Below, in pieces: positions 1-64,000 of a stretch of DNA of 64,000 nucleotides (position 1 is its first letter; every line of letters starts with the position of its first letter). A program made the translations under genes and the position numbers. The DNA is from Aminobacter sp. HY435. GTDB taxonomy: Bacteria > Pseudomonadota > Alphaproteobacteria > Rhizobiales > Rhizobiaceae. Below the pieces are notes generated by a model, which was not told where the DNA came from, made no database searches, and saw nothing but the letters and a program-made list of their open reading frames with translations. The DNA lies in assembly GCF_027568395.1 (NCBI RefSeq), contig NZ_JANKZL010000004.1, positions 124,001 through 188,000 on the forward strand. Reading direction: 5' to 3'.

Positions 1-492
1 GAGCTCGGCGAGCAGCTTGTGCAGCGCCACCGGATCGGGAGTGGTCAGCTGTCCGTATTCATTGCGCCCCGGCGCAACCACGCCGGTCGTGCCGATGCTG
101 GCGGCGGCGTAGCCCGCATGCGCCCAGACCTGACGGGTGAAGGCAGCGACGGAGGTCTTGCCGCTGGTGCCGGTCACCGCCACCATCGTTGCGGGCTGCC
201 GGCCAAAGAAGCTGGCGGCAGCCAGCGCCAGCGCGCGTCGCGGATCATCGACCAGCAACACCGGAACGCCAGGAGTGCCGATTTCCGCGCCGTTGGCGGC
301 GACGATCGCCGCAGCGCCGCGCCTGGCCGCATCGCCCGCAAAGGCTGCGCCATCGGCTTTGCTGCCTGGGAACGCGAAGAACACAGAGCCCGGCACAACC
401 TGCCGTGAATCCGACGTCACCCCGCTCACCTCGACACTGCTGGGCAGAGCCCCGTCGACAGGCAGGATACCGGCTAGGTCATTCAGTTTCAT
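1..492 (-). CDS. murE: MurE, UDP-MurNAc-tripeptide ligase (N-terminal part)
   Basis: This is the first 164 codons of murE; the rest lies beyond the left edge. MurE adds meso-diaminopimelate to UDP-MurNAc-L-Ala-D-Glu in the cytoplasm, a step of peptidoglycan precursor synthesis. The N-terminal Mur ligase domain (for example SDSRQVVPGSVFFAFPG) is followed by the ATP-binding P-loop GTSGKTS with Lys near residue 112, then GTTGV. The ATG at 492 lies 52 bp downstream of the ftsI stop on the same strand, the normal order in the division and cell wall cluster. MurF is the closest alternative, but the N-terminal sequence and gene order favour MurE. Confidence 0.93.
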   Translation of the reverse strand, partial: MKLNDLAGILPVDGALPSSVEVSGVTSDSRQVVPGSVFFAFPGSKADGAAFAGDAARRGAAAIVAANGAEIGTPGVPVLLVDDPRRALALAAASFFGRQPATMVAVTGTSGKTSVAAFTRQVWAHAGYAAASIGTTGVVAPGRNEYGQLTTPDPVALHKLLAEL

Positions 493-544
493 TGAGGTCC
501 GTTCGCTACAAACAATTGGCGCGCCCGCCGGCGCGCCCATGGAA

Positions 545-2260
545 TCAAGGGTAGGACGCCAGCGTTGCCGCACCTTCTTGGCCGAATTCTGGCTTAACGC
601 CAAGCATTGGCGCCGAACGCCGGATAATGTTGGCGACCATCGGTGCCGCCGTGAAGCCGGCGGTGGCCGAACGGGTGGACCCCTCCATCTTCGGCTCGTC
701 GATAATGGTCAGCACCAGATACTGCGGATCGTCCATCGGGAAGGCGGCGAGGAAGGCGTTGAAGTTCTTTTCCTTCGAATAGCGCCCGTTGACAACCTTT
801 TCGGCGGTGCCGGTCTTGCCGCCGACGCGGTAGCCGGGAACCGTGCCGCGCTTGCCGGAGCCGCCGGGCGCCGTCGCGTTCAGATTGAACAGGTAGCGCA
901 TGTCATTGCTGGTCTGCTCGCTCACCACCTGCTTCGACGCCGCGATCGCCTCTTCCAGGGTGCGCGGCAGGAAGGTCGGCGTCATGAAACGGCCGCCATT
1001 CATCAGCGCGACCGCTCCGGCCGCCGTCTGCAGCGGCGTCGTCGAGAAGCCGTGGCCGAACGCTGCGGTGATCGAATGCACCTTCTTCCACACCTTGGGC
1101 TCGGTGGGGCGCGCGGATTCCGGGAGTTCGGTCTGCAGGCGGTCGAGCAGCCCCAGGCGCTTGAGGAACTCGCGGTGCCCCTCGATGCCGACGACATCTG
1201 CTTCCTTGGCCGAGCCGATGTTCGACGAGAAGATGAACACTTCCGGCACCGTCAGCACCCGGCCCTTGCCATGGAAGTCGCGGATGGTCTGGCGGCCGAT
1301 GGTCAGCGGGCGGCTGGCGTCGACGGTGCTGTTGAGCGACATCTTGCCCGAATCCAGCGCCATCGCCGTGGTGAAGCTCTTGATCGTCGAACCCATCTCG
1401 AACAGGCCCGCCGACATGCGGTTCAGGCGATCCTTGTCCTGTGCGTTGAACGGATTGTTGGGATCGAAGTCCGGCACCGAGCCCATGGCCAGGACTTCGC
1501 CGGTCTTGACGTTGATCACCACCGCGCCGGCCGCCACGGCCCGGTATTTCTCCATCGCCGACTGGATCTCGTCGCGCACGATGTGCTGGACGCGCAGGTC
1601 GATCGACAGTTTCACCGGCTGCAGATCCTTGGCGACGGCGAGGCCCGAGGCCTGCAGGTCGGCAAGTCCCTGATCGTCGATATACTTCTCGAGGCCGGAA
1701 ATTCCCTTGTTGTCGATGTTGGTCAGGCCAACGATGTACGATGTCGTCTCGCCGCCGGGGTAGAAACGGCGCTTTTCGGTGCGAAAGCCGACGCCCGGAA
1801 TGCCGAGCGCCAGGATTTCGGCCTGCTGCTTGGGCGTCAGCTGGCGCTTGAGCCAGACGAAGCCGGTGCCGCTCTTGAGCTTGTTGTAGGTCTGCTCGAC
1901 ATCGAGGTCCGGCAGCACCGTCGACAGCTTTTCGATCGCCTCGTCGGCATCGACGATGCGGCGCGGCTCGGCGAACAGCGACGAGGTCTTGATATCGGTA
2001 GCGAGCACCTCGCCATTGCGGTCGACGATGTCGGGCCGCGATGCGGTGACGCGCGATTCCGGCCCGTTGGAGACCTCGGGGTCGAGCATGCCGAGATAGA
2101 CCAGGCGTCCCGCGATGGTGGCGTAGATGCCGAAGAACACCGCCATCGTCATCAGAACGCGCGTGCGCGTCCTGCCGCCGGTAGCTTTGCGGGCGCTGTC
2201 GACGACGATCGGGTCCGTGCCCTGGGCCTTGCCGCGTTTTCTGCCGAGCAAGCCGATCAT
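545..2260 (-). CDS. ftsI: FtsI (PBP3), division-specific peptidoglycan transpeptidase
   Basis: The 571-residue class B penicillin-binding protein cross-links septal peptidoglycan in the periplasm as partner of FtsW. A cytoplasmic basic N-terminus precedes one membrane anchor at about residues 35-57, then the PBP dimerisation domain and the transpeptidase domain. The three active-site motifs are visible: STIK (Ser291, Lys294), SSN (345-347) and KTG (482-484). The length is normal for the family. Its ATG overlaps the ftsL stop by four bases (ATGA), so the two are translationally coupled, and murE follows. The basic stretch before the anchor is typical of rhizobial FtsI. Confidence 0.96.
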   Translation of the reverse strand: MIGLLGRKRGKAQGTDPIVVDSARKATGGRTRTRVLMTMAVFFGIYATIAGRLVYLGMLDPEVSNGPESRVTASRPDIVDRNGEVLATDIKTSSLFAEPRRIVDADEAIEKLSTVLPDLDVEQTYNKLKSGTGFVWLKRQLTPKQQAEILALGIPGVGFRTEKRRFYPGGETTSYIVGLTNIDNKGISGLEKYIDDQGLADLQASGLAVAKDLQPVKLSIDLRVQHIVRDEIQSAMEKYRAVAAGAVVINVKTGEVLAMGSVPDFDPNNPFNAQDKDRLNRMSAGLFEMGSTIKSFTTAMALDSGKMSLNSTVDASRPLTIGRQTIRDFHGKGRVLTVPEVFIFSSNIGSAKEADVVGIEGHREFLKRLGLLDRLQTELPESARPTEPKVWKKVHSITAAFGHGFSTTPLQTAAGAVALMNGGRFMTPTFLPRTLEEAIAASKQVVSEQTSNDMRYLFNLNATAPGGSGKRGTVPGYRVGGKTGTAEKVVNGRYSKEKNFNAFLAAFPMDDPQYLVLTIIDEPKMEGSTRSATAGFTAAPMVANIIRRSAPMLGVKPEFGQEGAATLASYP

Positions 2261-2631
2261 TGAGCAATCCCCCCGGTGGTCGTCTGGTCGGTGCCGCTGT
2301 CGGCCATGGTGCCGCCGCTCTCGCGGGTAAGATCCTCGATCGTCAGCGGCCGCACAGGCAGATCGCGCAGGCCGACGATCTGCCGCGCGTCGACCGGGTC
2401 GAGCTTGAGTTCCGCCTGATATGTCTGTGCCAGCTTCTGCAGCCGCGACGGCTGGGTCAGCAGGCTCCAGTCGGCCTTGAGAAGGTCGGTCGTGTCTTCC
2501 TCGAAACGTATCTGCGCCTCGATCTTGCGCACTGCCTCGAGACGATCCTCGGCCTCGTGCTTGGTCTGGTAGGTGAATGCGGCGGCCCCGACCATCGCTG
2601 CAATCAGCACTATGTCGCTGGTGCGGAACAT
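2257..2631 (-). CDS. ftsL: FtsL, cell division protein
   Basis: A 124-residue bitopic protein with a very short cytoplasmic tail and one transmembrane segment at about residues 5-20, followed by a predicted coiled coil (HEAEDRLEAVRKIEAQIRFE) and a periplasmic tail. FtsL forms the FtsQLB complex that activates FtsWI at the septum. The open frame extends upstream to 2907, but that part lies inside rsmH, and the ATG at 2631 starts directly at the membrane segment four bases after the rsmH stop. Sequence conservation in FtsL is low, so the call rests mainly on position between rsmH and ftsI plus topology. Confidence 0.9.
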   Translation of the reverse strand: MFRTSDIVLIAAMVGAAAFTYQTKHEAEDRLEAVRKIEAQIRFEEDTTDLLKADWSLLTQPSRLQKLAQTYQAELKLDPVDARQIVGLRDLPVRPLTIEDLTRESGGTMADSGTDQTTTGGIAQ

Positions 2632-2635
2632 TGGC

Positions 2636-3652
2636 TCACCTTTCTCCCGACAGGCTGACGTCGGGCAGTTTCGGAAGTCCGAAAATGGAAAAGTCTTCGG
2701 CGCGCGGCGCAGCCGTCGTGCGCACCGCGGCGCGCAGCTTGGCCGAGCGTGACCGCGGGTTTGCCTCGATCTCGGCTTCGCTCGGACCGACGGCGCCACC
2801 GGCCTTTGTGAAGGTGGTCGCGATGGTTTCGAGTTCGGGCATGTAGCGCGAGCGCGACGGCATGCTGGAGCGGTCGGCGATGAAACGCTTGACGATACGG
2901 TCTTCAAGCGAATGGAACGTCACGACCACCAGTCGGCCGCCGGGCTTCAGCGCCCGTTCAGCAGCGAAGAGCGCCTTGGCGAGTTCGCCCAGTTCGTCGT
3001 TGACGTAAATGCGCAGCGCCTGGAACACACGGGTCGCCGGATGGATCTTGTCCTTCGGCGCACGGCCGATATGCGTCTCGATGGCGTCGGCTAGGTCGAG
3101 CGTGCGTTCGAATGGCCGCTTCTCGCGACGGCTTTCGATCATGCGGGCAATACGCCCGGCGTGCCGCTCTTCGCCAAGGAAGCCGAAGATGCGGGCGAGA
3201 TCGCCGGCCTTGAAACGGTTGACCACGTCGGCGGCGCTCGCCCCCGACTGCGCCATGCGCATGTCCAGTGGCCCGTCGCTGCGGAAGGAGAAGCCGCGTT
3301 CGGCCTGGTCGAGCTGCATCGACGACACGCCGATGTCCAGGACGACGCCGTCGACCAATTCGACATGGTCGTCGAGGCTGGAGAACGGAGCTTGCACCAG
3401 GCGCAGCTTGCCGCCGGACTGCGCTTCGAGTTCGCGCCCCGCCGCGATCGCATCGGGATCGCGATCGATGGCGACCACCGAGGCGCCGGTCGCCAGCACG
3501 GCCTTGGTGTAGCCGCCAGCGCCGAACGTGCCGTCGACGATCAGGCCGTCGGGCTGCGGATGAAGCGCTGCAAGAACCTCACCGAGAAGCACCGGAATGT
3601 GCCGGGCCGGTCCGCCGACAGACTGATGGTCATCGCTGTGGCCCGCCATCAT
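2636..3652 (-). CDS. rsmH: RsmH (MraW), 16S rRNA m4C1402 methyltransferase
   Basis: The 338-residue SAM-dependent methyltransferase modifies N4 of C1402 in 16S rRNA. It begins with the family hallmark [14 protein letters not shown] and the SAM-binding loop [13 protein letters not shown]. Later conserved blocks are [31 protein letters not shown] and [14 protein letters not shown] near the C-terminus. The frame is open upstream to 4306, but the ATG at 3652 overlaps the mraZ stop as ATGA, which fixes the start. Length and gene order match other alphaproteobacteria. Confidence 0.96.
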
Positions 3653-4107
3653 TCCGATCGCCCCCCAGGCTTCGTCTCCTGCCGAAGCCTTTGCAGCCGG
3701 GCGCGAACCTCCGCGCCATACGCGCGCAGCCGCTCCGGCTCCCACATCTGAAAGAACTGGCCGCGGCCGACAAAGGCCACGTCCGTCGTGATCCCGGTGT
3801 GCTCGCGCAGGAAATCGGAAACCGAAATCCGCCCGTCCTGGTCGAGCTTCAGGAAAGCGCTGTCGCCATGCACGAAAAAAGACATGTCGTCCGCCGTCTG
3901 CAGGAACGGATCTTCCTGTGCGATGCGCTGTTCGTAGCGGTCGAGCAGGTCGAGCCCGCCGACATCCAGCGCCGGTACGTCGAGCGCCCGCAACGCATAG
4001 AGCTCGGCATAGCCGCGCTTCTGCAATACGGCACGGAAATGCGCCGGAACGGAGACCCGTCCCTTCGCATCGACCCTGTTCACCGCATTTGACAGAAACC
4101 GGTCCAT
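3649..4107 (-). CDS. mraZ: MraZ, transcriptional regulator of the division cluster
   Basis: This 152-residue protein has two AbrB/SpoVT-like MraZ repeats. The first carries [19 protein letters not shown] and the second [16 protein letters not shown], the duplicated D-x-(K/D)-G-R-(V/I)-S signature. MraZ oligomers bind tandem TGGGN repeats in front of the operon and regulate it. A GTG at 4110 directly precedes the ATG at 4107; I use the ATG. No strong Shine-Dalgarno is visible. The gene heads mraZ-rsmH-ftsL-ftsI-murE, and an array of TGGGN repeats lies about 190 bp upstream, which fits autoregulation. Confidence 0.95.
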
Positions 4108-4295
4108 CACACGATCCGGCGGCTCTCGCCGCCACGCCCCTCGTCGTCATGTCGACCGCACCCCTGCGGCCCGGCCTAAATTGCAAGCCCGGATTGCTCC
4201 AAAGAGTTGAAAACGCTGCATAACCCGCAGCCGCCGCGGCTGCCGGTTCGGCGAACGCCCTACCCTCTACAGGAACAAAATCATGGTTACTGATT

Positions 4296-4330
4296 TGGGA
4301 TATCATGGGGCAATATGGGCGTCAACGGGA
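4296..4330 (+). promoter_or_regulatory. Candidate MraZ operator: four TGGGN-like repeats with 10-bp period
   Basis: On the plus strand TGGGA (4296), TGGGG (4306), TGGGC (4316) and CGGGA (4326) recur exactly every 10 bp with 5-bp spacers. Known MraZ operators are TGGGN repeats with 5-nt spacers. The array precedes mraZ, but the repeats read on the strand opposite to mraZ. A further TGGGC at 4343-4347 is out of phase. Confidence 0.6.
4298..4325 (-). promoter_or_regulatory. Possible promoter for the mraZ operon
   Basis: On the minus strand TTGACG (4325-4320) is followed after 17 bp by TATCCC (4303-4298). The -35 box is close to consensus and the -10 box is weak. The promoter sits entirely inside the TGGGN array, so MraZ binding would cover it. 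The implied leader to the mraZ start is about 180 nt. The rest of the 4108-4506 intergenic region shows no other gene. Confidence 0.4.
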
Positions 4331-4506
4331 ACTGGCTACACTTGGGCATCAACAGCACCCTTTCGGGCCCTTTCGCGGCTTCCCGATTTTTATGGTCCAT
4401 TAAGGCTAACGAAGCGTTATCGACCGCTCTGGCACAATGGGCGATCCTTGCCCGCCGAACTTGCCGGGCATAGCTTCGAAGGCGCCTACCAGGAGAGCGC
4501 CTGCCC

Positions 4507-5622
4507 ATGACCAACGCATCGGATTCCCGCGCAGCGAAACTTGCCCATTTGCGCAGCGACAGGCTGGCAAAGGGCGATCCCATCCCTCTTCCCTTGACCA
4601 TGGCCGCGATCTTCCATGCGCCGGGCGACGCCACCGGATTCAACCAGTATGGCCGCTTCAGCAATCCCAACTGGGACGCGATCGAGGAGATGCTGGGACA
4701 CCTCGAGGATGCCCCCTGCAGGGCGTTCCCGTCGGGCATGGGCGCCATTTCGGCGGTGTTTTTCGCCCTGCTCAAGGCCGGAGACCGCATCCTGCTGCCA
4801 TCGGACGGCTATCACACCACCCGCATCCTGGCCGACCGCTTTCTCGGTGCCTTCGGCGTGACGACGGACGTCCGCCCGACCTCGTCGTTTCTTGACGGCG
4901 GCTTCGACGGCTATCGCCTGGTCTTCGTCGAAAGCCCGTCCAACCCGACGCTCGATATCTGCGACATCACGGCTGCGGCCGACGCCATCCACAAGGCCGG
5001 CGGCCAACTCGTCGTCGACAACACCACGATGACGCCGTTCGGCCAGCGTCCGCTCGACCTGGGCGCAGACATCGTCGTCGCCGCCGACACCAAGGCGCCA
5101 AACGGCCATTCGGACGTGCTTTTCGGCCATGTCGCCAGCCGCGATCCCAACGTTATCGAGGCGGTCACCGAATGGCGGGAGAACGCCGGCGGCATCCCCG
5201 GCCCCTTCGAGGCCTGGCTGGTGCACCGCGGACTGGAGACTCTGGAACTGCGCTTCGACCGCATGTGCTCATCGGCGGAGATCGTGGCTGGCCGCCTGAA
5301 AGCGCACAGGGCAGTCAGTGGCATCCGTTACCCGGGCCTCGCTGACGATCCCTCGCACAACCTGGCGCGCGCCCAGATGGAGCGCTTCGGCTTCCTCATC
5401 AGCTTCGACCTCGGCTCGGAGCAAAAGGCCGAGGACTTCATCAACGGCTGCGAACTGATACATGCCGCGACATCTTTCGGTGGCGTCCACACGGTTGCCG
5501 AACGCCGCCTGCGGCGCGGCGACGCCGTTCCGCCCGGCTTCGTCAGGCTTTCGATCGGCTGCGAACCGGTCGAGGAACTGTGGGCGGCGATGGAGAAATC
5601 ACTGGACAGGATCGTCGCCTGA
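4507..5622 (+). CDS. Cys/Met metabolism PLP-dependent transsulfuration enzyme
   Basis: A 371-residue fold-type I PLP enzyme of the cystathionine gamma-synthase/gamma-lyase family. It shows the NP-x-W-D-A-x-E block near residue 55, FPSGMGAI, the FVESPSNPTLDICDI segment and VVDNTTMTPFGQRPLDLGAD. The Schiff-base lysine is in AADTKAPNGHSDVLFG, a variant of the usual S-x-T-K-Y-x-x-G-H-S-D. The C-terminus has the SFGGVHTVAERR and LSIGCE elements that hold the substrate carboxylate. AGGAG about 10 bp before the ATG supports the start. It stands alone, divergent from mraZ. The exact reaction (beta- or gamma-lyase, or synthase) cannot be decided from sequence. Confidence 0.85.
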   Translation: MTNASDSRAAKLAHLRSDRLAKGDPIPLPLTMAAIFHAPGDATGFNQYGRFSNPNWDAIEEMLGHLEDAPCRAFPSGMGAISAVFFALLKAGDRILLPSDGYHTTRILADRFLGAFGVTTDVRPTSSFLDGGFDGYRLVFVESPSNPTLDICDITAAADAIHKAGGQLVVDNTTMTPFGQRPLDLGADIVVAADTKAPNGHSDVLFGHVASRDPNVIEAVTEWRENAGGIPGPFEAWLVHRGLETLELRFDRMCSSAEIVAGRLKAHRAVSGIRYPGLADDPSHNLARAQMERFGFLISFDLGSEQKAEDFINGCELIHAATSFGGVHTVAERRLRRGDAVPPGFVRLSIGCEPVEELWAAMEKSLDRIVA

Positions 5623-5734
5623 CCGCCCAAGTCAGCACCTCTTTGCACATAGCGCCGGGGTTGAGTTGCCAACAACTGCCACCGGTGCATGGTCAAATCG
5701 TACCAGAAGCGGCCCGACCGACCGGTAGATGGAC

Positions 5735-5763
5735 AAAACCCGCGCCTTGATTCAAGACGCGGG
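5735..5763 (-). terminator. Intrinsic terminator of rnpB
   Basis: The arms CCCGCG (5739-5744) and CGCGGG (5758-5763) enclose an inner CTTG/CAAG pairing. Read on the minus strand the stem is followed by TTTTG, so it terminates transcription leaving rnpB. The plus-strand exit has no T-run. Confidence 0.7.
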
Positions 5764-5806
5764 CAAAGTTCCGCAAGACTTTGTAGATATGGGCAAAAAG
5801 GCAGCG

Positions 5807-6204
5807 CCAGCTGGCCTGTAAGCCGGGTTCTGTATGGCCCCCGCGCCTTGCGACGCGGGAACGTGGCGGCCATTCTTCTTGGACGCGTGTTGCCACGCGT
5901 CTCACGCAACCAACCCGGGCGATGGGCCGGAAACAGCCCTGAGGGTTGCCCCTCGTATCGCCCCTATTCGGTTTTGCTCCCGGTGGGGTTTACCTTGCCG
6001 CTCCTGTTGCCAGTCGCGCGGTGGGCTCTTACCCCACCCTTTCACCCTTACCGCGAAAATCGCGGCGGTTTGCTTTCTGTGGCACTTTCCCTGGGGTCGC
6101 CCCCGCCGGCCATTAACCGGCACCGTGTATCCATGGAGCCCGGACTTTCCTCACCTGCGGCCTTTCGGCGAATGCAGGTGCGGCCGCCCGGCCAGCTGAC
6201 AAGG
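5807..6204 (-). ncRNA. rnpB: RNase P RNA, class A
   Basis: This is the catalytic RNA that matures tRNA 5' ends. Read on the minus strand, it carries the universal 5' conserved block GAGGAAAGTCCGGGCTCC (plus coordinates 6152-6135), the AGGGTGAAA and GGTAAGAGCCCACCG segments, and the 3' block CAGAACCCGGCTTACAGGCC (5832-5813) with GGTT-type pairing to tRNA CCA nearby (GGGTTGGTTGCG). The two ends, CAGCTGGCC and GGCCAGCTG, pair as P1. Ends are placed by this pairing and may be off by a few bases. A terminator follows at 5763-5735. Several open frames cross the gene in both directions and are not real. Confidence 0.95.
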
Positions 6205-6280
6205 CGTATAAAGAGGGTCATGCTCGAAAAGGCAACCGAAAACGTCGGCTGCCATTTCCTTCATCGCCGCCGATCCGAGA

Positions 6281-6994
6281 TCAGGCGCCCGCAAGGTGCG
6301 ACTGCACCTTCTTGCAATAGGCTGCCGAAATCGGGTTCATGCGCTTGGCGCCATGACCCGCATTGTACTTGAGGATGGTGCCGCACGTCGTGCCGCCGCT
6401 CAGCTCATGCGCCTTGGCGAGGTACTTGATGCCCCACTTGATGTTGGTTTCTGGATTGAACAACCCCTTGGCCGAGCCGCTGTAGCCCATCATCCGGGCG
6501 GTTGCCGGCTTGATCTGCATCAGGCCGATTTCACCGGCCTTGCCGCGCGCGTCGGCACGATAGTTGCTTTCCACGCTGATGACGGCATGTGCCAGCGACA
6601 CCGGCACGCCATATGACGAGGCGTAGCGGGAGACGATCTCGCCGTAAGGCGCGCCCGCCTTGGCCGTCTTGACGGTCTTGTCGGCCGATTCCTTGGTCGA
6701 CTTGCTCGACTTGGTCGACTTGGTTGCCTTGGCGGCCTGGTCCTTGACGGTCTTGGCGCCCTTGGCGCCGATCGAAGCCGTCGTCATGGTGTCGACCGCG
6801 GCTTCCTTCTTGGAGCTGCAACCGAACAGGTAGGGGCAGTCGTCTGCCTTCTTGGCGTCGGTCTTGGCGTTCTTGGCCTTGCTGGTTTGTTCGATGATCG
6901 TTTTGGAGGCTCTTGCAGCGCCGTCCTGGGCCTGAGCGGCAAAAGAAGTCAGGCCGGCGGCTAATGCCACCGCAATAACGGTCAAATTCTTCAT
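6281..6994 (-). CDS. Soluble lytic transglycosylase (SLT domain), secreted
   Basis: A 237-residue protein with a Sec signal peptide (residues 1 to about 22, ending AQAQ), a Lys/Thr/Ala-rich low-complexity linker and a C-terminal SLT domain. It would cleave the MurNAc-GlcNAc bond of peptidoglycan with formation of 1,6-anhydroMurNAc. Catalytic Glu lies in ISVESNYRADARG, followed by EIGLMQIKPATARMMG and KYNAGHGAKR. The frame is open to 7105, but the ATG at 6994 gives a clean signal peptide. The linker with repeated TKSTKSSKSTK probably spans the wall. Such small SLT proteins can assist secretion systems, but no such genes are near. Confidence 0.88.
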   Translation of the reverse strand: MKNLTVIAVALAAGLTSFAAQAQDGAARASKTIIEQTSKAKNAKTDAKKADDCPYLFGCSSKKEAAVDTMTTASIGAKGAKTVKDQAAKATKSTKSSKSTKESADKTVKTAKAGAPYGEIVSRYASSYGVPVSLAHAVISVESNYRADARGKAGEIGLMQIKPATARMMGYSGSAKGLFNPETNIKWGIKYLAKAHELSGGTTCGTILKYNAGHGAKRMNPISAAYCKKVQSHLAGA

Positions 6995-7190
6995 GTCGTC
7001 CTGTTCTCGAATAGGCAGCGCGAAAATACCGCGCGGCATCCCTTCCTGAACGCCGGTGGCCCTCTTTGGGGCAATGACTGGATTAGCCGGCGCCTTGCAC
7101 GGCAATGCATTTGCGGCCCGAACTGGCAGGAAAAAAGGCCGGACAAGTCACATTGAGTGACAGGTTGTAATTAAGGCGAATCAACCAGGA

Positions 7191-7958
7191 CTAGTCGTCA
7201 AGGCCTCCCGGGGCCGAAGCGATCAGCCTGCGCAGCGTCGAAATTGTCGACGCATCCGCGCTCCCGTCCACGCTGCTGGTACGGAAATGTCGTTGAAAAG
7301 CTTGAACAGTTACCTCTGTTTGGGTGTCGTATCGGCCGGTAATCTCGACGCCATAGCCGTAGAGCGCAAGCATGGATTGCAACTCCTCAACCGTCTCGCC
7401 GGCATCACCCGGCCGCAAGGCCGAGCCGCCTCTGCGTGGCGAGGGTGCGACCCAATGTCCAACGCCTTGATGGAACAAAAACCGCCAGGGGAAGCGTTCG
7501 CCAGGGTCGATCTTGCGCCCCAGCGCCACATCCGAGTGCCCGAGCACCCGCTCCGGCGCCACATCGTGACGCTCGATGATGCCGCGGCAAAGATCCGCCA
7601 CAACCGCCATCTGACACCTGGGAAACGCGTTGTAGCCAAGTGCGTGCCCGGGATTGACGATCTCGATTCCGACAGAGCACGAATTGATGTCCGTCCACCC
7701 GCGCCAGGAGCTTTTGCCCGCATGCCAGGCGCGATCGCCCTCGCGCACCATCTGCACGACCCGCCCGTCCTCGTGCACGAGATAATGGGACGACACTTCG
7801 CTTGCCGGATCGCACAGCCAGGCCTCGGCGCCATGGCCGGTTTCCATCCCGGTATAGTGCAGCACGATCATGTCAGGCTTCATCCCGTCGCGGCGCGGGC
7901 CGAAGTTGGGTGAAACCCTGACGTCGGCTTGCGGGTGGTCGGGCAGGAAACCACTCAT
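7191..7958 (-). CDS. N-acetylmuramoyl-L-alanine amidase with peptidoglycan-binding domain
   Basis: A 255-residue type 2 amidase of the AmpD/AmiD family plus a C-terminal PG_binding_1 domain. Zinc ligands are visible as His in IVLHYTGM and His in GHSDVALGRKIDPGERFPW; SSHYLVHEDGRVVQMV and AWHAGKSSWRG are family hallmarks. The C-terminal domain contains VEELQSMLALYGYGVEITGRYD. There is no signal peptide, so it may act on cytoplasmic anhydro-muropeptides like AmpD, although the binding domain is more usual in AmiD. The start overlaps the stop of the upstream DnaJ-domain gene as ATGA, so they form one operon. Confidence 0.88.
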   Translation of the reverse strand: MSGFLPDHPQADVRVSPNFGPRRDGMKPDMIVLHYTGMETGHGAEAWLCDPASEVSSHYLVHEDGRVVQMVREGDRAWHAGKSSWRGWTDINSCSVGIEIVNPGHALGYNAFPRCQMAVVADLCRGIIERHDVAPERVLGHSDVALGRKIDPGERFPWRFLFHQGVGHWVAPSPRRGGSALRPGDAGETVEELQSMLALYGYGVEITGRYDTQTEVTVQAFQRHFRTSSVDGSADASTISTLRRLIASAPGGLDD

Positions 7959-8674
7959 GCGTGCCGGAGCCCCCTTTCGATCAGTTCGTAGGCGGCGTTG
8001 ATCGCGGCGAGACGTGTCGTGGCGATGCGGATGAACTCCTCCGGCAGGCCGCGCGCGATCAGCTTGTCGGGATGGTTGTTTGCGACCAGCTTGCGGTAGT
8101 GCTTGCGTACGTCCTCGAACGGTTTGCCGCGCTCGATACCCAGCACACGATAGGGGTCGGTGGCGCCAAGATCGAGATGGCGCGCCAGGATGGTCTGGTA
8201 GTGCTTTTCGTCGATGCGGAAGATCTGCGATACCCGGTGCAGGAACGAACCCTCGCACTGGTGCATCATGCCGTCAGCCTTGGCGATGTGGAACAACCCG
8301 TCGAGGATGTCCTCCAGCATGCCGCAATTGGCATGTCCCGAGCCACACAGCTTGGACATCCGCTCGGCATAGAATTCGAAGCCGGCAACGTCCTGCTGGG
8401 CGATGTCATAGAGCCGGGCCACGTCGCGCGCATGCTCCGGCGGCACCGCAAATATCTCGTAGAACGCCCGGACCTCCGCTTGCGACACCACGCCGTCGGC
8501 TTTTGCCATCTTGGCGGAGAGCGCGATCATCGCCACGGAAAAGGCAACGCGGCGGCGGGTTTCGGCATCGCCCGAGAAGATCGTGCGCACGGCTTCCACG
8601 ACGTCGGCGACGCTGCTGGCAGCAGACGCCGAGATACGAGCAACGAAATCGCCGAGACGGTCCCAAATCGACAT
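7955..8674 (-). CDS. DjlA-like protein: TerB domain plus J-domain
   Basis: A 239-residue protein with an N-terminal TerB/tellurite-resistance fold (about 35-165; SAKMAKADGVVSQAEVRAF and FHIAKADGMMHQCE are the two acidic repeats) and a C-terminal J-domain (about 172-239) with the HPD motif in NNHPDKLIARGLP. The J-domain would stimulate DnaK ATPase. E. coli DjlA has an N-terminal membrane segment; none is obvious here, so this is the soluble rhizobial form. It overlaps the downstream amidase by four bases, which suggests coupling to cell wall turnover. Confidence 0.87.
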   Translation of the reverse strand: MSIWDRLGDFVARISASAASSVADVVEAVRTIFSGDAETRRRVAFSVAMIALSAKMAKADGVVSQAEVRAFYEIFAVPPEHARDVARLYDIAQQDVAGFEFYAERMSKLCGSGHANCGMLEDILDGLFHIAKADGMMHQCEGSFLHRVSQIFRIDEKHYQTILARHLDLGATDPYRVLGIERGKPFEDVRKHYRKLVANNHPDKLIARGLPEEFIRIATTRLAAINAAYELIERGLRHA

Positions 8675-8828
8675 GGCCGCTTATTAGGATGAAACCTTCG
8701 CAAATGCGAGACGGCATGACGCTGCAGATGTAACTTTGTCGGCAACGCCGCGCGGCTAGTCTGGACTAATATTCTGGACCAACGAAAAAGTCGCGACGTG
8801 TCGACATCCTGCGGCTAACGGTTGCGCC

Positions 8829-9728
8829 ATGGATGCGCGCATCGACCCGCCGGCACGGAAAATCTCGCGTGAGACCGTTGGTCTTGCGCTTGGCACGCTG
8901 GGTGTCGTCATATTCGGCGGCTCCCTTCCGGCTACGCGCGTCTCCCTGACCGGTTTTTCGCCGTGGTTCATCACCTTCGGCCGCGCGGCTGTCGCCTCGA
9001 CCGCTGCCGCGTTGCTTCTTTTGGCGCTCCGCAAGCGACTTCCTCGCGCCGACGCCCCGGCCCTCTTCCTTGCCGGATTGCTGTTGGTGTTCGGCTTTCC
9101 GGTGTTTTCGTCCTTCGCCATGCAGACCGTTCCGGCCTCACACGGCGGCGTCGTACTGGGCGTGCTGCCACTGACGACGAGCATATTCGCGGCGCTGATA
9201 GGCGGGGAACGGCCATCCGCGCTGTTTTGGATCTGCGGCGTGCTGGGCGCGGCCCTTGTCATTGCCTTCGCCATAAGCGACAGCGGCATGGAGTTGTCGA
9301 CCGGCGATCTGTTCCTGTTCCTGGCCGCGCTGTCGGCCAGTCTCGGCTATGTCGTCTCGGGCAAGCTCTCACGCCATATGCCGGGTTGGGAGGTCATCTG
9401 CTGGTCGCTGATCCTGACCACGCCGATCTCGATTCCCGCAGCTATCTGGAGCTGGCAGCCGGAATTCACGGCCGCCTCCGGCCGCGCAATCTTCTCGTTC
9501 TTTTATCTCGGCTTCGGATCGATGTTCCTCGGCTTCTTTGCCTGGAACGTCGGTCTCGGCATGGGCGGCATCGCCCGCGTCAGCCAGGTGCAATTGCTGC
9601 AGTCCTTCGTCACCCTGGCCATCTCCGCCATGTTCCTCGGCGAACATATCTCCGGCAAGACCCTGCTCTTCGCCCTTGCCGTCATTGCCGTGGTGGCATT
9701 GGGACGGCGGGCGCGGGTCTCGCGCTAG
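8829..9728 (+). CDS. EamA/DMT-family permease
   Basis: A 299-residue integral membrane protein with ten predicted hydrophobic segments arranged as two EamA repeats, the drug/metabolite transporter pattern. The second repeat ends FLGEHISGKTLLFALAVIAVVALG, matching the glutamate-containing F-L-G-E-x end of EamA repeats. The likely role is export of a small metabolite or amino acid, but the substrate is unknown. It is monocistronic, divergent from djlA, and a strong hairpin lies 12 bp after the stop. No clear Shine-Dalgarno precedes the ATG. Confidence 0.8.
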   Translation: MDARIDPPARKISRETVGLALGTLGVVIFGGSLPATRVSLTGFSPWFITFGRAAVASTAAALLLLALRKRLPRADAPALFLAGLLLVFGFPVFSSFAMQTVPASHGGVVLGVLPLTTSIFAALIGGERPSALFWICGVLGAALVIAFAISDSGMELSTGDLFLFLAALSASLGYVVSGKLSRHMPGWEVICWSLILTTPISIPAAIWSWQPEFTAASGRAIFSFFYLGFGSMFLGFFAWNVGLGMGGIARVSQVQLLQSFVTLAISAMFLGEHISGKTLLFALAVIAVVALGRRARVSR

Positions 9729-9735
9729 CGCCAGG

Positions 9736-9762
9736 AAAAAGGCCGGAGCGTGCGCTCCGGCC
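9736..9762 (-). terminator. Intrinsic terminator between convergent genes
   Basis: GGCCGGAGC (9741-9749) pairs with GCTCCGGCC (9754-9762). On the minus strand the stem is followed by TTTTTCC, giving a strong terminator for the lipoprotein gene at 9781-10083. It can also stop transcription of the permease gene from the left. Confidence 0.8.
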
Positions 9763-9780
9763 TTGCCTCCTCCCGCAACC

Positions 9781-10083
9781 TTACTGCGCGGGTGCAGCCG
9801 GTTCGACAGGCTTCGGCTGCGTCGGCGTCACATCCATGGGCTCGCTGTTCTGCATATCGCCGCCCGTGCCCGTTTCAGGCGTCGGCGTGATGCCCTGGGT
9901 CGTTGTGTTGTCGGTCGCCGGCGGTGTCGCCTCGGGCGTCGCGGGCGCCGGCGTCATCGGCGCCGGCTGTTCGGTTGCCGGCGGATTGACACTTTGGGTG
10001 GTGGTGCTGTCGGTGCTGTCGCTGCAGGCAGCAACGCCAAGCAGTGCGAGTGCCGAAACGGATGCGAGAATGAGCTTCCTCAT
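9781..10083 (-). CDS. Small Pro/Thr-rich lipoprotein, function unknown
   Basis: A 100-residue protein. The N-terminus MRKLILASVSALALLGVAAC is a lipoprotein signal peptide with the lipobox L-G-V-A-A-C, acylated at Cys20. Everything after the cysteine is low complexity, dominated by Pro, Thr, Ala, Glu and Gln, with no globular domain. It is probably a periplasmic, unstructured lipoprotein. It is divergent from btaA, and the tandem Pho half-sites lie about 110 bp from its start, so it might share phosphate control. I do not recognise a family. Confidence 0.7.
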   Translation of the reverse strand: MRKLILASVSALALLGVAACSDSTDSTTTQSVNPPATEQPAPMTPAPATPEATPPATDNTTTQGITPTPETGTGGDMQNSEPMDVTPTQPKPVEPAAPAQ

Positions 10084-10191
10084 AACAAATCTCCTTTGCG
10101 AAACGGCCCGTCCAGCGGGCGGTCGGAAACAAAATGCGCTCGCCCGGGAAGCGGTTTCGTAACGTTCGGAGTCCGAATGTCACATTCCGCC

Positions 10192-10231
10192 CTGTCGCAT
10201 CGGCGTCATGGGCGCGTCACCGCGCTGTCAC
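10192..10231 (+). promoter_or_regulatory. Tandem Pho box (four half-sites) upstream of btaA
   Basis: Four 7-bp direct repeats recur every 11 bp: CTGTCGC (10192), GCGTCAT (10203), GCGTCAC (10214) and CTGTCAC (10225). The PhoB half-site consensus is CTGTCAT followed by four bases, so this is two adjacent Pho boxes. A further TGTCAC at 10178 is out of phase. The array ends 52 bp before the btaA ATG. Confidence 0.8.
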
Positions 10232-10282
10232 GGCACTGCGCTACCCGCTTCGTCCAACAACGAAACGGGGAATCGCATTTCC

Positions 10283-11530
10283 ATGACCGATGTTTCCGGA
10301 GACCTTGTCTTTCGTCGCGGCAGGAAAGTCGGAAAAGCCGTCTGCCAGAACCCTGCCTTGTCGAAGGAAGGCCTTTCCGAGCGCCTGTTTGCATTGCTCT
10401 TCTCGGGCCTCGTCTACCCGCAGATATGGGAAGATCCCGATGTCGACATCGAGGCGATGCAGCTTGGCGAAGACCACCGCGTCGTCACCATCGCCTCCGG
10501 CGGCTGCAACATCCTCGCCTACCTCACCTGTTCTCCGGCCAGCGTCGACGCGGTCGACCTCAACGCTGCCCACATCGCTCTCAACAAGATGAAGCTTGCC
10601 GCGGTCCGTCACCTGCCATCGCAGGGTGACCTGTTCCGTTTCTTCGGGCGCGCCGACGTCGAGCACAACTCGCAGGCCTACGACCGCTTCATCGCGCCCA
10701 ACCTGGACGCTGCGAGCCGCAACTACTGGGAAAAGCGCAACTGGCGCGGCAAGCGCCGCATCGCTACCTTCGACGGCAACTTCTACAAAAGCGGCCTGCT
10801 CGGCCTGTTCATCGCCGCCGGCCACCGGGCAGCCAGATTCTACGGCGTCGACCCGGCAGGCATCATGGCCTCCGCCAGCCGCGAAGCTCAACGCCGCTTC
10901 TTCGACGAGAAGCTCGCCCCGATCTTCGAACGCCGCGCCTTGCGCTGGATCACCTCGCGCAAGTCCTCGCTCTTCGGCCTCGGCATTCCTCCAGCCCAGT
11001 ATGACTCCCTGCTCAGCTCCGGCGATGGCTCGATGGCCGGCGTGCTCAAGTCCCGCCTCGAAAAACTCGCCTGCGACTTCCCCCTCGCAAACAACTATTT
11101 TGCCTGGCAGGCCTTTGCCCGGCGCTATCCCGAGCCCGGCGAAGCCGCTTTGCCCACCTATCTCGAGCAAGCGCATTATTCGACCATCCGCGCCAATGTC
11201 GGTCGCGTGCGCGTCCACCATGCCAACTTCACCGAACTGCTCGCCGGCAAGGATGCAAATTCACTCGACCGCTACGTGCTGCTCGACGCCCAGGACTGGA
11301 TGAGCGATATCCAGCTCAACGCGCTGTGGAGCGAAATCACCCGCACCGCGGCACCCGGCGCCCGGGTCATCTTCCGCACCGCGGCAGAACCGAGCCTGCT
11401 GCCAGGTCGCCTGTCGCCGGCCCTCCTCGACCAATGGACCTATGAAGACCGGCAGTCACGCGACTTCACTGCGCGCGATCGCTCGGCGATCTATGGCGGT
11501 TTCCACCTCTACGTGAAGAAGCCGCAATGA
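10283..11530 (+). CDS. btaA: BtaA, SAM:diacylglycerol 3-amino-3-carboxypropyl transferase
   Basis: A 415-residue protein of the DUF3419 (BtaA) family. It transfers the 3-amino-3-carboxypropyl group of SAM to diacylglycerol, giving diacylglyceryl homoserine, the first step to the phosphorus-free betaine lipid DGTS. Visible family features are LVYPQIWEDPDVDIEAMQL, the SAM-binding TIASGGCNILAYL and VDAVDLNAAHIAL near the N-terminus, and VLLDAQDWMSD towards the end. The frame opens at 10208, but the ATG at 10283 follows the Pho boxes and gives the usual length. btaB overlaps the stop as ATGA. In Rhodobacter and Sinorhizobium the pathway is induced by phosphate limitation. Confidence 0.93.
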   Translation: MTDVSGDLVFRRGRKVGKAVCQNPALSKEGLSERLFALLFSGLVYPQIWEDPDVDIEAMQLGEDHRVVTIASGGCNILAYLTCSPASVDAVDLNAAHIALNKMKLAAVRHLPSQGDLFRFFGRADVEHNSQAYDRFIAPNLDAASRNYWEKRNWRGKRRIATFDGNFYKSGLLGLFIAAGHRAARFYGVDPAGIMASASREAQRRFFDEKLAPIFERRALRWITSRKSSLFGLGIPPAQYDSLLSSGDGSMAGVLKSRLEKLACDFPLANNYFAWQAFARRYPEPGEAALPTYLEQAHYSTIRANVGRVRVHHANFTELLAGKDANSLDRYVLLDAQDWMSDIQLNALWSEITRTAAPGARVIFRTAAEPSLLPGRLSPALLDQWTYEDRQSRDFTARDRSAIYGGFHLYVKKPQ

Positions 11531-12195
11531 GCGCGCCGGACCTCACTGCCGTGCATTCCGGGCTGATGGACCGGGTCTACAAGCGCCAGCGTCATGTCTA
11601 CGACCTGACGCGCAAATATTACCTGCTCGGCCGCGACCGCATGGTCTCCGAACTCGACCCGCCGGCAGGCGGTGCCGTGCTTGAACTCGGCTGCGGCACC
11701 GGACGCAACCTGATCCTTGCCGCGCGTCGCTTTCCAGACGTCCAGTTCTACGGTCTCGACATTTCCGCCGAGATGCTGGCGACAGCCAGGCAGTCGATCG
11801 CCCGGGCCGGATTGTCAGGCCGCATCACGGTCGCCCAGGCTGATGCGACGGCCTTCGACGCGCAGGCGCTGTTCGACCGCCGCCAGTTCGACCGCGTCTT
11901 CATCTCCTACGCCCTGTCGATGATCCCCGGCTGGCAGCGTTCGGTATCGGCGGCCATCGCCGCGGCCGCCGGCAGCGTCCACATCGTCGACTTTGGCCAG
12001 CAGGAACGCCTGCCCGGCTGGTTCCGCAGCCTTCTCCGTGGCTGGCTCGCCAGGTTCCACGTCTCGCCGCGCCCAGGCTTGGTCCAGGAGATACAGGCGG
12101 CAGCGGCAGCCGGCGGACGCACCGTCGACTTCGTGTCACTCTATCGCGGCTATGCCTGGCTGGTGACCGTCGCGACGCCTACTGAACGGCCCTGA
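11527..12195 (+). CDS. btaB: BtaB, diacylglyceryl homoserine N-methyltransferase
   Basis: A 222-residue class I SAM methyltransferase with motif I VLELGCGTGRNLILAARRFP, motif II YGLDISAEML and an acidic QADATAFD. BtaB adds three methyl groups to the amine made by BtaA, completing DGTS, which can replace phospholipids under phosphate starvation. The four-base ATGA overlap with btaA indicates a coupled two-gene operon. Its 3' end overlaps the convergent serine hydrolase gene by 17 bp. The assignment rests on the fold plus its strict pairing with btaA. Confidence 0.92.
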   Translation: MSAPDLTAVHSGLMDRVYKRQRHVYDLTRKYYLLGRDRMVSELDPPAGGAVLELGCGTGRNLILAARRFPDVQFYGLDISAEMLATARQSIARAGLSGRITVAQADATAFDAQALFDRRQFDRVFISYALSMIPGWQRSVSAAIAAAAGSVHIVDFGQQERLPGWFRSLLRGWLARFHVSPRPGLVQEIQAAAAAGGRTVDFVSLYRGYAWLVTVATPTERP

Positions 12196-13561
12196 CCAGG
12201 GCCGACAGCATCGCTTGCGGCTTGTAGTGCAGCTTCGACGGGGTCAGCCCGAGCCGGACCACGACAAGATTGGCCGACGGCACGATCGCCACCGTCTGGC
12301 CGTCATGTCCTTGCATCCAGAAGGCATCGCCGGGCAGGTCGAAGCCAGTGTCCGGGTTCTGCCCTTCCGGCGTCCCGCCCTCGGGACCGCGCAGCCACAG
12401 CTGGCCGCGACCGTACTGGCCGTCGGCGGGCGCCGCCTCGCGCATCCAGCCGACATAACCTTCCGGCAGGATGCGCGCGCCGTTCCAGACGCCATCCTGC
12501 AGCAGGAATTGGCCGAAACGTGCCCAGTCATGGCCCGTCGCATACATGTAGGACGAGCCGGCGAATGTGCCGCGCGCATCGGCCTCCAGCACAGCGCTTG
12601 TCATGCCCAGCGGCCCGAACAGCTTCTCGCGCGGCACGGCGAGTGCCGCAGCCGGATCGCCGACCGCGTCCTGCCACAGGCGCGACAACAGGAGCGTCGT
12701 CCCGCTCGAATAGGAAAACACCTTGCCGACGTCCTGGGCGAGCGGCTTGGCTTCGGCGAAACCGGCCATGTCGGGCTCCAGATAGAGCATCCTGGTCACG
12801 TCGGTGACGTCGCCATAGTCCTCGTTGAACTCCAGCCCGCTCGACATCGCCATCAGGTCGGCCAGGCTGATCGCCGCCCGGCCGTCGGCCTTCCACGGCT
12901 CGAACAGGCCGGTCCTGTCGACGCTCATCTTGCCGTCGCCAACCAATGTGCCGATGATTGCGGCGGTTACCGTCTTGGTCATCGACCAGCCGAGCAGCGG
13001 GGTGGCAGCTGAAAAGCCCTCGCCATAGCGTTCGCCGATGATCCGTCCGTTGTGAACGACAACGACCGCGCGCATGCCTGGACCGGCAAGGCCGGCATCG
13101 TCGAGAACCGCCACAATCGCCGGATCTTGCGATGCGTCGACCTTTTCGCCCTCGGGCCACAACGCGTCCGTATTGGCCGCCGGTGCCGCAGGAACCGCCG
13201 CCAGCCGCGCAGCGGCAATGTCGCCGTCCGGCACCGCCGTGCAGCCGGCGCCCTGCTGCGCAATCGCCAGCCCCTTGCCGAAGACGCCGAACAGCCCGGC
13301 GCGCACGGTTCCCGCGCTTTCGTCGACCGTGACCGACATCAGCCGCAACAGCGGATGCCCCGGCGCCTGCACGTCGTCGGCCAAGACCTGCTTGGCGTCA
13401 CGTCCCGCGACAAAAACATTCGAGCAAACGATCTTTGCGGCATAACCGGAACCGACGCGGATCAGCGCCGGCGGCGCGAAATACAGCCAGGCCGCCAGCC
13501 CGGCGGCGGCCACCATGACGAGCGTCGCAAACCATTTGATAATCTTGCTGGCAATCCGCAT
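12179..13561 (-). CDS. Membrane-anchored beta-lactamase-family serine hydrolase
   Basis: About 460 residues. A single N-terminal membrane segment (about residues 7-28) anchors a periplasmic domain of the beta-lactamase/class C PBP-like esterase fold. The nucleophile motif is SMTK (Ser193, Lys196) and YSSGT is the Tyr motif; HDGQT near the end replaces the KTG/HxG element. The family includes 6-aminohexanoate-dimer hydrolase and esterases, so the substrate is open and true beta-lactamase activity is unlikely. I chose the ATG at 13561, preceded by GGGGGAA; upstream in-frame starts at 13594 and 13615 have no ribosome site. It converges on btaB with a 17-bp overlap. Confidence 0.82.
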   Translation of the reverse strand: MRIASKIIKWFATLVMVAAAGLAAWLYFAPPALIRVGSGYAAKIVCSNVFVAGRDAKQVLADDVQAPGHPLLRLMSVTVDESAGTVRAGLFGVFGKGLAIAQQGAGCTAVPDGDIAAARLAAVPAAPAANTDALWPEGEKVDASQDPAIVAVLDDAGLAGPGMRAVVVVHNGRIIGERYGEGFSAATPLLGWSMTKTVTAAIIGTLVGDGKMSVDRTGLFEPWKADGRAAISLADLMAMSSGLEFNEDYGDVTDVTRMLYLEPDMAGFAEAKPLAQDVGKVFSYSSGTTLLLSRLWQDAVGDPAAALAVPREKLFGPLGMTSAVLEADARGTFAGSSYMYATGHDWARFGQFLLQDGVWNGARILPEGYVGWMREAAPADGQYGRGQLWLRGPEGGTPEGQNPDTGFDLPGDAFWMQGHDGQTVAIVPSANLVVVRLGLTPSKLHYKPQAMLSALVRAVQ

Positions 13562-13787
13562 CGCTTCCCCCGCCCGGCGACCTGGTTTCGCCATCGAATT
13601 GCCGTCATTCGTCACGCAAATCTTGAAGGCTGTCGAGCGCGATCAACGGTTTATCAACCATGATCGGCGATCACAGGAGGGGATACGCGGTCGCTTGGGG
13701 AATCCGCTCATCCATTGACATTGCATCTGGCCGTTCGGGCCAGCCCCACAACATGCTTGGGCCGCCCTTTCCGGCCAAGGAGAAGTA

Positions 13788-14591
13788 ATGCGCCGCGCTT
13801 CGGCTCTCGTGCTGCTCGCCTTCCTCGGCGCCTGTTCCACCGCTGACACCCTTTCGCTCGCCCCGACGGGCAAGCCGGGGTCGATTGCCAGCGTCTCGGT
13901 CAAGAATCCGCGTTTCAGCGACAGCGACCCGCATCAGTGGGAAAGCGGCGCGCCCTGGACCTATGCGGTTCACGGCACCGACGTGTCGAAATACCAGACA
14001 TCCATCGACTGGCCGACGGCCAAGGGCAGCGGCATCTCATTTGCGTTCATCAAGGCGACCGAAGGCGGCGACCGCGTCGACGACTATTTTGACGAGCACT
14101 GGCGCGAGACCAAGGCGGCCGGCGTGCCGCGCGGCGCCTATCATTTCTACTATTTCTGCCGCCCCGCTGCCGAGCAGGCCGCCTGGTACATCAGCAATGT
14201 GCCGCGCGAAGGTTCTTCGCTCCCGCCGATCCTCGACATGGAGTGGAACCCGCAATCGCCGAGCTGCAAGCTTCGTCCGCCTGCTGCCACGGTGCGCAGC
14301 GAGATGAAGATTTTCCTCGAGATCGTCGAGAAGCACTACGGCAAGAAGCCGATCATCTACACCTCGGTCGATTTCTTCGACGACAATGACCTGTCGACAT
14401 TCCACGGCTATCCCTATTGGCTGCGCTCCGTCGCCGGACATCCGACCAAGAAATACGGCAGCCACCCCTTCACCTTCTGGCAGTACACCGGCACCGGCGT
14501 TGTGCCCGGCATCAAGGGCGATGCCGACATCAACGTGTTCAACGGCACCGAGAGCCATTGGAAGAAATGGCTCGCCGCCAACACGAAGTAG
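13788..14591 (+). CDS. GH25 muramidase, lipoprotein
   Basis: A 267-residue protein with a lipoprotein signal peptide (lipobox F-L-G-A-C, Cys16) and a glycoside hydrolase family 25 domain from about residue 60. The family starts with HGTDVSKYQTSIDW, where Asp is catalytic, then FAFIKATEGG, GAYHFYYF and PPILDMEWN with the catalytic D-x-E, and ends FWQYTGTG and DINVFNGT. It cleaves MurNAc-beta-1,4-GlcNAc in peptidoglycan. A Shine-Dalgarno AGGAGA lies seven bases before the ATG. It belongs to a local concentration of wall-lytic enzymes. Whether it faces the periplasm or outside depends on lipoprotein sorting. Confidence 0.92.
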   Translation: MRRASALVLLAFLGACSTADTLSLAPTGKPGSIASVSVKNPRFSDSDPHQWESGAPWTYAVHGTDVSKYQTSIDWPTAKGSGISFAFIKATEGGDRVDDYFDEHWRETKAAGVPRGAYHFYYFCRPAAEQAAWYISNVPREGSSLPPILDMEWNPQSPSCKLRPPAATVRSEMKIFLEIVEKHYGKKPIIYTSVDFFDDNDLSTFHGYPYWLRSVAGHPTKKYGSHPFTFWQYTGTGVVPGIKGDADINVFNGTESHWKKWLAANTK

Positions 14592-14783
14592 CATTTCCAG
14601 ACGCCCGGCCTGCACCGCCGGGATGCGCATTTCGCATGGCAGATGCGACAAGAAGAGGGGGTGCGGCCCTCGCCCCGGTTCTGTAGAAGGCGCGGCAAAG
14701 CCAGTGACTTGGCCGTCGGCCCGATTTCGCCATTTGGCGAAGGCAAAACCTGGACGTGACGGGCCAAGCAGGAGACCTGCCCA

Positions 14784-16019
14784 ATGAGACTGCCGAGCAA
14801 GGCGCTGATCGCCATTTTATTCACCACTGCCAGCATCATGCCCGCTATGGCGCAGGAAGCCCCTGTCGCAGTCGCTTCAGCCCCCCAGGGCGAATCTGTG
14901 GCAGCCTTGGAATGCGGCGACGATTTCTCCACCTGGAAGCAGAACCTCGCCAACGAGGCACGCGCCGCAGGCGTTGGCGAAAAGGGCCTGTCTGCCCTTG
15001 CCAATGCCTCGCTTGACCCCAAGGTGCTCGAGCGCGACCGCGCCCAGGGTGTGTTCGCCCAGACGTTCACCCAGTTTTCCGAGCGCATGATCAGCGACTA
15101 CCGGTTGAAGCACGGCGCCGCCAACCTGCAGAAATACGCGCCCTACTTCGCTCGTTCCGAACAGGACTACGGCGTCCCCGGCCCGGTGATTGCCGCCTTC
15201 TGGGCGCTCGAGACCGACTTTGGCGCCGTGCAGGGCAACTTCAATTCGTTGAACGCGCTCGTCACCCTGGCGCATGACTGCCGCCGCCCGGAACTGTTCC
15301 GCAAGCAGATCGTGCCGCTGATGAAGCTGATCGACACCAACGTCCTGCCTGCTGACGTCAAGGGCGCATGGGCCGGCGAGATCGGCCAGACCCAGATCCT
15401 GCCATCAGACTATCTGGCGCGCGGCGTCGACGGCGACGGCGACGGCGTCATCGACCTGCGCAACTCACCCGCCGACGTTATCCTGACAACCGGCAAGAAG
15501 ATCCAGTCGCGCGGCTGGAAGCCCGGCCAGCCATGGATCGAGGAAATTCGCGTCCCCGCCGAGATGGATTGGGCACAGACCGGCCGCACCAACAAGCTGC
15601 CGCTGGCCGACTGGGCCAGGATGGGCGTCACCAACCGCGACGGCACGCGGCTGGTCGACAAGGGACTCAAGGCCGCCGTCGTCCTGCCGATGGGCCGCAA
15701 GGGTCCGGCATTCCTCACCTACGACAACTACGATGTCTATCTCGAATGGAACCAGTCGGCGACCTACACGCTGACCGCCGCCAATCTGGCCGCCCGCCTC
15801 GCCGGCCAGCCAGCCTTCGACCGCGGCAACCCTGACGCCGGCCTGACCGGCGATGCCATGAAGGCATTGCAGCAGAAGCTCGCCGACAGGGGCTACGACG
15901 TCGGCGGTATCGACGGCATTTTGGGCACCAACACCCGCGAAGCCATCCGCCAGGAGCAGATGCGCCTCAAGCTGCCGGTGGACGGCTGGCCGACCGACGA
16001 GTTGCTGGCAAATCTGTAA
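14784..16019 (+). CDS. Lytic murein transglycosylase, MltB type, with PG-binding domain
   Basis: A 411-residue exported protein: signal peptide 1-23 (ending AMAQ), SLT_2 (MltB-like, GH103) domain at about 45-330, and a C-terminal PG_binding_1 domain (about 350-408, LQQKLADRGYDVGGIDGILGTNTREAIR). The catalytic Glu is in AAFWALETDFGAVQG, followed by GEIGQTQILPSDYL and DYLARGVDGDGDGVIDL. It cleaves glycan strands with formation of anhydroMurNAc ends. AGGAGA about ten bases upstream supports the start. The gene is monocistronic with a long inverted repeat after the stop. Confidence 0.93.
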   Translation: MRLPSKALIAILFTTASIMPAMAQEAPVAVASAPQGESVAALECGDDFSTWKQNLANEARAAGVGEKGLSALANASLDPKVLERDRAQGVFAQTFTQFSERMISDYRLKHGAANLQKYAPYFARSEQDYGVPGPVIAAFWALETDFGAVQGNFNSLNALVTLAHDCRRPELFRKQIVPLMKLIDTNVLPADVKGAWAGEIGQTQILPSDYLARGVDGDGDGVIDLRNSPADVILTTGKKIQSRGWKPGQPWIEEIRVPAEMDWAQTGRTNKLPLADWARMGVTNRDGTRLVDKGLKAAVVLPMGRKGPAFLTYDNYDVYLEWNQSATYTLTAANLAARLAGQPAFDRGNPDAGLTGDAMKALQQKLADRGYDVGGIDGILGTNTREAIRQEQMRLKLPVDGWPTDELLANL

Positions 16020-16028
16020 TGAGTGAAT

Positions 16029-16086
16029 AGCGAGTAGCGGCGATCATGCTGGGTTTCCAGGTTCGCCGTCTATTTCGCTACTCGCT
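16029..16086. repeat. Inverted repeat, possible bidirectional terminator
   Basis: AGCGAGTAGCG (16029-16039) is perfectly repeated inverted at 16076-16086. Inside lie a GGCGA/TCGCC pair and a CTGG/CCAG pair. It separates two convergent genes. No T-run flanks it, so the terminator role is uncertain; it could also be a dispersed intergenic repeat. Confidence 0.5.
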
Positions 16087-16106
16087 GTTCCCTGTTTGCT
16101 TGTCTC

Positions 16107-17330
16107 TCACTCCGCCGCCATCGTCTCCAGGCTGGCAAAGCCTTGCGGTGCGTCGCCTTCGTCGAACGGCGTCGTCACCTCGACGAAAGTGTCGGGGTAG
16201 AAGCCGTTGAAACGCGTCCGGAGCGACAGCGAATAGGCGCCGATATGGCCGATCTCGATCCAGTCGCCGGTATCTATGGTCTCTGGCAGCCAGAACGGCC
16301 GTGACAGGATATCGACGGAATCGCAGGTCGCCCCGCACACCTTGAACGGCACGATGTTGCCGGCATCGCCGTTGCGCGTGCGGATCGCCGGGTCGGGGAT
16401 GAAGCGGGCCGGCAGCGTGATCTTGCCCGTCCATGAATCCGACAGCGACGCCCAGATGCCGTCATTGATGTAGATCCGCCTGCCCTTGCGCAAAAGCACG
16501 CGCACGATCAACGACAGGCAGCGCGCCACGATCACCCGCCCCGGCTCCGCCACCAGCGGCATCTCGTCGAACTGGTATTCCTTCAGGTCGGCCCGAAACC
16601 GCGACATGATCTGCCCGATCGACGGCATGATCGGTTTTTTCGAGTTCGGGTCATGTCCGTATTCGGCTGGAAAGCCGCCGCCGACATCGAGCCCGGCAAG
16701 ATCGAAGCTGATGCGGTTGCGCACCCAGTCGACCGAGGCGAGTGCGCGCTCATAGGTGTCGGGGTCCTCGATCTGGGAGCCGACGTGGAAGCAGAGCCCG
16801 ACCTTGTAGCCGTTTCGGTTGAGCCGCTCGCAAAGCTCGACCGCATTGGCCGGCCCGGCGCCGAATTTCTTCGACAACTCGTAGGCCGCCGATCCCTTCG
16901 TCTGCACACGCACGAACACGGTGATCGCTGCGGGGTCGATGTCGAGCGCCCTGACCACCCGGTTGAGCTTGTTGATCTCGTCCTCGTGGTCGACCGCGAT
17001 CACCCTGATGCCGTAGGTCTCGAGCGCCAGCCGGATGTCGGACTGCGCCTTGACCGGGTGCATGTAGATCATCTCGGCCTCCTTGGAGACCTCGCGTACC
17101 GCGGCGAACTCGCCGGGCGAAGCCACGTCGAACATCGTCACGCCGGCCTCGACCAGCGCCTTGAGCACGATCAGTTCGCCATTGGTCTTGACCGCATAGG
17201 CCGTCCTGCCGGGAAACATGCCCATGAAGTTGCGGGCGTCCTCCTTGAGCACTTCCGGCCTGAAGCAATAGACCGGCGCATCGGGGCGGAGAGCGAGGGC
17301 TGCCTCGCGTGCATTCTCGAATCGCTGCAT
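16107..17330 (-). CDS. Ornithine/lysine decarboxylase-type PLP enzyme (fold III)
   Basis: A 407-residue PLP enzyme of the alanine racemase fold, group IV decarboxylase. The PLP lysine is in TAYAVKTNGE (about residue 45-50), then FDVASPGE, LCFHVGSQ, LDVGGGFP and AEPGRVIVA. The active-site cysteine motif of ornithine decarboxylases is present as VCGATCDSVD, and the end has IGAYSLSLRTRFNGF. It would make putrescine from ornithine, or cadaverine from lysine, since rhizobial homologues include bifunctional enzymes. It is monocistronic. Diaminopimelate decarboxylase (LysA) is unlikely because the C-terminal sequence matches the ODC group. Confidence 0.87.
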   Translation of the reverse strand: MQRFENAREAALALRPDAPVYCFRPEVLKEDARNFMGMFPGRTAYAVKTNGELIVLKALVEAGVTMFDVASPGEFAAVREVSKEAEMIYMHPVKAQSDIRLALETYGIRVIAVDHEDEINKLNRVVRALDIDPAAITVFVRVQTKGSAAYELSKKFGAGPANAVELCERLNRNGYKVGLCFHVGSQIEDPDTYERALASVDWVRNRISFDLAGLDVGGGFPAEYGHDPNSKKPIMPSIGQIMSRFRADLKEYQFDEMPLVAEPGRVIVARCLSLIVRVLLRKGRRIYINDGIWASLSDSWTGKITLPARFIPDPAIRTRNGDAGNIVPFKVCGATCDSVDILSRPFWLPETIDTGDWIEIGHIGAYSLSLRTRFNGFYPDTFVEVTTPFDEGDAPQGFASLETMAAE

Positions 17331-17489
17331 GGAAGCTCCTCGCTTGCCGGCCGAAATCTAAACCAAGCGGTCCGCGATGCAACCCGGCAGAACTTGGCAG
17401 GAGTGTTGCGTCAGCCAATGGAATCGGGTGGCTCTACCCGAAGATCGCGCGTAGCTGTCGAATGTGACGGGGCGAAGAAGGAAGCGGAC

Positions 17490-18386
17490 ATGAGTGCACG
17501 CGATTGGGCCAGGCTGTTGCTTCTCGGCGCTATCTGGGGCGGCTCGTTCTTCTGTGTCCATATCGCGGTCGCCGAGATCGCGCCGCTCAAGCTCGTCATG
17601 TTCCGCGTCTTGATCGCGGGCGCAGCACTTCACCTGTTTCTGCTCGCGCGTGGACCATCGTTCCGCCTCGCATTGCCACACGCCGGCACATTGCTTGTGC
17701 TGGCCATCCTCAACAACGTCATTCCCTTCACGCTGATCTGCCTCGGCCAGACGGAGATCGGCGCCGGCCTCGCCTCGGTCCTGAACTCCACCACCCCGTT
17801 CTGGACGCTGATTGTCGCCAACTTCCTCACCAGCGACGAGAAGCTGAACTGGAACAAGCTCGCCGGCACGGCACTCGGCATCGCCGGCACGGCGATCATG
17901 GTCGGCCCCGGCATCGTCGCTGGGCTCGGAGGACCGGTCTGGGCCAAGTTCGCCCTTGTCGGCGCGTCGCTTTCCTATGCGCTCGCCCTGATGGTGGCGC
18001 GCCGGCTGAGGGGCGTGCCGCCGGCAATCATCGCAACCGGCCAGTTGACCGCATCCAGCATCATCATGGTTCCGCTTGTGCTGGCGCTCTATGGCACTTC
18101 GGGGCTGTTCACGGCCAGCCCCGGCGCCTGGCTTGCCACGCTGGCGCTGGCGCTGGTCGCCACAGCCTTCGCCTACATCCTGTTCTTCAAGCTCGTGGCC
18201 TCGGCCGGCGCCACCAACACCTCGCTGGTAACCCTGATCGTGCCGGCAAGCGCCATGCTCTTGTCGGTCAGCTTCCTTGGCGAGCGTCTCGAACTGTTCG
18301 AACTGGGCGGCATGGCGCTTATTGCGCTCGGCCTCGTCACCATCGACGGGCGCCTGTTCCGGCGCCGGCAAGCGGTGGGTGCATGA
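17490..18386 (+). CDS. EamA/DMT-family permease
   Basis: A 298-residue membrane protein with about ten hydrophobic helices in two EamA repeats. It opens with the typical LLLLGAIWGGSFFCVHIAVAE and repeats end with LTSDEKLNWNKLAGTALGIAG and LGERLELFELGGMALIALG. It is probably an exporter of amino acids or related compounds; the substrate is unknown. The frame is open far upstream to 16653, but that part is antisense to the decarboxylase gene. The ATG at 17490 is preceded by GAAGGAAG. Confidence 0.82.
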   Translation: MSARDWARLLLLGAIWGGSFFCVHIAVAEIAPLKLVMFRVLIAGAALHLFLLARGPSFRLALPHAGTLLVLAILNNVIPFTLICLGQTEIGAGLASVLNSTTPFWTLIVANFLTSDEKLNWNKLAGTALGIAGTAIMVGPGIVAGLGGPVWAKFALVGASLSYALALMVARRLRGVPPAIIATGQLTASSIIMVPLVLALYGTSGLFTASPGAWLATLALALVATAFAYILFFKLVASAGATNTSLVTLIVPASAMLLSVSFLGERLELFELGGMALIALGLVTIDGRLFRRRQAVGA

Positions 18387-18575
18387 GCCGGATCAGAATT
18401 TGCTGCAGCGCCACCCCGCGCCTTCGATCAGGCACGCCGGGCGGCCCGCGGCTAATCGATTAGCCACAATTTCTCCACAACCCTTTCCGGCGCGTTTACC
18501 AAGCAAATCCAACGGCTAAGCGCAAAAAACGTGTCGAACTTTTCACGTTTCTGTCGCAATGCAGCACATTTTTTT

Positions 18576-18604
18576 CTTGTGTGTGGCTGAAATGCCCCTA
18601 GATT
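18576..18604 (+). promoter_or_regulatory. Candidate promoter for the 28-residue gene
   Basis: CTTGTG (18576-18581), a 17-bp spacer and TAGATT (18599-18604) form a plausible sigma-70 promoter with the CTTG-type -35 box common in alphaproteobacteria. The predicted start of transcription is near 18611, about 26 nt before the ATG. Confidence 0.45.
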
Positions 18605-18636
18605 CCGGCCTGTGGCTTGCGCAGAGGAGGCTATGC

Positions 18637-18723
18637 ATGGGACTGACAAGGTCAATCAATGCACTCATGATTTGCGCCGCGTTTGCATTTATCGGCGCGC
18701 TCATTGTTGGAGTTCTTCCATAA
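18637..18723 (+). CDS. Very small single-pass membrane peptide (28 aa), unknown
   Basis: The frame from ATG 18637 to TAA 18723 encodes 28 residues: a short N-terminus containing Arg (MGLTRS), then a continuous hydrophobic segment rich in Ala, Ile, Leu and Phe ending in GVLP. This is the length and composition of one transmembrane helix. AGGAGG lies seven bases before the ATG (18625-18630), with a plausible promoter further upstream and a hairpin 50 bp downstream, so it looks like an independent transcription unit. It does not overlap any other gene. I do not recognise a family; coding status needs conservation or expression data. Confidence 0.55.
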   Translation: MGLTRSINALMICAAFAFIGALIVGVLP

Positions 18724-18774
18724 AAGGCCGCTCAGTCGGCGGAAGACGATAGCACCTCTAAGGTGGAAAGCTTT

Positions 18775-18806
18775 GAAGAGGCCGGGACGCAAGTTCCGGC
18801 CTCTTC
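18775..18806. terminator. Hairpin terminator between small ORF and metF
   Basis: GAAGAGGCCGG (18775-18785) pairs perfectly with CCGGCCTCTTC (18796-18806) around a 10-nt loop. It lies between the 28-residue gene on plus and metF on minus. Neither exit has a long T-run, so it may act as a stability or weak bidirectional terminator. Confidence 0.55.
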
Positions 18807-18843
18807 GGCGTCTGGAGGGCCGCCGCGGTGGGCGGGCTGCGCC

Positions 18844-19758
18844 TCAGGCCGCTGCCGAACCCGGCACCGCCACCTGCGGGCGGATGCCGATCATGTGGCA
18901 GACCGCGACCACCAGGTCGGCGCGGTTCATCGTGTAGAAGTGGAAATCGCCGACGCCGCGCTCGACCAGGTCGAGCACCTGCTCCACCGCAACCGCCGAG
19001 GCCACCAGCGCATGGGTCTGCGGGTCGTTTTCCAGCCCCTCGAACCGCTCGGCCAGCCAGCCCGGCACGTGGGCGCCGCAGCGCGAGGCGAAATTGGCCA
19101 CCTGGGTGAAGCTGTGGATCGGCAGGACCCCCGGCACGATCGGGATGTAGATGCCGGCCTTGCGGGCGCGCTCGACGTAACGCTCGTAGAGGTCGTTGTC
19201 GAAGAAGAACTGGGTAACCGCCCGCGTCGCGCCCTGGTCGACCTTGCGCTTCAGCATGTCGAAATCGGTCGCGAAATCCGGGCTCTCGGGGTGCTTTTCC
19301 GGGTAGGCCGACACCGAGATGTCGAATTCCCCCTGCGCCTTGAGCGCCCCCACTAGGTCCGCACCGTTGGCGTAGCCGCCGGGATGCGGCCGATAGGCGG
19401 CACCCACGCCCTCCTTCGGGTCGCCGCGCAGCGCAACGAAGCGCTTCACGCCCATGGCGGCAAACTCCGCGATCACCTGGTCGACCTCCTCGCGGGTCGC
19501 ATCGACGCAGGTCATGTGCGCCGCCGGCGTCAGCGTCGTCTCCTCAAGGATGCGCTTGACGGTGCGGGCGGTGCGCTCGCGCGTCGTCCCGCCGGCGCCA
19601 TAGGTCACCGACACGAACTGCGGCCGCAATGGCTCCAGCCGGGTCACTGTGCTCCACAGGCGTGCTTCCATGTCGTCGTTCTTGGGCGGGAAGAATTCGA
19701 ACGACACACGGATCTTGTTGCCGATGTCGGAACGCCTGGACAGCGGGTATTGGTTCAT
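18844..19758 (-). CDS. metF: MetF, 5,10-methylenetetrahydrofolate reductase
   Basis: The 304-residue FAD enzyme reduces 5,10-methylene-THF to 5-methyl-THF, the methyl donor for methionine synthesis. Typical blocks are VSFEFFPPKND at the N-terminus, VSVTYGAGGTTRERT, HMTCVDATREEV, RFVALRGDPKEG, FDISVSAYPEKHPES, and VTQFFFDND with the IPIVPGVLPI segment. Length matches bacterial MetF. Its ATG shares one base with the upstream regulator stop (TGATG), so the two are translationally coupled, which links methionine-cycle control directly to the reductase. Confidence 0.95.
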   Translation of the reverse strand: MNQYPLSRRSDIGNKIRVSFEFFPPKNDDMEARLWSTVTRLEPLRPQFVSVTYGAGGTTRERTARTVKRILEETTLTPAAHMTCVDATREEVDQVIAEFAAMGVKRFVALRGDPKEGVGAAYRPHPGGYANGADLVGALKAQGEFDISVSAYPEKHPESPDFATDFDMLKRKVDQGATRAVTQFFFDNDLYERYVERARKAGIYIPIVPGVLPIHSFTQVANFASRCGAHVPGWLAERFEGLENDPQTHALVASAVAVEQVLDLVERGVGDFHFYTMNRADLVVAVCHMIGIRPQVAVPGSAAA

Positions 19759-20765
19759 CAGGCGGTTTCCCTTGCAGTTTGTATGTCAGGACTTGGATCG
19801 GCAATCAGCAGACGGCAATCGCGCGCCATCCACAGCTTGACCGTGAGGCTTGCCTTCGATGAGCCGCGCGGTTCGAACTCCTGCGTCTCCTCGAGCTCCA
19901 GGCCGGCCTCGCCCAGCCATTCGGCGATCTGGCGGTCGGAAAAGCCGAGCCGCGCATGCGCATGTTCGGAGCGCAGGAAGTCGAGCCCGTGCGGGGCGAA
20001 GTCGACGATCACCAGCCGGCCGGATGGCCGCAGCAGCCGCGCCGCCTCCTGGATGGCACGCGCCGGATCGTCGAGGAAATGCAGCACCTGGTGGATGGTG
20101 ACGAGATCGAAGGCGTCGCGCTCGACCGGCGGCGAGAAGATGTCGCCCTGCCGGACCTGGGCGTTGGAAACGCCGGCCTTGTCGAGATTGGCCCGCGCCA
20201 CCGCAAGCATTTCGCGCGACATGTCGATGCCGATGCCGCGACGATAGAGCGGCGCGAAGATTTCGAGCAGGCGCCCGGTGCCGGTGCCGAGGTCAAGCAT
20301 CGACTGGAACGGCCGCCTGCCGACCAGCTTCAGCAAGGCGGTCTCGACCGCGCGGTCGGGGATATGCAGCGAACGGATTTCGTCCCAGCTTGCGGCATTG
20401 GCGCTGAAATACTGCGCCGCCCTGTCTTGCCGCCTGCGCTTGACGTCGTCGAGCCGTTCCAGGTCGCGCGTCACCTGGCCATCGGTTTCGTCGATGCCCG
20501 AAACCAGCCCCTGCACGAAGCCGCGCGCCTGGTCGGCGTCGGCAAGGCGAAAGAAGGCCCATGAGCCCTCCTGGTAGCGGTCGATCAGGCCGGCTTCGAG
20601 CAACAGCTTGAGGTGCCGCGAAACGCGCGGCTGCGACTGGCCGAGGATCTCGGTCAGGTCCGAAACGGTCAGGTCGCCGCGCGAAAGCAGCGTCAGGATG
20701 CGAAGGCGGCTGGATTCGGCTGCCGCCTTCAATGTATCTACCATGGTGTCGAGCGTCACATGCAT
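19758..20765 (-). CDS. sahR: ArsR-type HTH plus SAM-methyltransferase-like domain, SahR-like
   Basis: 335 residues. The N-terminal winged helix of the ArsR family (about 8-90; SRLRILTLLSRGDLTVSDL and QPRVSRHLKLLLEAGLI) is followed by a class I methyltransferase fold (about 150-310; MLDLGTGTGRLLEIF, GIGIDMSREML, FDLVTIHQVLHFL). This architecture is that of SahR, a proteobacterial regulator that senses S-adenosylhomocysteine and controls methionine-cycle genes. It is coupled to metF and has an 18-of-20 palindrome 22 bp upstream of its start. The symbol is an inference from architecture and context. Confidence 0.8.
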   Translation of the reverse strand: MHVTLDTMVDTLKAAAESSRLRILTLLSRGDLTVSDLTEILGQSQPRVSRHLKLLLEAGLIDRYQEGSWAFFRLADADQARGFVQGLVSGIDETDGQVTRDLERLDDVKRRRQDRAAQYFSANAASWDEIRSLHIPDRAVETALLKLVGRRPFQSMLDLGTGTGRLLEIFAPLYRRGIGIDMSREMLAVARANLDKAGVSNAQVRQGDIFSPPVERDAFDLVTIHQVLHFLDDPARAIQEAARLLRPSGRLVIVDFAPHGLDFLRSEHAHARLGFSDRQIAEWLGEAGLELEETQEFEPRGSSKASLTVKLWMARDCRLLIADPSPDIQTARETA

Positions 20766-20787
20766 CGGCTTCGGTTCTCGCCAAAAG

Positions 20788-20807
20788 ACATAAACATATC
20801 TTTATGT
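20788..20807. promoter_or_regulatory. Palindromic operator candidate for the SahR-like regulator
   Basis: ACATAAA (20788-20794) and TTTATGT (20801-20807) form perfect inverted arms around CATATC, with ATAT in the centre. The site lies between the regulator and the divergent trmO gene. ArsR-family dimers bind such AT-rich palindromes, so autoregulation of sahR-metF is likely. Confidence 0.6.
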
Positions 20808-20878
20808 GATGAAGCGAGTGATTGCAACGCCCAATGTCGCATGCGGGCAACAAAATGGCGCGGCCATGGGAGGATGCC

Positions 20879-21388
20879 ATGCAGATGTTCGAGCAGCGCA
20901 AGGATGAAATCGGGCTTGCAGGCGACCCTGCGGCGAATGCCGACGACGCCCGCCTCGCCTATATCGGCCGGATCGGCTCACCCTGGAAGCTGCGCGAGGA
21001 CTGCCCCAAGAACATGAATGCCGCGCGAGAACGGGGCGGCGGCGCGACAGTTGCGATAGACGCACCCTACCGGCCCGGGCTCGCCGGACTTGCCGGCTTC
21101 AGCCATGTCGTCGTGCTCAGCTGGTTCGAACAGGCGCCGCGGAATCTGATTGTCCAGAAACCGCGACATGCCACTGACACGAAAGGCGTTTTCGCCCTGC
21201 GCTCACCGGCGAGACCCAACCCGGTAGGGCTGCATGTCGCCCGTATCGTCTCGCTCGACATCGACGCAGGCGTCATCGAGCTCGACGCCATCGACGCGCT
21301 CGACGGCACGCCTGTCATTGACCTGAAGCCCTATTTCGCCTCGGTCGACGCCATCCCCGACGCCACGCGACCGGGCAAGGACGCCTGA
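20879..21388 (+). CDS. trmO: TrmO (TsaA), tRNA t6A37 N6-methyltransferase
   Basis: A 169-residue protein of the TrmO/VirR family, which uses SAM to methylate N6 of t6A37 in threonine tRNAs. It shows the beta-barrel start LAYIGRIGSPWK, GLAGLAGFSHVVVLSWFEQ, the family signature FALRSPARPNPVGLHVARI and the late YFASVDAIPDA. Upstream in-frame ATGs exist at 20834 and 20855, but GGGAGG five bases before 20879 makes this start the best. DUF2293 gene follows 2 bp after the stop. A role as a divergent partner of the SahR-like gene is possible through the shared promoter region. Confidence 0.88.
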   Translation: MQMFEQRKDEIGLAGDPAANADDARLAYIGRIGSPWKLREDCPKNMNAARERGGGATVAIDAPYRPGLAGLAGFSHVVVLSWFEQAPRNLIVQKPRHATDTKGVFALRSPARPNPVGLHVARIVSLDIDAGVIELDAIDALDGTPVIDLKPYFASVDAIPDATRPGKDA

Positions 21389-21390
21389 GC

Positions 21391-21705
21391 ATGGCCGCCT
21401 CCACCGGCCGCCAGCGCGCCGTGGCCAAGGCGCTGACCGCGCTCCTGCCGATCGCGCCCTACTCCGACACGGAAGTGATCCGCGCCGACGCACTCGCCGT
21501 GCACATGAAGACGCTGCCGCCGTCGATTGCCGTCTGGCTGGCCACCGTCGCCCATGTCCGCCACGTCCACACCGACTACGAGAAGCTTCTGTCTGACGGC
21601 TACGACCGCGATTCGGCGCGTTTCTTCGTCATCGACCAGGTCAACGCCACCCTCACCCGCTGGCGCGCCACCCGCCTGCTCGATCCCGACGACGAGGACG
21701 TCTAG
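21391..21705 (+). CDS. DUF2293 domain protein
   Basis: A 104-residue basic protein. The central part WLATVAHVRHVHTDYEKLLSDGYDRDSARFFV matches the DUF2293 family as I know it, in which the H-x-x-H-x-x-T-x-Y and D-R-x-x-A-R pattern is conserved; no biochemical function is established. There is no signal peptide or membrane helix. It starts 2 bp after trmO and is probably in the same operon. The family is common in Rhizobiales. Confidence 0.72.
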   Translation: MAASTGRQRAVAKALTALLPIAPYSDTEVIRADALAVHMKTLPPSIAVWLATVAHVRHVHTDYEKLLSDGYDRDSARFFVIDQVNATLTRWRATRLLDPDDEDV

Positions 21706-21708
21706 CGT

Positions 21709-22326
21709 CTAGGCCCTGTAGATCCACTGCTCCGGAACCCGCACCGAGACCTCCTCGCCGGCTGATATCACGCCGGGCTTTTCCACCCAGCCAACCAGCC
21801 CGCGCAGGCGCTTGGCAACTTTGGGAAACAGCAGCGAACCGGCTTCGTGGTCGGCCATGCCGGCATGCTCGGCAATCGAGCGCCCGGCAATGCGGCACGG
21901 CGCGTTCTGGCCGTCGATCTTGATGGTCACGCCGCCCTTGAAAAACAGCATCGTGCCGGCCGGCAGCATCGACAGCATCGGCACGCCGTCGAGCAGAAGG
22001 TTTGCGCCGATCCACTCCGGCTTGATCTCGGCAAGGCCCATGCGCTCGGCGACGATCGCCAGCTCATCGGGCGCGACAATGGAAAGCTGGCGTTCGTTGC
22101 GCATTTCCGTGCCGCGCGGATACCAAGGTTCCCTGCCGCCCGAGCGCCTGGTGTGGCCGGCGTGGAAATCGCCGTCGATCCCCTCGAAGGTCAGCGGCAA
22201 CGCATCCGCGGCGCGCGTGACAAAATGGTCGAACGGCGCACCAAAGATGCCGGCGACGCGCGCCACGAGCTTCCTGCCCGCAATGATTTCAGGTTGGTCC
22301 TCACGGTGCGCCGTGGCGTCGAGCAT
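21709..22326 (-). CDS. MOSC domain-containing protein
   Basis: A 205-residue protein of the MOSC (Mo cofactor sulfurase C-terminal) superfamily, to which YiiM and mARC-type proteins belong. The MOSC fold is suggested by FEGIDGDFHAGHTRRSGGREPWYPRGTEMRNERQLSIV and IGANLLLDGVPMLSMLPAG, then NAPCRIAGRSI with the conserved Cys that binds the Mo cofactor or transferred sulfur. The substrate is unknown. It converges on the DUF2293 gene with a 3-bp gap and stands alone. Confidence 0.8.
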   Translation of the reverse strand: MLDATAHREDQPEIIAGRKLVARVAGIFGAPFDHFVTRAADALPLTFEGIDGDFHAGHTRRSGGREPWYPRGTEMRNERQLSIVAPDELAIVAERMGLAEIKPEWIGANLLLDGVPMLSMLPAGTMLFFKGGVTIKIDGQNAPCRIAGRSIAEHAGMADHEAGSLLFPKVAKRLRGLVGWVEKPGVISAGEEVSVRVPEQWIYRA

Positions 22327-22448
22327 ATGGCTGTCTCCAGATTGGAGGCGGCACCATGCCGATCAGGCGTCCCGAAATCCAGACAAAAAGCCTGATCTCA
22401 AGATCACCATTCGTGATGCGGCGCGACGCCCCGGCGCATCGCGCAAGA

Positions 22449-23570
22449 TCACATCATCCGCACCAGCGCGCCGCCGATCGAATAACCGGCGCCGAAGGCG
22501 CAGATCAGCCCATGGTCGCCCGGCTTCATGTCCTCGTGGTTCTCCTGGAGCGCGATGATCGCGCCGGCGGCGGCCGTATTGCCCAGTCGCTCCAGCACCA
22601 TCGGCGCGGTGTCCTGGTCAGCCTCGTGGCCCAGCGCCAGCTTCAGGATCATCGCGTTCATCCGCGCATTGGCCTGGTGCAGCCAGTAGCGCCTGATGTC
22701 GGACGGCGTCATGCCATGGTCGGCGAGGAAAGCGGTGATGAAGCGGTGCGCGGCGTGCGTCACCTCCTTGAACACCTTGTTGCCCACCTGCTTGATCATG
22801 TTGCCCTCCATCTCGACGACGGAGGGGTTTTCCTGCCCGGCGCGCAGCAGGAAGCCGAAATTGGTGCGGATATTGTTGGAAAACTGCGTCCAGTTGCGCG
22901 TATCGAGTATCTCGAAGCGGCCCGGACGCGTCTCTTTCGGACCAAGCGCCTCGACGACCAGCGCCACCGACGCATCGCCGAAGATGAAATGCGTCTGCCG
23001 GTCACGGAAATTGAGGTGGCCGGTGATGATCTCGGGCGTGACGATCAGCACGCGCTTCTGCCCGCCGGAGCGCACCAGATTGTAGGCCACATGCAATGCC
23101 GCCGCCGCCGAGGAACAGCCGAGGCTCATGTCGAAGGCAGCACCCTCGATGCCGAGTTCCTTCTGGATCTCGATGGCGATTGCCGGATAGGGCCGCTGCT
23201 GGTGCGAGGCCGCGCAGATCACCATGTCGATGTCGGCGCCGGTCAGCCCGGCATGCTCCAACGCGCGCTTCGCCGAAACAACGCCGAATTCGGCCTCCAC
23301 CGACAGCGCATCGTCGGCGCGGGCCGGAATGCGCGGGGTCATGCGCCTGGGGTCGAGGATCCCGTCCAGCGTATGCACATGGCGCTGCTTGACGCCTGAG
23401 GCATAGACGATGAACTCGCTGTCCGATTTCTTGATCGGCTCTTCGCCGGCTGCCTCGCGCCTGGCGTTTTCGATGTCGGCCCACGCATTGAAGCTCTCGA
23501 CCAACTCATCGTTGCTGATCGACGCTTGAGGAATTTCAACGCCAATACCGCTGATGACCACGCGATGCAT
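22449..23570 (-). CDS. FabH-like beta-ketoacyl-ACP synthase III
   Basis: A 373-residue thiolase-fold condensing enzyme. The catalytic triad is visible: Cys in DMSLGCSSAAAAL, His in YWLHQANARMN and Asn in LERLGNTAAAG; the end is GAGYSIGGALVR. It is about 50 residues longer than housekeeping FabH and resembles the group of Pseudomonas PA3286, which primes fatty acid synthesis with medium-chain acyl-CoA. That function is an inference. No acyl carrier protein or other fab gene is adjacent. The frame is open upstream to 24641 through tam; the ATG at 23570 starts the typical MHRVVISGIGVEIP. Confidence 0.86.
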   Translation of the reverse strand: MHRVVISGIGVEIPQASISNDELVESFNAWADIENARREAAGEEPIKKSDSEFIVYASGVKQRHVHTLDGILDPRRMTPRIPARADDALSVEAEFGVVSAKRALEHAGLTGADIDMVICAASHQQRPYPAIAIEIQKELGIEGAAFDMSLGCSSAAAALHVAYNLVRSGGQKRVLIVTPEIITGHLNFRDRQTHFIFGDASVALVVEALGPKETRPGRFEILDTRNWTQFSNNIRTNFGFLLRAGQENPSVVEMEGNMIKQVGNKVFKEVTHAAHRFITAFLADHGMTPSDIRRYWLHQANARMNAMILKLALGHEADQDTAPMVLERLGNTAAAGAIIALQENHEDMKPGDHGLICAFGAGYSIGGALVRMM

Positions 23571-23692
23571 AAAACCGTCCAATGCCTGTATTGCTCGCCA
23601 ACCTTGCCTGTGAAGGCCCCCCAGATTCGCTGCGCAGCACTCTACGCCACGTTGAGCCATTCGAATACGGGGCCGACTGCGCGGCCTGGGGC

Positions 23693-24466
23693 TTAGGGCA
23701 ACTTTCTCTGCGCGACCATGAACAGCCGGGGGAAGCGCAGCAGCACCTTGCCATTCGCCATTGGCGGATAGGCGGCGGCGATCCGCGCGGTGTAGGCGTC
23801 GAGATAGGCCTTGCGCTCGTCGGCATCGAGTGGATCGATGAACGGCTTGAGCCCCGTCCCCTTGACCCACTCGACGATCGCAGCGGCGTCGGCCAGCGGA
23901 TGGTTGTAGTTGGTGTGCCATATGTCGACCCTGGCCGACAGCGGCTCGAGCAAGTCGTAGTAGGATCTGACCGGCGGCAGCGGCGCGCGCGCGACATCCG
24001 CGATCTTCGCCGCGAACGGCATCGCGGCAGCCGTTTCGCGCATCGCCACATGCGACGGCTCGCCGATATTGTCCGGCATCTGCACGGCCAGGAACCCGCC
24101 GGGCGCAAGCAGCCCCATCAGACGCTTGAGCACCTGTTGGTGGTTGGGCAGCCACTGGAAGACGGCATTGGCAAAGATCACGTCGACCGGCTCGTCCGGT
24201 GTCCAGCTCTCGGCGTCGGCGAGGTCGAACGCGATCGACGGCAGGCGCTGGCGCGCTTCGGCGATCATTGCCGGCGACGAGTCGAAGCCCGACACTTTCG
24301 CCTCCCGCCAGCGCTCGACAAGCAACTCCGTCGAATTGCCCGGGCCGCAGCCGATGTCGACCACCGAGCTTGGCCGCTCCAGCGCCACCTGCGCGAGAAG
24401 ATCCCGCGCCGGCCGCGTCCGCTCGTCCTCGAACTTCAAATACTGCGCGGCGGACCAGTCCTTCAT
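23693..24466 (-). CDS. tam: Trans-aconitate 2-methyltransferase
   Basis: A 257-residue class I SAM methyltransferase. It begins [24 protein letters not shown], nearly diagnostic for Tam, followed by motif [25 protein letters not shown], and [12 protein letters not shown]. Tam esterifies trans-aconitate, a by-product that inhibits the TCA cycle. The frame extends to 24499, but the ATG at 24466 has GGAG about ten bases upstream. The gene lies downstream of the ettA terminator and probably has its own promoter. Confidence 0.93.
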
Positions 24467-24495
24467 GGCAAAAACTCCGGGAGGCAGGCATGAAA

Positions 24496-24524
24496 ACAAA
24501 ACGCCCCGCTTTGGGCGGGGCGTT
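24496..24524 (-). terminator. Intrinsic terminator of ettA
   Basis: AACGCCCCGC (24500-24509) pairs perfectly with GCGGGGCGTT (24515-24524) around a 5-nt loop. On the minus strand the stem runs into TTTTGTTTTC, giving a strong terminator 12 bp after the ettA stop. Confidence 0.85.
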
Positions 24525-24535
24525 CATGAAGCCTC

Positions 24536-26185
<1,650 letters not shown>

Positions 26186-26480
26186 GCGCGCGTATCCTGC
26201 TTCTCAAGTGATAGGAGTTGGGCGCTATGTAGGCGATCCTACCCCAAACGGCAAATGCTTTTGGGGCGGACCGACAAACCGCATTCTCCGGTACGCGGCA
26301 GTCCGAACTTCCTGTCGACGCGGAAAGTGTCGCGCCCCACGCTTCGGCGCAAAGCAAAAATTAACCACATTTGTCCATCCTTTCTCCATCGTTCTGTCGA
26401 GTTGGGGACATTCCGGAAATCACGCACAGCGGCCGTTCGCCGGCCGAAAGTCGTTGCGGGACAACTGGTTTGCTACGCGT

Positions 26481-27719
26481 TTGAGTCACATCGTTCGTTC
26501 ACAGTCCTTGCGCCGCCTGTTGCGCCCCCTGCTGATCGCCGGCTTCGGCACGGCCCTTGCTGGCATGGCCGCCTGGTCGATGGCCGGGGTCGTCGCGATG
26601 GGCAAATCCCACGCTGTCGGCGCCAACTCGCTGATGCCCGCGCCGCATGTCGATCGGACCAGCAGGCTCAAGGCGCATGGCCCGGTCGCCTATGTCAGCA
26701 CCGACAAATTCGCGCGCCCGACAGCTCCCAAGAAGCCTGTGATTGTCGCCAGGCTCGACGCCAACCTCGGCACGTCCGCGCGCCATGCCGGGGCCACGGT
26801 CGTCGCCGCCAGCGCCAATGCCGCGCGTTTCGATGCCGTGGCGCGCAAGGCGGCCGTCTCCTCGGCCATGCTCGCCAGCCTGTTCGGCCCCTCGACCGAC
26901 GCGCAGCTTGCGCAAACCACGGTCGCCGCCCCTGCCCAACCTGCCAATACCGGCACGGCTGCGCCGACGGTCCTCGCCTATGCCGCCCCGTCTCCCGGTG
27001 CCACGGCCGACGCTGCCTTGTCGGCGTTGCTGACCGCGCCCACGGACGACGAGCGCGCCGCGGCGCGCGACGAAGACATCGCCTCCCTGCCCGTTTTCGA
27101 AGACACTCCTTCGGTTGCTCCCGTGCCGCAGCTTCGCCCACAAGAGGAACAACCTGCCGCAAAGCTTGAAACGCCAGCCGCGCCGAAGGCCGAAGAACAA
27201 TCCACGAAGCCGAAGACGCTGGCCTATGCCCGGCCCGACGCCCCGGCAGAAAAGAAGCCCAAAAGCCGCTCGCTTCTGGGCGACCTGTTCGGCGGCAAGA
27301 CCAGGGCCGGCAAGGGCGTCGCCGTCTACGACATTTCCGCCGCCAAGGTCTACATGCCCGACGGCAGCGTGCTCGAAGCCCATTCCGGCATCGGCAAGAT
27401 GGCCGACAACCCACGCTACGCTCATGTCAAGATGAACGGACCGACCCCGCCGCACACCTACAATCTCAGGATGCGCGAAAGCCGCTTCCACGGCGTCGAG
27501 GCGATCCGCATGCTGCCGGTCGACGGCAAGAACAAGTTCGGCCGCGATGGATTTTTGACCCACAGCTACCTGCTGCGCGGCGGCCGCGAGGAGTCGCACG
27601 GCTGCGTCGCCTTCGAGGACTACAACCGCTTCCTCAACGCCTTCAAGCAGGGCAAGGTCAAGCAGCTGATCGTTGTTCCGAGCGGCGGGCGCGAAAGCTT
27701 CCGCCTGGCCTCCAGCTAG
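26481..27719 (+). CDS. Tlde1-like (DUF2778) protein with N-terminal membrane segment
   Basis: About 412 residues. An N-terminal hydrophobic segment (LLIAGFGTALAGMAAWSMAG) is followed by a long Ala/Pro/Lys-rich region (about 40-260) and a C-terminal DUF2778 domain (about 275-405) with HVKMNGPTPPHTYNLRMR, FLTHSYLLRGG and ESHGCVAFEDYNRFLNAF. The S-H-G-C motif resembles the L,D-transpeptidase active site, and related Tlde1 proteins act on peptidoglycan stems. No secretion system is adjacent, so a housekeeping wall role is as likely as an effector role. The start is uncertain: the TTG at 26481 precedes the membrane helix and no good ATG is closer. Confidence 0.7.
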   Translation: MSHIVRSQSLRRLLRPLLIAGFGTALAGMAAWSMAGVVAMGKSHAVGANSLMPAPHVDRTSRLKAHGPVAYVSTDKFARPTAPKKPVIVARLDANLGTSARHAGATVVAASANAARFDAVARKAAVSSAMLASLFGPSTDAQLAQTTVAAPAQPANTGTAAPTVLAYAAPSPGATADAALSALLTAPTDDERAAARDEDIASLPVFEDTPSVAPVPQLRPQEEQPAAKLETPAAPKAEEQSTKPKTLAYARPDAPAEKKPKSRSLLGDLFGGKTRAGKGVAVYDISAAKVYMPDGSVLEAHSGIGKMADNPRYAHVKMNGPTPPHTYNLRMRESRFHGVEAIRMLPVDGKNKFGRDGFLTHSYLLRGGREESHGCVAFEDYNRFLNAFKQGKVKQLIVVPSGGRESFRLASS

Positions 27720-27747
27720 GACAGTGCAGCCGCCGGCTGGAACTCGC

Positions 27748-28698
27748 TCATCCGCCGGACTGCGGCAGGTCGTAATGCAGCAGCTTGTAGCAATCGCCGT
27801 TGCCGGATTTCGACCGCTCCAGAACCGGCCTGGCCATGGCGAGCCAGTCCTGCTGCGACTTGGCATCGGCTTCGATTGCGGCGACTGGCCTTAGCGCGAC
27901 AAAATCGAGACCTTTGCTGTAGAACCAGCACGCGCGGCCCAAGACCTTGCGGCTGCGCTGGCGCAAAAGGTCGGCGTCGTAAAAGATATCCAGCACCTCC
28001 TGCTTGATCCGCGCCAGCCTTTCGGGATCGCCCATCGCCATGGCGATGGGCTGGTCGCCGATCGCCTCGTGCAGGTCCTTGTAGTCGAGGGCGAGCTGGG
28101 TCGTCGCGTAGCGCAGGTCGCTCTCGTCGCGGACGATGTTGAACCACAACACCGGGTCCAGCTCATTGGCGACGAACGACGCCTCGAAATCCCTGGAGAC
28201 GTTCATCACCTCGAACTCGCCGGCGTCGACGTCGCGCTCGACCAGCAGAAGCTTGGCGACCTGGTTCGCCAGCGCCTCGCCGCTGGCGTTCACCACCCGG
28301 TTTGCCCCGCCGTCCTCGGGGTTGCGATAGGCGCCGCCATCGTCGAGCAATTCGTCGAACGCGTCGAGCGATCCGGCGATCGCCGCGCCGCGCGCCACCC
28401 GCAGCGCCAGCTTGGCATAGACCTGCTGCAGCTCAACCTCGCGCTTGCGGCGATCCTGGTAGTTTTGCTGGAAGAAGAAGATGAACAGCGACACCCCGAT
28501 GCCGATCAGGATCACGCCCAGCTGCGAGAATATGTTGCGGTAATATTCGTGCAGCTTTTCGCGATAGCGCACGTCCTCGCGCACGCTGTGCGCCACCCGA
28601 AGGTTGAAAATCAGCGAGATTATCAGCAGCCCGGCACCAACCAGGATCAGTCCGCCGATGAACAGATAGCCATGTCCGGACAAAGTGCTGAAATTCAT
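27748..28698 (-). CDS. Uncharacterised membrane protein with two N-terminal helices
   Basis: A 316-residue protein with transmembrane segments at about 10-32 and 57-78, then a mainly helical soluble region that starts with a charged QQNYQDRRKREVELQQVY coiled-coil-like stretch. The remainder, about 220 residues, has no motif I recognise. ATG 28698 is preceded by GGGAAAG and is preferred over a GTG at 28725. It converges with the DUF2778 gene (28 bp between stops) and is divergent from the CDF transporter. I do not assign a function. Confidence 0.65.
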   Translation of the reverse strand: MNFSTLSGHGYLFIGGLILVGAGLLIISLIFNLRVAHSVREDVRYREKLHEYYRNIFSQLGVILIGIGVSLFIFFFQQNYQDRRKREVELQQVYAKLALRVARGAAIAGSLDAFDELLDDGGAYRNPEDGGANRVVNASGEALANQVAKLLLVERDVDAGEFEVMNVSRDFEASFVANELDPVLWFNIVRDESDLRYATTQLALDYKDLHEAIGDQPIAMAMGDPERLARIKQEVLDIFYDADLLRQRSRKVLGRACWFYSKGLDFVALRPVAAIEADAKSQQDWLAMARPVLERSKSGNGDCYKLLHYDLPQSGG

Positions 28699-28899
28699 GC
28701 TCTTTCCCGCCTGCAGCCGCGCCACCTCGACAGACTAGTGCATGGCGCAGGCGCCACAACCCAAAATCGCATCGGTGTTTTGCGACAGACAATGGGCGCA
28801 GCAGGGAGTGGCACGACAGGCCGGCTGCCCTATACTGAACCCGACGATCCTCAGGCAGCCGCCGCCCGCCTCCAGGCTGCACCTCCAGACACCGAGCCC

Positions 28900-29817
28900 A
28901 TGCGCAACGAAACCAGCGTCCTTCGAACTTCCATCGCCATGACGCTGCTCGTCGCGGTGTTCGGCATCGTCTTCGGCATATTGTCAGGCTCGTTTTCGAT
29001 CGCCTTCGACGGCGCCTATTCGCTCGCCGATGCCAGCATGACCATCCTGGCCTTGATCGTTGCGCGCCTGATCACCGCTAATGCCAGCCACAACCGCAGG
29101 CTTCACAAGCGCTTTTCGTTGGGTTTCTGGCACCTTGAGCCCATCGTGCTCGGCCTCAACGGCATGGTCCTGATCAGCGTGTCCGTCTACGCCCTGATCA
29201 ACGCCATCAGCAGCCTGCTGTCGGGCGGCCATCAGCTCGAATTCGACTACGCCATCATCTATGCGGCCGTCACCCTCGCCGCATGCCTGACCATGGCGTT
29301 CATCGGCAGTCGCGCCAACCGCACCATCCAGTCCGATTTCGTGGCGCTGGACGTCACTGCCTGGCTGATGTCCGGCGGCATCACCGCAGCCCTGCTGATC
29401 GCCTTCATCGGCGGCAGCCTGGTCGAAGACACCCAACTGAGCTGGATTGCGCCCTATGTCGACCCGGCGGTTCTTGCGCTGGTCTGCGTGATCATCATTC
29501 CGATGCCCATCGGCACCGTTCGCCAGGCCTTCTCCGACATATTGCTGATCACGCCCGAGGCGTTGAAGGCGCATGTCGACGAGGTTTCCCGCGCCACCGT
29601 GAAGAAGCACGGCTTCGTTTCCTATCGCGCCTACGTCGCCAAGGTCGGACGCCTGATGCAGGTCGAGCTCTACTTCATCGTGCCGCCGGGCTTGCCCGCA
29701 AAAACCATCGAGGAATGGGACAGCCTGCGCGACGAGATCGGCGACGCGCTCGGCGATGAAGGTCCCGACCGCTGGCTGACGATCGCCTTCACCGCCGACA
29801 GGGAATGGGCTGAGTAG
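28900..29817 (+). CDS. Divergent CDF-type cation transporter
   Basis: A 305-residue membrane protein with six predicted helices (1-235) and a C-terminal cytoplasmic domain resembling the CDF dimerisation domain (VDEVSRATVKKHGFVSYRAYVAKVGRLMQVELYF). Helix 2 carries FDGAYSLADAS and helix 5 SDFVALDVTAWL, where standard CDF proteins have H-x-x-x-D metal sites; here the histidines are Tyr and Ala, while the aspartates remain. This fits a predicted Co/Zn/Cd transporter subgroup (COG3965-like), but metal specificity is unclear. The frame is open to 28069, inside the antisense gene; the ATG at 28900 is used. Confidence 0.75.
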   Translation: MRNETSVLRTSIAMTLLVAVFGIVFGILSGSFSIAFDGAYSLADASMTILALIVARLITANASHNRRLHKRFSLGFWHLEPIVLGLNGMVLISVSVYALINAISSLLSGGHQLEFDYAIIYAAVTLAACLTMAFIGSRANRTIQSDFVALDVTAWLMSGGITAALLIAFIGGSLVEDTQLSWIAPYVDPAVLALVCVIIIPMPIGTVRQAFSDILLITPEALKAHVDEVSRATVKKHGFVSYRAYVAKVGRLMQVELYFIVPPGLPAKTIEEWDSLRDEIGDALGDEGPDRWLTIAFTADREWAE

Positions 29818-29824
29818 CCCGCCG

Positions 29825-30586
29825 TTACGCCTTGACGCGCCAACCGGTCTTGAAGATCCACCAGATCGTGGCAAGGCAGGCGGCAAGAAACGCCAGCGTC
29901 ATGCCGAGGCTGATGCCGACATTGACGTCGGAGACGCCAAAGAAGCTCCAGCGGAAGCCGCTGACCAGGTAGACCACCGGGTTGAACAGCGACACCGTGC
30001 GCCAGAACGGCGGCAGCATGTCGATGGAATAGAAGCTGCCGCCCAGGAAGGTCAGCGGGGTGACGATCAGCAGCGGCACCAGTTGCAGCTGTTCGAAGCT
30101 GCCGGCCCAGATTCCGATGATGAAGCCGAACAGGCTGAAGGTCACCGCCGTCAGCACCAAAAACAGCAGCATCCAGACCGGATGCTGGATCTGCAGCGGC
30201 ACGAATAGGGCAGCCGTGGCCAAGATGATCAGCCCGAGGATGATCGACTTGGACGCCGCCGCCCCGACATAGGCGATGACGATCTCCAGATAGGACACTG
30301 GCGCCGACAAAAGCTCGTAGATGGTGCCGACGAATTTCGGGAAATAGATGCCGAACGACGCATTGGAGATGCTCTGGGTCAACAGCGACAGCATGATCAG
30401 GCCCGGCACGATGAAGGCGCCGTAGCTGATGCCGTTGATCTCGCTGATGCGCGAGCCGATGGCAGCGCCGAAGACGACAAAATAGAGCGAGGTCGAGATG
30501 ACGGGCGAGACGATGCTTTGCAGCAGCGTGCGCCAGGTGCGTGCCATTTCGAACAGGTAGATTGCGCGGATCGCGTAAAAATTCAT
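29825..30586 (-). CDS. ABC-2 type permease (YadH-like)
   Basis: A 253-residue ABC-2 family permease with six predicted helices; conserved features are [22 protein letters not shown], the amphipathic [15 protein letters not shown], and [16 protein letters not shown] in the last third. It pairs with the ATPase directly upstream, whose stop it overlaps as ATGA. The YadGH subgroup exports unknown substrates; NodIJ-type lipo-chitooligosaccharide exporters have the same architecture but are normally next to nod genes, which are absent here. Confidence 0.85.
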
Positions 30587-31509
30587 CGCCGTTCACTCAC
30601 CAGATTGACGAAAATCTCTTCGAGCGAGCTCTGCTTGGTCTGCAGGTCGCGGAAGCGGATTCCGGCGTCGTTGAGATCCTTGAGCAGGGCAGTGATGCCG
30701 GTCCGCTCGCCTTGCGTGTCGTAGGTGTAGACCAGCTCGTTGCCGTCGTCAGCAAGCTCCAGCCCATGGCTCGCCAATGCCGGCGGCAGCGTTTCCAGCT
30801 GGACCTGCAACTGCAGCGTCAGCTGCTTGCGGCCAAGCTTGTGCATCAGCTCGGCCTTGTTTTCGACCAGGATGATTTCGCCATGACTGATCACGCCGAC
30901 GCGGTCGGCCATCTGCTCGGCTTCTTCGATGTAGTGCGTCGTCAGGATGATGGTGACGCCGGTCTCGCGCAGCTGCCGCACCACCTCCCACATATCGCGC
31001 CTGAGCTCGACGTCGACACCGGCAGTCGGCTCGTCAAGGAACAGGATCTGCGGTTCGTGCGACAGCGCCTTGGCAATCATCACGCGCCGCTTCATGCCGC
31101 CCGACAAGGTGATGATCTTGTCGTCCTTCTTTTCCCACAGCGACAGGTCCCTGAGCACCTTTTCGATGTGCCTGGGGTTGGCCGCCTTGCCGAACAGGCC
31201 GCGACTGAAGCTGACCGTCGCCCAGACAGTCTCGAACGCGTCGGTCGTCAGCTCCTGCGGCACAAGGCCGATGCGCGATCGCGCCGCGCGATAATCGGTG
31301 ACAATGTCGTGGCCGTCAGCCAGAACCTTGCCGGCTGAGGCATTGACGATGCCGCAGATGATGCTGATCAGCGTCGTCTTGCCGGCCCCGTTTGGGCCGA
31401 GCAATGCGAAGATTTCGCCACGGCGGATATCGAGATTGATGTCCTTGAGTGCCGAGAAACCAGACGCATAGGTCTTTGAAAGATTGGAAACGGAAATAAT
31501 CGGCTGCAT
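30583..31509 (-). CDS. ABC-2 exporter ATPase (YadG-like)
   Basis: A 308-residue ATPase: Walker [16 protein letters not shown]-loop GLVPQELT, signature [17 protein letters not shown], Walker [13 protein letters not shown] and switch histidine [17 protein letters not shown]. The C-terminal extension of about 70 residues is typical of the CcmA/NodI type. It energises the permease encoded downstream, with a 4-bp ATGA overlap. I start at ATG 31509 ([17 protein letters not shown]) rather than 31575, which would add an uncharged tail outside the fold. Confidence 0.9.
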
Positions 31510-31719
31510 GACGATCACTTGTGGTGTGGGGGAAATGAAAAGGACACAAAGCAGCCGGCGGGGGCGATCCGGCACAAGAAGTTAGCGGAATATATGGGCT
31601 GTCATCCGTCGAACAAGGGGCCAGCCGACACCTCCTGACATTGTCGTTGTGCAGGACAGTGCAACCACCCTTGACGCTTCTCGCCTCCTCACCCAACAGT
31701 CGTTGCAGGGGAGACAACA

Positions 31720-32652
31720 ATGCCGTTCGACAGCCACATCTCGATTGCGTCTCCGACAGCAGCCCGGCTCAGCCTTTACTCACGCCAGGCCGCCACGCCG
31801 GCCAGGGCGGCGATCCAGATCAACCATGGCCTCGCCGAACATGCCGCCCGCTACGCCCGCTTCGCCGATTTCCTCGCCGCGCGCGGCTACCACGTCTACG
31901 CCCACGACCACCGTGGCCATGGCTCAACCAGCGCCACCGACGCCCCGCTCGGCCGGTTCGCAGCCAGCAACGGCGTCGATCGCGTGCTGGCCGATGTCGG
32001 CGCCGTACACGACCATATCGCCGAACAGCACCCCGGCCTGCCGGTCGTCATCTTCGGCCATTCGATGGGCGGGCTGATCACCCTCAATTACGTCCTTCGC
32101 CACTCCGGCCGGGTGGCTGCAGCCGCCATCTGGAACGCCAACTTCTCCGCCGGCGTCCTTGGCAGGCTGGCGCAGGCGATCCTCGCCTACGAGCGGTTCC
32201 GGCTGGGCTCCGACGTGCCGTCGCGCCTGCTGCCCAAGCTGACCTTTGCCGATTGGGCGAAGAAGGTGCCCGACCGCCGCACGGAGTTCGACTGGCTGTC
32301 ACGCGATGCAACCGAGGTGGACGCCTATGTCGCCGATCCCCTTTGCGGCTGGAATGCGTCGGTGTCGATGTGGAGCGCCGTCTTCGAACTGATCTTCAAT
32401 GGCGCCGACGACCGCAACTTCGCGCCCGTGCGCAAGGACCTGCCGTTCAACCTCGTGGGCGGCCAATGCGACCCGGCCACCGATGGCGGCAAGGCGGTCG
32501 AGGCCCTTGCCGCCAGGCTGCGCAGGATGGGCTTTTCGAATCTCGTTTCAACGGTTTATCCCGAGACCCGCCACGAAAGCCTCAACGAGGTGAACCGCGA
32601 CATGATCATGGCGGATTTCGCCGGCTGGCTCGAACGCCTCCCCTTGCGATAA
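31720..32652 (+). CDS. Alpha/beta hydrolase, lysophospholipase/monoglyceride lipase type
   Basis: A 310-residue serine hydrolase (Hydrolase_4, PldB-like). The oxyanion region QINHGLAEHAARYARFADFLAARGYHVYAHDHRGHGST precedes the nucleophile elbow VIFGHSMGGL with Ser115. The acid is probably the Asp in GQCDPATDGG and the base the His in PETRHESLNEVNRD. It probably hydrolyses lysophospholipids or monoacylglycerols in the cytoplasm. GGGGAGA about seven bases before the ATG supports the start. It is transcribed alone, about 100 bp before the CoA-transferase gene. Confidence 0.85.
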   Translation: MPFDSHISIASPTAARLSLYSRQAATPARAAIQINHGLAEHAARYARFADFLAARGYHVYAHDHRGHGSTSATDAPLGRFAASNGVDRVLADVGAVHDHIAEQHPGLPVVIFGHSMGGLITLNYVLRHSGRVAAAAIWNANFSAGVLGRLAQAILAYERFRLGSDVPSRLLPKLTFADWAKKVPDRRTEFDWLSRDATEVDAYVADPLCGWNASVSMWSAVFELIFNGADDRNFAPVRKDLPFNLVGGQCDPATDGGKAVEALAARLRRMGFSNLVSTVYPETRHESLNEVNRDMIMADFAGWLERLPLR

Positions 32653-32754
32653 CCAGCACCCGCTGGCCCATCGCAACGAGGTGGCGGCGGCGATGGACTC
32701 CTGATAGAGCGGGGCCCTGTTGAAGATAGCGTCCGCAATGATCCTTGGTGTCTC

Positions 32755-33930
32755 ATGAGCAATCCGCCCCTCCACGGTGTTCGCGTCATCGAACTGGCCC
32801 GCATCCTCGCCGGTCCCTGGGCCGGGCAGTTGCTCGCCGACCTCGGCGCCGACGTCATCAAGGTCGAGAATCCCGATGGCGGCGACGACACCCGCAAATG
32901 GGGTCCGCCCTTCGTCACCAGCCACGACGGCGAAAACCTCTCGGCCGCCTACTATCATTCCTGCAATCGCGGCAAGCGCTCGATCGCCATCGATTTCTCG
33001 ACGCCTGAAGGTGCGGAGATCGTACGCAAGCTGGCGGCTGACGCCGATGTCTTCATCGAGAACTTCAAGCTTGGCGGCTTGAAGAAATACGGCCTCGACT
33101 ATGACAGCCTGAGGAAGATCAACCCCAGGCTCGTCTACTGCTCGATCACCGGTTTCGGCCAGACCGGACCTTATGCCCCGCGTGCGGGCTATGATTTCAT
33201 CGTCCAGGGCATGGCCGGCCTGATGTCCATCACCGGCGAGCCCGGCCGCGAGCCGCAGAAGGCCGGCGTTGCCGTCTCCGACCTGTTCACCGGGCTTTAT
33301 TCCGTCATCGCAATTCAGGCGGCGCTGCGCCACGCCGAGGCCACTGGCCAGGGCCAGCAGATCGACATGGCGCTGTTTGACTCGCAGGTTTCGGTGCTCG
33401 CCAACCAGAACCTGAACTTCCTGGTTTCCGGCAAGGCGCCCGTCCAGATGGGCAACGCCCACATGAACATCGCGCCTTACGAGGTGCTGCCGGTGCGCGA
33501 CGGTCACTTCATCCTGGCAGTCGGCAATGACGGCCAGTTTCAGAAGTTCTGCGCAATTGTCGGCCTCGCCGACCTGCCCGCCAAGGCCGAATATGCGACC
33601 AACGCGGCGCGCGTGACCAATCGCGGTCCCTTGCGTGACATGATCGTCGAAGCCCTCAGCCGTTTCGACCGGGCCGATCTGCTCGCCAAACTCGAGGCCG
33701 CGGGTGTGCCGGCGAGCCCGATCAACACCATCGCACAGATGTTCGACGATCCGCAGGTCGCCGCGCGCGGCATGCGCATGGATCTCGACGACGGCCACGG
33801 CAATGCGCTGCCCTCGGTGCGCGCGCCGATGGTCATGTCTGAAACCCCTCTTGCATACGAACGGCCCTCGCCGCGCCTTGGCGAACACACCGCAGAAATT
33901 CTTGCCGAACTGGAGAATAACGCGAAATGA
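32755..33930 (+). CDS. CaiB/BaiF family (class III) CoA-transferase
   Basis: A 391-residue class III CoA-transferase. It begins LHGVRVIELARILAGPWAGQLLADLGADVIKVE, a diagnostic N-terminus, followed by KRSIAIDFSTPEG, DVFIENFKLGGLKKYGLDY, CSITGFGQTGPY and GQGQQIDMALFDSQ, where the Asp is the expected acyl carrier. It moves CoA between carboxylates. The downstream ThDP enzyme overlaps it by four bases, which suggests formation of an acyl-CoA and its decarboxylation or the reverse order. Oxalate degradation (Frc/Oxc) has this pairing, but neither sequence lets me assert oxalate as substrate. Confidence 0.87.
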   Translation: MSNPPLHGVRVIELARILAGPWAGQLLADLGADVIKVENPDGGDDTRKWGPPFVTSHDGENLSAAYYHSCNRGKRSIAIDFSTPEGAEIVRKLAADADVFIENFKLGGLKKYGLDYDSLRKINPRLVYCSITGFGQTGPYAPRAGYDFIVQGMAGLMSITGEPGREPQKAGVAVSDLFTGLYSVIAIQAALRHAEATGQGQQIDMALFDSQVSVLANQNLNFLVSGKAPVQMGNAHMNIAPYEVLPVRDGHFILAVGNDGQFQKFCAIVGLADLPAKAEYATNAARVTNRGPLRDMIVEALSRFDRADLLAKLEAAGVPASPINTIAQMFDDPQVAARGMRMDLDDGHGNALPSVRAPMVMSETPLAYERPSPRLGEHTAEILAELENNAK

Positions 33931-35576
33931 AGACCGGCGGACAACTGATCGTCGACGCGCTCGAGGCCAATGGCGTCGACCGCATGTATTGCGTCCCGGG
34001 CGAGTCGTATCTCGCCGTTCTCGACGCCCTGCATGATTCTGCCATCCAGAGCATTGTCTGCCGCCAGGAAGGCGGCGCGGCGATGATGGCGGACTGCTAC
34101 GGCCGCCTCACCGGCATGCCGGGCATCTGCTTCGTCACCCGCGGCCCGGGTGCGACCAACGCGTCGGCCGGCGTGCACATCGCCATGCAGGACTCCATCC
34201 CGATGATCCTGTTCATCGGCCAGGTCGCGAGCCACGCCAAGGAGCGCGAGGCCTTCCAGGAGGTCAACTACCGCCGCTTCTTCGGCGACATCGCCAAATG
34301 GGTCGTCGAGATCGACGATGCCGCCCGCATTCCGGAACTGGTCACCCGCGCCTTTTCCGTCGCCACCTCCGGCCGTCCCGGCCCTGTGGTCATCTCCCTG
34401 CCCGAGGACATGCTGACCAGCGAAGTCGAGGCCCCGGCCGCCCTGCCGGCCACCCCGGTCGAGACCCGCCCCGGCGAGGAGGAGCTATCCAAGCTCGAGG
34501 CCCTGCTCAACGGCGCGAAGAACCCCTTCGTCATCCTTGGCGGCACCCGCTGGAACGCCGAGGCGGTCGAGAAGATCAAGAAGATCTCGGAAAACTGGGC
34601 GCTGCCGGTTGGCGTGTCCTTCCGCCGGCAGATGCTGTTCGATCACCTGCACGAAAACTACGCCGGCGACGTCGGCATCGGCGTCAACCCGAAGATCGCC
34701 AAGGCGATCAAGGAGGCCGATGTCGTGCTGCTCGTCGGCGGCCGCTTCGGCGAAATGCCGTCGTCCGACTACACCCTGATCAAGAGTCCCTACCCGGACC
34801 AGAAGCTGGTCCACGTCCACGCCGATGCCGACGAGCTCGGCCGCGTCTATCGCCCGACGGTCGCCATCAACGCCACCCCCGCCGCTTTCGTTGAGGCGTT
34901 CGCCAGGCGCAAGCCGGCAGCCAGGCCGGCATGGGCCGAGGCCACCAAGGCGCTGCACGCGGCCTATCTCGAATGGTCGACCCCACCGCTCGCCGGCCCC
35001 GGCGCCGTGCAGATGGGCCCGATCATGAACTGGCTCGAAAAAGTGCTGCCCGAGGACGCCATCCTCACCAACGGCGCTGGCAACTACGCCACCTGGGTCC
35101 ACCGTTTCCACCGCTTCCGCCGCTTCGCAACGCAGGGTGCGCCGACGTCGGGCTCGATGGGCTACGGAACGCCTGCGGCGGTTGCCGCCAAGGGCATCTT
35201 CCCCGATCGCGAAGTCGTGGCGTTCGCCGGCGACGGCTGCTTCCTGATGAACGGCCAGGAATTCGCCACCGCCGTGCAATACAACCTCCCGATCATCGTC
35301 ATCGTCGTCAACAACGGTATCTACGGCACCATCCGCATGCACCAGGAGCGCGAATATCCTGGCCGCGTCGAAGCGACCGGGCTGAAGAACCCCGACTTCG
35401 CCGCCCTCGCCCGCGCCTATGGCGGACACGGTGAAACTGTGCGCGAGACCGACGAGTTCGCCGCCGCCTTCGAGCGCGCCCGCGCAAGCCGCAAGCCTTC
35501 GATCATCGAGATCAAGCTCGATCCGGAGGCGATCACGCCGACACGCACGCTGAGCGACATCAGGGACAAGCGCTGA
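33927..35576 (+). CDS. Thiamine diphosphate-dependent enzyme, acetolactate synthase-like
   Basis: A 549-residue ThDP enzyme with the standard three domains: N-terminal PYR domain (1 to about 170), central domain (about 190-320) and PP domain (about 360-540). The cofactor-activating Glu is in SIVCRQEGGAAMMADCYGRLTG; the ThDP-Mg motif is GDGCFLMNGQEFATAVQYNLP followed by VNNGIYG. The family includes acetolactate synthase, oxalyl-CoA decarboxylase, glyoxylate carboligase and others. The ATGA overlap with the CoA-transferase makes a decarboxylase or ligase acting on a CoA-linked or related acid plausible. No regulatory subunit lies nearby, which argues against IlvB. Confidence 0.82.
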   Translation: MKTGGQLIVDALEANGVDRMYCVPGESYLAVLDALHDSAIQSIVCRQEGGAAMMADCYGRLTGMPGICFVTRGPGATNASAGVHIAMQDSIPMILFIGQVASHAKEREAFQEVNYRRFFGDIAKWVVEIDDAARIPELVTRAFSVATSGRPGPVVISLPEDMLTSEVEAPAALPATPVETRPGEEELSKLEALLNGAKNPFVILGGTRWNAEAVEKIKKISENWALPVGVSFRRQMLFDHLHENYAGDVGIGVNPKIAKAIKEADVVLLVGGRFGEMPSSDYTLIKSPYPDQKLVHVHADADELGRVYRPTVAINATPAAFVEAFARRKPAARPAWAEATKALHAAYLEWSTPPLAGPGAVQMGPIMNWLEKVLPEDAILTNGAGNYATWVHRFHRFRRFATQGAPTSGSMGYGTPAAVAAKGIFPDREVVAFAGDGCFLMNGQEFATAVQYNLPIIVIVVNNGIYGTIRMHQEREYPGRVEATGLKNPDFAALARAYGGHGETVRETDEFAAAFERARASRKPSIIEIKLDPEAITPTRTLSDIRDKR

Positions 35577-35680
35577 CCGCTGCAGTCGCGGCGACATTGC
35601 AGTCGTGGCAAATGCGCTTCTTTGATGCTATTGAGGCGGCGCATTTCCCGCAATGATCAGACATTTCCCCAGGCAAGCTG

Positions 35681-36397
35681 ATGATTTCAATCGTCATTCC
35701 GTGCAAGAACGAAGCCGAGAACCTGCCGATCCTGGTCGGCGAGGTGCATCAGGCGATGGCTGGCCGCGACTATGAGGTGATCGTCGTCGACGACGGCTCG
35801 ACCGATCGCACCGCCGACGTGCTGGCCGAACTTGCCCGCACCGCTGGCCGCCTGCGCCATGTCCGCCATAGCCACTCGGCCGGGCAGAGTGCGGCGGTGC
35901 GTTCAGGCGTATTCGCAGCCAGGGGCGCGATCGTCGTCACCATGGACGGCGACGGCCAGAACGACCCGTCCTACCTGCCCAAGCTCGCCGACGCGCTCCT
36001 CGCCGCTGGCCCTGCGATCGGCATCGCTGCCGGCCAGCGCCTCAAGCGCACCGACACCAAGCTCAAGCAATTGTCGTCGCGCTTCGCCAACGGGCTGCGC
36101 GAAATGATCCTGCGCGACGGCACGCGCGACTCCGGTTGCGGCCTCAAGGCCGTTCACACCAGCCTCTTTAGGCAATTGCCCTATTTCGACGGCTGGCACC
36201 GCTACCTGCCCGCGCTCGTCATCCGCGAAGGACGCGGCGTCGTCCATGTCGATGTGGTCGATCGCTCGCGCATCCACGGCAAATCCAACTATGGCATCCT
36301 CGACCGCGGCCTGCGCGGCATCCTCGACCTCACGGGCGTGTGGTGGCTGCGCCGCCGCCGCAAGGTCGTGCCAACAGTCACGGAGCTTGGCCAATGA
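35681..36397 (+). CDS. GT2 family glycosyltransferase, polyprenyl-phosphate sugar synthase type
   Basis: A 238-residue GT-A enzyme similar to dolichol-phosphate mannose synthase and ArnC. Motifs are SIVIPCKNEAENL, VIVVDDGSTDRT, VTMDGDGQNDP with the DxD metal site, and YLPALVIREGRGVVHVDV. Unlike ArnC it lacks the two C-terminal membrane helices. It probably transfers a sugar from a nucleotide donor to undecaprenyl or longer polyprenyl phosphate on the cytoplasmic face. Its stop overlaps the next gene as ATGA, and a lipid A-type transferase follows, resembling rhizobial galacturonate transfer systems (RgtE type), which is an inference. Confidence 0.85.
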   Translation: MISIVIPCKNEAENLPILVGEVHQAMAGRDYEVIVVDDGSTDRTADVLAELARTAGRLRHVRHSHSAGQSAAVRSGVFAARGAIVVTMDGDGQNDPSYLPKLADALLAAGPAIGIAAGQRLKRTDTKLKQLSSRFANGLREMILRDGTRDSGCGLKAVHTSLFRQLPYFDGWHRYLPALVIREGRGVVHVDVVDRSRIHGKSNYGILDRGLRGILDLTGVWWLRRRRKVVPTVTELGQ

Positions 36398-36723
36398 ACC
36401 TGATTTCCGAACTCGGAACCTGGTTGCACGACGTTTTCATCGCGCAGTTCGACGGCTGGATCCTGCTCGGCTTTGTCGCGCAAGGCTTCTTCACCATGCG
36501 CTTTGTCGTCCAGTGGCTCGCTTCCGAGCGTGCCAAGCGTTCGGTGGTGCCGATCGCCTTCTGGTTCTTCTCGCTCGGCGGCGGCGCCCTGCTGCTGATC
36601 TATGCCATCAAGCGCCAGGATCCGGTCTTCATCGCCGGCCAGGGGCTCGGCCTGTTCATCTACATCCGCAATCTCTGGCTGATCGCCAATGAGCGGCGCG
36701 CCGCCATGTCCGAAACCGAGTGA
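36394..36723 (+). CDS. LAB_N domain small membrane protein
   Basis: A 109-residue protein with three hydrophobic segments and the lipid A biosynthesis N-terminal (LAB_N) domain: LLGFVAQGFFTMRFVVQWLASERAKRSVVPIAFWFFSLGGG is the hallmark. Such stand-alone domains occur between GT2 and ArnT-like genes and may help flip or position the polyprenyl-phosphate sugar. No biochemical role is established. It overlaps both neighbours by four bases (ATGA at 36394 and 36720), so the three are one coupled operon. The frame opens at 36340 but the overlap sets the start. Confidence 0.83.
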   Translation: MNLISELGTWLHDVFIAQFDGWILLGFVAQGFFTMRFVVQWLASERAKRSVVPIAFWFFSLGGGALLLIYAIKRQDPVFIAGQGLGLFIYIRNLWLIANERRAAMSETE

Positions 36724-38420
36724 GCCAGCGCATGTCGGCTGCCGGAATCAATATCTCGGAAACGCCTCGCAAAACCTTGGCCCCGCTCACTTATCTGATG
36801 CTGGCGGCGCTTTGCCTGTTCGCCTTCATTCCCGGCATCGCCTCGCTGCCACCGACCGACCGTGACGAGTCGCGCTTCGTCCAGGCCACCAAGCAGATGG
36901 TCGAGAGCGGCGACTATGTCGACATCCGCTTCCAGGATGTGCCGCGCTACAAGAAGCCGGCCGGCATCTACTGGCTGCAATCGGCAGCCGTGCTGTTGAG
37001 CGGCCAGGGCAGCGACGCGCCGATCTGGGTCTATCGCCTCGTGTCCGTGCTCGCCGGCACGTTTTCGGTGCTGGCCCTGACCTTCATCGGCACCCGCATG
37101 TTCGGCCCGTCCGCCGGCGTCATCGCCGGCCTGGGGCTGATGGGCATCCTGATGCTCGGCTTCGAGGCGCGGATCGCCAAGACCGACGCTACGCTGCTCG
37201 CCACCGCTCTTCTGGCGCAAGGGTCGCTTGCCGCCATCTATCTCGGCCACAAGGCCGGCAAGCCCCAGGACCGCGCCAACTGGCTGTTCTGGTTCGCGCA
37301 AGGGCTGGCGCTGCTCATCAAGGGACCGGTCATCCCCTTCCTCAGCGTGCTCACCATCGCAGCACTGGTCGTCTTCGACCGTGACCGCGCCTGGCTGCGC
37401 AAGCTGCGCCCTTTCACCGGCCTGCTGGTGACCTTGCTCGTCGCAGCACCCTGGCTGGTCCTCATCACGATAAAGACCGGCTCCGAGTTCTGGCAGGAAT
37501 CTGTCGGCAAGGACCTGCTCAGCAAGGTCGGCTCCGGCCAGGAATCGCACGGTTTCCCGCCTGGCTACTACTTCCTCACCTACTCGGTGTTCATGTGGCC
37601 TTTCGCTCTGGTCGCGCTCGAGGGCGGGCTCAAGGCGCTCAAGCGCTTCCGCCAGGACCCGCGCCTGCTGTTCTGCCTTGCCTGGTACATCCCGTACTGG
37701 ATCGCCATCGAGGCGATCCCCACCAAGCTGCCGCACTACGCCCTGCCCGCCTATCCGGCGATGATCCTGCTGATGGCCTGGGCGCTGACCGACAAGTCGG
37801 CCGCCAGCATCGAACTGTCGCGCTGGCAATCCTGGCTGCGCCGTGCCTGCGCCTTCGGCATGTTCGGCATCAGCATCGGCCTTGCCGCCATCGCCTTCGC
37901 CATCACGCCCTATTTCCTCGGCTACTTCTCGTGGTGGGGGTTGCTGGCCGGGCTTCTGGTGCTGATCGCCGCCCGCTACGGCATCGGCGCCCCCGACAAC
38001 ATGGCACCGGTGAAGCGTGTCGCCTTCGCGGCGGCTGCCGCGGCCGCCGCCTTCGGCGTGCTGACCGCCAAGGTTTTGCCGCCGCTCAAGCCTGTCTGGC
38101 TGAGCCCCGAGATCGCCCAGCGTTTCGAGCAGTTGAAGCCATGCCCGAGCTCGCGGCTGGTCTCCGCCGGCTACCACGAGCCGAGCCTGGTCTTCCTCGC
38201 GGGAACACAGACCTTGCTGACCGATGGCGCCGGCGCTGCCGCCGCACTGACAGCCGACCCCGCCTGCGGGATTGCGGTGGTCGGGGCGTCCGAGAACAAG
38301 CAGTTCCTTGCCGCCGTGCCCAACGCTGCCGTCGGCGTCCGGGAAATCGGCAGCATCGAGGGCATGAACTATTCCAAGGGCGAGCCCCGCGCGCTGACCT
38401 TCTACACCCTGGCGCAGTAG
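36720..38420 (+). CDS. ArnT-like GT39/GT83 polyprenyl-phosphate sugar:lipid transferase
   Basis: A 566-residue membrane glycosyltransferase with about 11-12 hydrophobic segments. The first periplasmic loop carries LPPTDRDESRFVQATKQMVESGDYVDIRFQDVPRYKKP, the acidic D-E-x-R and K-K-P motifs of the ArnT family. It would take the sugar made by the GT2 enzyme and attach it to lipid A or LPS on the periplasmic face. In rhizobia homologous Rgt proteins add galacturonic acid to LPS; the sugar here is not determined. The C-terminal soluble part is about 90 residues. It is the third gene of the coupled operon. Confidence 0.87.
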   Translation: MSQRMSAAGINISETPRKTLAPLTYLMLAALCLFAFIPGIASLPPTDRDESRFVQATKQMVESGDYVDIRFQDVPRYKKPAGIYWLQSAAVLLSGQGSDAPIWVYRLVSVLAGTFSVLALTFIGTRMFGPSAGVIAGLGLMGILMLGFEARIAKTDATLLATALLAQGSLAAIYLGHKAGKPQDRANWLFWFAQGLALLIKGPVIPFLSVLTIAALVVFDRDRAWLRKLRPFTGLLVTLLVAAPWLVLITIKTGSEFWQESVGKDLLSKVGSGQESHGFPPGYYFLTYSVFMWPFALVALEGGLKALKRFRQDPRLLFCLAWYIPYWIAIEAIPTKLPHYALPAYPAMILLMAWALTDKSAASIELSRWQSWLRRACAFGMFGISIGLAAIAFAITPYFLGYFSWWGLLAGLLVLIAARYGIGAPDNMAPVKRVAFAAAAAAAAFGVLTAKVLPPLKPVWLSPEIAQRFEQLKPCPSSRLVSAGYHEPSLVFLAGTQTLLTDGAGAAAALTADPACGIAVVGASENKQFLAAVPNAAVGVREIGSIEGMNYSKGEPRALTFYTLAQ

Positions 38421-38449
38421 CCGACTTCAGGGCGAAAGCACTCCAGTAG

Positions 38450-38540
38450 CCCTCATGGTGAGCCTGTCGAACCACGAGGGCGCTTGGCGCCATGCTCTGC
38501 GCGCCCCAAAACCCGTGGTTCGACAGGCTCACCATGAGGG
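38450..38540. repeat. 27-bp perfect inverted repeat, dispersed palindrome
   Basis: The left arm 38450-38476 and right arm 38514-38540 are perfect reverse complements, with a core TCATGGTGAGCCTGTCGAAC. The 37-bp loop is GC rich. Copies of this palindrome are common in alphaproteobacterial intergenic DNA. It lies between the ArnT-like gene on plus and the binding-protein gene on minus, where it could also act as a transcription stop. The remainder of 38421-38680 holds no gene. Confidence 0.75.
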
Positions 38541-38680
38541 TCTTGGGGGAGCCCGTCATTCGGCCGGGTGAACAGGTCGACAATCCACCAGGAGGGCCTC
38601 GAAGGACGCACCTCGAGTTCAAACCTCAAAGAAAAAGGGGCGGTCGCCCGCCCCTTTCCCGATGCGAAATCACCTGTGAA

Positions 38681-39652
38681 CTACTTGATCGCCTTGTCGG
38701 TGATCGCAGACGTCCAGGCGCCCGAGGGCTCCTTGGTGATGATCTTCTGGTCGAGCAGCGCCTTGGCGGTGCGCTCATAGGCGGCGGGGATCAGCTTGCC
38801 GTCGGCGTTGTCGATCAGCTTGGCCACTTCGCCCATCATGCGCTTCTGGTGGTTTTCGTCCTGGCCGCCGTTTTCAACTACGATGCCGGCTGCCTCGTCT
38901 GGATTGTCGACAGCGTACTTCCAGCCCTTCATCGAGGCGCGCACGAAACGCACCATCTTGTCTTCGAAAGCCGGATCCTTGAGCTTGTCTTCCATGACGT
39001 ACAGGCCGTCCTCGAGCAGGTCATTGCCCATGGCGGTGTAGTTGAAGACGATCAGGTCCTCCGGCTTGTAGCCGGCGTCGATCAGCTGCCAGTACTCGTT
39101 GTAGGTCATGACCGAGATGCAGTCGGCCTGCTTCTGGATCAGCGGCTGCACGTCGAAGCTCTGCTTGAGAACGGTGACGCCGTCCTTGCCGCCTTCGGTC
39201 GGCAGGCCGAGCTTGTTCATCCAGGCGTAGAACGGATACTCGTTGCCGAAGAACCAGACGCCGAGCGTGTGGCCCTTGAAGTCTGCTTCAGTCTTGATCG
39301 GTCCGTCCTTGGGGCAGACCAGCTGCATGCCGGCCTTCTTGTAGGGCTGGGCGATGTTGACGAGATTGACGCCCTTGTCGCGGGCTGCCAGCGCCCCGCC
39401 CATCCAGTCGACGATAACGTCGGCGCCGCCGCCGGCGATCACCTGCTCCGGAGCGATGTCGGGGCCGCCCGGCTTGATCTCGACATCAAGGCCTTCCTCC
39501 TCATAGAAGCCCTTGTCCTTGGCGACGTAATAGCCGCCGAACTGCGACTGCGTCACCCACTTCAGCTGCAGCGCAACCTTGTCGGCTGCGAGCGCCTGGG
39601 CGGCGGCCAGCGACATCGCCCCCGCCATCAGTGAAACCATAAGTCTTTTCAT
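38681..39652 (-). CDS. ABC transporter substrate-binding protein, NMT1/THI5 type
   Basis: A 323-residue periplasmic binding protein with a signal peptide (1 to about 23, ending ALA-AD). The start KVALQLKWVTQSQFGGYYVAKDKGFYEEEGLDVEIKPGG is typical of the NMT1/THI5 family that binds pyrimidine-like, sulfonate or similar ligands. It is the distal gene of a transporter cluster with two permeases and an ATPase. Location beside uracil catabolism genes suggests a pyrimidine or hydantoin-like substrate. AGAGGGA about ten bases before the ATG supports the start. Confidence 0.87.
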   Translation of the reverse strand: MKRLMVSLMAGAMSLAAAQALAADKVALQLKWVTQSQFGGYYVAKDKGFYEEEGLDVEIKPGGPDIAPEQVIAGGGADVIVDWMGGALAARDKGVNLVNIAQPYKKAGMQLVCPKDGPIKTEADFKGHTLGVWFFGNEYPFYAWMNKLGLPTEGGKDGVTVLKQSFDVQPLIQKQADCISVMTYNEYWQLIDAGYKPEDLIVFNYTAMGNDLLEDGLYVMEDKLKDPAFEDKMVRFVRASMKGWKYAVDNPDEAAGIVVENGGQDENHQKRMMGEVAKLIDNADGKLIPAAYERTAKALLDQKIITKEPSGAWTSAITDKAIK

Positions 39653-39703
39653 CTTCTTTTTTCCCTCTGAAGTTGGACCGCGGCCCCGCCCAAGGAGCTC
39701 AGG

Positions 39704-40837
39704 TCACGCCCGTCCACCACGGACGGACGGATGCCAGAAAGTGGTGGCCCTCTCGATCAGGGCGACCACGCCATAGAAGACGGAACCGGCCAGAGCCGCA
39801 ACTGCGATCTCCGCCCAGACCATGTCGACATTCATGCGCCCGATCTCGGTCGAGATGCGGAAACCCATGCCGACGACAGGGGTGCCGAAAAATTCGGCGA
39901 CGATGGCGCCGATCAGCGCCAGCGTCGAGTTGATCTTCAACGCGTTGAAGATGAACGGCATCGCCGCCGGCAGCCTGAGCTTGAACAGCGTCTGCCAGTA
40001 GTTCGACGCATAGGTGCGCATCAGGTCGCGCTCCATGTGGCCAGAGGCGGTGAGCCCCGCCACCGTGTTCACCAGCATCGGGAAGAAGGTCATGATGATG
40101 ACCACCGCCGCCTTGGACTGCCAGTCGAAGCCGAACCACATCACCATGATCGGTGCGACGCCGATGATCGGCAGCGCCGACACCATGTTGCCGATCGGCA
40201 AAAGCCCCCTGCGCAGGAACGCCACCCGATCGGCGAGGATGGCAACGGCGAAGCCCGCGGCACAGCCGACGACATAGCCGAACAGCACCGCCTTGAAGAT
40301 AGTCTGCCAGACGTCGGCGGCCAGGATCGGCACCGAACTGGCGAGCTTGGCTGCGACCGCGCTCGGCGGCGGCAGCAGGATGAACGGAATGCCCGCCCCC
40401 CGGGTCACGGCCTCCCATATGATCAGGATCCACGCGCCGAAGATCGCCGGGATCAGCAGGCGCAGGAAAGTCCTGACCTGTGGCGATTTCGGCTTCAGCG
40501 CTGACAGTTCCGAGACGCAGCGCCAGGCGAGCAGCCACGCCGCGGCCAGCAGCAGGAAGTATGGCATGCGCGCCATGCCCTCGTTGCCTGATATGCCCGA
40601 GATCAAAAGCCAGGCCGCGCCATGCGCGCCGACGAACAGCACTGCAGCGCTCGCCACGCCGGAAAACATGGCGAAGGACGCGACGGCAGCCAATGCGATG
40701 AGCCCGATGATCAGCGAGGTCGTTGCTCTCGACATCGGCGCGGCAGCTTCGGTCGCCAGCATCGGCATCGTCGCCATGGCGATGGCGCATAGCACCAGCG
40801 CCGCAAAGACCTGCCAGGACGGTTTGGAGTTCATCAT
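39704..40837 (-). CDS. ABC transporter permease of the NMT1/THI5 importer
   Basis: A 377-residue permease of the binding-protein-dependent transport (SsuC/TauC) family, with the MetI-like domain at about residues 150-370; the EAA loop is seen in GHMERDLMRTYASNYWQTLFKLRLPAAMPFIFNALKI. It has an unusual N-terminal extension of about four extra hydrophobic segments (residues 1-130) compared with the 250-290 residues of most members. It overlaps the preceding permease stop as ATGA, so the two are coupled. Confidence 0.86.
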   Translation of the reverse strand: MMNSKPSWQVFAALVLCAIAMATMPMLATEAAAPMSRATTSLIIGLIALAAVASFAMFSGVASAAVLFVGAHGAAWLLISGISGNEGMARMPYFLLLAAAWLLAWRCVSELSALKPKSPQVRTFLRLLIPAIFGAWILIIWEAVTRGAGIPFILLPPPSAVAAKLASSVPILAADVWQTIFKAVLFGYVVGCAAGFAVAILADRVAFLRRGLLPIGNMVSALPIIGVAPIMVMWFGFDWQSKAAVVIIMTFFPMLVNTVAGLTASGHMERDLMRTYASNYWQTLFKLRLPAAMPFIFNALKINSTLALIGAIVAEFFGTPVVGMGFRISTEIGRMNVDMVWAEIAVAALAGSVFYGVVALIERATTFWHPSVRGGRA

Positions 40838-41715
40838 GCCGGTCTCCCGCCCATCGACCGTTCAACCAGCTTGCCGACGAGGCCGACAAGCACCACCAGC
40901 ATCGCCGCCACCAGGGAACCGGCGACCAGCACCGCCCAGATGTCGATGGTCTGGCTGTAGTAGGCGCCGGCGAGCAGCTTGGCGCCGATGCCGGCCACAG
41001 CCCCCGTCGGCAGTTCGCCGACGATCGCGCCGACCAGGCTCGCCGCCACCGCCACCTTCATCGAGGCGAACAGGAACGGCACCGAGGCAGGCACGCGCAG
41101 TTTCCAGAAGGTCTGCGACTTGCTCGCATTGTAGGTGTGCATCAGGTCGAGATGCATGAGATCGGGTGAACGCAGCCCTTTCACCATGCCGACCGCCACG
41201 GGGAAGAACGACAGGTAGGTCGAGATCAGCGCCTTGGGGATCAGCCCGGTGATGCCGATCGCCGCCAGCACCACGATAATCATCGGCGCCACCGCAAGGA
41301 TGGGGATCGTCTGTGAAGCGATGATCCACGGCATCAGCGAGCGGTCGAGCGCCAGCACATGGACGATGCCGACGGCGATCAGGATGCCGAGTGCGGTGCC
41401 GAAAGCAAAACCCAGCAGCGTCGACGACAGCGTCACCCACGCGTGGTAGACAAGGCTCCGGTTGCTGGTGACCTTCCGCAGGAAGGTGTTCTCGAAGAAG
41501 TTCTGCGCCACCTGGTGCGGCGCAGGCATTGTCGGCTTCGGCTGCGACAGCGTCTTGCCGACGAATTCCATCGTCGTCCGCGTCTCGCCGGCGCGCCGGT
41601 CGAGATCGCGCTGGAACGGCGCGTTCATATAGACGGCGAACGCATACCACGCAGCGACGATGACCAGCAGGATGGTGATGACGGGAACGACCCGGTCTCT
41701 GAGGCGATCCATCAT
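40834..41715 (-). CDS. ABC transporter permease of the NMT1/THI5 importer
   Basis: A 293-residue inner-membrane permease of the same family. One N-terminal helix is followed by a periplasmic loop and the five-helix core; the EAA loop is DLMHLDLMHTYNASKSQTFWKLRVPASVPFLFASMKV. Two consecutive ATGs (41715 and 41712) start it, the first overlapping the stop of the DUF559 gene. It likely forms a heterodimer with the downstream permease. Confidence 0.86.
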   Translation of the reverse strand: MMDRLRDRVVPVITILLVIVAAWYAFAVYMNAPFQRDLDRRAGETRTTMEFVGKTLSQPKPTMPAPHQVAQNFFENTFLRKVTSNRSLVYHAWVTLSSTLLGFAFGTALGILIAVGIVHVLALDRSLMPWIIASQTIPILAVAPMIIVVLAAIGITGLIPKALISTYLSFFPVAVGMVKGLRSPDLMHLDLMHTYNASKSQTFWKLRVPASVPFLFASMKVAVAASLVGAIVGELPTGAVAGIGAKLLAGAYYSQTIDIWAVLVAGSLVAAMLVVLVGLVGKLVERSMGGRPA

Positions 41716-42131
41716 TCTAGCCCTTGTCCCCCTCCCCCTTGTGGGGAGGGGTTAGGGGTGGGGGTATCCAGCATCAATCCAAGTTCCCGCATTATTTCTT
41801 CGACGCAGCCGTCGAATGCCGTCTCAAGTTCACCGGTGTTGAAACGCAGAACCTTGTAGCCCTGAGTTGCAAGCCAATCGTCGCGCACTCGGTCTCGCGT
41901 CATTCCAGAGGGAGAAAAATGGTGTTCACCATCGACCTCGATAATGAGTCCATTTTCATGAACCACGAAATCTACGACGTACGGGCCAACGGGTGCCTGG
42001 CGGCGAACATGGATGCCATGCCAGCGCCGAAACTCCCGAAGCTCGGACCACAGCTTTCGCTCGCCGTCGGTCATTGCGCGACGTAGCCGACGCGCCCGCG
42101 AGATTTCGGACGGCTGAATCCTCGATGGCAT
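41712..42131 (-). CDS. DUF559 (Vsr-like) endonuclease-domain protein
   Basis: A 139-residue protein of the DUF559 family, related to the very-short-patch-repair/PD-(D/E)XK fold. Hallmarks are ARRLRRAMTDGERKLWSELR, RQAPVGPYVVDFVVHENGLIIEVDGEHHF (catalytic D, E and D candidates) and the late YKVLRFNTGEL. Substrate and role are unknown for the family. The last residues TPTPNPSPQGGGG are encoded by the flanking repeat. The gene sits between the ATPase and the permeases, flanked by 38-bp perfect inverted repeats, so it seems inserted. The stop overlaps the permease start as ATGA. ATG 42131 is preferred to GTG 42146. Confidence 0.8.
   Translation of the reverse strand: MPSRIQPSEISRARRLRRAMTDGERKLWSELREFRRWHGIHVRRQAPVGPYVVDFVVHENGLIIEVDGEHHFSPSGMTRDRVRDDWLATQGYKVLRFNTGELETAFDGCVEEIMRELGLMLDTPTPNPSPQGGGGQGLE
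41729..41766 (+). repeat. 38-bp repeat copy A, downstream end of DUF559 gene
   Basis: This copy is identical, inverted, to 42138-42175. Its first half is itself palindromic (CCCCTCCCC and GGGGAGGGG around CTTGT). It encodes the Pro/Gln/Gly-rich C-terminus of the DUF559 protein. Confidence 0.85.
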
Positions 42132-42137
42132 GAAGAT

Positions 42138-42175
42138 TACCCCCACCCCTAACCCCTCCCCACAAGGGGGAGGGG
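42138..42175 (-). repeat. 38-bp repeat copy B, upstream end of DUF559 gene
   Basis: This is the perfect reverse complement of copy A. It starts 7 bp before the DUF559 ATG. Together copies A and B bracket a 447-bp unit that contains almost nothing but the endonuclease gene. Confidence 0.85.
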
Positions 42176-42240
42176 AATGCTGTCCGCAGTGCCCTCACCC
42201 GAATCAACGAAAGCATCCGCTGAGAGGAGACGCCAATATT

Positions 42241-42271
42241 CCCCTCCCCCTTGTGGGGAGGGGTTAGGGGT
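42241..42271 (+). repeat. Repeat copy C (31 bp identical to A)
   Basis: This third copy has the orientation of A and matches 31 of its bases, diverging after GGGGT. With B it forms an inverted pair around a spacer of about 65 bp, just after the ATPase gene. Confidence 0.8.
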
Positions 42272-42296
42272 AGTGCCCATGCTCATCTCCCTCACC

Positions 42297-43118
42297 TCAA
42301 TCCTCATAGCTGTGCCCCGCCCTCAGCCCGTCGCGGACACGCGCGGCGATCGCCAGGAATTCCGGGCTTTCGCGGATGTCGAGCGGCCGCTCCGTGGGCA
42401 GCGTCGACTCGATGACGTCGGTGACGCGGCCGGGCCTCGGCGACATGACGACGATGCGCGTCGACAGATACACGGCTTCCGGAATCGAGTGGGTGACGAA
42501 ACAGATCGTCTTGTTGGTCCGCCGCCACAACTGCAACAACTGCTCGTTCAAGTGATCGCGGACAATCTCGTCGAGCGCCCCGAACGGCTCGTCCATCAAG
42601 AGAAGGTCGGCATCGAACGCCAGCGCACGGGCAATCGAGGCACGCTGCTGCATACCGCCCGACAACTGCCAGGGGTACTTCGTCTCGAAGCCCGAGAGGT
42701 TGACCAGATCCATCGTGCGCTTGATGCGCTCCTGCTGCTCGGCCTTGGAGAGCCCGATGATCTCGAGCGGCAGCCCGACATTGCTCTCGATGGTCCGCCA
42801 CGGAAACAGCGCGGCCGCCTGGAACACGTAGCCATAGGCGCGCGCCTCGCGGGCCTGCTCGGGCGACATGCCGTTGATCGAGATAGACCCTTCCGTCGGC
42901 TGTTCGAGGTCGGCGATCACCCGCAAAAACGTCGTCTTGCCACAACCCGAAGGGCCGATGAAGGAGACGAACTCGCCCTTGTTGATGGTCAGGTCGACAT
43001 TGGAAAGCGCCCGCACCGGGCCGTCATTGGTCTGGAAGGTCAGCCCCAGTTGTCTGGCTTCGACGACCGCGTTCTGATCGACGCTTGTCGCCGTGGCTTG
43101 ATTGACTGTCATGAGCAT
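42297..43118 (-). CDS. ABC transporter ATPase, SsuB/TauB type
   Basis: A 273-residue ATPase. Walker A FIGPSGCGKTTFLRV, Q-loop YVFQAAALFPWRT, signature WQLSGGMQQRASIARAL, Walker B LLLMDEPFGALD and switch region CFVTHSIPEAVYLSTR. It energises the two permeases encoded downstream beyond the DUF559 insertion. ATG at 43118 and 43112 are both possible. The sequence group is shared by nitrate, sulfonate, taurine and pyrimidine-precursor importers. Confidence 0.9.
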   Translation of the reverse strand: MLMTVNQATATSVDQNAVVEARQLGLTFQTNDGPVRALSNVDLTINKGEFVSFIGPSGCGKTTFLRVIADLEQPTEGSISINGMSPEQAREARAYGYVFQAAALFPWRTIESNVGLPLEIIGLSKAEQQERIKRTMDLVNLSGFETKYPWQLSGGMQQRASIARALAFDADLLLMDEPFGALDEIVRDHLNEQLLQLWRRTNKTICFVTHSIPEAVYLSTRIVVMSPRPGRVTDVIESTLPTERPLDIRESPEFLAIAARVRDGLRAGHSYED

Positions 43119-43236
43119 TGCCCGACTTTACCCCACATCATGCCATCCTCTCCGAAGATGAGGGAGGCGTCCACTTGATCGAGTCTCTTTCTAAACACAG
43201 AAAACGGCCGGCTTCTTTCCGTGGAGCCTTGATTGG

Positions 43237-43731
43237 TCAAACGAGACCTCCTTGCCGATCGTGCCCTTCGTCCGGATAACGGTAGACATAAAGTGCCCGA
43301 TAGGCGGCCCCGCCAACCGTTCCACCCACGATTCCGCCCAGGACGAGCGGCCAGTTGCTAAGAATAAGAACAGCCCCACGGGTGACGACGTCGGGCAAGA
43401 CGAGCAGCAATCCAATCGTCAAGCCAACGGCAGCCCCCCAACCCATAGCTCCTACAAAACCCGGCAGTGGATGATGGCGCCTTGCTATCGCTATCACAAC
43501 GACAACCGGACCGACGACCGCGCTCACAGGAATGGTCCAGAAAATTGCGATCACCATGCTCACAAAAGCCGAACCAGCTGCATGCGATGGCAATTCCGAA
43601 ATGGATTCGGCATTGGAGAGTATCACCATGGTCCCACCAGCCCAGACCCCGGCGAACACACCCCCAACAAGCGCGCCGAGCGAGAAGTATCTGTCGAAAC
43701 CTTGCCTGGGCGTGACAGTCTTCGGTGCCAT
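43237..43731 (-). CDS. Uncharacterised four-helix membrane protein
   Basis: A 164-residue hydrophobic protein with about four transmembrane segments (FSLGALVGGVFAGVWAGG; FVSMVIAIFWTIPVSAVVGP; GFVGAMGWGAAVGLTIGLLL; LVLGGIVGGTVGGAAY). The glycine-rich helices resemble small integral membrane proteins but I recognise no family. Its bases look less GC rich than the neighbouring genes, so it may have been acquired separately. It lies between the ATPase and dihydropyrimidinase genes on the same strand. Confidence 0.6.
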   Translation of the reverse strand: MAPKTVTPRQGFDRYFSLGALVGGVFAGVWAGGTMVILSNAESISELPSHAAGSAFVSMVIAIFWTIPVSAVVGPVVVVIAIARRHHPLPGFVGAMGWGAAVGLTIGLLLVLPDVVTRGAVLILSNWPLVLGGIVGGTVGGAAYRALYVYRYPDEGHDRQGGLV

Positions 43732-43773
43732 CGGAATGCCCTCGCCACCATCGGAACCACCAGGAACAAGCGA

Positions 43774-45225
43774 TCACACCCCCGTCGCCGGGATGCCTGT
43801 CCGTTCGACCTTGCGCGGTGCAGTGATCTCCTTCCACTGCGACAGCGCCCGGTTGACCGCGGCATGCGGCTCGCGGGCGACGAATTCGCCGTGGCCGGGG
43901 TTGGCCTTGACCTCATGCTCCTGGATCGCCAGTTCGCCGCGGGTGAAGACGAAGCGCGGCAGGCCCGTCACCTCGATGCCCTCGAAGACGTTGTAGTCGA
44001 TGACCGACTGCTGGGTCTTTGCCGCAATCGTCTTCTTGCGCTTGGGGTCCCAGACGATGATGTCGGCGTCGGCACCTTCGACGATGGCGCCTTTCTTCGG
44101 GTACATGTTGAGGATCTTGGCGATGTTGGTCGAGGTCACCGCGACGAACTCGTTCATCGTCAGCCGGCCGGTGTTGACACCCTTGGTCCACAGCACCGGC
44201 ATGCGGTCTTCGAGCCCGCCGGTGCCGTTGGGGATCTTGGTGAAGTCGCCGACGCCGGTGCGCTTCTGCTTGGTCGTGAACGAGCAATGGTCGGTCGCCA
44301 CCACCTGCAGCGAGCCCGCCTGCAGGCCGGCCCACAAAGAGTCCTGATGCAGCTTGTTGCGGAAGGGCGGGCTCATCACCCGGCGCGCCGCGTGGTCCCA
44401 ATCCCGGTTGAAATATTCGGTCTCGTCGAGCACCAGATGCTGGATCAGCGGCTCGCCATAGACACGCATGCCTTTCTGGCGGGCCCGGCGGATCGCCTCA
44501 TGCGCCTGCTCGCACGAGGTGTGCACGACATAGAGCGGGCTGCCCACCATGTCGGCGATCATGATGGCACGGTTGGTCGCCTCGCCTTCCACCTCGGGCG
44601 GACGCGAATAGGCATGCGCCTCGGGCCCGTTGTTGCCTTCGGCAAGCAGCTTGGCCGACAGCTGGGCGACAACGTCGCCGTTCTCGGCATGCACCAGCGG
44701 CAGCGCGCCGAGCTCGGCACAGCGCCTGAACGACGAGTACATCTCGTCGTCGTCGACCATCAGCGCGCCCTTGTAGGCCATGAAATGCTTGAACGAGGTG
44801 ATGCCCTTGTCGACGACCTGAGCCATCTCGTTGAAAACCTGCTCGCTCCACCAGGTGATCGCCATGTGGAACGAGTAGTCGGAGCAGGCCTTGGAGGTCT
44901 TGTTGTCCCACATCTGCAGCGCCTCGAGCAGAGACTGGCCGGGCGACGGCAGGCAGAAGTCGACAACCATCGTCGTCCCGCCGGAAAGGGCGGCGCGCGT
45001 GCCGCTTTCGAAATCGTCGGCCGAATAGGTGCCCATGAACGGCATTTCGAGATGGGTGTGCGGGTCTATGCCGCCGGGCATGATGTAGCAGCCGGTGGCG
45101 TCGAAGTCGTGGTCCGCATGCAAATTGTCGCCGATGGCGACGATCTTGCCATGCTGGATCAGCACGTCGGCCTTCCACGTCCGGTCGGCCGTGACGATGG
45201 TGCCGTTTCGGATGACTTTGGTCAT
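43774..45225 (-). CDS. hydA: Dihydropyrimidinase (D-hydantoinase)
   Basis: A 483-residue amidohydrolase that opens dihydrouracil, dihydrothymine or hydantoins to N-carbamoyl amino acids. Metal and active-site features: MPGGIDPHTHLEMPF (H-x-H), the carboxylated Lys region SFKHFMAYKGALM, VHAENGDVV, YVVHTSCEQAHEAI and VVATDHCSF. The C-terminal beta domain contains YNVFEGIEVTGLPRFVFTRGELA. The frame is open to 45348, but ATG 45225 begins the typical MTKVIRNGTIVTADRTW. It is the second step of reductive pyrimidine catabolism with PreTA and the M20 hydrolase encoded nearby. Confidence 0.94.
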   Translation of the reverse strand: MTKVIRNGTIVTADRTWKADVLIQHGKIVAIGDNLHADHDFDATGCYIMPGGIDPHTHLEMPFMGTYSADDFESGTRAALSGGTTMVVDFCLPSPGQSLLEALQMWDNKTSKACSDYSFHMAITWWSEQVFNEMAQVVDKGITSFKHFMAYKGALMVDDDEMYSSFRRCAELGALPLVHAENGDVVAQLSAKLLAEGNNGPEAHAYSRPPEVEGEATNRAIMIADMVGSPLYVVHTSCEQAHEAIRRARQKGMRVYGEPLIQHLVLDETEYFNRDWDHAARRVMSPPFRNKLHQDSLWAGLQAGSLQVVATDHCSFTTKQKRTGVGDFTKIPNGTGGLEDRMPVLWTKGVNTGRLTMNEFVAVTSTNIAKILNMYPKKGAIVEGADADIIVWDPKRKKTIAAKTQQSVIDYNVFEGIEVTGLPRFVFTRGELAIQEHEVKANPGHGEFVAREPHAAVNRALSQWKEITAPRKVERTGIPATGV

Positions 45226-45319
45226 GGTGTACCCCATTCTTGTTCTTGGATTGGCAGAGAGGCCGCCAGCCGCCGGGCGGCTGGTGCATGCATCATGCGA
45301 ACTGTGCTGAGCGTGGCCA

Positions 45320-46201
45320 TCATGCCCGCCTCCGCACCCGGCGCTCACGCCAGCGCTTGACGTCGCCGATCAGCTCGTCGAGCGTGCCGAACACCGGCAC
45401 CAGCACCGCGAATTGCGCCGGCCGGAGATCGCGCGAGGGCGTGCATGCCTCGGCGATGCGCCGCTGGAATTCCTGCGGCGCCCAGATGCGCGAGAACTCC
45501 AGGAACTGCACGATGACGTCGTGGCGGATGGCGGTGATGCGTTCGTAGTTGGAGCGGAAGATCGCAAAGGCGGTGTAGAAGGAAGTCAGTACCGACAACC
45601 CGATGATGACAAGCAGAACATTGAGGTCGCCGGCGTAGTTGCCAAAAACCAGCGCCACGATCAGCGTCGCCACCGAAAACACCACGAAGGTCTTGGAAAT
45701 CCGGTAGGCGGCGGCGATGCCCTCGACCTCGCCGCTGTACCTTGCCTCGATGGCCTGCTCGATATCGCGCAGTTTCTTCTTGAACAAATAGAGGCGCTGG
45801 TTCTCCTCGTCGGTGTGCTCCTCGCCACGCGCCTCGCGCAAGATGTCGAAGGCTGTCAGCGTGACGTCGTCATTGGCCTCCCAGCCCGACAGCGGCACGA
45901 TCGCCGGCGGCAGGTAGTCGCCAATGCGGTCGAACACGACATAGATGATGTGGATCGTGGTCAGGAACACGAACAGGATCAGCAGCAGCGCGAAATCCGA
46001 AACGCCGAGCACGTCGAAGATGTTCTGGTAGTTCTCCACCACGCCGTTCAAGAGGTCGGCATTGGGCAGGAACCCCTCGGTCGCTGAACCGATGTTGGTG
46101 AAGCCGGAGGCGATGTAGAAGACGATGCCCGCCACGAGCAGCCGCGACGTCATGAAATTCGAAAAGCGGATCACACCTTGGAGAAGGGCTTCCACGTCCA
46201 T
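45320..46201 (-). CDS. Uncharacterised four-helix membrane protein in the pyrimidine block
   Basis: A 293-residue protein with hydrophobic segments near residues 20-38, 70-90, 170-185 and 190-215 and charged, partly helical loops (TAFDILREARGEEHTDEENQRLYLFKKKLRDIEQAI). I recognise no family. Position between the dihydropyrimidinase and carbamoylase-type genes on the same strand suggests co-transcription, so a link with pyrimidine use is possible but not shown. Confidence 0.6.
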   Translation of the reverse strand: MDVEALLQGVIRFSNFMTSRLLVAGIVFYIASGFTNIGSATEGFLPNADLLNGVVENYQNIFDVLGVSDFALLLILFVFLTTIHIIYVVFDRIGDYLPPAIVPLSGWEANDDVTLTAFDILREARGEEHTDEENQRLYLFKKKLRDIEQAIEARYSGEVEGIAAAYRISKTFVVFSVATLIVALVFGNYAGDLNVLLVIIGLSVLTSFYTAFAIFRSNYERITAIRHDVIVQFLEFSRIWAPQEFQRRIAEACTPSRDLRPAQFAVLVPVFGTLDELIGDVKRWRERRVRRRA

Positions 46202-46449
46202 GGCTCAGGCCTGCTCTGAAGCTCTGTCCCCGCAAACGGGGCGCCTGCCGCGATAGATAGGGTTGCTGTGGCACATGGCGACGCCGCGCCCGGCGGGCGC
46301 GCACGCCCGGCCGGCCGAAACGACCATGTCGCTCCTCGTGCCTTCCGTCATTCCTCGTTCCCCATGTCATGCCGCGCTTCTGCGAGCGCTTTGGCATCGT
46401 TCCTGGCCTACAGTGTCGGATACTCCAGATGTTCACTCATGCGTGTAAC

Positions 46450-46483
46450 CCGCTCCCGAGCCCTCCCAGGGCTGCGGGAGCGG
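46450..46483. terminator. GC-rich hairpin downstream of the M20 hydrolase gene
   Basis: CCGCTCCCG (46450-46458) pairs with CGGGAGCGG (46475-46483), with an inner AGCCCT/AGGGCT pair. It lies 7 bp after the stop of the M20 gene. There is no T-run on the minus strand, so termination is uncertain. The rest of 46202-46489 holds no gene I can support. Confidence 0.4.
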
Positions 46484-46489
46484 AGCAGT

Positions 46490-47740
46490 TCACTCCACGA
46501 TCTCCGCCGTCTCGACCACGGCGTGGAACAGCACGTCGCAGCCAGCGCCCGCCCATTCCGGATAGATTTCCTCGTCCTCGTTGTGGCTCAGGCCGTCAAC
46601 GCATGGGCAGAACACCATCGCGGTGGGCGCCACGCGGTTGATCCAGCAGGCGTCGTGGCCGGCGCCGGAGACGATGTCGCGGTGGCTGTAGCCGAGCCGC
46701 TCGGCGGCATCGCGCACCGCCTTGACGCAATCCTTGTCGAAGGCGACCGGATCGAAATGGCCGACCTGCTCGATCTCGAAGGAAATATCCAGCGCCTCGC
46801 AGATGGTCGCCACACCCTCGCGGATGCGCTGGTCCATCGCGTCGAGCACTTCCTTTTCCGGCGAACGGATGTCGATGGTGAAGACCGTCCGCCCGGCAAT
46901 GATGTTGCGCGAGTTGGGATAGACCTCCATGTGGCCGACGGCGCCGACCGCGTCGGGCTGGTAATCCATGGCGATCTCGTGCACCAGCTCGGTCACCCTG
47001 GCCATGCCGAGCCCGGCGTTGCGGCGCTTGTACATCGGCGTCGAGCCGGTGTGCGCTTCCATGCCGGTCAGCGTCACCTGCAGCCACTTCAGCCCCTGGC
47101 CGTGCGTCACGACGCCGATTTCGATGTCTTCGTCCTCGAGGATCGGCCCCTGCTCGATGTGCAGTTCGAAGAACGCCTTCATCTTGCGTGTGCCGACTTT
47201 TTCGGTGCCCTTCCAGCCGATGCGCTCGAGCTCGTCGCCGAAGCGCTTGCCGTGCGCGTCCTTGCGATCGTAGGCCCAGTCCTGGTCCAGCTCGCCGGCA
47301 AACACGCCCGACGCCAGCATCGCCGGCGCAAAGCGCGTGCCTTCCTCGTTGGTCCAGTTGGTGACGACGATCGGATGCCTGGTCTTGATGCCGAGGTCGT
47401 TGAGGGTGCGCATGACCTCGAGCCCGCCGAGCACGCCGAGCACGCCGTCGAACTTGCCGCCGGTCGGCTGGGTGTCGAGATGGCTGCCCATATAGACCGG
47501 CAGCGCGTCCGGGTCGGTGCCTTCGCGACGGGCAAACATCGTGCCCATCTCGTCGATGCCCATTTCGAGCCCGGCAGCATCGCACCATTTCTTGAACAGG
47601 TGTCGGCCCTCGCCGTCTTCGTCCGTCAGGGTCTGGCGATTGTTGCCGCCGGCAATGCCGGGGCCAATCTTCGCCATTTCCATCAGCGAATCCCACAAAC
47701 GCTCTGAATTGATTCGCAGATTTTCACCTGGAGCGGCCAT
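46490..47740 (-). CDS. M20 Zn-dependent hydrolase, beta-ureidopropionase/carbamoylase type
   Basis: A 416-residue amidase of the M20/M28 hydantoinase-carbamoylase family, which hydrolyses N-carbamoyl-beta-alanine to beta-alanine, CO2 and ammonia. Zinc site motifs: YMGSHLDTQPTGGKFDGVLGVLGGLE, NWTNEEGTRFAPAMLASGVFAG, FFELHIEQGPILE and the late SGAGHDACWI. The start is ATG 47740 with GAGAGGA nine bases upstream. Context with dihydropyrimidinase, PreTA and aminotransferase favours beta-ureidopropionase, though L-carbamoylase activity on hydantoins is possible. Confidence 0.92.
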   Translation of the reverse strand: MAAPGENLRINSERLWDSLMEMAKIGPGIAGGNNRQTLTDEDGEGRHLFKKWCDAAGLEMGIDEMGTMFARREGTDPDALPVYMGSHLDTQPTGGKFDGVLGVLGGLEVMRTLNDLGIKTRHPIVVTNWTNEEGTRFAPAMLASGVFAGELDQDWAYDRKDAHGKRFGDELERIGWKGTEKVGTRKMKAFFELHIEQGPILEDEDIEIGVVTHGQGLKWLQVTLTGMEAHTGSTPMYKRRNAGLGMARVTELVHEIAMDYQPDAVGAVGHMEVYPNSRNIIAGRTVFTIDIRSPEKEVLDAMDQRIREGVATICEALDISFEIEQVGHFDPVAFDKDCVKAVRDAAERLGYSHRDIVSGAGHDACWINRVAPTAMVFCPCVDGLSHNEDEEIYPEWAGAGCDVLFHAVVETAEIVE

Positions 47741-47916
47741 GGCCAACGTCCTCTCATTTTCTTGTTCTGCCCGGAAACACCAGCGGTTCCCGGCGCCGGA
47801 TTTCCTTCGGCGGGCTTTCGCCCAGGGTCCCGCCCTGTTGCGGACGGGACACCCTTGTTCGCCGGAGCGCGATCCCGCAGAGCATGCCTGCCCCCCCGGG
47901 ATCAAGCTCCAGATGA

Positions 47917-49245
47917 TCAGTCGATCATCCGCAGCACTTCGCGGACATGATCGATCAGTTCGTTGATCTGCCCCTTGGTGATGATCAAGGGCGGCGACAG
48001 CGCGATGATGTCGCCTGTCGTGCGGATCAGCGCGCCACGCTCGAATGCCTTCACAAAAGCCGAGAAGGCGCGCTTGCTGGGGCTGCCGGCGATCGGCGAA
48101 AGCTCGATCGCGCCGATCAGGCCGATGTTGCGGATGTCGATGACATGCGGCTCGCCCTTCAGCGAATGCAGCGCATCCTCCCAGTACGACGCAAGCTCGG
48201 CGCCGCGGGTCAGCAGCCCTTCTTCCTTGTAGGTGTCGAGGGTGGCCAGAGCCGCCGCCGAAGCAATCGGATTGCCCGAATAGGTGTAGCCGTGGAAGAA
48301 CTCGATCAGGTGCTCCGGCCCGGTCATGAAGGCGTCGTGGATTTCCTTCTTCACGAACACCGCGCCCATCGGGATGACGCCGTTGGAGACGCCCTTTGCC
48401 GTGGTGATGATGTCGGGGACGACGCCGAAATAGTCGGACGCAAACGGCGTGCCGAGACGGCCGAAACCGGTGATGACTTCGTCGAAGATGAGAAGGATGC
48501 CGTGCTTGGTGCAAATCTCGCGCAAGCGCTGCAGATAGCCCTTCGGAGGGATCAGCACGCCGGTCGAACCGGCGACCGGCTCGACGATGACGGCAGCGAT
48601 CGTCGAGGCGTCATGCAGCGTGACGATGCGCTCCAGCTCGTCGGCCAGCTCCGCGCCGTATTCGGGCTCGCCCTTGGTGAAGGCGTTCTTGGCCGGCAAA
48701 TGCGTGTGCGGCATGTGGTCGACGCCGCCCAGCAGGGTGCCGAACATCTTGCGGTTGGTGACGATGCCGCCGACCGAGATGCCGCCGAAATTGACGCCAT
48801 GGTAGCCACGCTCACGGCCGATCAGGCGGGTGCGTGCGCCCTCGCCCTTCACGCGCTGGTAGGCGATCGCCATCTTGAGCGCGGTCTCGACCGATTCCGA
48901 GCCGGAATTGGTGAAGAACACATGGTCCATGCCCTCGGGCGCGATGTCGACGAGGCGGTTGGCCAGCTCGAAGACGATCGGATGGCCCATCTGGAACGCC
49001 GGCGCATAGTCGAGCTCGGCTGCCTGCTTCTGGATCGCCTCGGTGATCTTGGGCCGGCAGTGGCCGGCATTGACGCACCACAGGCCCGCGGTGCCGTCGA
49101 GAATCTTGCGGCCGTCGCTGGCCGTGTAGTGCATATCCTTGGCCGCAACCATCATCCGCGGCGCCTGCTTGAACTGCCGGTTCGAAGTAAACGGCATCCA
49201 GAATGCGCTGAGATCGTTGGGCGTAACTTTTAGCCTGTCCGACAT
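47917..49245 (-). CDS. Class III omega-aminotransferase (beta-alanine:pyruvate type)
   Basis: A 442-residue PLP enzyme of class III aminotransferases. It shows LWCVNAGHCRPKITEAIQKQ, VFFTNSGSESVETALKMA, the Asp motif LLIFDEVITGFGRLG and the PLP lysine in ITTAKGVSNGVIPMG. It would convert beta-alanine, or 3-aminoisobutyrate from thymine, to the semialdehyde, using pyruvate as acceptor. AGGGAG ten bases before the ATG at 49245 supports the start. A RutR-box-like palindrome lies about 78 bp upstream. Close relatives also use other omega-amino acids. Confidence 0.9.
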   Translation of the reverse strand: MSDRLKVTPNDLSAFWMPFTSNRQFKQAPRMMVAAKDMHYTASDGRKILDGTAGLWCVNAGHCRPKITEAIQKQAAELDYAPAFQMGHPIVFELANRLVDIAPEGMDHVFFTNSGSESVETALKMAIAYQRVKGEGARTRLIGRERGYHGVNFGGISVGGIVTNRKMFGTLLGGVDHMPHTHLPAKNAFTKGEPEYGAELADELERIVTLHDASTIAAVIVEPVAGSTGVLIPPKGYLQRLREICTKHGILLIFDEVITGFGRLGTPFASDYFGVVPDIITTAKGVSNGVIPMGAVFVKKEIHDAFMTGPEHLIEFFHGYTYSGNPIASAAALATLDTYKEEGLLTRGAELASYWEDALHSLKGEPHVIDIRNIGLIGAIELSPIAGSPSKRAFSAFVKAFERGALIRTTGDIIALSPPLIITKGQINELIDHVREVLRMID

Positions 49246-49322
49246 GACCAAGCTCCCTTTCTTCCCCTGTTTCGACACGGCCAACGCTTGGTCTTCGATG
49301 CGTTTTTGTGTTACGCAATTTT

Positions 49323-49338
49323 TTGACCGATTGGACAA
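49323..49338. promoter_or_regulatory. RutR-box-like palindrome upstream of the aminotransferase
   Basis: TTGACCGATTGGACAA matches 14 of 16 positions of TTGACCANNTGGTCAA, the E. coli RutR operator, treating the two central positions as free. It lies between the aminotransferase (minus) and the TetR gene (plus), so both could be controlled. Confidence 0.65.
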
Positions 49339-49465
49339 ACGTTAGCACCGCCGCATCGGCGGTCAAGGGATTACTACCGGAAATGCGGCTTCTGAGGCGC
49401 GCTCCACAGGTCGGCAAGAACTGGTCCAGCGGATTGGTCCAGATGGCGCTTCAGCCTACCCTCGA

Positions 49466-50116
49466 ATGCGGGACGTCATGACCATGGAAGGCTCCACGCC
49501 GCGCGGCCGAACACGCATCCAGAAAGAAAAGCGCGAGGTCATCCTCGAAGCGGCGCTCGAGGTGTTTTCGACCAACGGTTTCAGGGGCTCGACCATCGAC
49601 CAGATCGCCGAAGCGGCGGGTATGTCGAAGCCCAATTTGCTCTACTATTTCCGCCGCAAGGAAGACATCCACGAGACGCTGATGCACCGGCTGCTCGCCA
49701 CCTGGCTGGCGCCGCTGAAGGAGTTGGACGACATCGGCGATCCGATGACCGAACTCAGGGGCTACATCCGGCGCAAGCTCGAGATGGCGCGCGACTATCC
49801 GCGCGAGAGCCGGCTGTTCGCCAACGAGATATTGCAGGGCGCGCCGCGCATCATGGCGATGCTCGAAGGCGAACTGAAAACTTTGGTCGACGAAAAGGTC
49901 GAGGTCATCAGGGGCTGGATGCGATCAGGCAAGGTCGCCAGGGCCGACCCCTGGCACCTGATCTTCGCCATCTGGGCAACAACCCAGCACTATGCCGATT
50001 TCGACGTCCAGGTCCGCGCCGTGCTCGGCCCGGACCGCGGTGGCGACGGTCGCTTCGAGGACGCCGCGCGCTTCCTCGAACAGCTTTTCCTTGAAGGGCT
50101 TAGGCCGAAAAGCTGA
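49466..50116 (+). CDS. rutR: TetR-family regulator, RutR type
   Basis: A 216-residue regulator: N-terminal HTH at about 22-70 (KREVILEAALEVFSTNGFRGSTIDQIAEAAGMSKPNLLYYFRRKEDIHETLM) followed by a RutR/YcdC-like ligand domain (ATWLAPLKELDDIGDPMTELRGYIRRKLEMARDYPRESRLFANEILQGAPRI). RutR senses uracil and represses pyrimidine degradation. Here it is divergent from the aminotransferase gene, and two operators resembling RutR boxes lie in the region, so the name is supported by sequence and context. Alternative starts are 49478 (preceded by GGGA) and 49484. Homology to other TetR regulators cannot be excluded. Confidence 0.8.
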   Translation: MRDVMTMEGSTPRGRTRIQKEKREVILEAALEVFSTNGFRGSTIDQIAEAAGMSKPNLLYYFRRKEDIHETLMHRLLATWLAPLKELDDIGDPMTELRGYIRRKLEMARDYPRESRLFANEILQGAPRIMAMLEGELKTLVDEKVEVIRGWMRSGKVARADPWHLIFAIWATTQHYADFDVQVRAVLGPDRGGDGRFEDAARFLEQLFLEGLRPKS

Positions 50117-50137
50117 ATCGATTTCGGAGAACCGCCT

Positions 50138-50512
50138 CTACTGGCTTCTCGAAATCAGGAGCAGCAGGTTGCTGGCCAGCAGGAAGGCGCCGACGAAGCT
50201 GTTGAAGCGCGAAGTGCGTTCCATGCCCTGGTAGTTCCAGAAATTGTGGAACATCGGCAACGTCGCGACCATGAACAGGACCAGCGCCGACGCCGCATAG
50301 ACGAGATGGAAGTCGGCGATCACCATCAGCCCGGCGAGGATCTGCAGCGAGATGCCGGCCCACAGGACGGGTTCGGCCAGCCGCACTCCGCGCGCCGTCA
50401 TCATGCCGGCGAGCATCTTGGCATTGCCAATGTTGCGCAGGCCGACAAACACGAACATCCCGCCAAACAGCAATCGTGCGACGAGATCGAGCATTGAAAC
50501 GTTTTCGAACAT
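50138..50512 (-). CDS. DoxX-family membrane protein
   Basis: A 124-residue protein with four hydrophobic helices and the DoxX pattern LVARLLFGGMFVFVGLRNIGNAKML, VLWAGISLQILAGLMVIADF and the last ASNLLLLISR. DoxX proteins are quinone- or redox-linked membrane subunits of unclear function. It is the third gene behind an Rrf2 regulator and an AhpD-like protein, a recurrent redox-responsive trio. GGAG four bases before the ATG supports 50512. The frame extends upstream through the neighbour gene. Confidence 0.82.
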   Translation of the reverse strand: MFENVSMLDLVARLLFGGMFVFVGLRNIGNAKMLAGMMTARGVRLAEPVLWAGISLQILAGLMVIADFHLVYAASALVLFMVATLPMFHNFWNYQGMERTSRFNSFVGAFLLASNLLLLISRSQ

Positions 50513-50580
50513 CAAACTCCGCCCGCGACCGCCAGGCGGCCGCTTGATCTGAATTCTTTTCCAATGAGACAGGGGTTGCC

Positions 50581-51039
50581 TCAGGCCGCCTTGGCCTGGT
50601 CCACCGGATGGATGGCGTGGAACGTCACGCAAATCCGGTTCCAGGTGTTGATCATGCCGACAGCCACCGTCAGCTTGACCAGTTCCTCCGCCGAGAAATG
50701 CTGGAGGCCTTCGGCATAGAGTTCGGCCGGAACGCCGCCATCGGCAATGTTGGTCACCGCCTCGGTCCATTTGAACGCCATGCGTTCGCGTTCGGAAAAC
50801 AGCGGCGATTCCTTCCAGGCGGCGACCAGCCACAGGCGCTGTTCGGTCTCTCCGTCCTGCCTGGCTTCGCGGCTGTGCATGTCGACGCAATAGGAGCAGC
50901 CGTTGATCTGCGACGCGCGCAGCTTGATCAGATGCAGCAGGCCGTGCTCGAGCCCGCATTCGTTGATTGCGGTGTTCAGCGCCACGACCTGCTTCATCAG
51001 ATCGGGAGCGGTGGCGAAAAAATTCAGTCTCTGCTTCAT
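50581..51039 (-). CDS. AhpD-like carboxymuconolactone decarboxylase-family protein
   Basis: A 152-residue protein. The CxxC redox site with its histidine is in RASQINGCSYCVDMHSREAR, as in AhpD-like alkyl hydroperoxide reductases, and the helical bundle continues with EAVTNIADGGVPAELYAEGLQHFSAEELVKLTVAVGMINTWNRI. The first step is probably disulfide-based peroxidase or redox chemistry, though many members are uncharacterised. It lies 4 bp downstream of the Rrf2 regulator and 68 bp upstream of the DoxX gene. Confidence 0.87.
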   Translation of the reverse strand: MKQRLNFFATAPDLMKQVVALNTAINECGLEHGLLHLIKLRASQINGCSYCVDMHSREARQDGETEQRLWLVAAWKESPLFSERERMAFKWTEAVTNIADGGVPAELYAEGLQHFSAEELVKLTVAVGMINTWNRICVTFHAIHPVDQAKAA

Positions 51040-51043
51040 GATC

Positions 51044-51562
51044 TCAGCCTTTCATCCTGGTTCGGGAATTCTGCGGCCGCTGGTTCTGCGCCACGAAGGC
51101 GCAACTGGCGGCGACGATGCGCTGATCGGTGTTCTCAGTGAAATCGGTGACAATGTCGGAGAGACGTGTGCCGGCAAGCGCCATCCGGTAGGCGCGCTCG
51201 GCCTTGAGCATGGCGACGTTGATGCCGCAGGGCTTCACATAGGCCGACGGGTCGAGCGCGTGGCTGCCCTTCTGCCTGATCTCGCCGCAGCGGAACGCCG
51301 GCTCCCTGCCCTCGATCGCCAGCACGATATCGAGCAGCGTAATCTGCTCGGCCGGCCGCGCCAGCCGATAGCCGCCGCTGGGGCCGGGCACCGATTCCAG
51401 CACCTTCGCCGCCGTCAGCGCCTTCAGATGCTTGAGCAGATAGCTCGGCGACAGGCCGAAGGCTTCGGCCATCGCATTGCCCGGCAGCGTGCCGTCGCCG
51501 TCGACGCCCGCCAGCATCGCCGCGCAATGGATCGCTGCCTCCACGCCATCACCAAGCTTCAT
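51044..51562 (-). CDS. Rrf2-family transcriptional regulator
   Basis: A 172-residue protein with the Rrf2 winged helix: DGVEAAIHCAAMLAG, AMAEAFGLSPSYLLKHLKALTAAKVLESVPGPSGGYRLARPAEQITLLDIVLAIEG. Three later cysteines (AFRCGEIRQKG, VKPCGINVA, SCAF) could bind a cluster or sense redox state, but their spacing differs from IscR. AAGGAG six bases before ATG 51562 favours that start over 51568, where it would abut the codon. It heads the rrf2-ahpD-doxX operon with two palindromes upstream. Confidence 0.85.
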   Translation of the reverse strand: MKLGDGVEAAIHCAAMLAGVDGDGTLPGNAMAEAFGLSPSYLLKHLKALTAAKVLESVPGPSGGYRLARPAEQITLLDIVLAIEGREPAFRCGEIRQKGSHALDPSAYVKPCGINVAMLKAERAYRMALAGTRLSDIVTDFTENTDQRIVAASCAFVAQNQRPQNSRTRMKG

Positions 51563-51573
51563 CGCCATCTCCT

Positions 51574-51609
51574 TATCGTGGATACTTTATGTCATGGATA
51601 AATCTTATC
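51574..51609. promoter_or_regulatory. Two palindromes upstream of the Rrf2 operon
   Basis: TATCGTGGATA (51574-51584) and GATAAATCTTATC (51597-51609) are separated by 12 bp. The second has perfect GATAA/TTATC arms. A third GGATAA lies near 51640. They flank the likely promoter of the operon and suit a dimeric regulator such as Rrf2. Confidence 0.5.
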
Positions 51610-51783
51610 TGCAATACTCACCTGCGAAAATCTGGATAAGACCTGCGCCGTTCAGCACATCCGCAGATGCTCGATGGTGAACCGCCGGCGACCCGCGGCA
51701 GTTTTTTGTTAAAATGCCGGCCTTATCCGCAACCACACATTGAAAAAACAATCCTATTGTCGCCTCACCGCTGAGGTGGACCC

Positions 51784-52536
51784 ATGACGAACGCAAGCAT
51801 CGCACTGCTGATCGACGCCGAAAATCTGCCGGCCAGACAGGCACCGGCGATTCTGGCGCATGCGCAATCACTCGGCAGGGTCTTGGTCAGAAAGGTCTTC
51901 GGCGACTTCTCCGCCGGACGGCTGGCAAGCTGGACCGAACAATGCCGCTCGAACGTGCTTGAGCCTGTCTTCCAACTGTCGAGCGGCAAGGGCAAAAACT
52001 CGACCGACATGGCAATGACCATCCAGGCGATGGACCTGCTTCACGAAGGCAAGGTCGACGTGTTCTGCGTCGCCTCCAGCGACCGGGATTTCCTGCCGCT
52101 GGTCCACCGGCTGCTGGGGGCCGGCAAGAAGGTCTATGGCATCGGCGAGGCCAAGACCGGCAGCACGCTGAAGGGCGCTTACACCGGCTTCTTCGAACTC
52201 AGGATCGAAAGGCATGACAAGGAGCCCTCCAGCCCGGCGGTCGCACCTGGAAGTGGCGGGCCAGGCCCATCAGAGAAGACGCACGAGCGCCTTCTCTGCG
52301 TGATGGACAAGATCGAACTCACGCCGGCCAGCGGTGGTTGGTTCGCCCTCTCGCCGCTCTCAAACGCCCTGCGCAGGGCGGACCCCGCTCTCGCCGCAAC
52401 ATTCTGCGGCAGCGGCAAGTTCCTCAGAAACATCAAGGCAAGTGGCCTGTTCGAGGAAAAAGGCACAGGCGCCACGATGCAAATCCGTGTTCGGCCGAAT
52501 GTCGTCAAGCGGCAGCAGCGTGCCGCTCATCAGTAA
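51784..52536 (+). CDS. NYN-domain (LabA/DUF88) putative RNase with C-terminal OST-HTH-like domain
   Basis: A 250-residue protein. The NYN/PIN-like domain (1 to about 140) has acidic residues expected to bind metal: SIALLIDAENL, GKNSTDMAMTIQAMDLL and FCVASSDRDFLPLVHRLLGAGKKVYGIGE. The C-terminal region (about 165-245) resembles an OST-HTH/LOTUS fold (LCVMDKIELTPASGGWFALSPLSNALRRADPALAA), used for RNA binding. It is probably a ribonuclease. It is a single gene, divergent from the Rrf2 operon and convergent with preA. Confidence 0.8.
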   Translation: MTNASIALLIDAENLPARQAPAILAHAQSLGRVLVRKVFGDFSAGRLASWTEQCRSNVLEPVFQLSSGKGKNSTDMAMTIQAMDLLHEGKVDVFCVASSDRDFLPLVHRLLGAGKKVYGIGEAKTGSTLKGAYTGFFELRIERHDKEPSSPAVAPGSGGPGPSEKTHERLLCVMDKIELTPASGGWFALSPLSNALRRADPALAATFCGSGKFLRNIKASGLFEEKGTGATMQIRVRPNVVKRQQRAAHQ

Positions 52537-52579
52537 GCCGGCGGGAAAATCCGCCGGCCCTGCCCACGGCTTGCCACCC

Positions 52580-53893
52580 CTACTCCGCAGCCACCTTGGC
52601 CATCGGGTTGTTGGGGTGCGTCGTCCAGTTGGCATAGTTGGGCGACACCGGCTTGCCGGTGCGCTTGTCCATGGCCCCGACAGCCAGCGGCTCCATGGTG
52701 ATGCAGCCCTGGACCGGGCAGACATTGACGCACAGGTTGCAGCCGACGCATTCCTCCTCGATCACCTCGAAGTGGCGCTGACCGTCCAGCATGCTTGTTA
52801 TCGCCTGGTGCGAGGTGTCCTCGCAGGCGATGTGGCAGCGGCCGCACTTGATGCAGGCGTCCTGGTCGATATGCGCCTTGGCGACATAGTTGAGGTTGAG
52901 ATACTGCCAGTCGGTGACGTTGGGGGTGGCACGGCCGACGATGTCGTCGAGCGAGCGGTGGCCCTTCTCGTCCATCCAGTTTTCGAGACCGGCGATCATC
53001 TCCTGCACGATCTTGAAGCCGTAGGTCATCGCCGCCGTGCAGACCTGCACGTTGCCGGCACCCAAGGCCATGAACTCGGCCGCATCGCGCCAGGTGGTGA
53101 TACCGCCGATGCCGGAGATCGGCAGGCCGGCGGTTTCCGGATCGCGGGCGATCTCGGCCACCATGTTCATGGCGATCGGCTTGACCGCCGGGCCGCAATA
53201 GCCGCCATGGCTGCCCTTGCCGTCGATGGTCGGCTCCGGCGCGAAGCTGTCGAGGTCGACGCCTGTTATCGAGTTGATGGTGTTGATCAGCGACACGGCA
53301 TCCGTCCCGCCGGCACGTGCGGCGCGCGCGGGCTTGCGCACGTCGGTGATGTTGGGCGTCAGCTTGGTGATGACGGGCATGCGGGTGTTTGCCTTGCACC
53401 AGCGCACCACCATTTCGATGTATTCGGGCACCTGGCCGACGGCGGCACCCATGCCGCGTTCCGACATGCCGTGCGGGCAGCCGAAATTGAGCTCGATGCC
53501 GTCGGCACCGGTCTCCTCGACAACCGGCAGGATCGCCTTCCAGGCCTCCTCGACGCACGGCACCATCAGCGATACGACGATCGCCCGGTCGGGCCAGTCC
53601 ATCTTGACCTGCTTGATCTCGCGCAAATTGGTCTGCAGGTCGCGGTCGGTGATCAGTTCGATGTTGTTGAGACCGAGCAGGCGCCGATCGGCGCCCCAGA
53701 TCGCGCCGTAGCGCGGGCCGTTGACGTTGACGACCGGCGGGCCCTCCTCGCCGAGCGTCTTCCAGACAACGCCGCCCCAGCCGGCCTTGAAGGCGCGGAT
53801 GACGTTGTAGGCCTTGTCGGTCGGCGGCGCGGACGCCAGCCAGAACGGGTTGGGCGACTTGATGCCGACGAAATTGTTGCGGATGTCTGCCAT
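52580..53893 (-). CDS. preA: PreA, NAD-dependent dihydropyrimidine dehydrogenase subunit
   Basis: A 437-residue FMN protein with a dihydroorotate dehydrogenase-like barrel and a C-terminal 2x[4Fe-4S] ferredoxin domain. The barrel has GIKSPNPFWLASAPPTDKAYNV, LNFGCPHGMSERGMGAAVGQ with the catalytic Cys, and ISGIGGITTWRDAAEFMALGAG; the clusters are in ACIKCGRCHIACEDTSHQAI and ECVGCNLCVNVCPVQGCI. With PreT it interconverts uracil/thymine and their dihydro forms. It starts 12 bp after preT. Confidence 0.95.
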   Translation of the reverse strand: MADIRNNFVGIKSPNPFWLASAPPTDKAYNVIRAFKAGWGGVVWKTLGEEGPPVVNVNGPRYGAIWGADRRLLGLNNIELITDRDLQTNLREIKQVKMDWPDRAIVVSLMVPCVEEAWKAILPVVEETGADGIELNFGCPHGMSERGMGAAVGQVPEYIEMVVRWCKANTRMPVITKLTPNITDVRKPARAARAGGTDAVSLINTINSITGVDLDSFAPEPTIDGKGSHGGYCGPAVKPIAMNMVAEIARDPETAGLPISGIGGITTWRDAAEFMALGAGNVQVCTAAMTYGFKIVQEMIAGLENWMDEKGHRSLDDIVGRATPNVTDWQYLNLNYVAKAHIDQDACIKCGRCHIACEDTSHQAITSMLDGQRHFEVIEEECVGCNLCVNVCPVQGCITMEPLAVGAMDKRTGKPVSPNYANWTTHPNNPMAKVAAE

Positions 53894-53904
53894 CTTGTCC
53901 TCCC

Positions 53905-55257
53905 TTAGCCGATCAGGGCGCGGTTGATGGATTCAGCCGCGTCGCGCCCTTGCGCCACAGCCGAGACGGTCAGGTCGTCGCCACCGGCAATGCAGTCGCC
54001 GCCGGCCCAAACCCTGGCGAGCGACGTGCGCCCCTCGCCATCGACCTTGATGCGGCCGCCTTCCATGGCAACCGAGGGGCCGCTGCCGTTGAGTGCCGCC
54101 GGCTCGAAACTCTGGCCGATCGCCTTGAACACCTGGTCGGCGGCGAGCCTGACGACCTCGCCTGTACCCGAGAGCTTGTCGCCCTTCATGGCGGTGTATT
54201 CGAGCTCGATGGCAACGACCTTGCCGCCTTCGGAGATCACCTGCTTTGGCTGCAGCCAGTGACGGATGACGACGCCGTTGGCGGCGGCAAGATCCTGCTC
54301 GAACACCGAGGCGTTCATGTTCTCCTGGCCGCGCCGGTAACAGATCGTCACCTCCTCGGCACCGAGCAATTTGGACTGGACGGCGGCGTCGATGGCCGTC
54401 ATGCCGCCACCGATGACGACGACGCGGCGCCCGACCGGCAGGCCGGCGAGATCTGTCGACTGGCGCAGCACCGAGATGAAGTCGACGGCGTTGGAGACGC
54501 CGTTGGCGTCCTCGCCATCGGCGCGCAGCGCATTGACGCCGGCGAGGCCGAGGCCGAGGAACACCGCATCATAAAAAGCGGTGAGGTCGGCGAGATGATA
54601 GTCGCGGCCAAGCGCCTTGCCGTTCTCGGTATTGATGCCGCCGATCGCGGTCACATAGTCGACCTCGGCCTGGGCGAAGTCGTCGGTGCTCTTGTAGGCG
54701 GCGATGCCGTATTCGTTGAGACCGCCGGACTTGGGCCGCGCCTCGAGGATTGTCACGTCATGGCCGTGGCGCGCGAGACGGTGCGCAGCAGCGAGCCCCG
54801 CGGGACCTGCGCCGACGACGGCGACCTTCTTGCCGGTCGAGGCGGCGCGCTTGTAGAACTGCTTGCCCTCCTCCATCGCAACGTCGGTGGCGTAGCGCTG
54901 CAGGCGGCCGATCTGCACCGGCTTGCCCTCGGCGACCTCGCGGACACAGACCTCCTCGCACAGCGTCTCGGTCGGGCAGACGCGGGCGCACATGCCGCCG
55001 AGAATGTTCTGGTCAAAGATGGTCTTGGCCGATCCGAGCGGATTGCCGGTCGCGATCTGGCGGATGAACATCGGGATGTCGATGGAGGTCGGACATGCCT
55101 GCATGCACGGGGCGTCGTAGCAGAAGTAGCAACGATCAGCCTCGACCAGCGCTTCGTGATGGTCGAGCGGCGGGTGCAGATCCGAAAAATTCTCGGCGTA
55201 TTGAGCGGACTCAAGGCGGCCGCCGACGATGCCTTCCTTGAAAAGACCTTCTGCCAT
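53905..55257 (-). CDS. preT: PreT, NAD-dependent dihydropyrimidine dehydrogenase subunit
   Basis: A 450-residue FAD/Fe-S oxidoreductase of the GltD/PreT family. The N-terminal Fe-S domain has CYFCYDAPCMQACPTSIDIP and GGMCARVCPTETLCEEVC; the FAD fold VVGAGPAGLAAAHRLARHGHDVTILE and the NAD(P)H fold VVVIGGGMTAIDAAVQ follow, and WAGGDC ends the active part. Electrons pass from NADH to PreA. ATG 55257 has GGGGAAC upstream and is preferred to 55299. A RutR-like operator lies 52 bp upstream, and preA follows after 11 bp. Confidence 0.95.
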   Translation of the reverse strand: MAEGLFKEGIVGGRLESAQYAENFSDLHPPLDHHEALVEADRCYFCYDAPCMQACPTSIDIPMFIRQIATGNPLGSAKTIFDQNILGGMCARVCPTETLCEEVCVREVAEGKPVQIGRLQRYATDVAMEEGKQFYKRAASTGKKVAVVGAGPAGLAAAHRLARHGHDVTILEARPKSGGLNEYGIAAYKSTDDFAQAEVDYVTAIGGINTENGKALGRDYHLADLTAFYDAVFLGLGLAGVNALRADGEDANGVSNAVDFISVLRQSTDLAGLPVGRRVVVIGGGMTAIDAAVQSKLLGAEEVTICYRRGQENMNASVFEQDLAAANGVVIRHWLQPKQVISEGGKVVAIELEYTAMKGDKLSGTGEVVRLAADQVFKAIGQSFEPAALNGSGPSVAMEGGRIKVDGEGRTSLARVWAGGDCIAGGDDLTVSAVAQGRDAAESINRALIG

Positions 55258-55309
55258 TCCAGTTCCCCAGTTTTTATTGGTTTTGAGGAAGCGTAGCACT
55301 TTCTATTTT

Positions 55310-55325
55310 TTTATCAATTGGTCAA
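55310..55325. promoter_or_regulatory. RutR-box-like palindrome upstream of preT
   Basis: Read on the minus strand, TTGACCAATTGATAAA matches 14 of 16 positions of the RutR consensus, two being unconstrained. The left half TTGACCA is perfect. A second TAACCAGTTGAAAAG lies 10 bp away and might be a weaker half-site. It is 52 bp before the preT start. Confidence 0.65.
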
Positions 55326-55525
55326 TTTTCGAGCTAACCAGTTGAAAAGTCTCAAAAATAACATGACTTTTGTAGTCATGATTTGCATCGGATATTTTCG
55401 GCGCCGCAGTAATTTTCGCGACGCTGTCGGAATTCCGTCCGGGTCGGCGTCCTATGATGGTTCCGCTGCGTCACCGGCGATCCGCATGCCGGCGAAAGAC
55501 GGCAGCCACGCAAGGGAGCCAGATC

Positions 55526-56302
55526 ATGCCCCATACCCCGCAATCCTTCTTCTGGTACGAACTGATGACGTCCGACCTCGACGCTGCCGAGGCCTTCTAC
55601 AAAGCCGTGGTGGGCTGGCGTGCCGAGCCCTTCGACAAGGCGCCAGGCATGCCCCGCTACATCATCGTCAATGCCGGCGACCGTGGAGTCGGCGGGTTGA
55701 TGACCCTGCCCGAGGATGCCAGGAAAATGGGCATGCCGCCCGCCTGGCTCGGCTACATCCACACTACGGATGTCGATGCCGCGGTGGCGAAGCTTGCAAG
55801 GGCCGGCGGCACCGTTCACCGCGCGCCTGACGACATACCGGGCGTCGGCCGCTTCGCCGTCGTCGCCGACCCGCAAGGAGCAGCCTTCATGGTCCTGCAG
55901 CCAAATGGTCCCGACCAGCCGGCGGTGCCGCTGGATACACTGGGGCATGTCGGCTGGCATGAACTCTTCACCACCGACTGGCAAAAGGCGCTCGATTTCT
56001 ATTCGAGCCAGTTCGGCTGGGGCAAGGACGAACAGTTCGACATGGGCGAGATGGGCATCTACCAGATGTTCAACGCCGGCGCCGGCATGATCGGCGGCAT
56101 GATGAACAAGCCCGAGCAGATCCCGGTGCCGGTCTGGCAGTTCTATTTCAACGTCGCCGCGATCGACGCCGCCACAAAGCGCGTGACCGACAATGGCGGC
56201 AAGGTCGTGATGGGTCCGATGGAGGTGCCCGGCGGCCAGTGGATCGTGCAATGCCAGGACCCGCAGGGCGCCCATTTCGCCTTGCTGGCAGCGGTCAGGT
56301 AG
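55526..56302 (+). CDS. VOC-family (glyoxalase/dioxygenase fold) protein
   Basis: A 258-residue protein with two VOC repeats, residues about 5-120 and 135-255: FFWYELMTSDLDAAEAFYKAVVGWRAEPFD and GWHELFTTDWQKALDFYSSQFGWG are the paired starts, and AVVADPQGAAFMVLQP and QCQDPQGAHFALLAA the ends. The double-domain form is common in Rhizobiales and its substrate is unknown. AGGGAG eight bases before ATG 55526 supports the start; the frame is open to 55454. Its promoter region also contains the RutR-like site. Confidence 0.82.
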   Translation: MPHTPQSFFWYELMTSDLDAAEAFYKAVVGWRAEPFDKAPGMPRYIIVNAGDRGVGGLMTLPEDARKMGMPPAWLGYIHTTDVDAAVAKLARAGGTVHRAPDDIPGVGRFAVVADPQGAAFMVLQPNGPDQPAVPLDTLGHVGWHELFTTDWQKALDFYSSQFGWGKDEQFDMGEMGIYQMFNAGAGMIGGMMNKPEQIPVPVWQFYFNVAAIDAATKRVTDNGGKVVMGPMEVPGGQWIVQCQDPQGAHFALLAAVR

Positions 56303-56400
56303 ACACGGCGACGGCGCCGTCTTTCGGTGCAGGGCGCCGTCCGTTGCGACCGTCGTCCCGGGCGAGCAATGTTGTTCTGAACCGCAGCGGCGGCATCTTC

Positions 56401-56674
56401 GTCACGGCATGGATCCCCGGGACGCCACGACGGCGCTACGCGCCTGCGGCGCCCGAGGATGACGGAGGTGGAAGCGCCCGGTGCCAATCGCCAACGTCGG
56501 CTCGAAATGCTGGCCGGACACATGCCTGTCCCGCATCAAATGCAGGCATGCCGAGTTCGCTTCTGAAGGCAAGACAACGTAGGCCATTGGCCAAGGGCGT
56601 ATTTACCTCCGTCATCCTCGGGTCGGAGCGCGAGGGAAGCGAGCGGCGGAGATCCCGGGGATCCATGCCGTGAC
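56401..56674. repeat. Paired inverted copies of an intergenic repeat
   Basis: Two copies of one repeat lie in opposite orientation. 56401-56422 is the perfect reverse complement of 56653-56674 (core ATGGATCCCCGGG), and 56452-56469 of 56605-56622 (core CGAGGATGACGG). Each copy is about 70 bp, with a spacer of 135 bp. The rest of the 56303-56789 intergenic region contains no gene that I can support. Confidence 0.75.
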
Positions 56675-56789
56675 GGCGGATCTCGCGCAGCGGCGCAGGA
56701 AGCGGAAGACCCTTGGTAGCCAGAAGCGACGCATCAGTGTCGTGCCCAACAAAAATATCCGCACGACCGTGGAGAAGCACTCCCCGCCC

Positions 56790-58916
56790 TCACCTCTCGG
56801 TCGCGATGTCGTGCGCGCCGCCCTTGCCCAGGCTGATGACCGGCTCCATCGCGTCGAAGGCGCTGGGCGGCAGGTGGCATTTGATCTGGTGACCGTCACC
56901 GAATTCGCGCACCGGCGGCACCTGGGTTTCGCAGAGATTGCCCGGCACCTGGCTCTTGTAGCGACAGCGCGTCTGGAACGGACAGCCTGATGGCGGGTTC
57001 ATCGCCGAAGGAATGTCGCCTTCCAGAACGATGTGCTTTTTCACGACGCTCGTGTCGGCGATCGGGATCGCCGACAGAAGCGCCTCCGTATAGGGGTGGT
57101 AGGGCGGCGAGAATATCTGGTCGGTGGTGCCCTGCTCGACGATGTGACCGAGATACATGACAACCACGCGGTCGGCGATGTAGCGCACGACGGAGAGGTC
57201 ATGGCTGATGAACAGCATCGTCGTCTTCGACTTGCGCTGGATGTCCATCAGAAGCTCGGTGACAGCCGCCTGTACCGAGACGTCAAGCGCCGAGACGGGC
57301 TCGTCGGCGACCACGACGCGGGCATTGCCGGCAAAGGCGCGGGCCACGCCGATGCGCTGTTTCTGTCCGCCCGACAGCTGGCGCGGCATGCGTGTGGCGA
57401 AGGCGCGCGGCAGCTTCACCAGATCGAGCAACTCGTTCATCCGCTCGCGCCGCTCGTTGGCATTCTTGCCGACGCCGAATTTCTCCAGGGTGCGGACGAT
57501 CTGCGAGCCGACCGAATGGCTGGGGTTGAGCGTGTCGAACGGGTTCTGGAACACCATCTGGATCGACGACACCGTGGCGACGTCGCGGTCCTCGATGCCG
57601 GTCGACTGGATTTCCTTGTTGCCGAGCAGCACCTTGCCCGAGCTTGCCGTTTCGAGCCCGAGCAGCACCTTGGCCAGCGTCGACTTCCCGCAGCCGCTTT
57701 CGCCGACGATGGCAACCGTCTCGGATTCGCGCGCCTCGAAGCTGATCGTCTCGTTGGCCTTGACCACACGGCCTTCGCTTGAGCCGAACACCTCGCTGCC
57801 ACCGACCCGGTAATATTTCTTCAGGTCGTCGATCTTGAGAACCGTGGCGCCCGGCTTGATTTTCTCATGCTTCTTGTCGGCGCCGGGCGGCAGGGCTGCC
57901 CAGTCTATCTCGTTGAAGCGGACGCAGCGGCTGAAATGGCCGTCATGGCCGGCGACCGGCAGCATCGCGATTTCGGCGGCGTTGCAGACGCCCTCGACGA
58001 AATGGTGGCAGCGCGGGCCGAAATTGCAGCCCTTGGGGCGCTGGTGCGGCAGCGGCAGCTGGCCCGGGATGGCGACCAGCGGCCGCGAGTTCTTGTCGGC
58101 GCCGGGCAGCGGGATCGAGCGGAACAGCCCTTGCGTATAGGGGTGACGCATCCGGTCGAACACGTCCTTGATAGAGCCGGTCTCGACCGCCTCACCCGAA
58201 TACATGACCGTGATGCGGTCGCAGGTCTCGAGGATCAGGCCGAGATTGTGCGACACGAAGATCATCGACGTGCCGAACTGCTTGCCCAATCCCTTGACCA
58301 GCTGGACGATGCCGGCCTCGACGGTGACGTCGAGCGCGGTCGTGGGCTCGTCCAGCAGCAGGAGCGCCGGCTTCGACAGCAGCGCCATGGCGATGACGAT
58401 GCGTTGCTGCTGCCCGCCGGAAAGCTGGTGCGGATAGGAGCGCATCATGCGCTCGGGATCGGGCAGCTTGACCGCGCGGACCATTTCCAGCGCCCTGCCA
58501 TAGGCCTCTTCCTTCGACACCTTGTCGTGGATCAGCGGCACTTCCATCAGCTGCTGGCCGACCTTCATCGCCGGGTTCAGGCTCGCCATCGGCTCCTGGT
58601 AGATCATGGCGATCTTGTTGCCGCGGATGGCGCGCAACTCGTCTTCCGACAGTTCGCCCATGTCCCTGCCCTGGAACTTGATGCGCCCGCCGACGATCTT
58701 TCCGATGTTGGAGAGGTCGCGCATGATGCCGAGCGACACGGTCGACTTGCCACAGCCGCTCTCGCCGACGATGCCCATCGCCTCGCCCGGCATGACGGTG
58801 CACGAGAAATCCATCACCGCGGGAATCTCGCCGGCGCGGGTGAAGAACGAGATCGAGAGGTTCTCGATCTCGAGGATCGGTTCCTGGCCAGCGGCGTTTC
58901 TGACGGTCTCGTTCAT
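56790..58916 (-). CDS. Fused double ATPase of a peptide/nickel-type ABC importer (DppD-DppF)
   Basis: A 708-residue protein with two OppD/OppF-type ATPases. The first (about 12-340) has Walker A GIVGESGCGKSTVSLG and the OppDF cluster-binding-like cysteines in NFGPRCHHFVEGVCN; the second (about 360-690) has a second GIVGESGCGKST-like VAIVGESGCGKSTLAKV, LSGGQKQRIGVARAF and a second Cys-rich tail PFQTRCRYKSQVPGNLCE. Signature LSGGQQQRIVIAMAL and Walker B LLLLDEPTTALD are in the first half. The frame is open to 61058, but ATG 58916 has AGGAGAG upstream. In most bacteria these are two genes. Confidence 0.9.
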   Translation of the reverse strand: MNETVRNAAGQEPILEIENLSISFFTRAGEIPAVMDFSCTVMPGEAMGIVGESGCGKSTVSLGIMRDLSNIGKIVGGRIKFQGRDMGELSEDELRAIRGNKIAMIYQEPMASLNPAMKVGQQLMEVPLIHDKVSKEEAYGRALEMVRAVKLPDPERMMRSYPHQLSGGQQQRIVIAMALLSKPALLLLDEPTTALDVTVEAGIVQLVKGLGKQFGTSMIFVSHNLGLILETCDRITVMYSGEAVETGSIKDVFDRMRHPYTQGLFRSIPLPGADKNSRPLVAIPGQLPLPHQRPKGCNFGPRCHHFVEGVCNAAEIAMLPVAGHDGHFSRCVRFNEIDWAALPPGADKKHEKIKPGATVLKIDDLKKYYRVGGSEVFGSSEGRVVKANETISFEARESETVAIVGESGCGKSTLAKVLLGLETASSGKVLLGNKEIQSTGIEDRDVATVSSIQMVFQNPFDTLNPSHSVGSQIVRTLEKFGVGKNANERRERMNELLDLVKLPRAFATRMPRQLSGGQKQRIGVARAFAGNARVVVADEPVSALDVSVQAAVTELLMDIQRKSKTTMLFISHDLSVVRYIADRVVVMYLGHIVEQGTTDQIFSPPYHPYTEALLSAIPIADTSVVKKHIVLEGDIPSAMNPPSGCPFQTRCRYKSQVPGNLCETQVPPVREFGDGHQIKCHLPPSAFDAMEPVISLGKGGAHDIATER

Positions 58917-58961
58917 CGACGTCTCTCCTGGCGGTGGAGGTGCCTTGTCACAGAATAGTCG

Positions 58962-59041
58962 CCCCCCACTCCGCCTCGCTGCGCGAGGCACCTCTCCCCC
59001 GCTCGACGGGGGAGAGGTGGCCCGAAGGGCCGGAGTGGGGG
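58962..59041. repeat. Nested palindrome inside the peptide-transporter operon
   Basis: The outer arms CCCCCACTCCG (58963-58973) and CGGAGTGGGGG (59031-59041) surround inner 13-bp arms 58989-59001 and 59007-59019 (CACCTCTCCCCCG and its complement) with a 5-bp loop. It is a Rhizobiales-type intergenic repeat that would form a strong RNA hairpin between the permease and ATPase genes. Confidence 0.75.
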
Positions 59042-59059
59042 TCGACCGAACATCAAGCC

Positions 59060-60217
59060 TCAGTCCTTCATCGATTGTTCGCGCAGCGCATCGGCCAGAA
59101 GGTTGAGGCCGAGCACGAACGACATCAGGGCGAAAGTCGGCGGCAGTGCCGGATGGATGAAGGAGCGCAGCAGGCGACTGGCGTCCTTGATCGCCGTGCC
59201 CCAGTCCGGACTTTCGGGCGCGAGGCCCAGTCCGAAATAGCCGAGCGTGCCGAGCAGGATGGTGGTGTAGCCGATGCGCAGGCAGGCATCGACGATCAGC
59301 GGCCCGCGCGCGTTGGGCAGGATCTCCCACAGCATGATGTACCACGGCCGCTCGCCGCGCGTCTGGGCGGCGGAGACGTAGTCGCGCGTCTTGATGTCCA
59401 TGGTGAGACCCCGGACGATGCGGAACACACCCGGGCTGGAGGCGAAGACGACGGCGACGAAGATGTTGAGCTGGTTGGGGTCGATGGAGATGATGCCGAG
59501 CGGATCGGCGTTGAAGACGAGGCCGGCATAGACCCAGCCGCCGAGCAGCAGCGTCAGCCCGACATAGGGATAGAGCTTTTCCGGTCGCGTCTTGAAGCGG
59601 GTGTAAAACAGCACCGTGAAGAAGATGATCGGAAACAGGAAGAACACGCCTGCCATCGCATAGGGGATCGGCGTGTCCATGATGCCGGGCGTCACCAGCA
59701 GGTAAAACAGCAGGATGACGGGAAAGGCCAGCACCAGGTTGGCGAGGAACGACAGGAAGGCGTCGATCTTGCCACCATAGTAGCCGGCCGGCAGGCCAAG
59801 GGTGATGCCGACCATCAGCGCGAAGGCGGTGGCCGCCGGCGCGATGATCAGCACGATCTGGCTGCCGAACACCATGCGCGAGAACACGTCGCGAGACAGC
59901 TTGTCGCCGCCGAACAGGTAGGTTTTGCCGCTGTCCGGCACGATGGCGCCCGGCAGCGCGTCCTTCATGATCGGGATCTGGGCCAGCGGATCGAACGGCG
60001 CGACGCGCGACGCAAAGATCGCCGTGAACAGCCAGAAGAAGCAGATGAACACGCCTGATATGCCGACGCCGCTGTCGTAGAGCTGGCCGTAGAGGCCGAG
60101 GTGCTTGCGGAAATTGAAGCTGGCGAAGAGCACGATGGCCATGGCAAGCCATACCGGCCAGAACTGGTAGAGCACACCCAGGACGATCTGGAAGGCGCCG
60201 ATGTATTCGATCTGCAT
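59060..60217 (-). CDS. Peptide-type ABC transporter permease (DppC/OppC)
   Basis: A 385-residue permease. Two N-terminal helices with a periplasmic loop are followed by the MetI-like core; KTYLFGGDKLSRDVFSRMVFGSQIVLI and the EAA loop YVSAAQTRGERPWYIMLWEILPNARGPLI are seen. The insertion FKTRPEKLYPYVGLTLLLGG within the core makes it about 80 residues longer than DppC, so it is a divergent subgroup. It lies 12 bp downstream of the DppB-like gene. Confidence 0.88.
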   Translation of the reverse strand: MQIEYIGAFQIVLGVLYQFWPVWLAMAIVLFASFNFRKHLGLYGQLYDSGVGISGVFICFFWLFTAIFASRVAPFDPLAQIPIMKDALPGAIVPDSGKTYLFGGDKLSRDVFSRMVFGSQIVLIIAPAATAFALMVGITLGLPAGYYGGKIDAFLSFLANLVLAFPVILLFYLLVTPGIMDTPIPYAMAGVFFLFPIIFFTVLFYTRFKTRPEKLYPYVGLTLLLGGWVYAGLVFNADPLGIISIDPNQLNIFVAVVFASSPGVFRIVRGLTMDIKTRDYVSAAQTRGERPWYIMLWEILPNARGPLIVDACLRIGYTTILLGTLGYFGLGLAPESPDWGTAIKDASRLLRSFIHPALPPTFALMSFVLGLNLLADALREQSMKD

Positions 60218-60229
60218 GCGGCGCGCTCC

Positions 60230-61264
60230 CTATTGAACCCTGATGCGTGGATTGAGGTAGGCGTAACCGATGTCGGAAATCAGCTGGGTGATCAGCACGA
60301 TGAACACCGAGACCAACGAGCAGCCAAGCAGCAGGTCGATGTCGTTGTTGCCGGCTGCCTCGACCAGCGTGTAGCCGAAGCCCTGGTAACGGAACATCAC
60401 CTCGACGATGACGACGCCGGTGAGCAGCCACGGGAACTGCAGCATGATGACGGTGAATGGTGCAATGAGCGCGTTGCGCAGCGCGTGCTTGACCACGACA
60501 TTGCCGAACGACAGGCCCTTGAGGCGCGCGGTGCGGATATATTGCTGCGTCATCACCTCGACCATCGAGGCGCGCGTCATGCGGGCGATGTAGCCGATGC
60601 CGTAGACGGCCAGCGTCATGACCGGCAGCGTGAAATTGTAGAAGGTGATGCCCTGGCTGGCGGAAGCCGCCGAGCCGTTCAGCCAGCCGAGCCACGACGC
60701 GAAGATGACGGTGAAGATGACGCCCGAGACATATTCGGGCGTGGCGGTGGTGGCGATCGAGGCGACGGACAATGTCCTGTCGAGGCGCGAGCCCTCGCGC
60801 ATGCCGGCAAGGATGCCGATCAGCAAGGCTATGGGGACCATCGTCACGAGCACCCAGAACATCAGGATGCCGGTGGCGCCGAGGGCCGGAAACAGCTTGG
60901 CGGCGACCGAGGTCTTGAACTTGGTCGAGCAGCCGAAATTGCCCTGCAGGACGCCAGCGAAAGCCGGCTCGGAGGGTTCGTCGCAGAAGCGGAAGCGCGG
61001 CGTCGCAGCGCCCGTTGCCGGGTCGATGTTGGGCTGCTTCTTGACCACGCCCAGCCATTGGCCATAGCGGATGAAGAAGTTCTCGCGATAGCCGTTCTTG
61101 ACCAGCCAGCTCTCAAGCTGGTCGGAGGTCGTGCGCATCTCGGTCTGGCTGATCGCCAGCTTCTTTAGATTGGGCTCGAGGTTGACGAGGAAGAACACCA
61201 CAAGCGTCAGGCACAGCATGGTCAGCGCCATCGTGCCCAGGCGTCGGATGATGAATGTGAGCAT
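60230..61264 (-). CDS. Peptide-type ABC transporter permease (DppB/OppB)
   Basis: A 344-residue permease. It starts with the classical MLTFIIRRLGTMALTMLCLTLVVFFLVNLEP, then a long periplasmic loop and the EAA loop QYIRTARLKGLSFGNVVVKHALRNALIAPFTVI. It would form the transmembrane channel with the DppC-like subunit. The periplasmic loop contains the pair CDEPSEPAFAGVLQGNFGCS, which could form a disulfide. ATG 61264 is at the correct position for the family. Confidence 0.9.
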   Translation of the reverse strand: MLTFIIRRLGTMALTMLCLTLVVFFLVNLEPNLKKLAISQTEMRTTSDQLESWLVKNGYRENFFIRYGQWLGVVKKQPNIDPATGAATPRFRFCDEPSEPAFAGVLQGNFGCSTKFKTSVAAKLFPALGATGILMFWVLVTMVPIALLIGILAGMREGSRLDRTLSVASIATTATPEYVSGVIFTVIFASWLGWLNGSAASASQGITFYNFTLPVMTLAVYGIGYIARMTRASMVEVMTQQYIRTARLKGLSFGNVVVKHALRNALIAPFTVIMLQFPWLLTGVVIVEVMFRYQGFGYTLVEAAGNNDIDLLLGCSLVSVFIVLITQLISDIGYAYLNPRIRVQ

Positions 61265-61365
61265 GTGCGTCCCCTGCCTTGATGGGTTTGGGGTCCGTGC
61301 CGATCAACCCTGCTTCAAGAGGAGGAAGGGGCGCAAGGCGCCCCCTCCAGGCTGCTTACCCGAGG

Positions 61366-63021
61366 TCATGCCTCGGAGAGCCAGACCTTGCCGTAGTCGT
61401 GCTCGAAGGTCGGGTGCATGCCGTGGTTCTTCACGGCCGCCGTCGAGTGGTTGTAGAGCTTGCGCCAGAACGGCTGGATGATGATGCCGGACTCCTGCAG
61501 CGTCAGCTCGATGTCCTTCATCATGTCCTTGCGCTTCTCGGCGTCGGCGACGGCAAGCGCTGCGTTCAGCTTCTTGTCCCATTCCGGGTTCGACCAGGCG
61601 CTTTCGTTCCATGCCTCGCCGGTGCGGTAGGCCAGTGCCAGAACCTGCACGCCGAGCGGGCGCATGTTCCAGTTGGTCATCGAGAACGGATACTTGGTCC
61701 AGTCGTTCCAGAAGGTCGAGCCCGGCAGAACCGTGCGCTTGACCTTGATGCCGGCCTCGCGCAGCTGGGCGGCGATGGCGTCGCCGGTGTTCTTGTGCCA
61801 GTCCTCGTCGACCGTGATCAGCTCGTGCTCGAAATCGGCCTGGCCGGCTTCCGCCATCATCGCCTTGGCGGCGGCAATGTCGCGCGTCTGCTTGGGCAGC
61901 TCGAAATACTCCGGATGGATCGGCGCGACATGGTGGTTTTCGGCCGCCGTGCCGGCATTGCCGTAGCCGAGCTGCAGCACCACCGCGTTGTCGACGGCCT
62001 TGTGCAGCGCCTGGCGCACCTTCTGGTCGTCATAGGGCTTGTTGGCGACGTTGGTGCGGGCAACGATGGTTGCCGCGGTCACGACTTCCGACTTCACCAG
62101 GCCGAGGCCGTCGAGGATCGAGACGTAGTCGGCTGAAGTCTCGAAGTTGGTGTGCACTTCGTTGGCCTCGAAGGCGCTGACCATGGCGGCCGGATCGGTG
62201 CCGTAGTCGATCAGCTCGACGCCATCGAGATAGACGTCGCCATTCCACCACTTGCCATCCTCGCGGCGCTTGTAGACGACCTTCTGGCCGACATCGTAGG
62301 ACACCAGTTCGAACGGGCCGGTGCCGATCGGGCAGGATTTGAAGTCGCCGCCCTTCTCGTCGAAGCTCTTGTGCACGATGAGGCCGGGATAGTCGGTCAG
62401 GTTCGGGATGATCGCGATGTCCGACGAGGTCAGCTTCAGCTTGACCGTCATGTCGTCGACCTTCTCGACCGAGCCTTCGCGCAGCTTGCCCGTCTTTTCG
62501 TCGACCAGCGAGCCGAGGCGGCCGGGCATCGAATTGCCTTCGGCGCTCTTGTCGGCCCAGCGGGTGAAATTGAAGATCACGTCGTCGGCGTTGAACGGGT
62601 CGCCGTTGCTCCAGGTCACGCCCGGGCGGACATGCAGGACATATTCGGTGGCGTCGTCATTCACTTCCCAGCTTTCGAGCAGGTAGGGCTCGAAGGTGTA
62701 TTTGGCGGTGTACTTGACCAGCGGCTCGATCGCCTGGCGCTGGGCGTTGGCGATTTCCGACCAGTCGGCCTTGCGCGGATCCTTGGGATCCTTGATCCAC
62801 TGCGCGACCTTGAGCACGCCGCCCTTGGTCGGGGTTTCCTGCGCCAGCGCCTCTGTCGGGGCAACCAGACCGATCATGCCATAGGCCATCGCAGCCGAGG
62901 CGCCGAAGGTCGATGCCATCGCCAGAAACTCGCGGCGATCCATCTTTCCGTTGACGACTTCCTGTGCCAGCTCACGGATGTGGCCGGGGACAAGATCAGA
63001 ATTGCTCTTGTAGAATGTCAT
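61366..63021 (-). CDS. Periplasmic solute-binding protein, family 5 (peptide type), Tat-exported
   Basis: A 551-residue binding protein with a twin-arginine signal: [11 protein letters not shown] near residues 27-37, followed by a hydrophobic stretch ending EALAQE. The SBP_bac_5 domain has [41 protein letters not shown] and [21 protein letters not shown] cytoplasmic start of about 25 residues precedes the Tat motif. It delivers peptide or a related ligand to the permeases encoded next. Substrate is not predictable; oligopeptide, nickel and aromatic ligands all occur in this family. Confidence 0.92.
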
Positions 63022-63383
63022 TTCCGTCTCCCATTGAATTGGCCTGTAACGTTACCTTTTCGCATCCGATTGCCGTTGTCAAAACGGTTGGATGTCGTAG
63101 TTCCCAGGTCCAAGTCTGCAATTTTGAGACGCAGGCAGTTCGCGCGATTACGACAGCATTGACGCAAAAATGCTAATGCTCGCCGGATTTGCCAAAATCT
63201 CCACGCCGGCCAACAAGGCCGCAAAAGCCGAGGCGAAGCCTTTGTTGGCCAGATTTCCGCGAAGCGTATGGTGCTGCCGAAAGACGCGGAGATGACCCGC
63301 GAAAAGGCGGAATGGGCCTTCGCGAAACCACCGTGCTCCGCCGATGAGATAGTGGCGATACGGCTTCGGTAGGAACGGACGGC
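63022..63383. other. Intergenic region, no supported gene
   Basis: This 362-bp stretch separates two minus-strand genes and should contain the promoter of the binding-protein gene. A 34-codon plus-strand frame (63268-63372) has no ribosome site and resembles no family I know; the reading frame around it is open further upstream, so it may be a gene remnant. Nothing else can be supported. Confidence 0.4.
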
Positions 63384-63490
63384 GCTAGAGCAATTCCAGG
63401 AAAAGTGTGACGCGGTTTTCCGTTCGGAATTGCGTCAAAACAAGGAGATAGAGCGTTTTCGCGATTCGAAGAAAAGCGAAAATGCTCTAG
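63384..63490. repeat. About 107-bp Rhizobiales-type intergenic repeat
   Basis: CTAGAGCA (63384-63391) and TGCTCTAG (63483-63490) are terminal inverted repeats. Inside are CAATTCC/GGAATTG and GCGTTTTCGC-type palindromes. The pattern CAATTCCAGGAAAAGTGTGA followed by GCGGTTTTCCG is a dispersed rhizobial intergenic element as I remember it. Its right end contains the tamB stop codon. Confidence 0.75.
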
Positions 63491-64000
63491 TATTCGCGCT
63501 CGTAGAAGATGCCGCCCTTGGCCTCGCCATCATCGGTCGCCTGGCCGCGCAGCTTGACGCCGCGACCGACATTCAGGTCGATCGTCGCCTTGCCGGAACC
63601 AGGCTGGTCGCCCTTTTCAAGGCTGAGATAGGTGCGGTCGTTGAGATATTTGCCGACTGCAACCGAGGTTCCGCCCTGGTCGTTGGTGCGGATGTCCAGG
63701 TCGTCGACGCCAAGCGTCGCGCGCAGGCTCGACAACAGCGACGTCGAGCCACCGATACCGGCCATCGTGGCCGCGGCATCCGCGAGTTGGGCAATCTGCA
63801 GCGGCGACAGGTTGGACATCGAGCGGCCGAAGATCAGGCGCGCCAGAACCTCGTCCTCGGGCAGCGCCGGCACCGACGAGAAGGTGAATTGCGGGTTGTT
63901 GGCCTGACCGGTGATACCGATGGTGACGGTGGCGTCACCGGCTGTCGTTTCGGCGGCGAAATTGATGGTCGGCACCAGCGAGCCCGAGAAGCCGACGGAT
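63487..64000 (-). CDS. tamB: TamB-like translocation and assembly protein (C-terminal part)
   Basis: This is the last 170 codons of a large gene whose beginning lies beyond the right edge. The sequence ITGQANNPQFTFSSVPALPEDEVLARLIFGRSMSNLSPLQIAQLADAAATMAG is the conserved C-terminal DUF490 core of TamB, followed by NDRTYLSLEKGDQPGSGKATIDLNVGRGVKLRGQA and the terminal KGGIFYEREY. TamB spans the periplasm and works with TamA in outer-membrane protein assembly or lipid transport. The stop TAG at 63489-63487 lies inside a repeat end. Confidence 0.93.
   Translation of the reverse strand, partial: SVGFSGSLVPTINFAAETTAGDATVTIGITGQANNPQFTFSSVPALPEDEVLARLIFGRSMSNLSPLQIAQLADAAATMAGIGGSTSLLSSLRATLGVDDLDIRTNDQGGTSVAVGKYLNDRTYLSLEKGDQPGSGKATIDLNVGRGVKLRGQATDDGEAKGGIFYEREY

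Follow-up and report, generated by a model that had tools for sequence, protein, structure and literature searches.

What switches on the betaine-lipid genes of Aminobacter sp. HY435, and does the short run of repeats in front of them amount to a phosphate-responsive promoter? We approached this through a 64-kb stretch of the genome (hereinafter the window), in which btaA (10283-11530, + strand) codes for a SAM:diacylglycerol 3-amino-3-carboxypropyl transferase whose DUF3419 domain (PF11899, 374 bits) spans the whole protein (residues 35-412), and is directly followed, with a 4-bp overlap, by btaB (11527-12195, + strand), which codes for a SAM-dependent N-methyltransferase (Methyltransf_25). 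An alternative start of btaA at an in-frame upstream ATG (10208), present in the list of open reading frames, was rejected, as it lies inside the repeat array and the alignment across the genus begins at 10283. The same two genes are known from Sinorhizobium meliloti, where they are reported to be induced by phosphate stress (PMC8829014) and to be under PhoB regulation (PMC3972451).

The region ahead of btaA contains four 7-bp elements on the + strand, beginning at 10192, 10203, 10214 and 10225, and direct reading bore out both these coordinates and the 11-bp phase, exact at every step, that an earlier reading made from the letters alone (the sequence-only reading) had assigned to them. PhoB is established to bind tandem 11-bp units arranged head-to-tail (PMC4415409). 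The outer pair comprises half-site 1 (10192-10198, CTGTCGC) and half-site 2 (10203-10209, GCGTCAT), each agreeing with CTGTCAT at 5 of 7 positions; the inner, promoter-proximal pair comprises half-site 3 (10214-10220, GCGTCAC, 4 of 7) and half-site 4 (10225-10231, CTGTCAC, 6 of 7), the last of which would replace a -35 hexamer. Over the whole array 20 of 28 positions match CTGTCAT repeats. It is the sole place on either strand of the window with at least 20 such matches and likewise the sole run of four in-phase GTC cores, for either of which the mean expectation is 0.025 per window (200 first-order Markov simulations of 64 kb, both strands). The description of each element as close to CTGTCAT holds insofar as each matches at 4-6 of 7 positions, but is slightly generous: a search of the window for an 18-bp two-repeat CTGTCAT pattern, allowing 3 mismatches, misses the array, so that the argument is carried by the array and its context and by no single repeat. 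What makes the case is the array as a whole, together with its conservation and the spacing between it and the -10 element.

The predicted -10 element, TACCCG (10242-10247, + strand), lies 10 bp past half-site 4, with its conserved TA 41 bp ahead of the btaA ATG; from its position, transcription would start near 10254. Apart from the TA it is a poor match, and a strict sigma-70 scan returned no promoter on either strand, as expected of an activator-dependent promoter. In E. coli, multi-box Pho promoters (that of pstS, for example) likewise have several 11-bp-phased half-sites upstream of the -10 and no -35 hexamer; they differ from the Aminobacter array in the gene served, in their AT-richer spacers and in half-sites nearer to CTGTCAT.

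An alignment of ten Aminobacter genomes showed that the four cores and the TA are kept in all of them. The invariant positions are the half-site cores (including TGTCG in half-site 1 and CGTCAT in half-site 2), the CGCG that separates repeat 3 from repeat 4 and the TACC after the 10-bp gap, whereas most remaining spacer bases vary. The layout extends to other genera. We compared 80 named btaA loci, one from Aminobacter sp. AP02 and the rest mostly from Mesorhizobium and Rhizobium/Agrobacterium, along with Chelativorans, Nitratireductor, Brucella and others, and picked the best pair in each without regard to the sequence that follows it. A TA stands exactly 10 bp past the last half-site in 77 of the 80, a count of sequences and not of independent events, many loci being close relatives and 30 being non-redundant at the promoter; among the remaining offsets from 4 to 16, a TA was found once. 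Two of the three exceptions to the rule (L123 and L129), when read by eye, proved to be cases where the script had taken one repeat too many. In a few relatives (L020, L024, L027, L030) there is no such array directly ahead of btaA, perhaps as a result of btaA not being first in its operon there.

Lineages differ in how many repeats they have. Aminobacter has four; Mesorhizobium has two, joined by an in-phase third in about 60% of cases; Rhizobium/Agrobacterium has two. Mesorhizobium promoters have the spacing of 10 bp in common with Aminobacter, and their -10 likewise reads TACCCG, but they usually have one strong pair (CTGTCAC..CTGTCAT); the Rhizobium/Agrobacterium-type promoters compared, a set that does not include the one from S. 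meliloti, have two half-sites against the four of Aminobacter. Counting back from the proximal pair, 8/8 non-redundant Aminobacter promoters have good half-sites at 11 and 22 bp and almost never at another distance. Four-repeat arrays are also present in some other genera (e.g., L012, L098, L106). From this difference by lineage, the outer pair is a lineage-specific addition, yet one kept in Aminobacter.

The sequence-only reading had proposed a PhoB weight-matrix scan of the window, and this singled out the same place: the 34-position match beginning at 10214 scores 34.6 bits against 13.9 for the runner-up, with a matrix built from 30 non-redundant btaA promoters, none from Aminobacter, that share ancestry with the site scored. 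Elsewhere in the genome this btaA matrix gives 26.9 at pst, 20.7 at phnG and 17.7 at a glycerophosphodiesterase gene. The site ahead of the pst operon (pstS, pstC, pstA, phoU, phoB) reads CTGTCAT-ctaa-CTGTAAT, then 10 bp and TA, one of its half-sites being looser. PhoB itself is encoded downstream of the pst genes and phoU (TIGR02154, 335 bits against a curated cut-off of 296.2). The pattern GTCAY-N6-GTCAY-N10-TA matches twice in the 4.6-Mb genome, ahead of btaA and between phnF and phnG towards phnG, with no match to a control pattern; a triple array of GTCAY also matches twice, once at btaA and once in the intergenic stretch that separates fabD from a sulfatase-family gene, again with none for the control. 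Both patterns have matches in every one of the ten genomes of the genus, and the controls in none. A search of the genome for TGTCAY-N5-TGTCAY gave no match, since position 2 of the half-sites is often a C in this GC-rich genome.

Several further arrays came to light in these searches. Triple arrays with one mismatch lie directly ahead of genes for a glycerophosphodiester phosphodiesterase and a phytase-like esterase in the same genome (L043:3436 and L041:3431, - strand), and these genes are likely to be further PhoB targets; two others, close to hrpB and at C23:383449, were put down to chance on account of low matrix scores and the lack of a TA at +10. A second in-phase array, of 3-4 Pho-like half-sites, sits between fabD and the divergent gene for the sulfatase-family (LtaS-like) membrane protein in nine of ten Aminobacter genomes (G000:C26:63150-63176, equivalent to L039:2151-2177; also L134-L136, L138, L140-L142, L146, L147 and L149). 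Where a TA comes after its last half-site the distance is 8 bp and not 10, so that this array may repress, or may serve the other gene of the two. In four Aminobacter genomes a half-site pair followed by 10 bp and TA stands directly ahead of a gene for an ArsR-family regulator (L157, L158, L172 and L173, near base 1500), an arrangement suggesting that phosphate starvation and the arsenic response are linked.

Taken on these computational grounds, which are strong, we hold with high confidence that 10192-10231 is a double Pho box and the predicted PhoB-activated promoter of btaAB. Support for the interpretation given in the sequence-only reading, a PhoB-type double Pho box that drives btaAB, comes from the genus-wide conservation, the half-site, 10 bp and TA layout common to other genera, the recurrence of that layout at the organism's own pst operon and phnG, a PhoB scoring above the cut-off, and the published work on Sinorhizobium (PMC8829014, PMC3972451).

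We considered whether fewer repeats, or another protein, might account for the array. The inner pair (10214-10231) might alone function as a Pho box, with repeats 1 and 2 decayed or neutral: most Rhizobium/Agrobacterium btaA promoters do with just two half-sites and those of Mesorhizobium with two or three, and the best matrix match spans the inner pair only. We regard this as unlikely, given that the cores of half-sites 1 and 2 remain unchanged across Aminobacter amid mostly variable spacer bases, and that the extra half-sites of other genera likewise fall at 11 and 22 bp. OmpR-type proteins often bind tandem 10-11-bp repeats, and many regulators of this type are encoded in the genome, one of which might read the array in place of PhoB; the same motif and layout are nevertheless found at pst and phnG, which are classic targets of PhoB, and in Sinorhizobium btaAB is reported to be PhoB-controlled (PMC3972451), leaving such a regulator a very improbable candidate.

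The divergent neighbor of btaA, a gene for a Pro/Thr-rich lipoprotein (9781-10083, - strand) with no Pfam or NCBIfam match, was said by the sequence-only reading to share the region, a hint that it may share this control. The two genes do have a gap of about 200 bp in common, and their divergent pairing is kept in 10/10 Aminobacter genomes (and seen at L011, L067 and L098), as might be expected if PhoB also activated or repressed the lipoprotein gene. Against this, the repeats and the -10 element are oriented towards btaA. Moreover, a conserved block on the lipoprotein side (10154-10186, - strand; TTTCRTAACGTTCGG..TGTCACAT) keeps its inner spacing fixed in the genus while the gap separating it from the Pho array differs by as much as 36 bp from species to species, so that there is no fixed helical phase between the two, and a separate promoter fits better than shared control. 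We accordingly consider joint control improbable and do not follow that hint: the lipoprotein gene probably has a promoter of its own and lies outside the switch. The block is tentatively that promoter, a weak assignment in view of the lack of a strict sigma-70 match. Closer to the gene, in its presumed leader, a small GC-rich inverted repeat (10100-10125, - strand; GCCCGTCCAGCGGGC and variants) was recognized by eye in most of the genus and may form a hairpin in the transcript.

Returning to the double Pho box, we infer for this organism that PhoB binds it and that btaA is induced, as well as where transcription starts and what the outer pair contributes, and envisage the following mechanism. 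The four head-to-tail 11-bp repeats would constitute two adjacent 22-bp PhoB sites, to which phosphorylated PhoB would bind when phosphate runs short. The downstream pair, ending 10 bp ahead of the -10 element, would stand in for the missing -35 hexamer, and PhoB bound there would help sigma-70 RNA polymerase to begin transcription of btaAB. The upstream pair (10192-10209) would accommodate a second PhoB dimer beside the first, probably lifting occupancy at this promoter, whose half-sites are weak when taken singly. The products of btaAB would then synthesize DGTS, a betaine lipid free of phosphorus, which would replace phospholipids.

This is a known kind of system, and a switch of the same type precedes btaAB in many related soil bacteria; what is new here is the genus, the explicit layout rule and the finding that half-site number differs by lineage. 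In Rhizobiales the rule for promoters of this type is a half-site at each 11-bp step and, after a gap of 10 bp, TA; it singles out phosphate genes in this genome without recourse to annotation. The differences between genera in half-site number offer a natural series relating the number of PhoB sites to the response threshold. It is conceivable, if doubtful, that four weaker co-operating half-sites in Aminobacter, as against one stronger pair in its relatives, make the response steeper or later than that of Mesorhizobium as phosphate declines; were this so, the replacement of phospholipids would begin only under severe starvation. The predicted promoter places the betaine-lipid synthesis of Aminobacter within its phosphate-starvation regulon.
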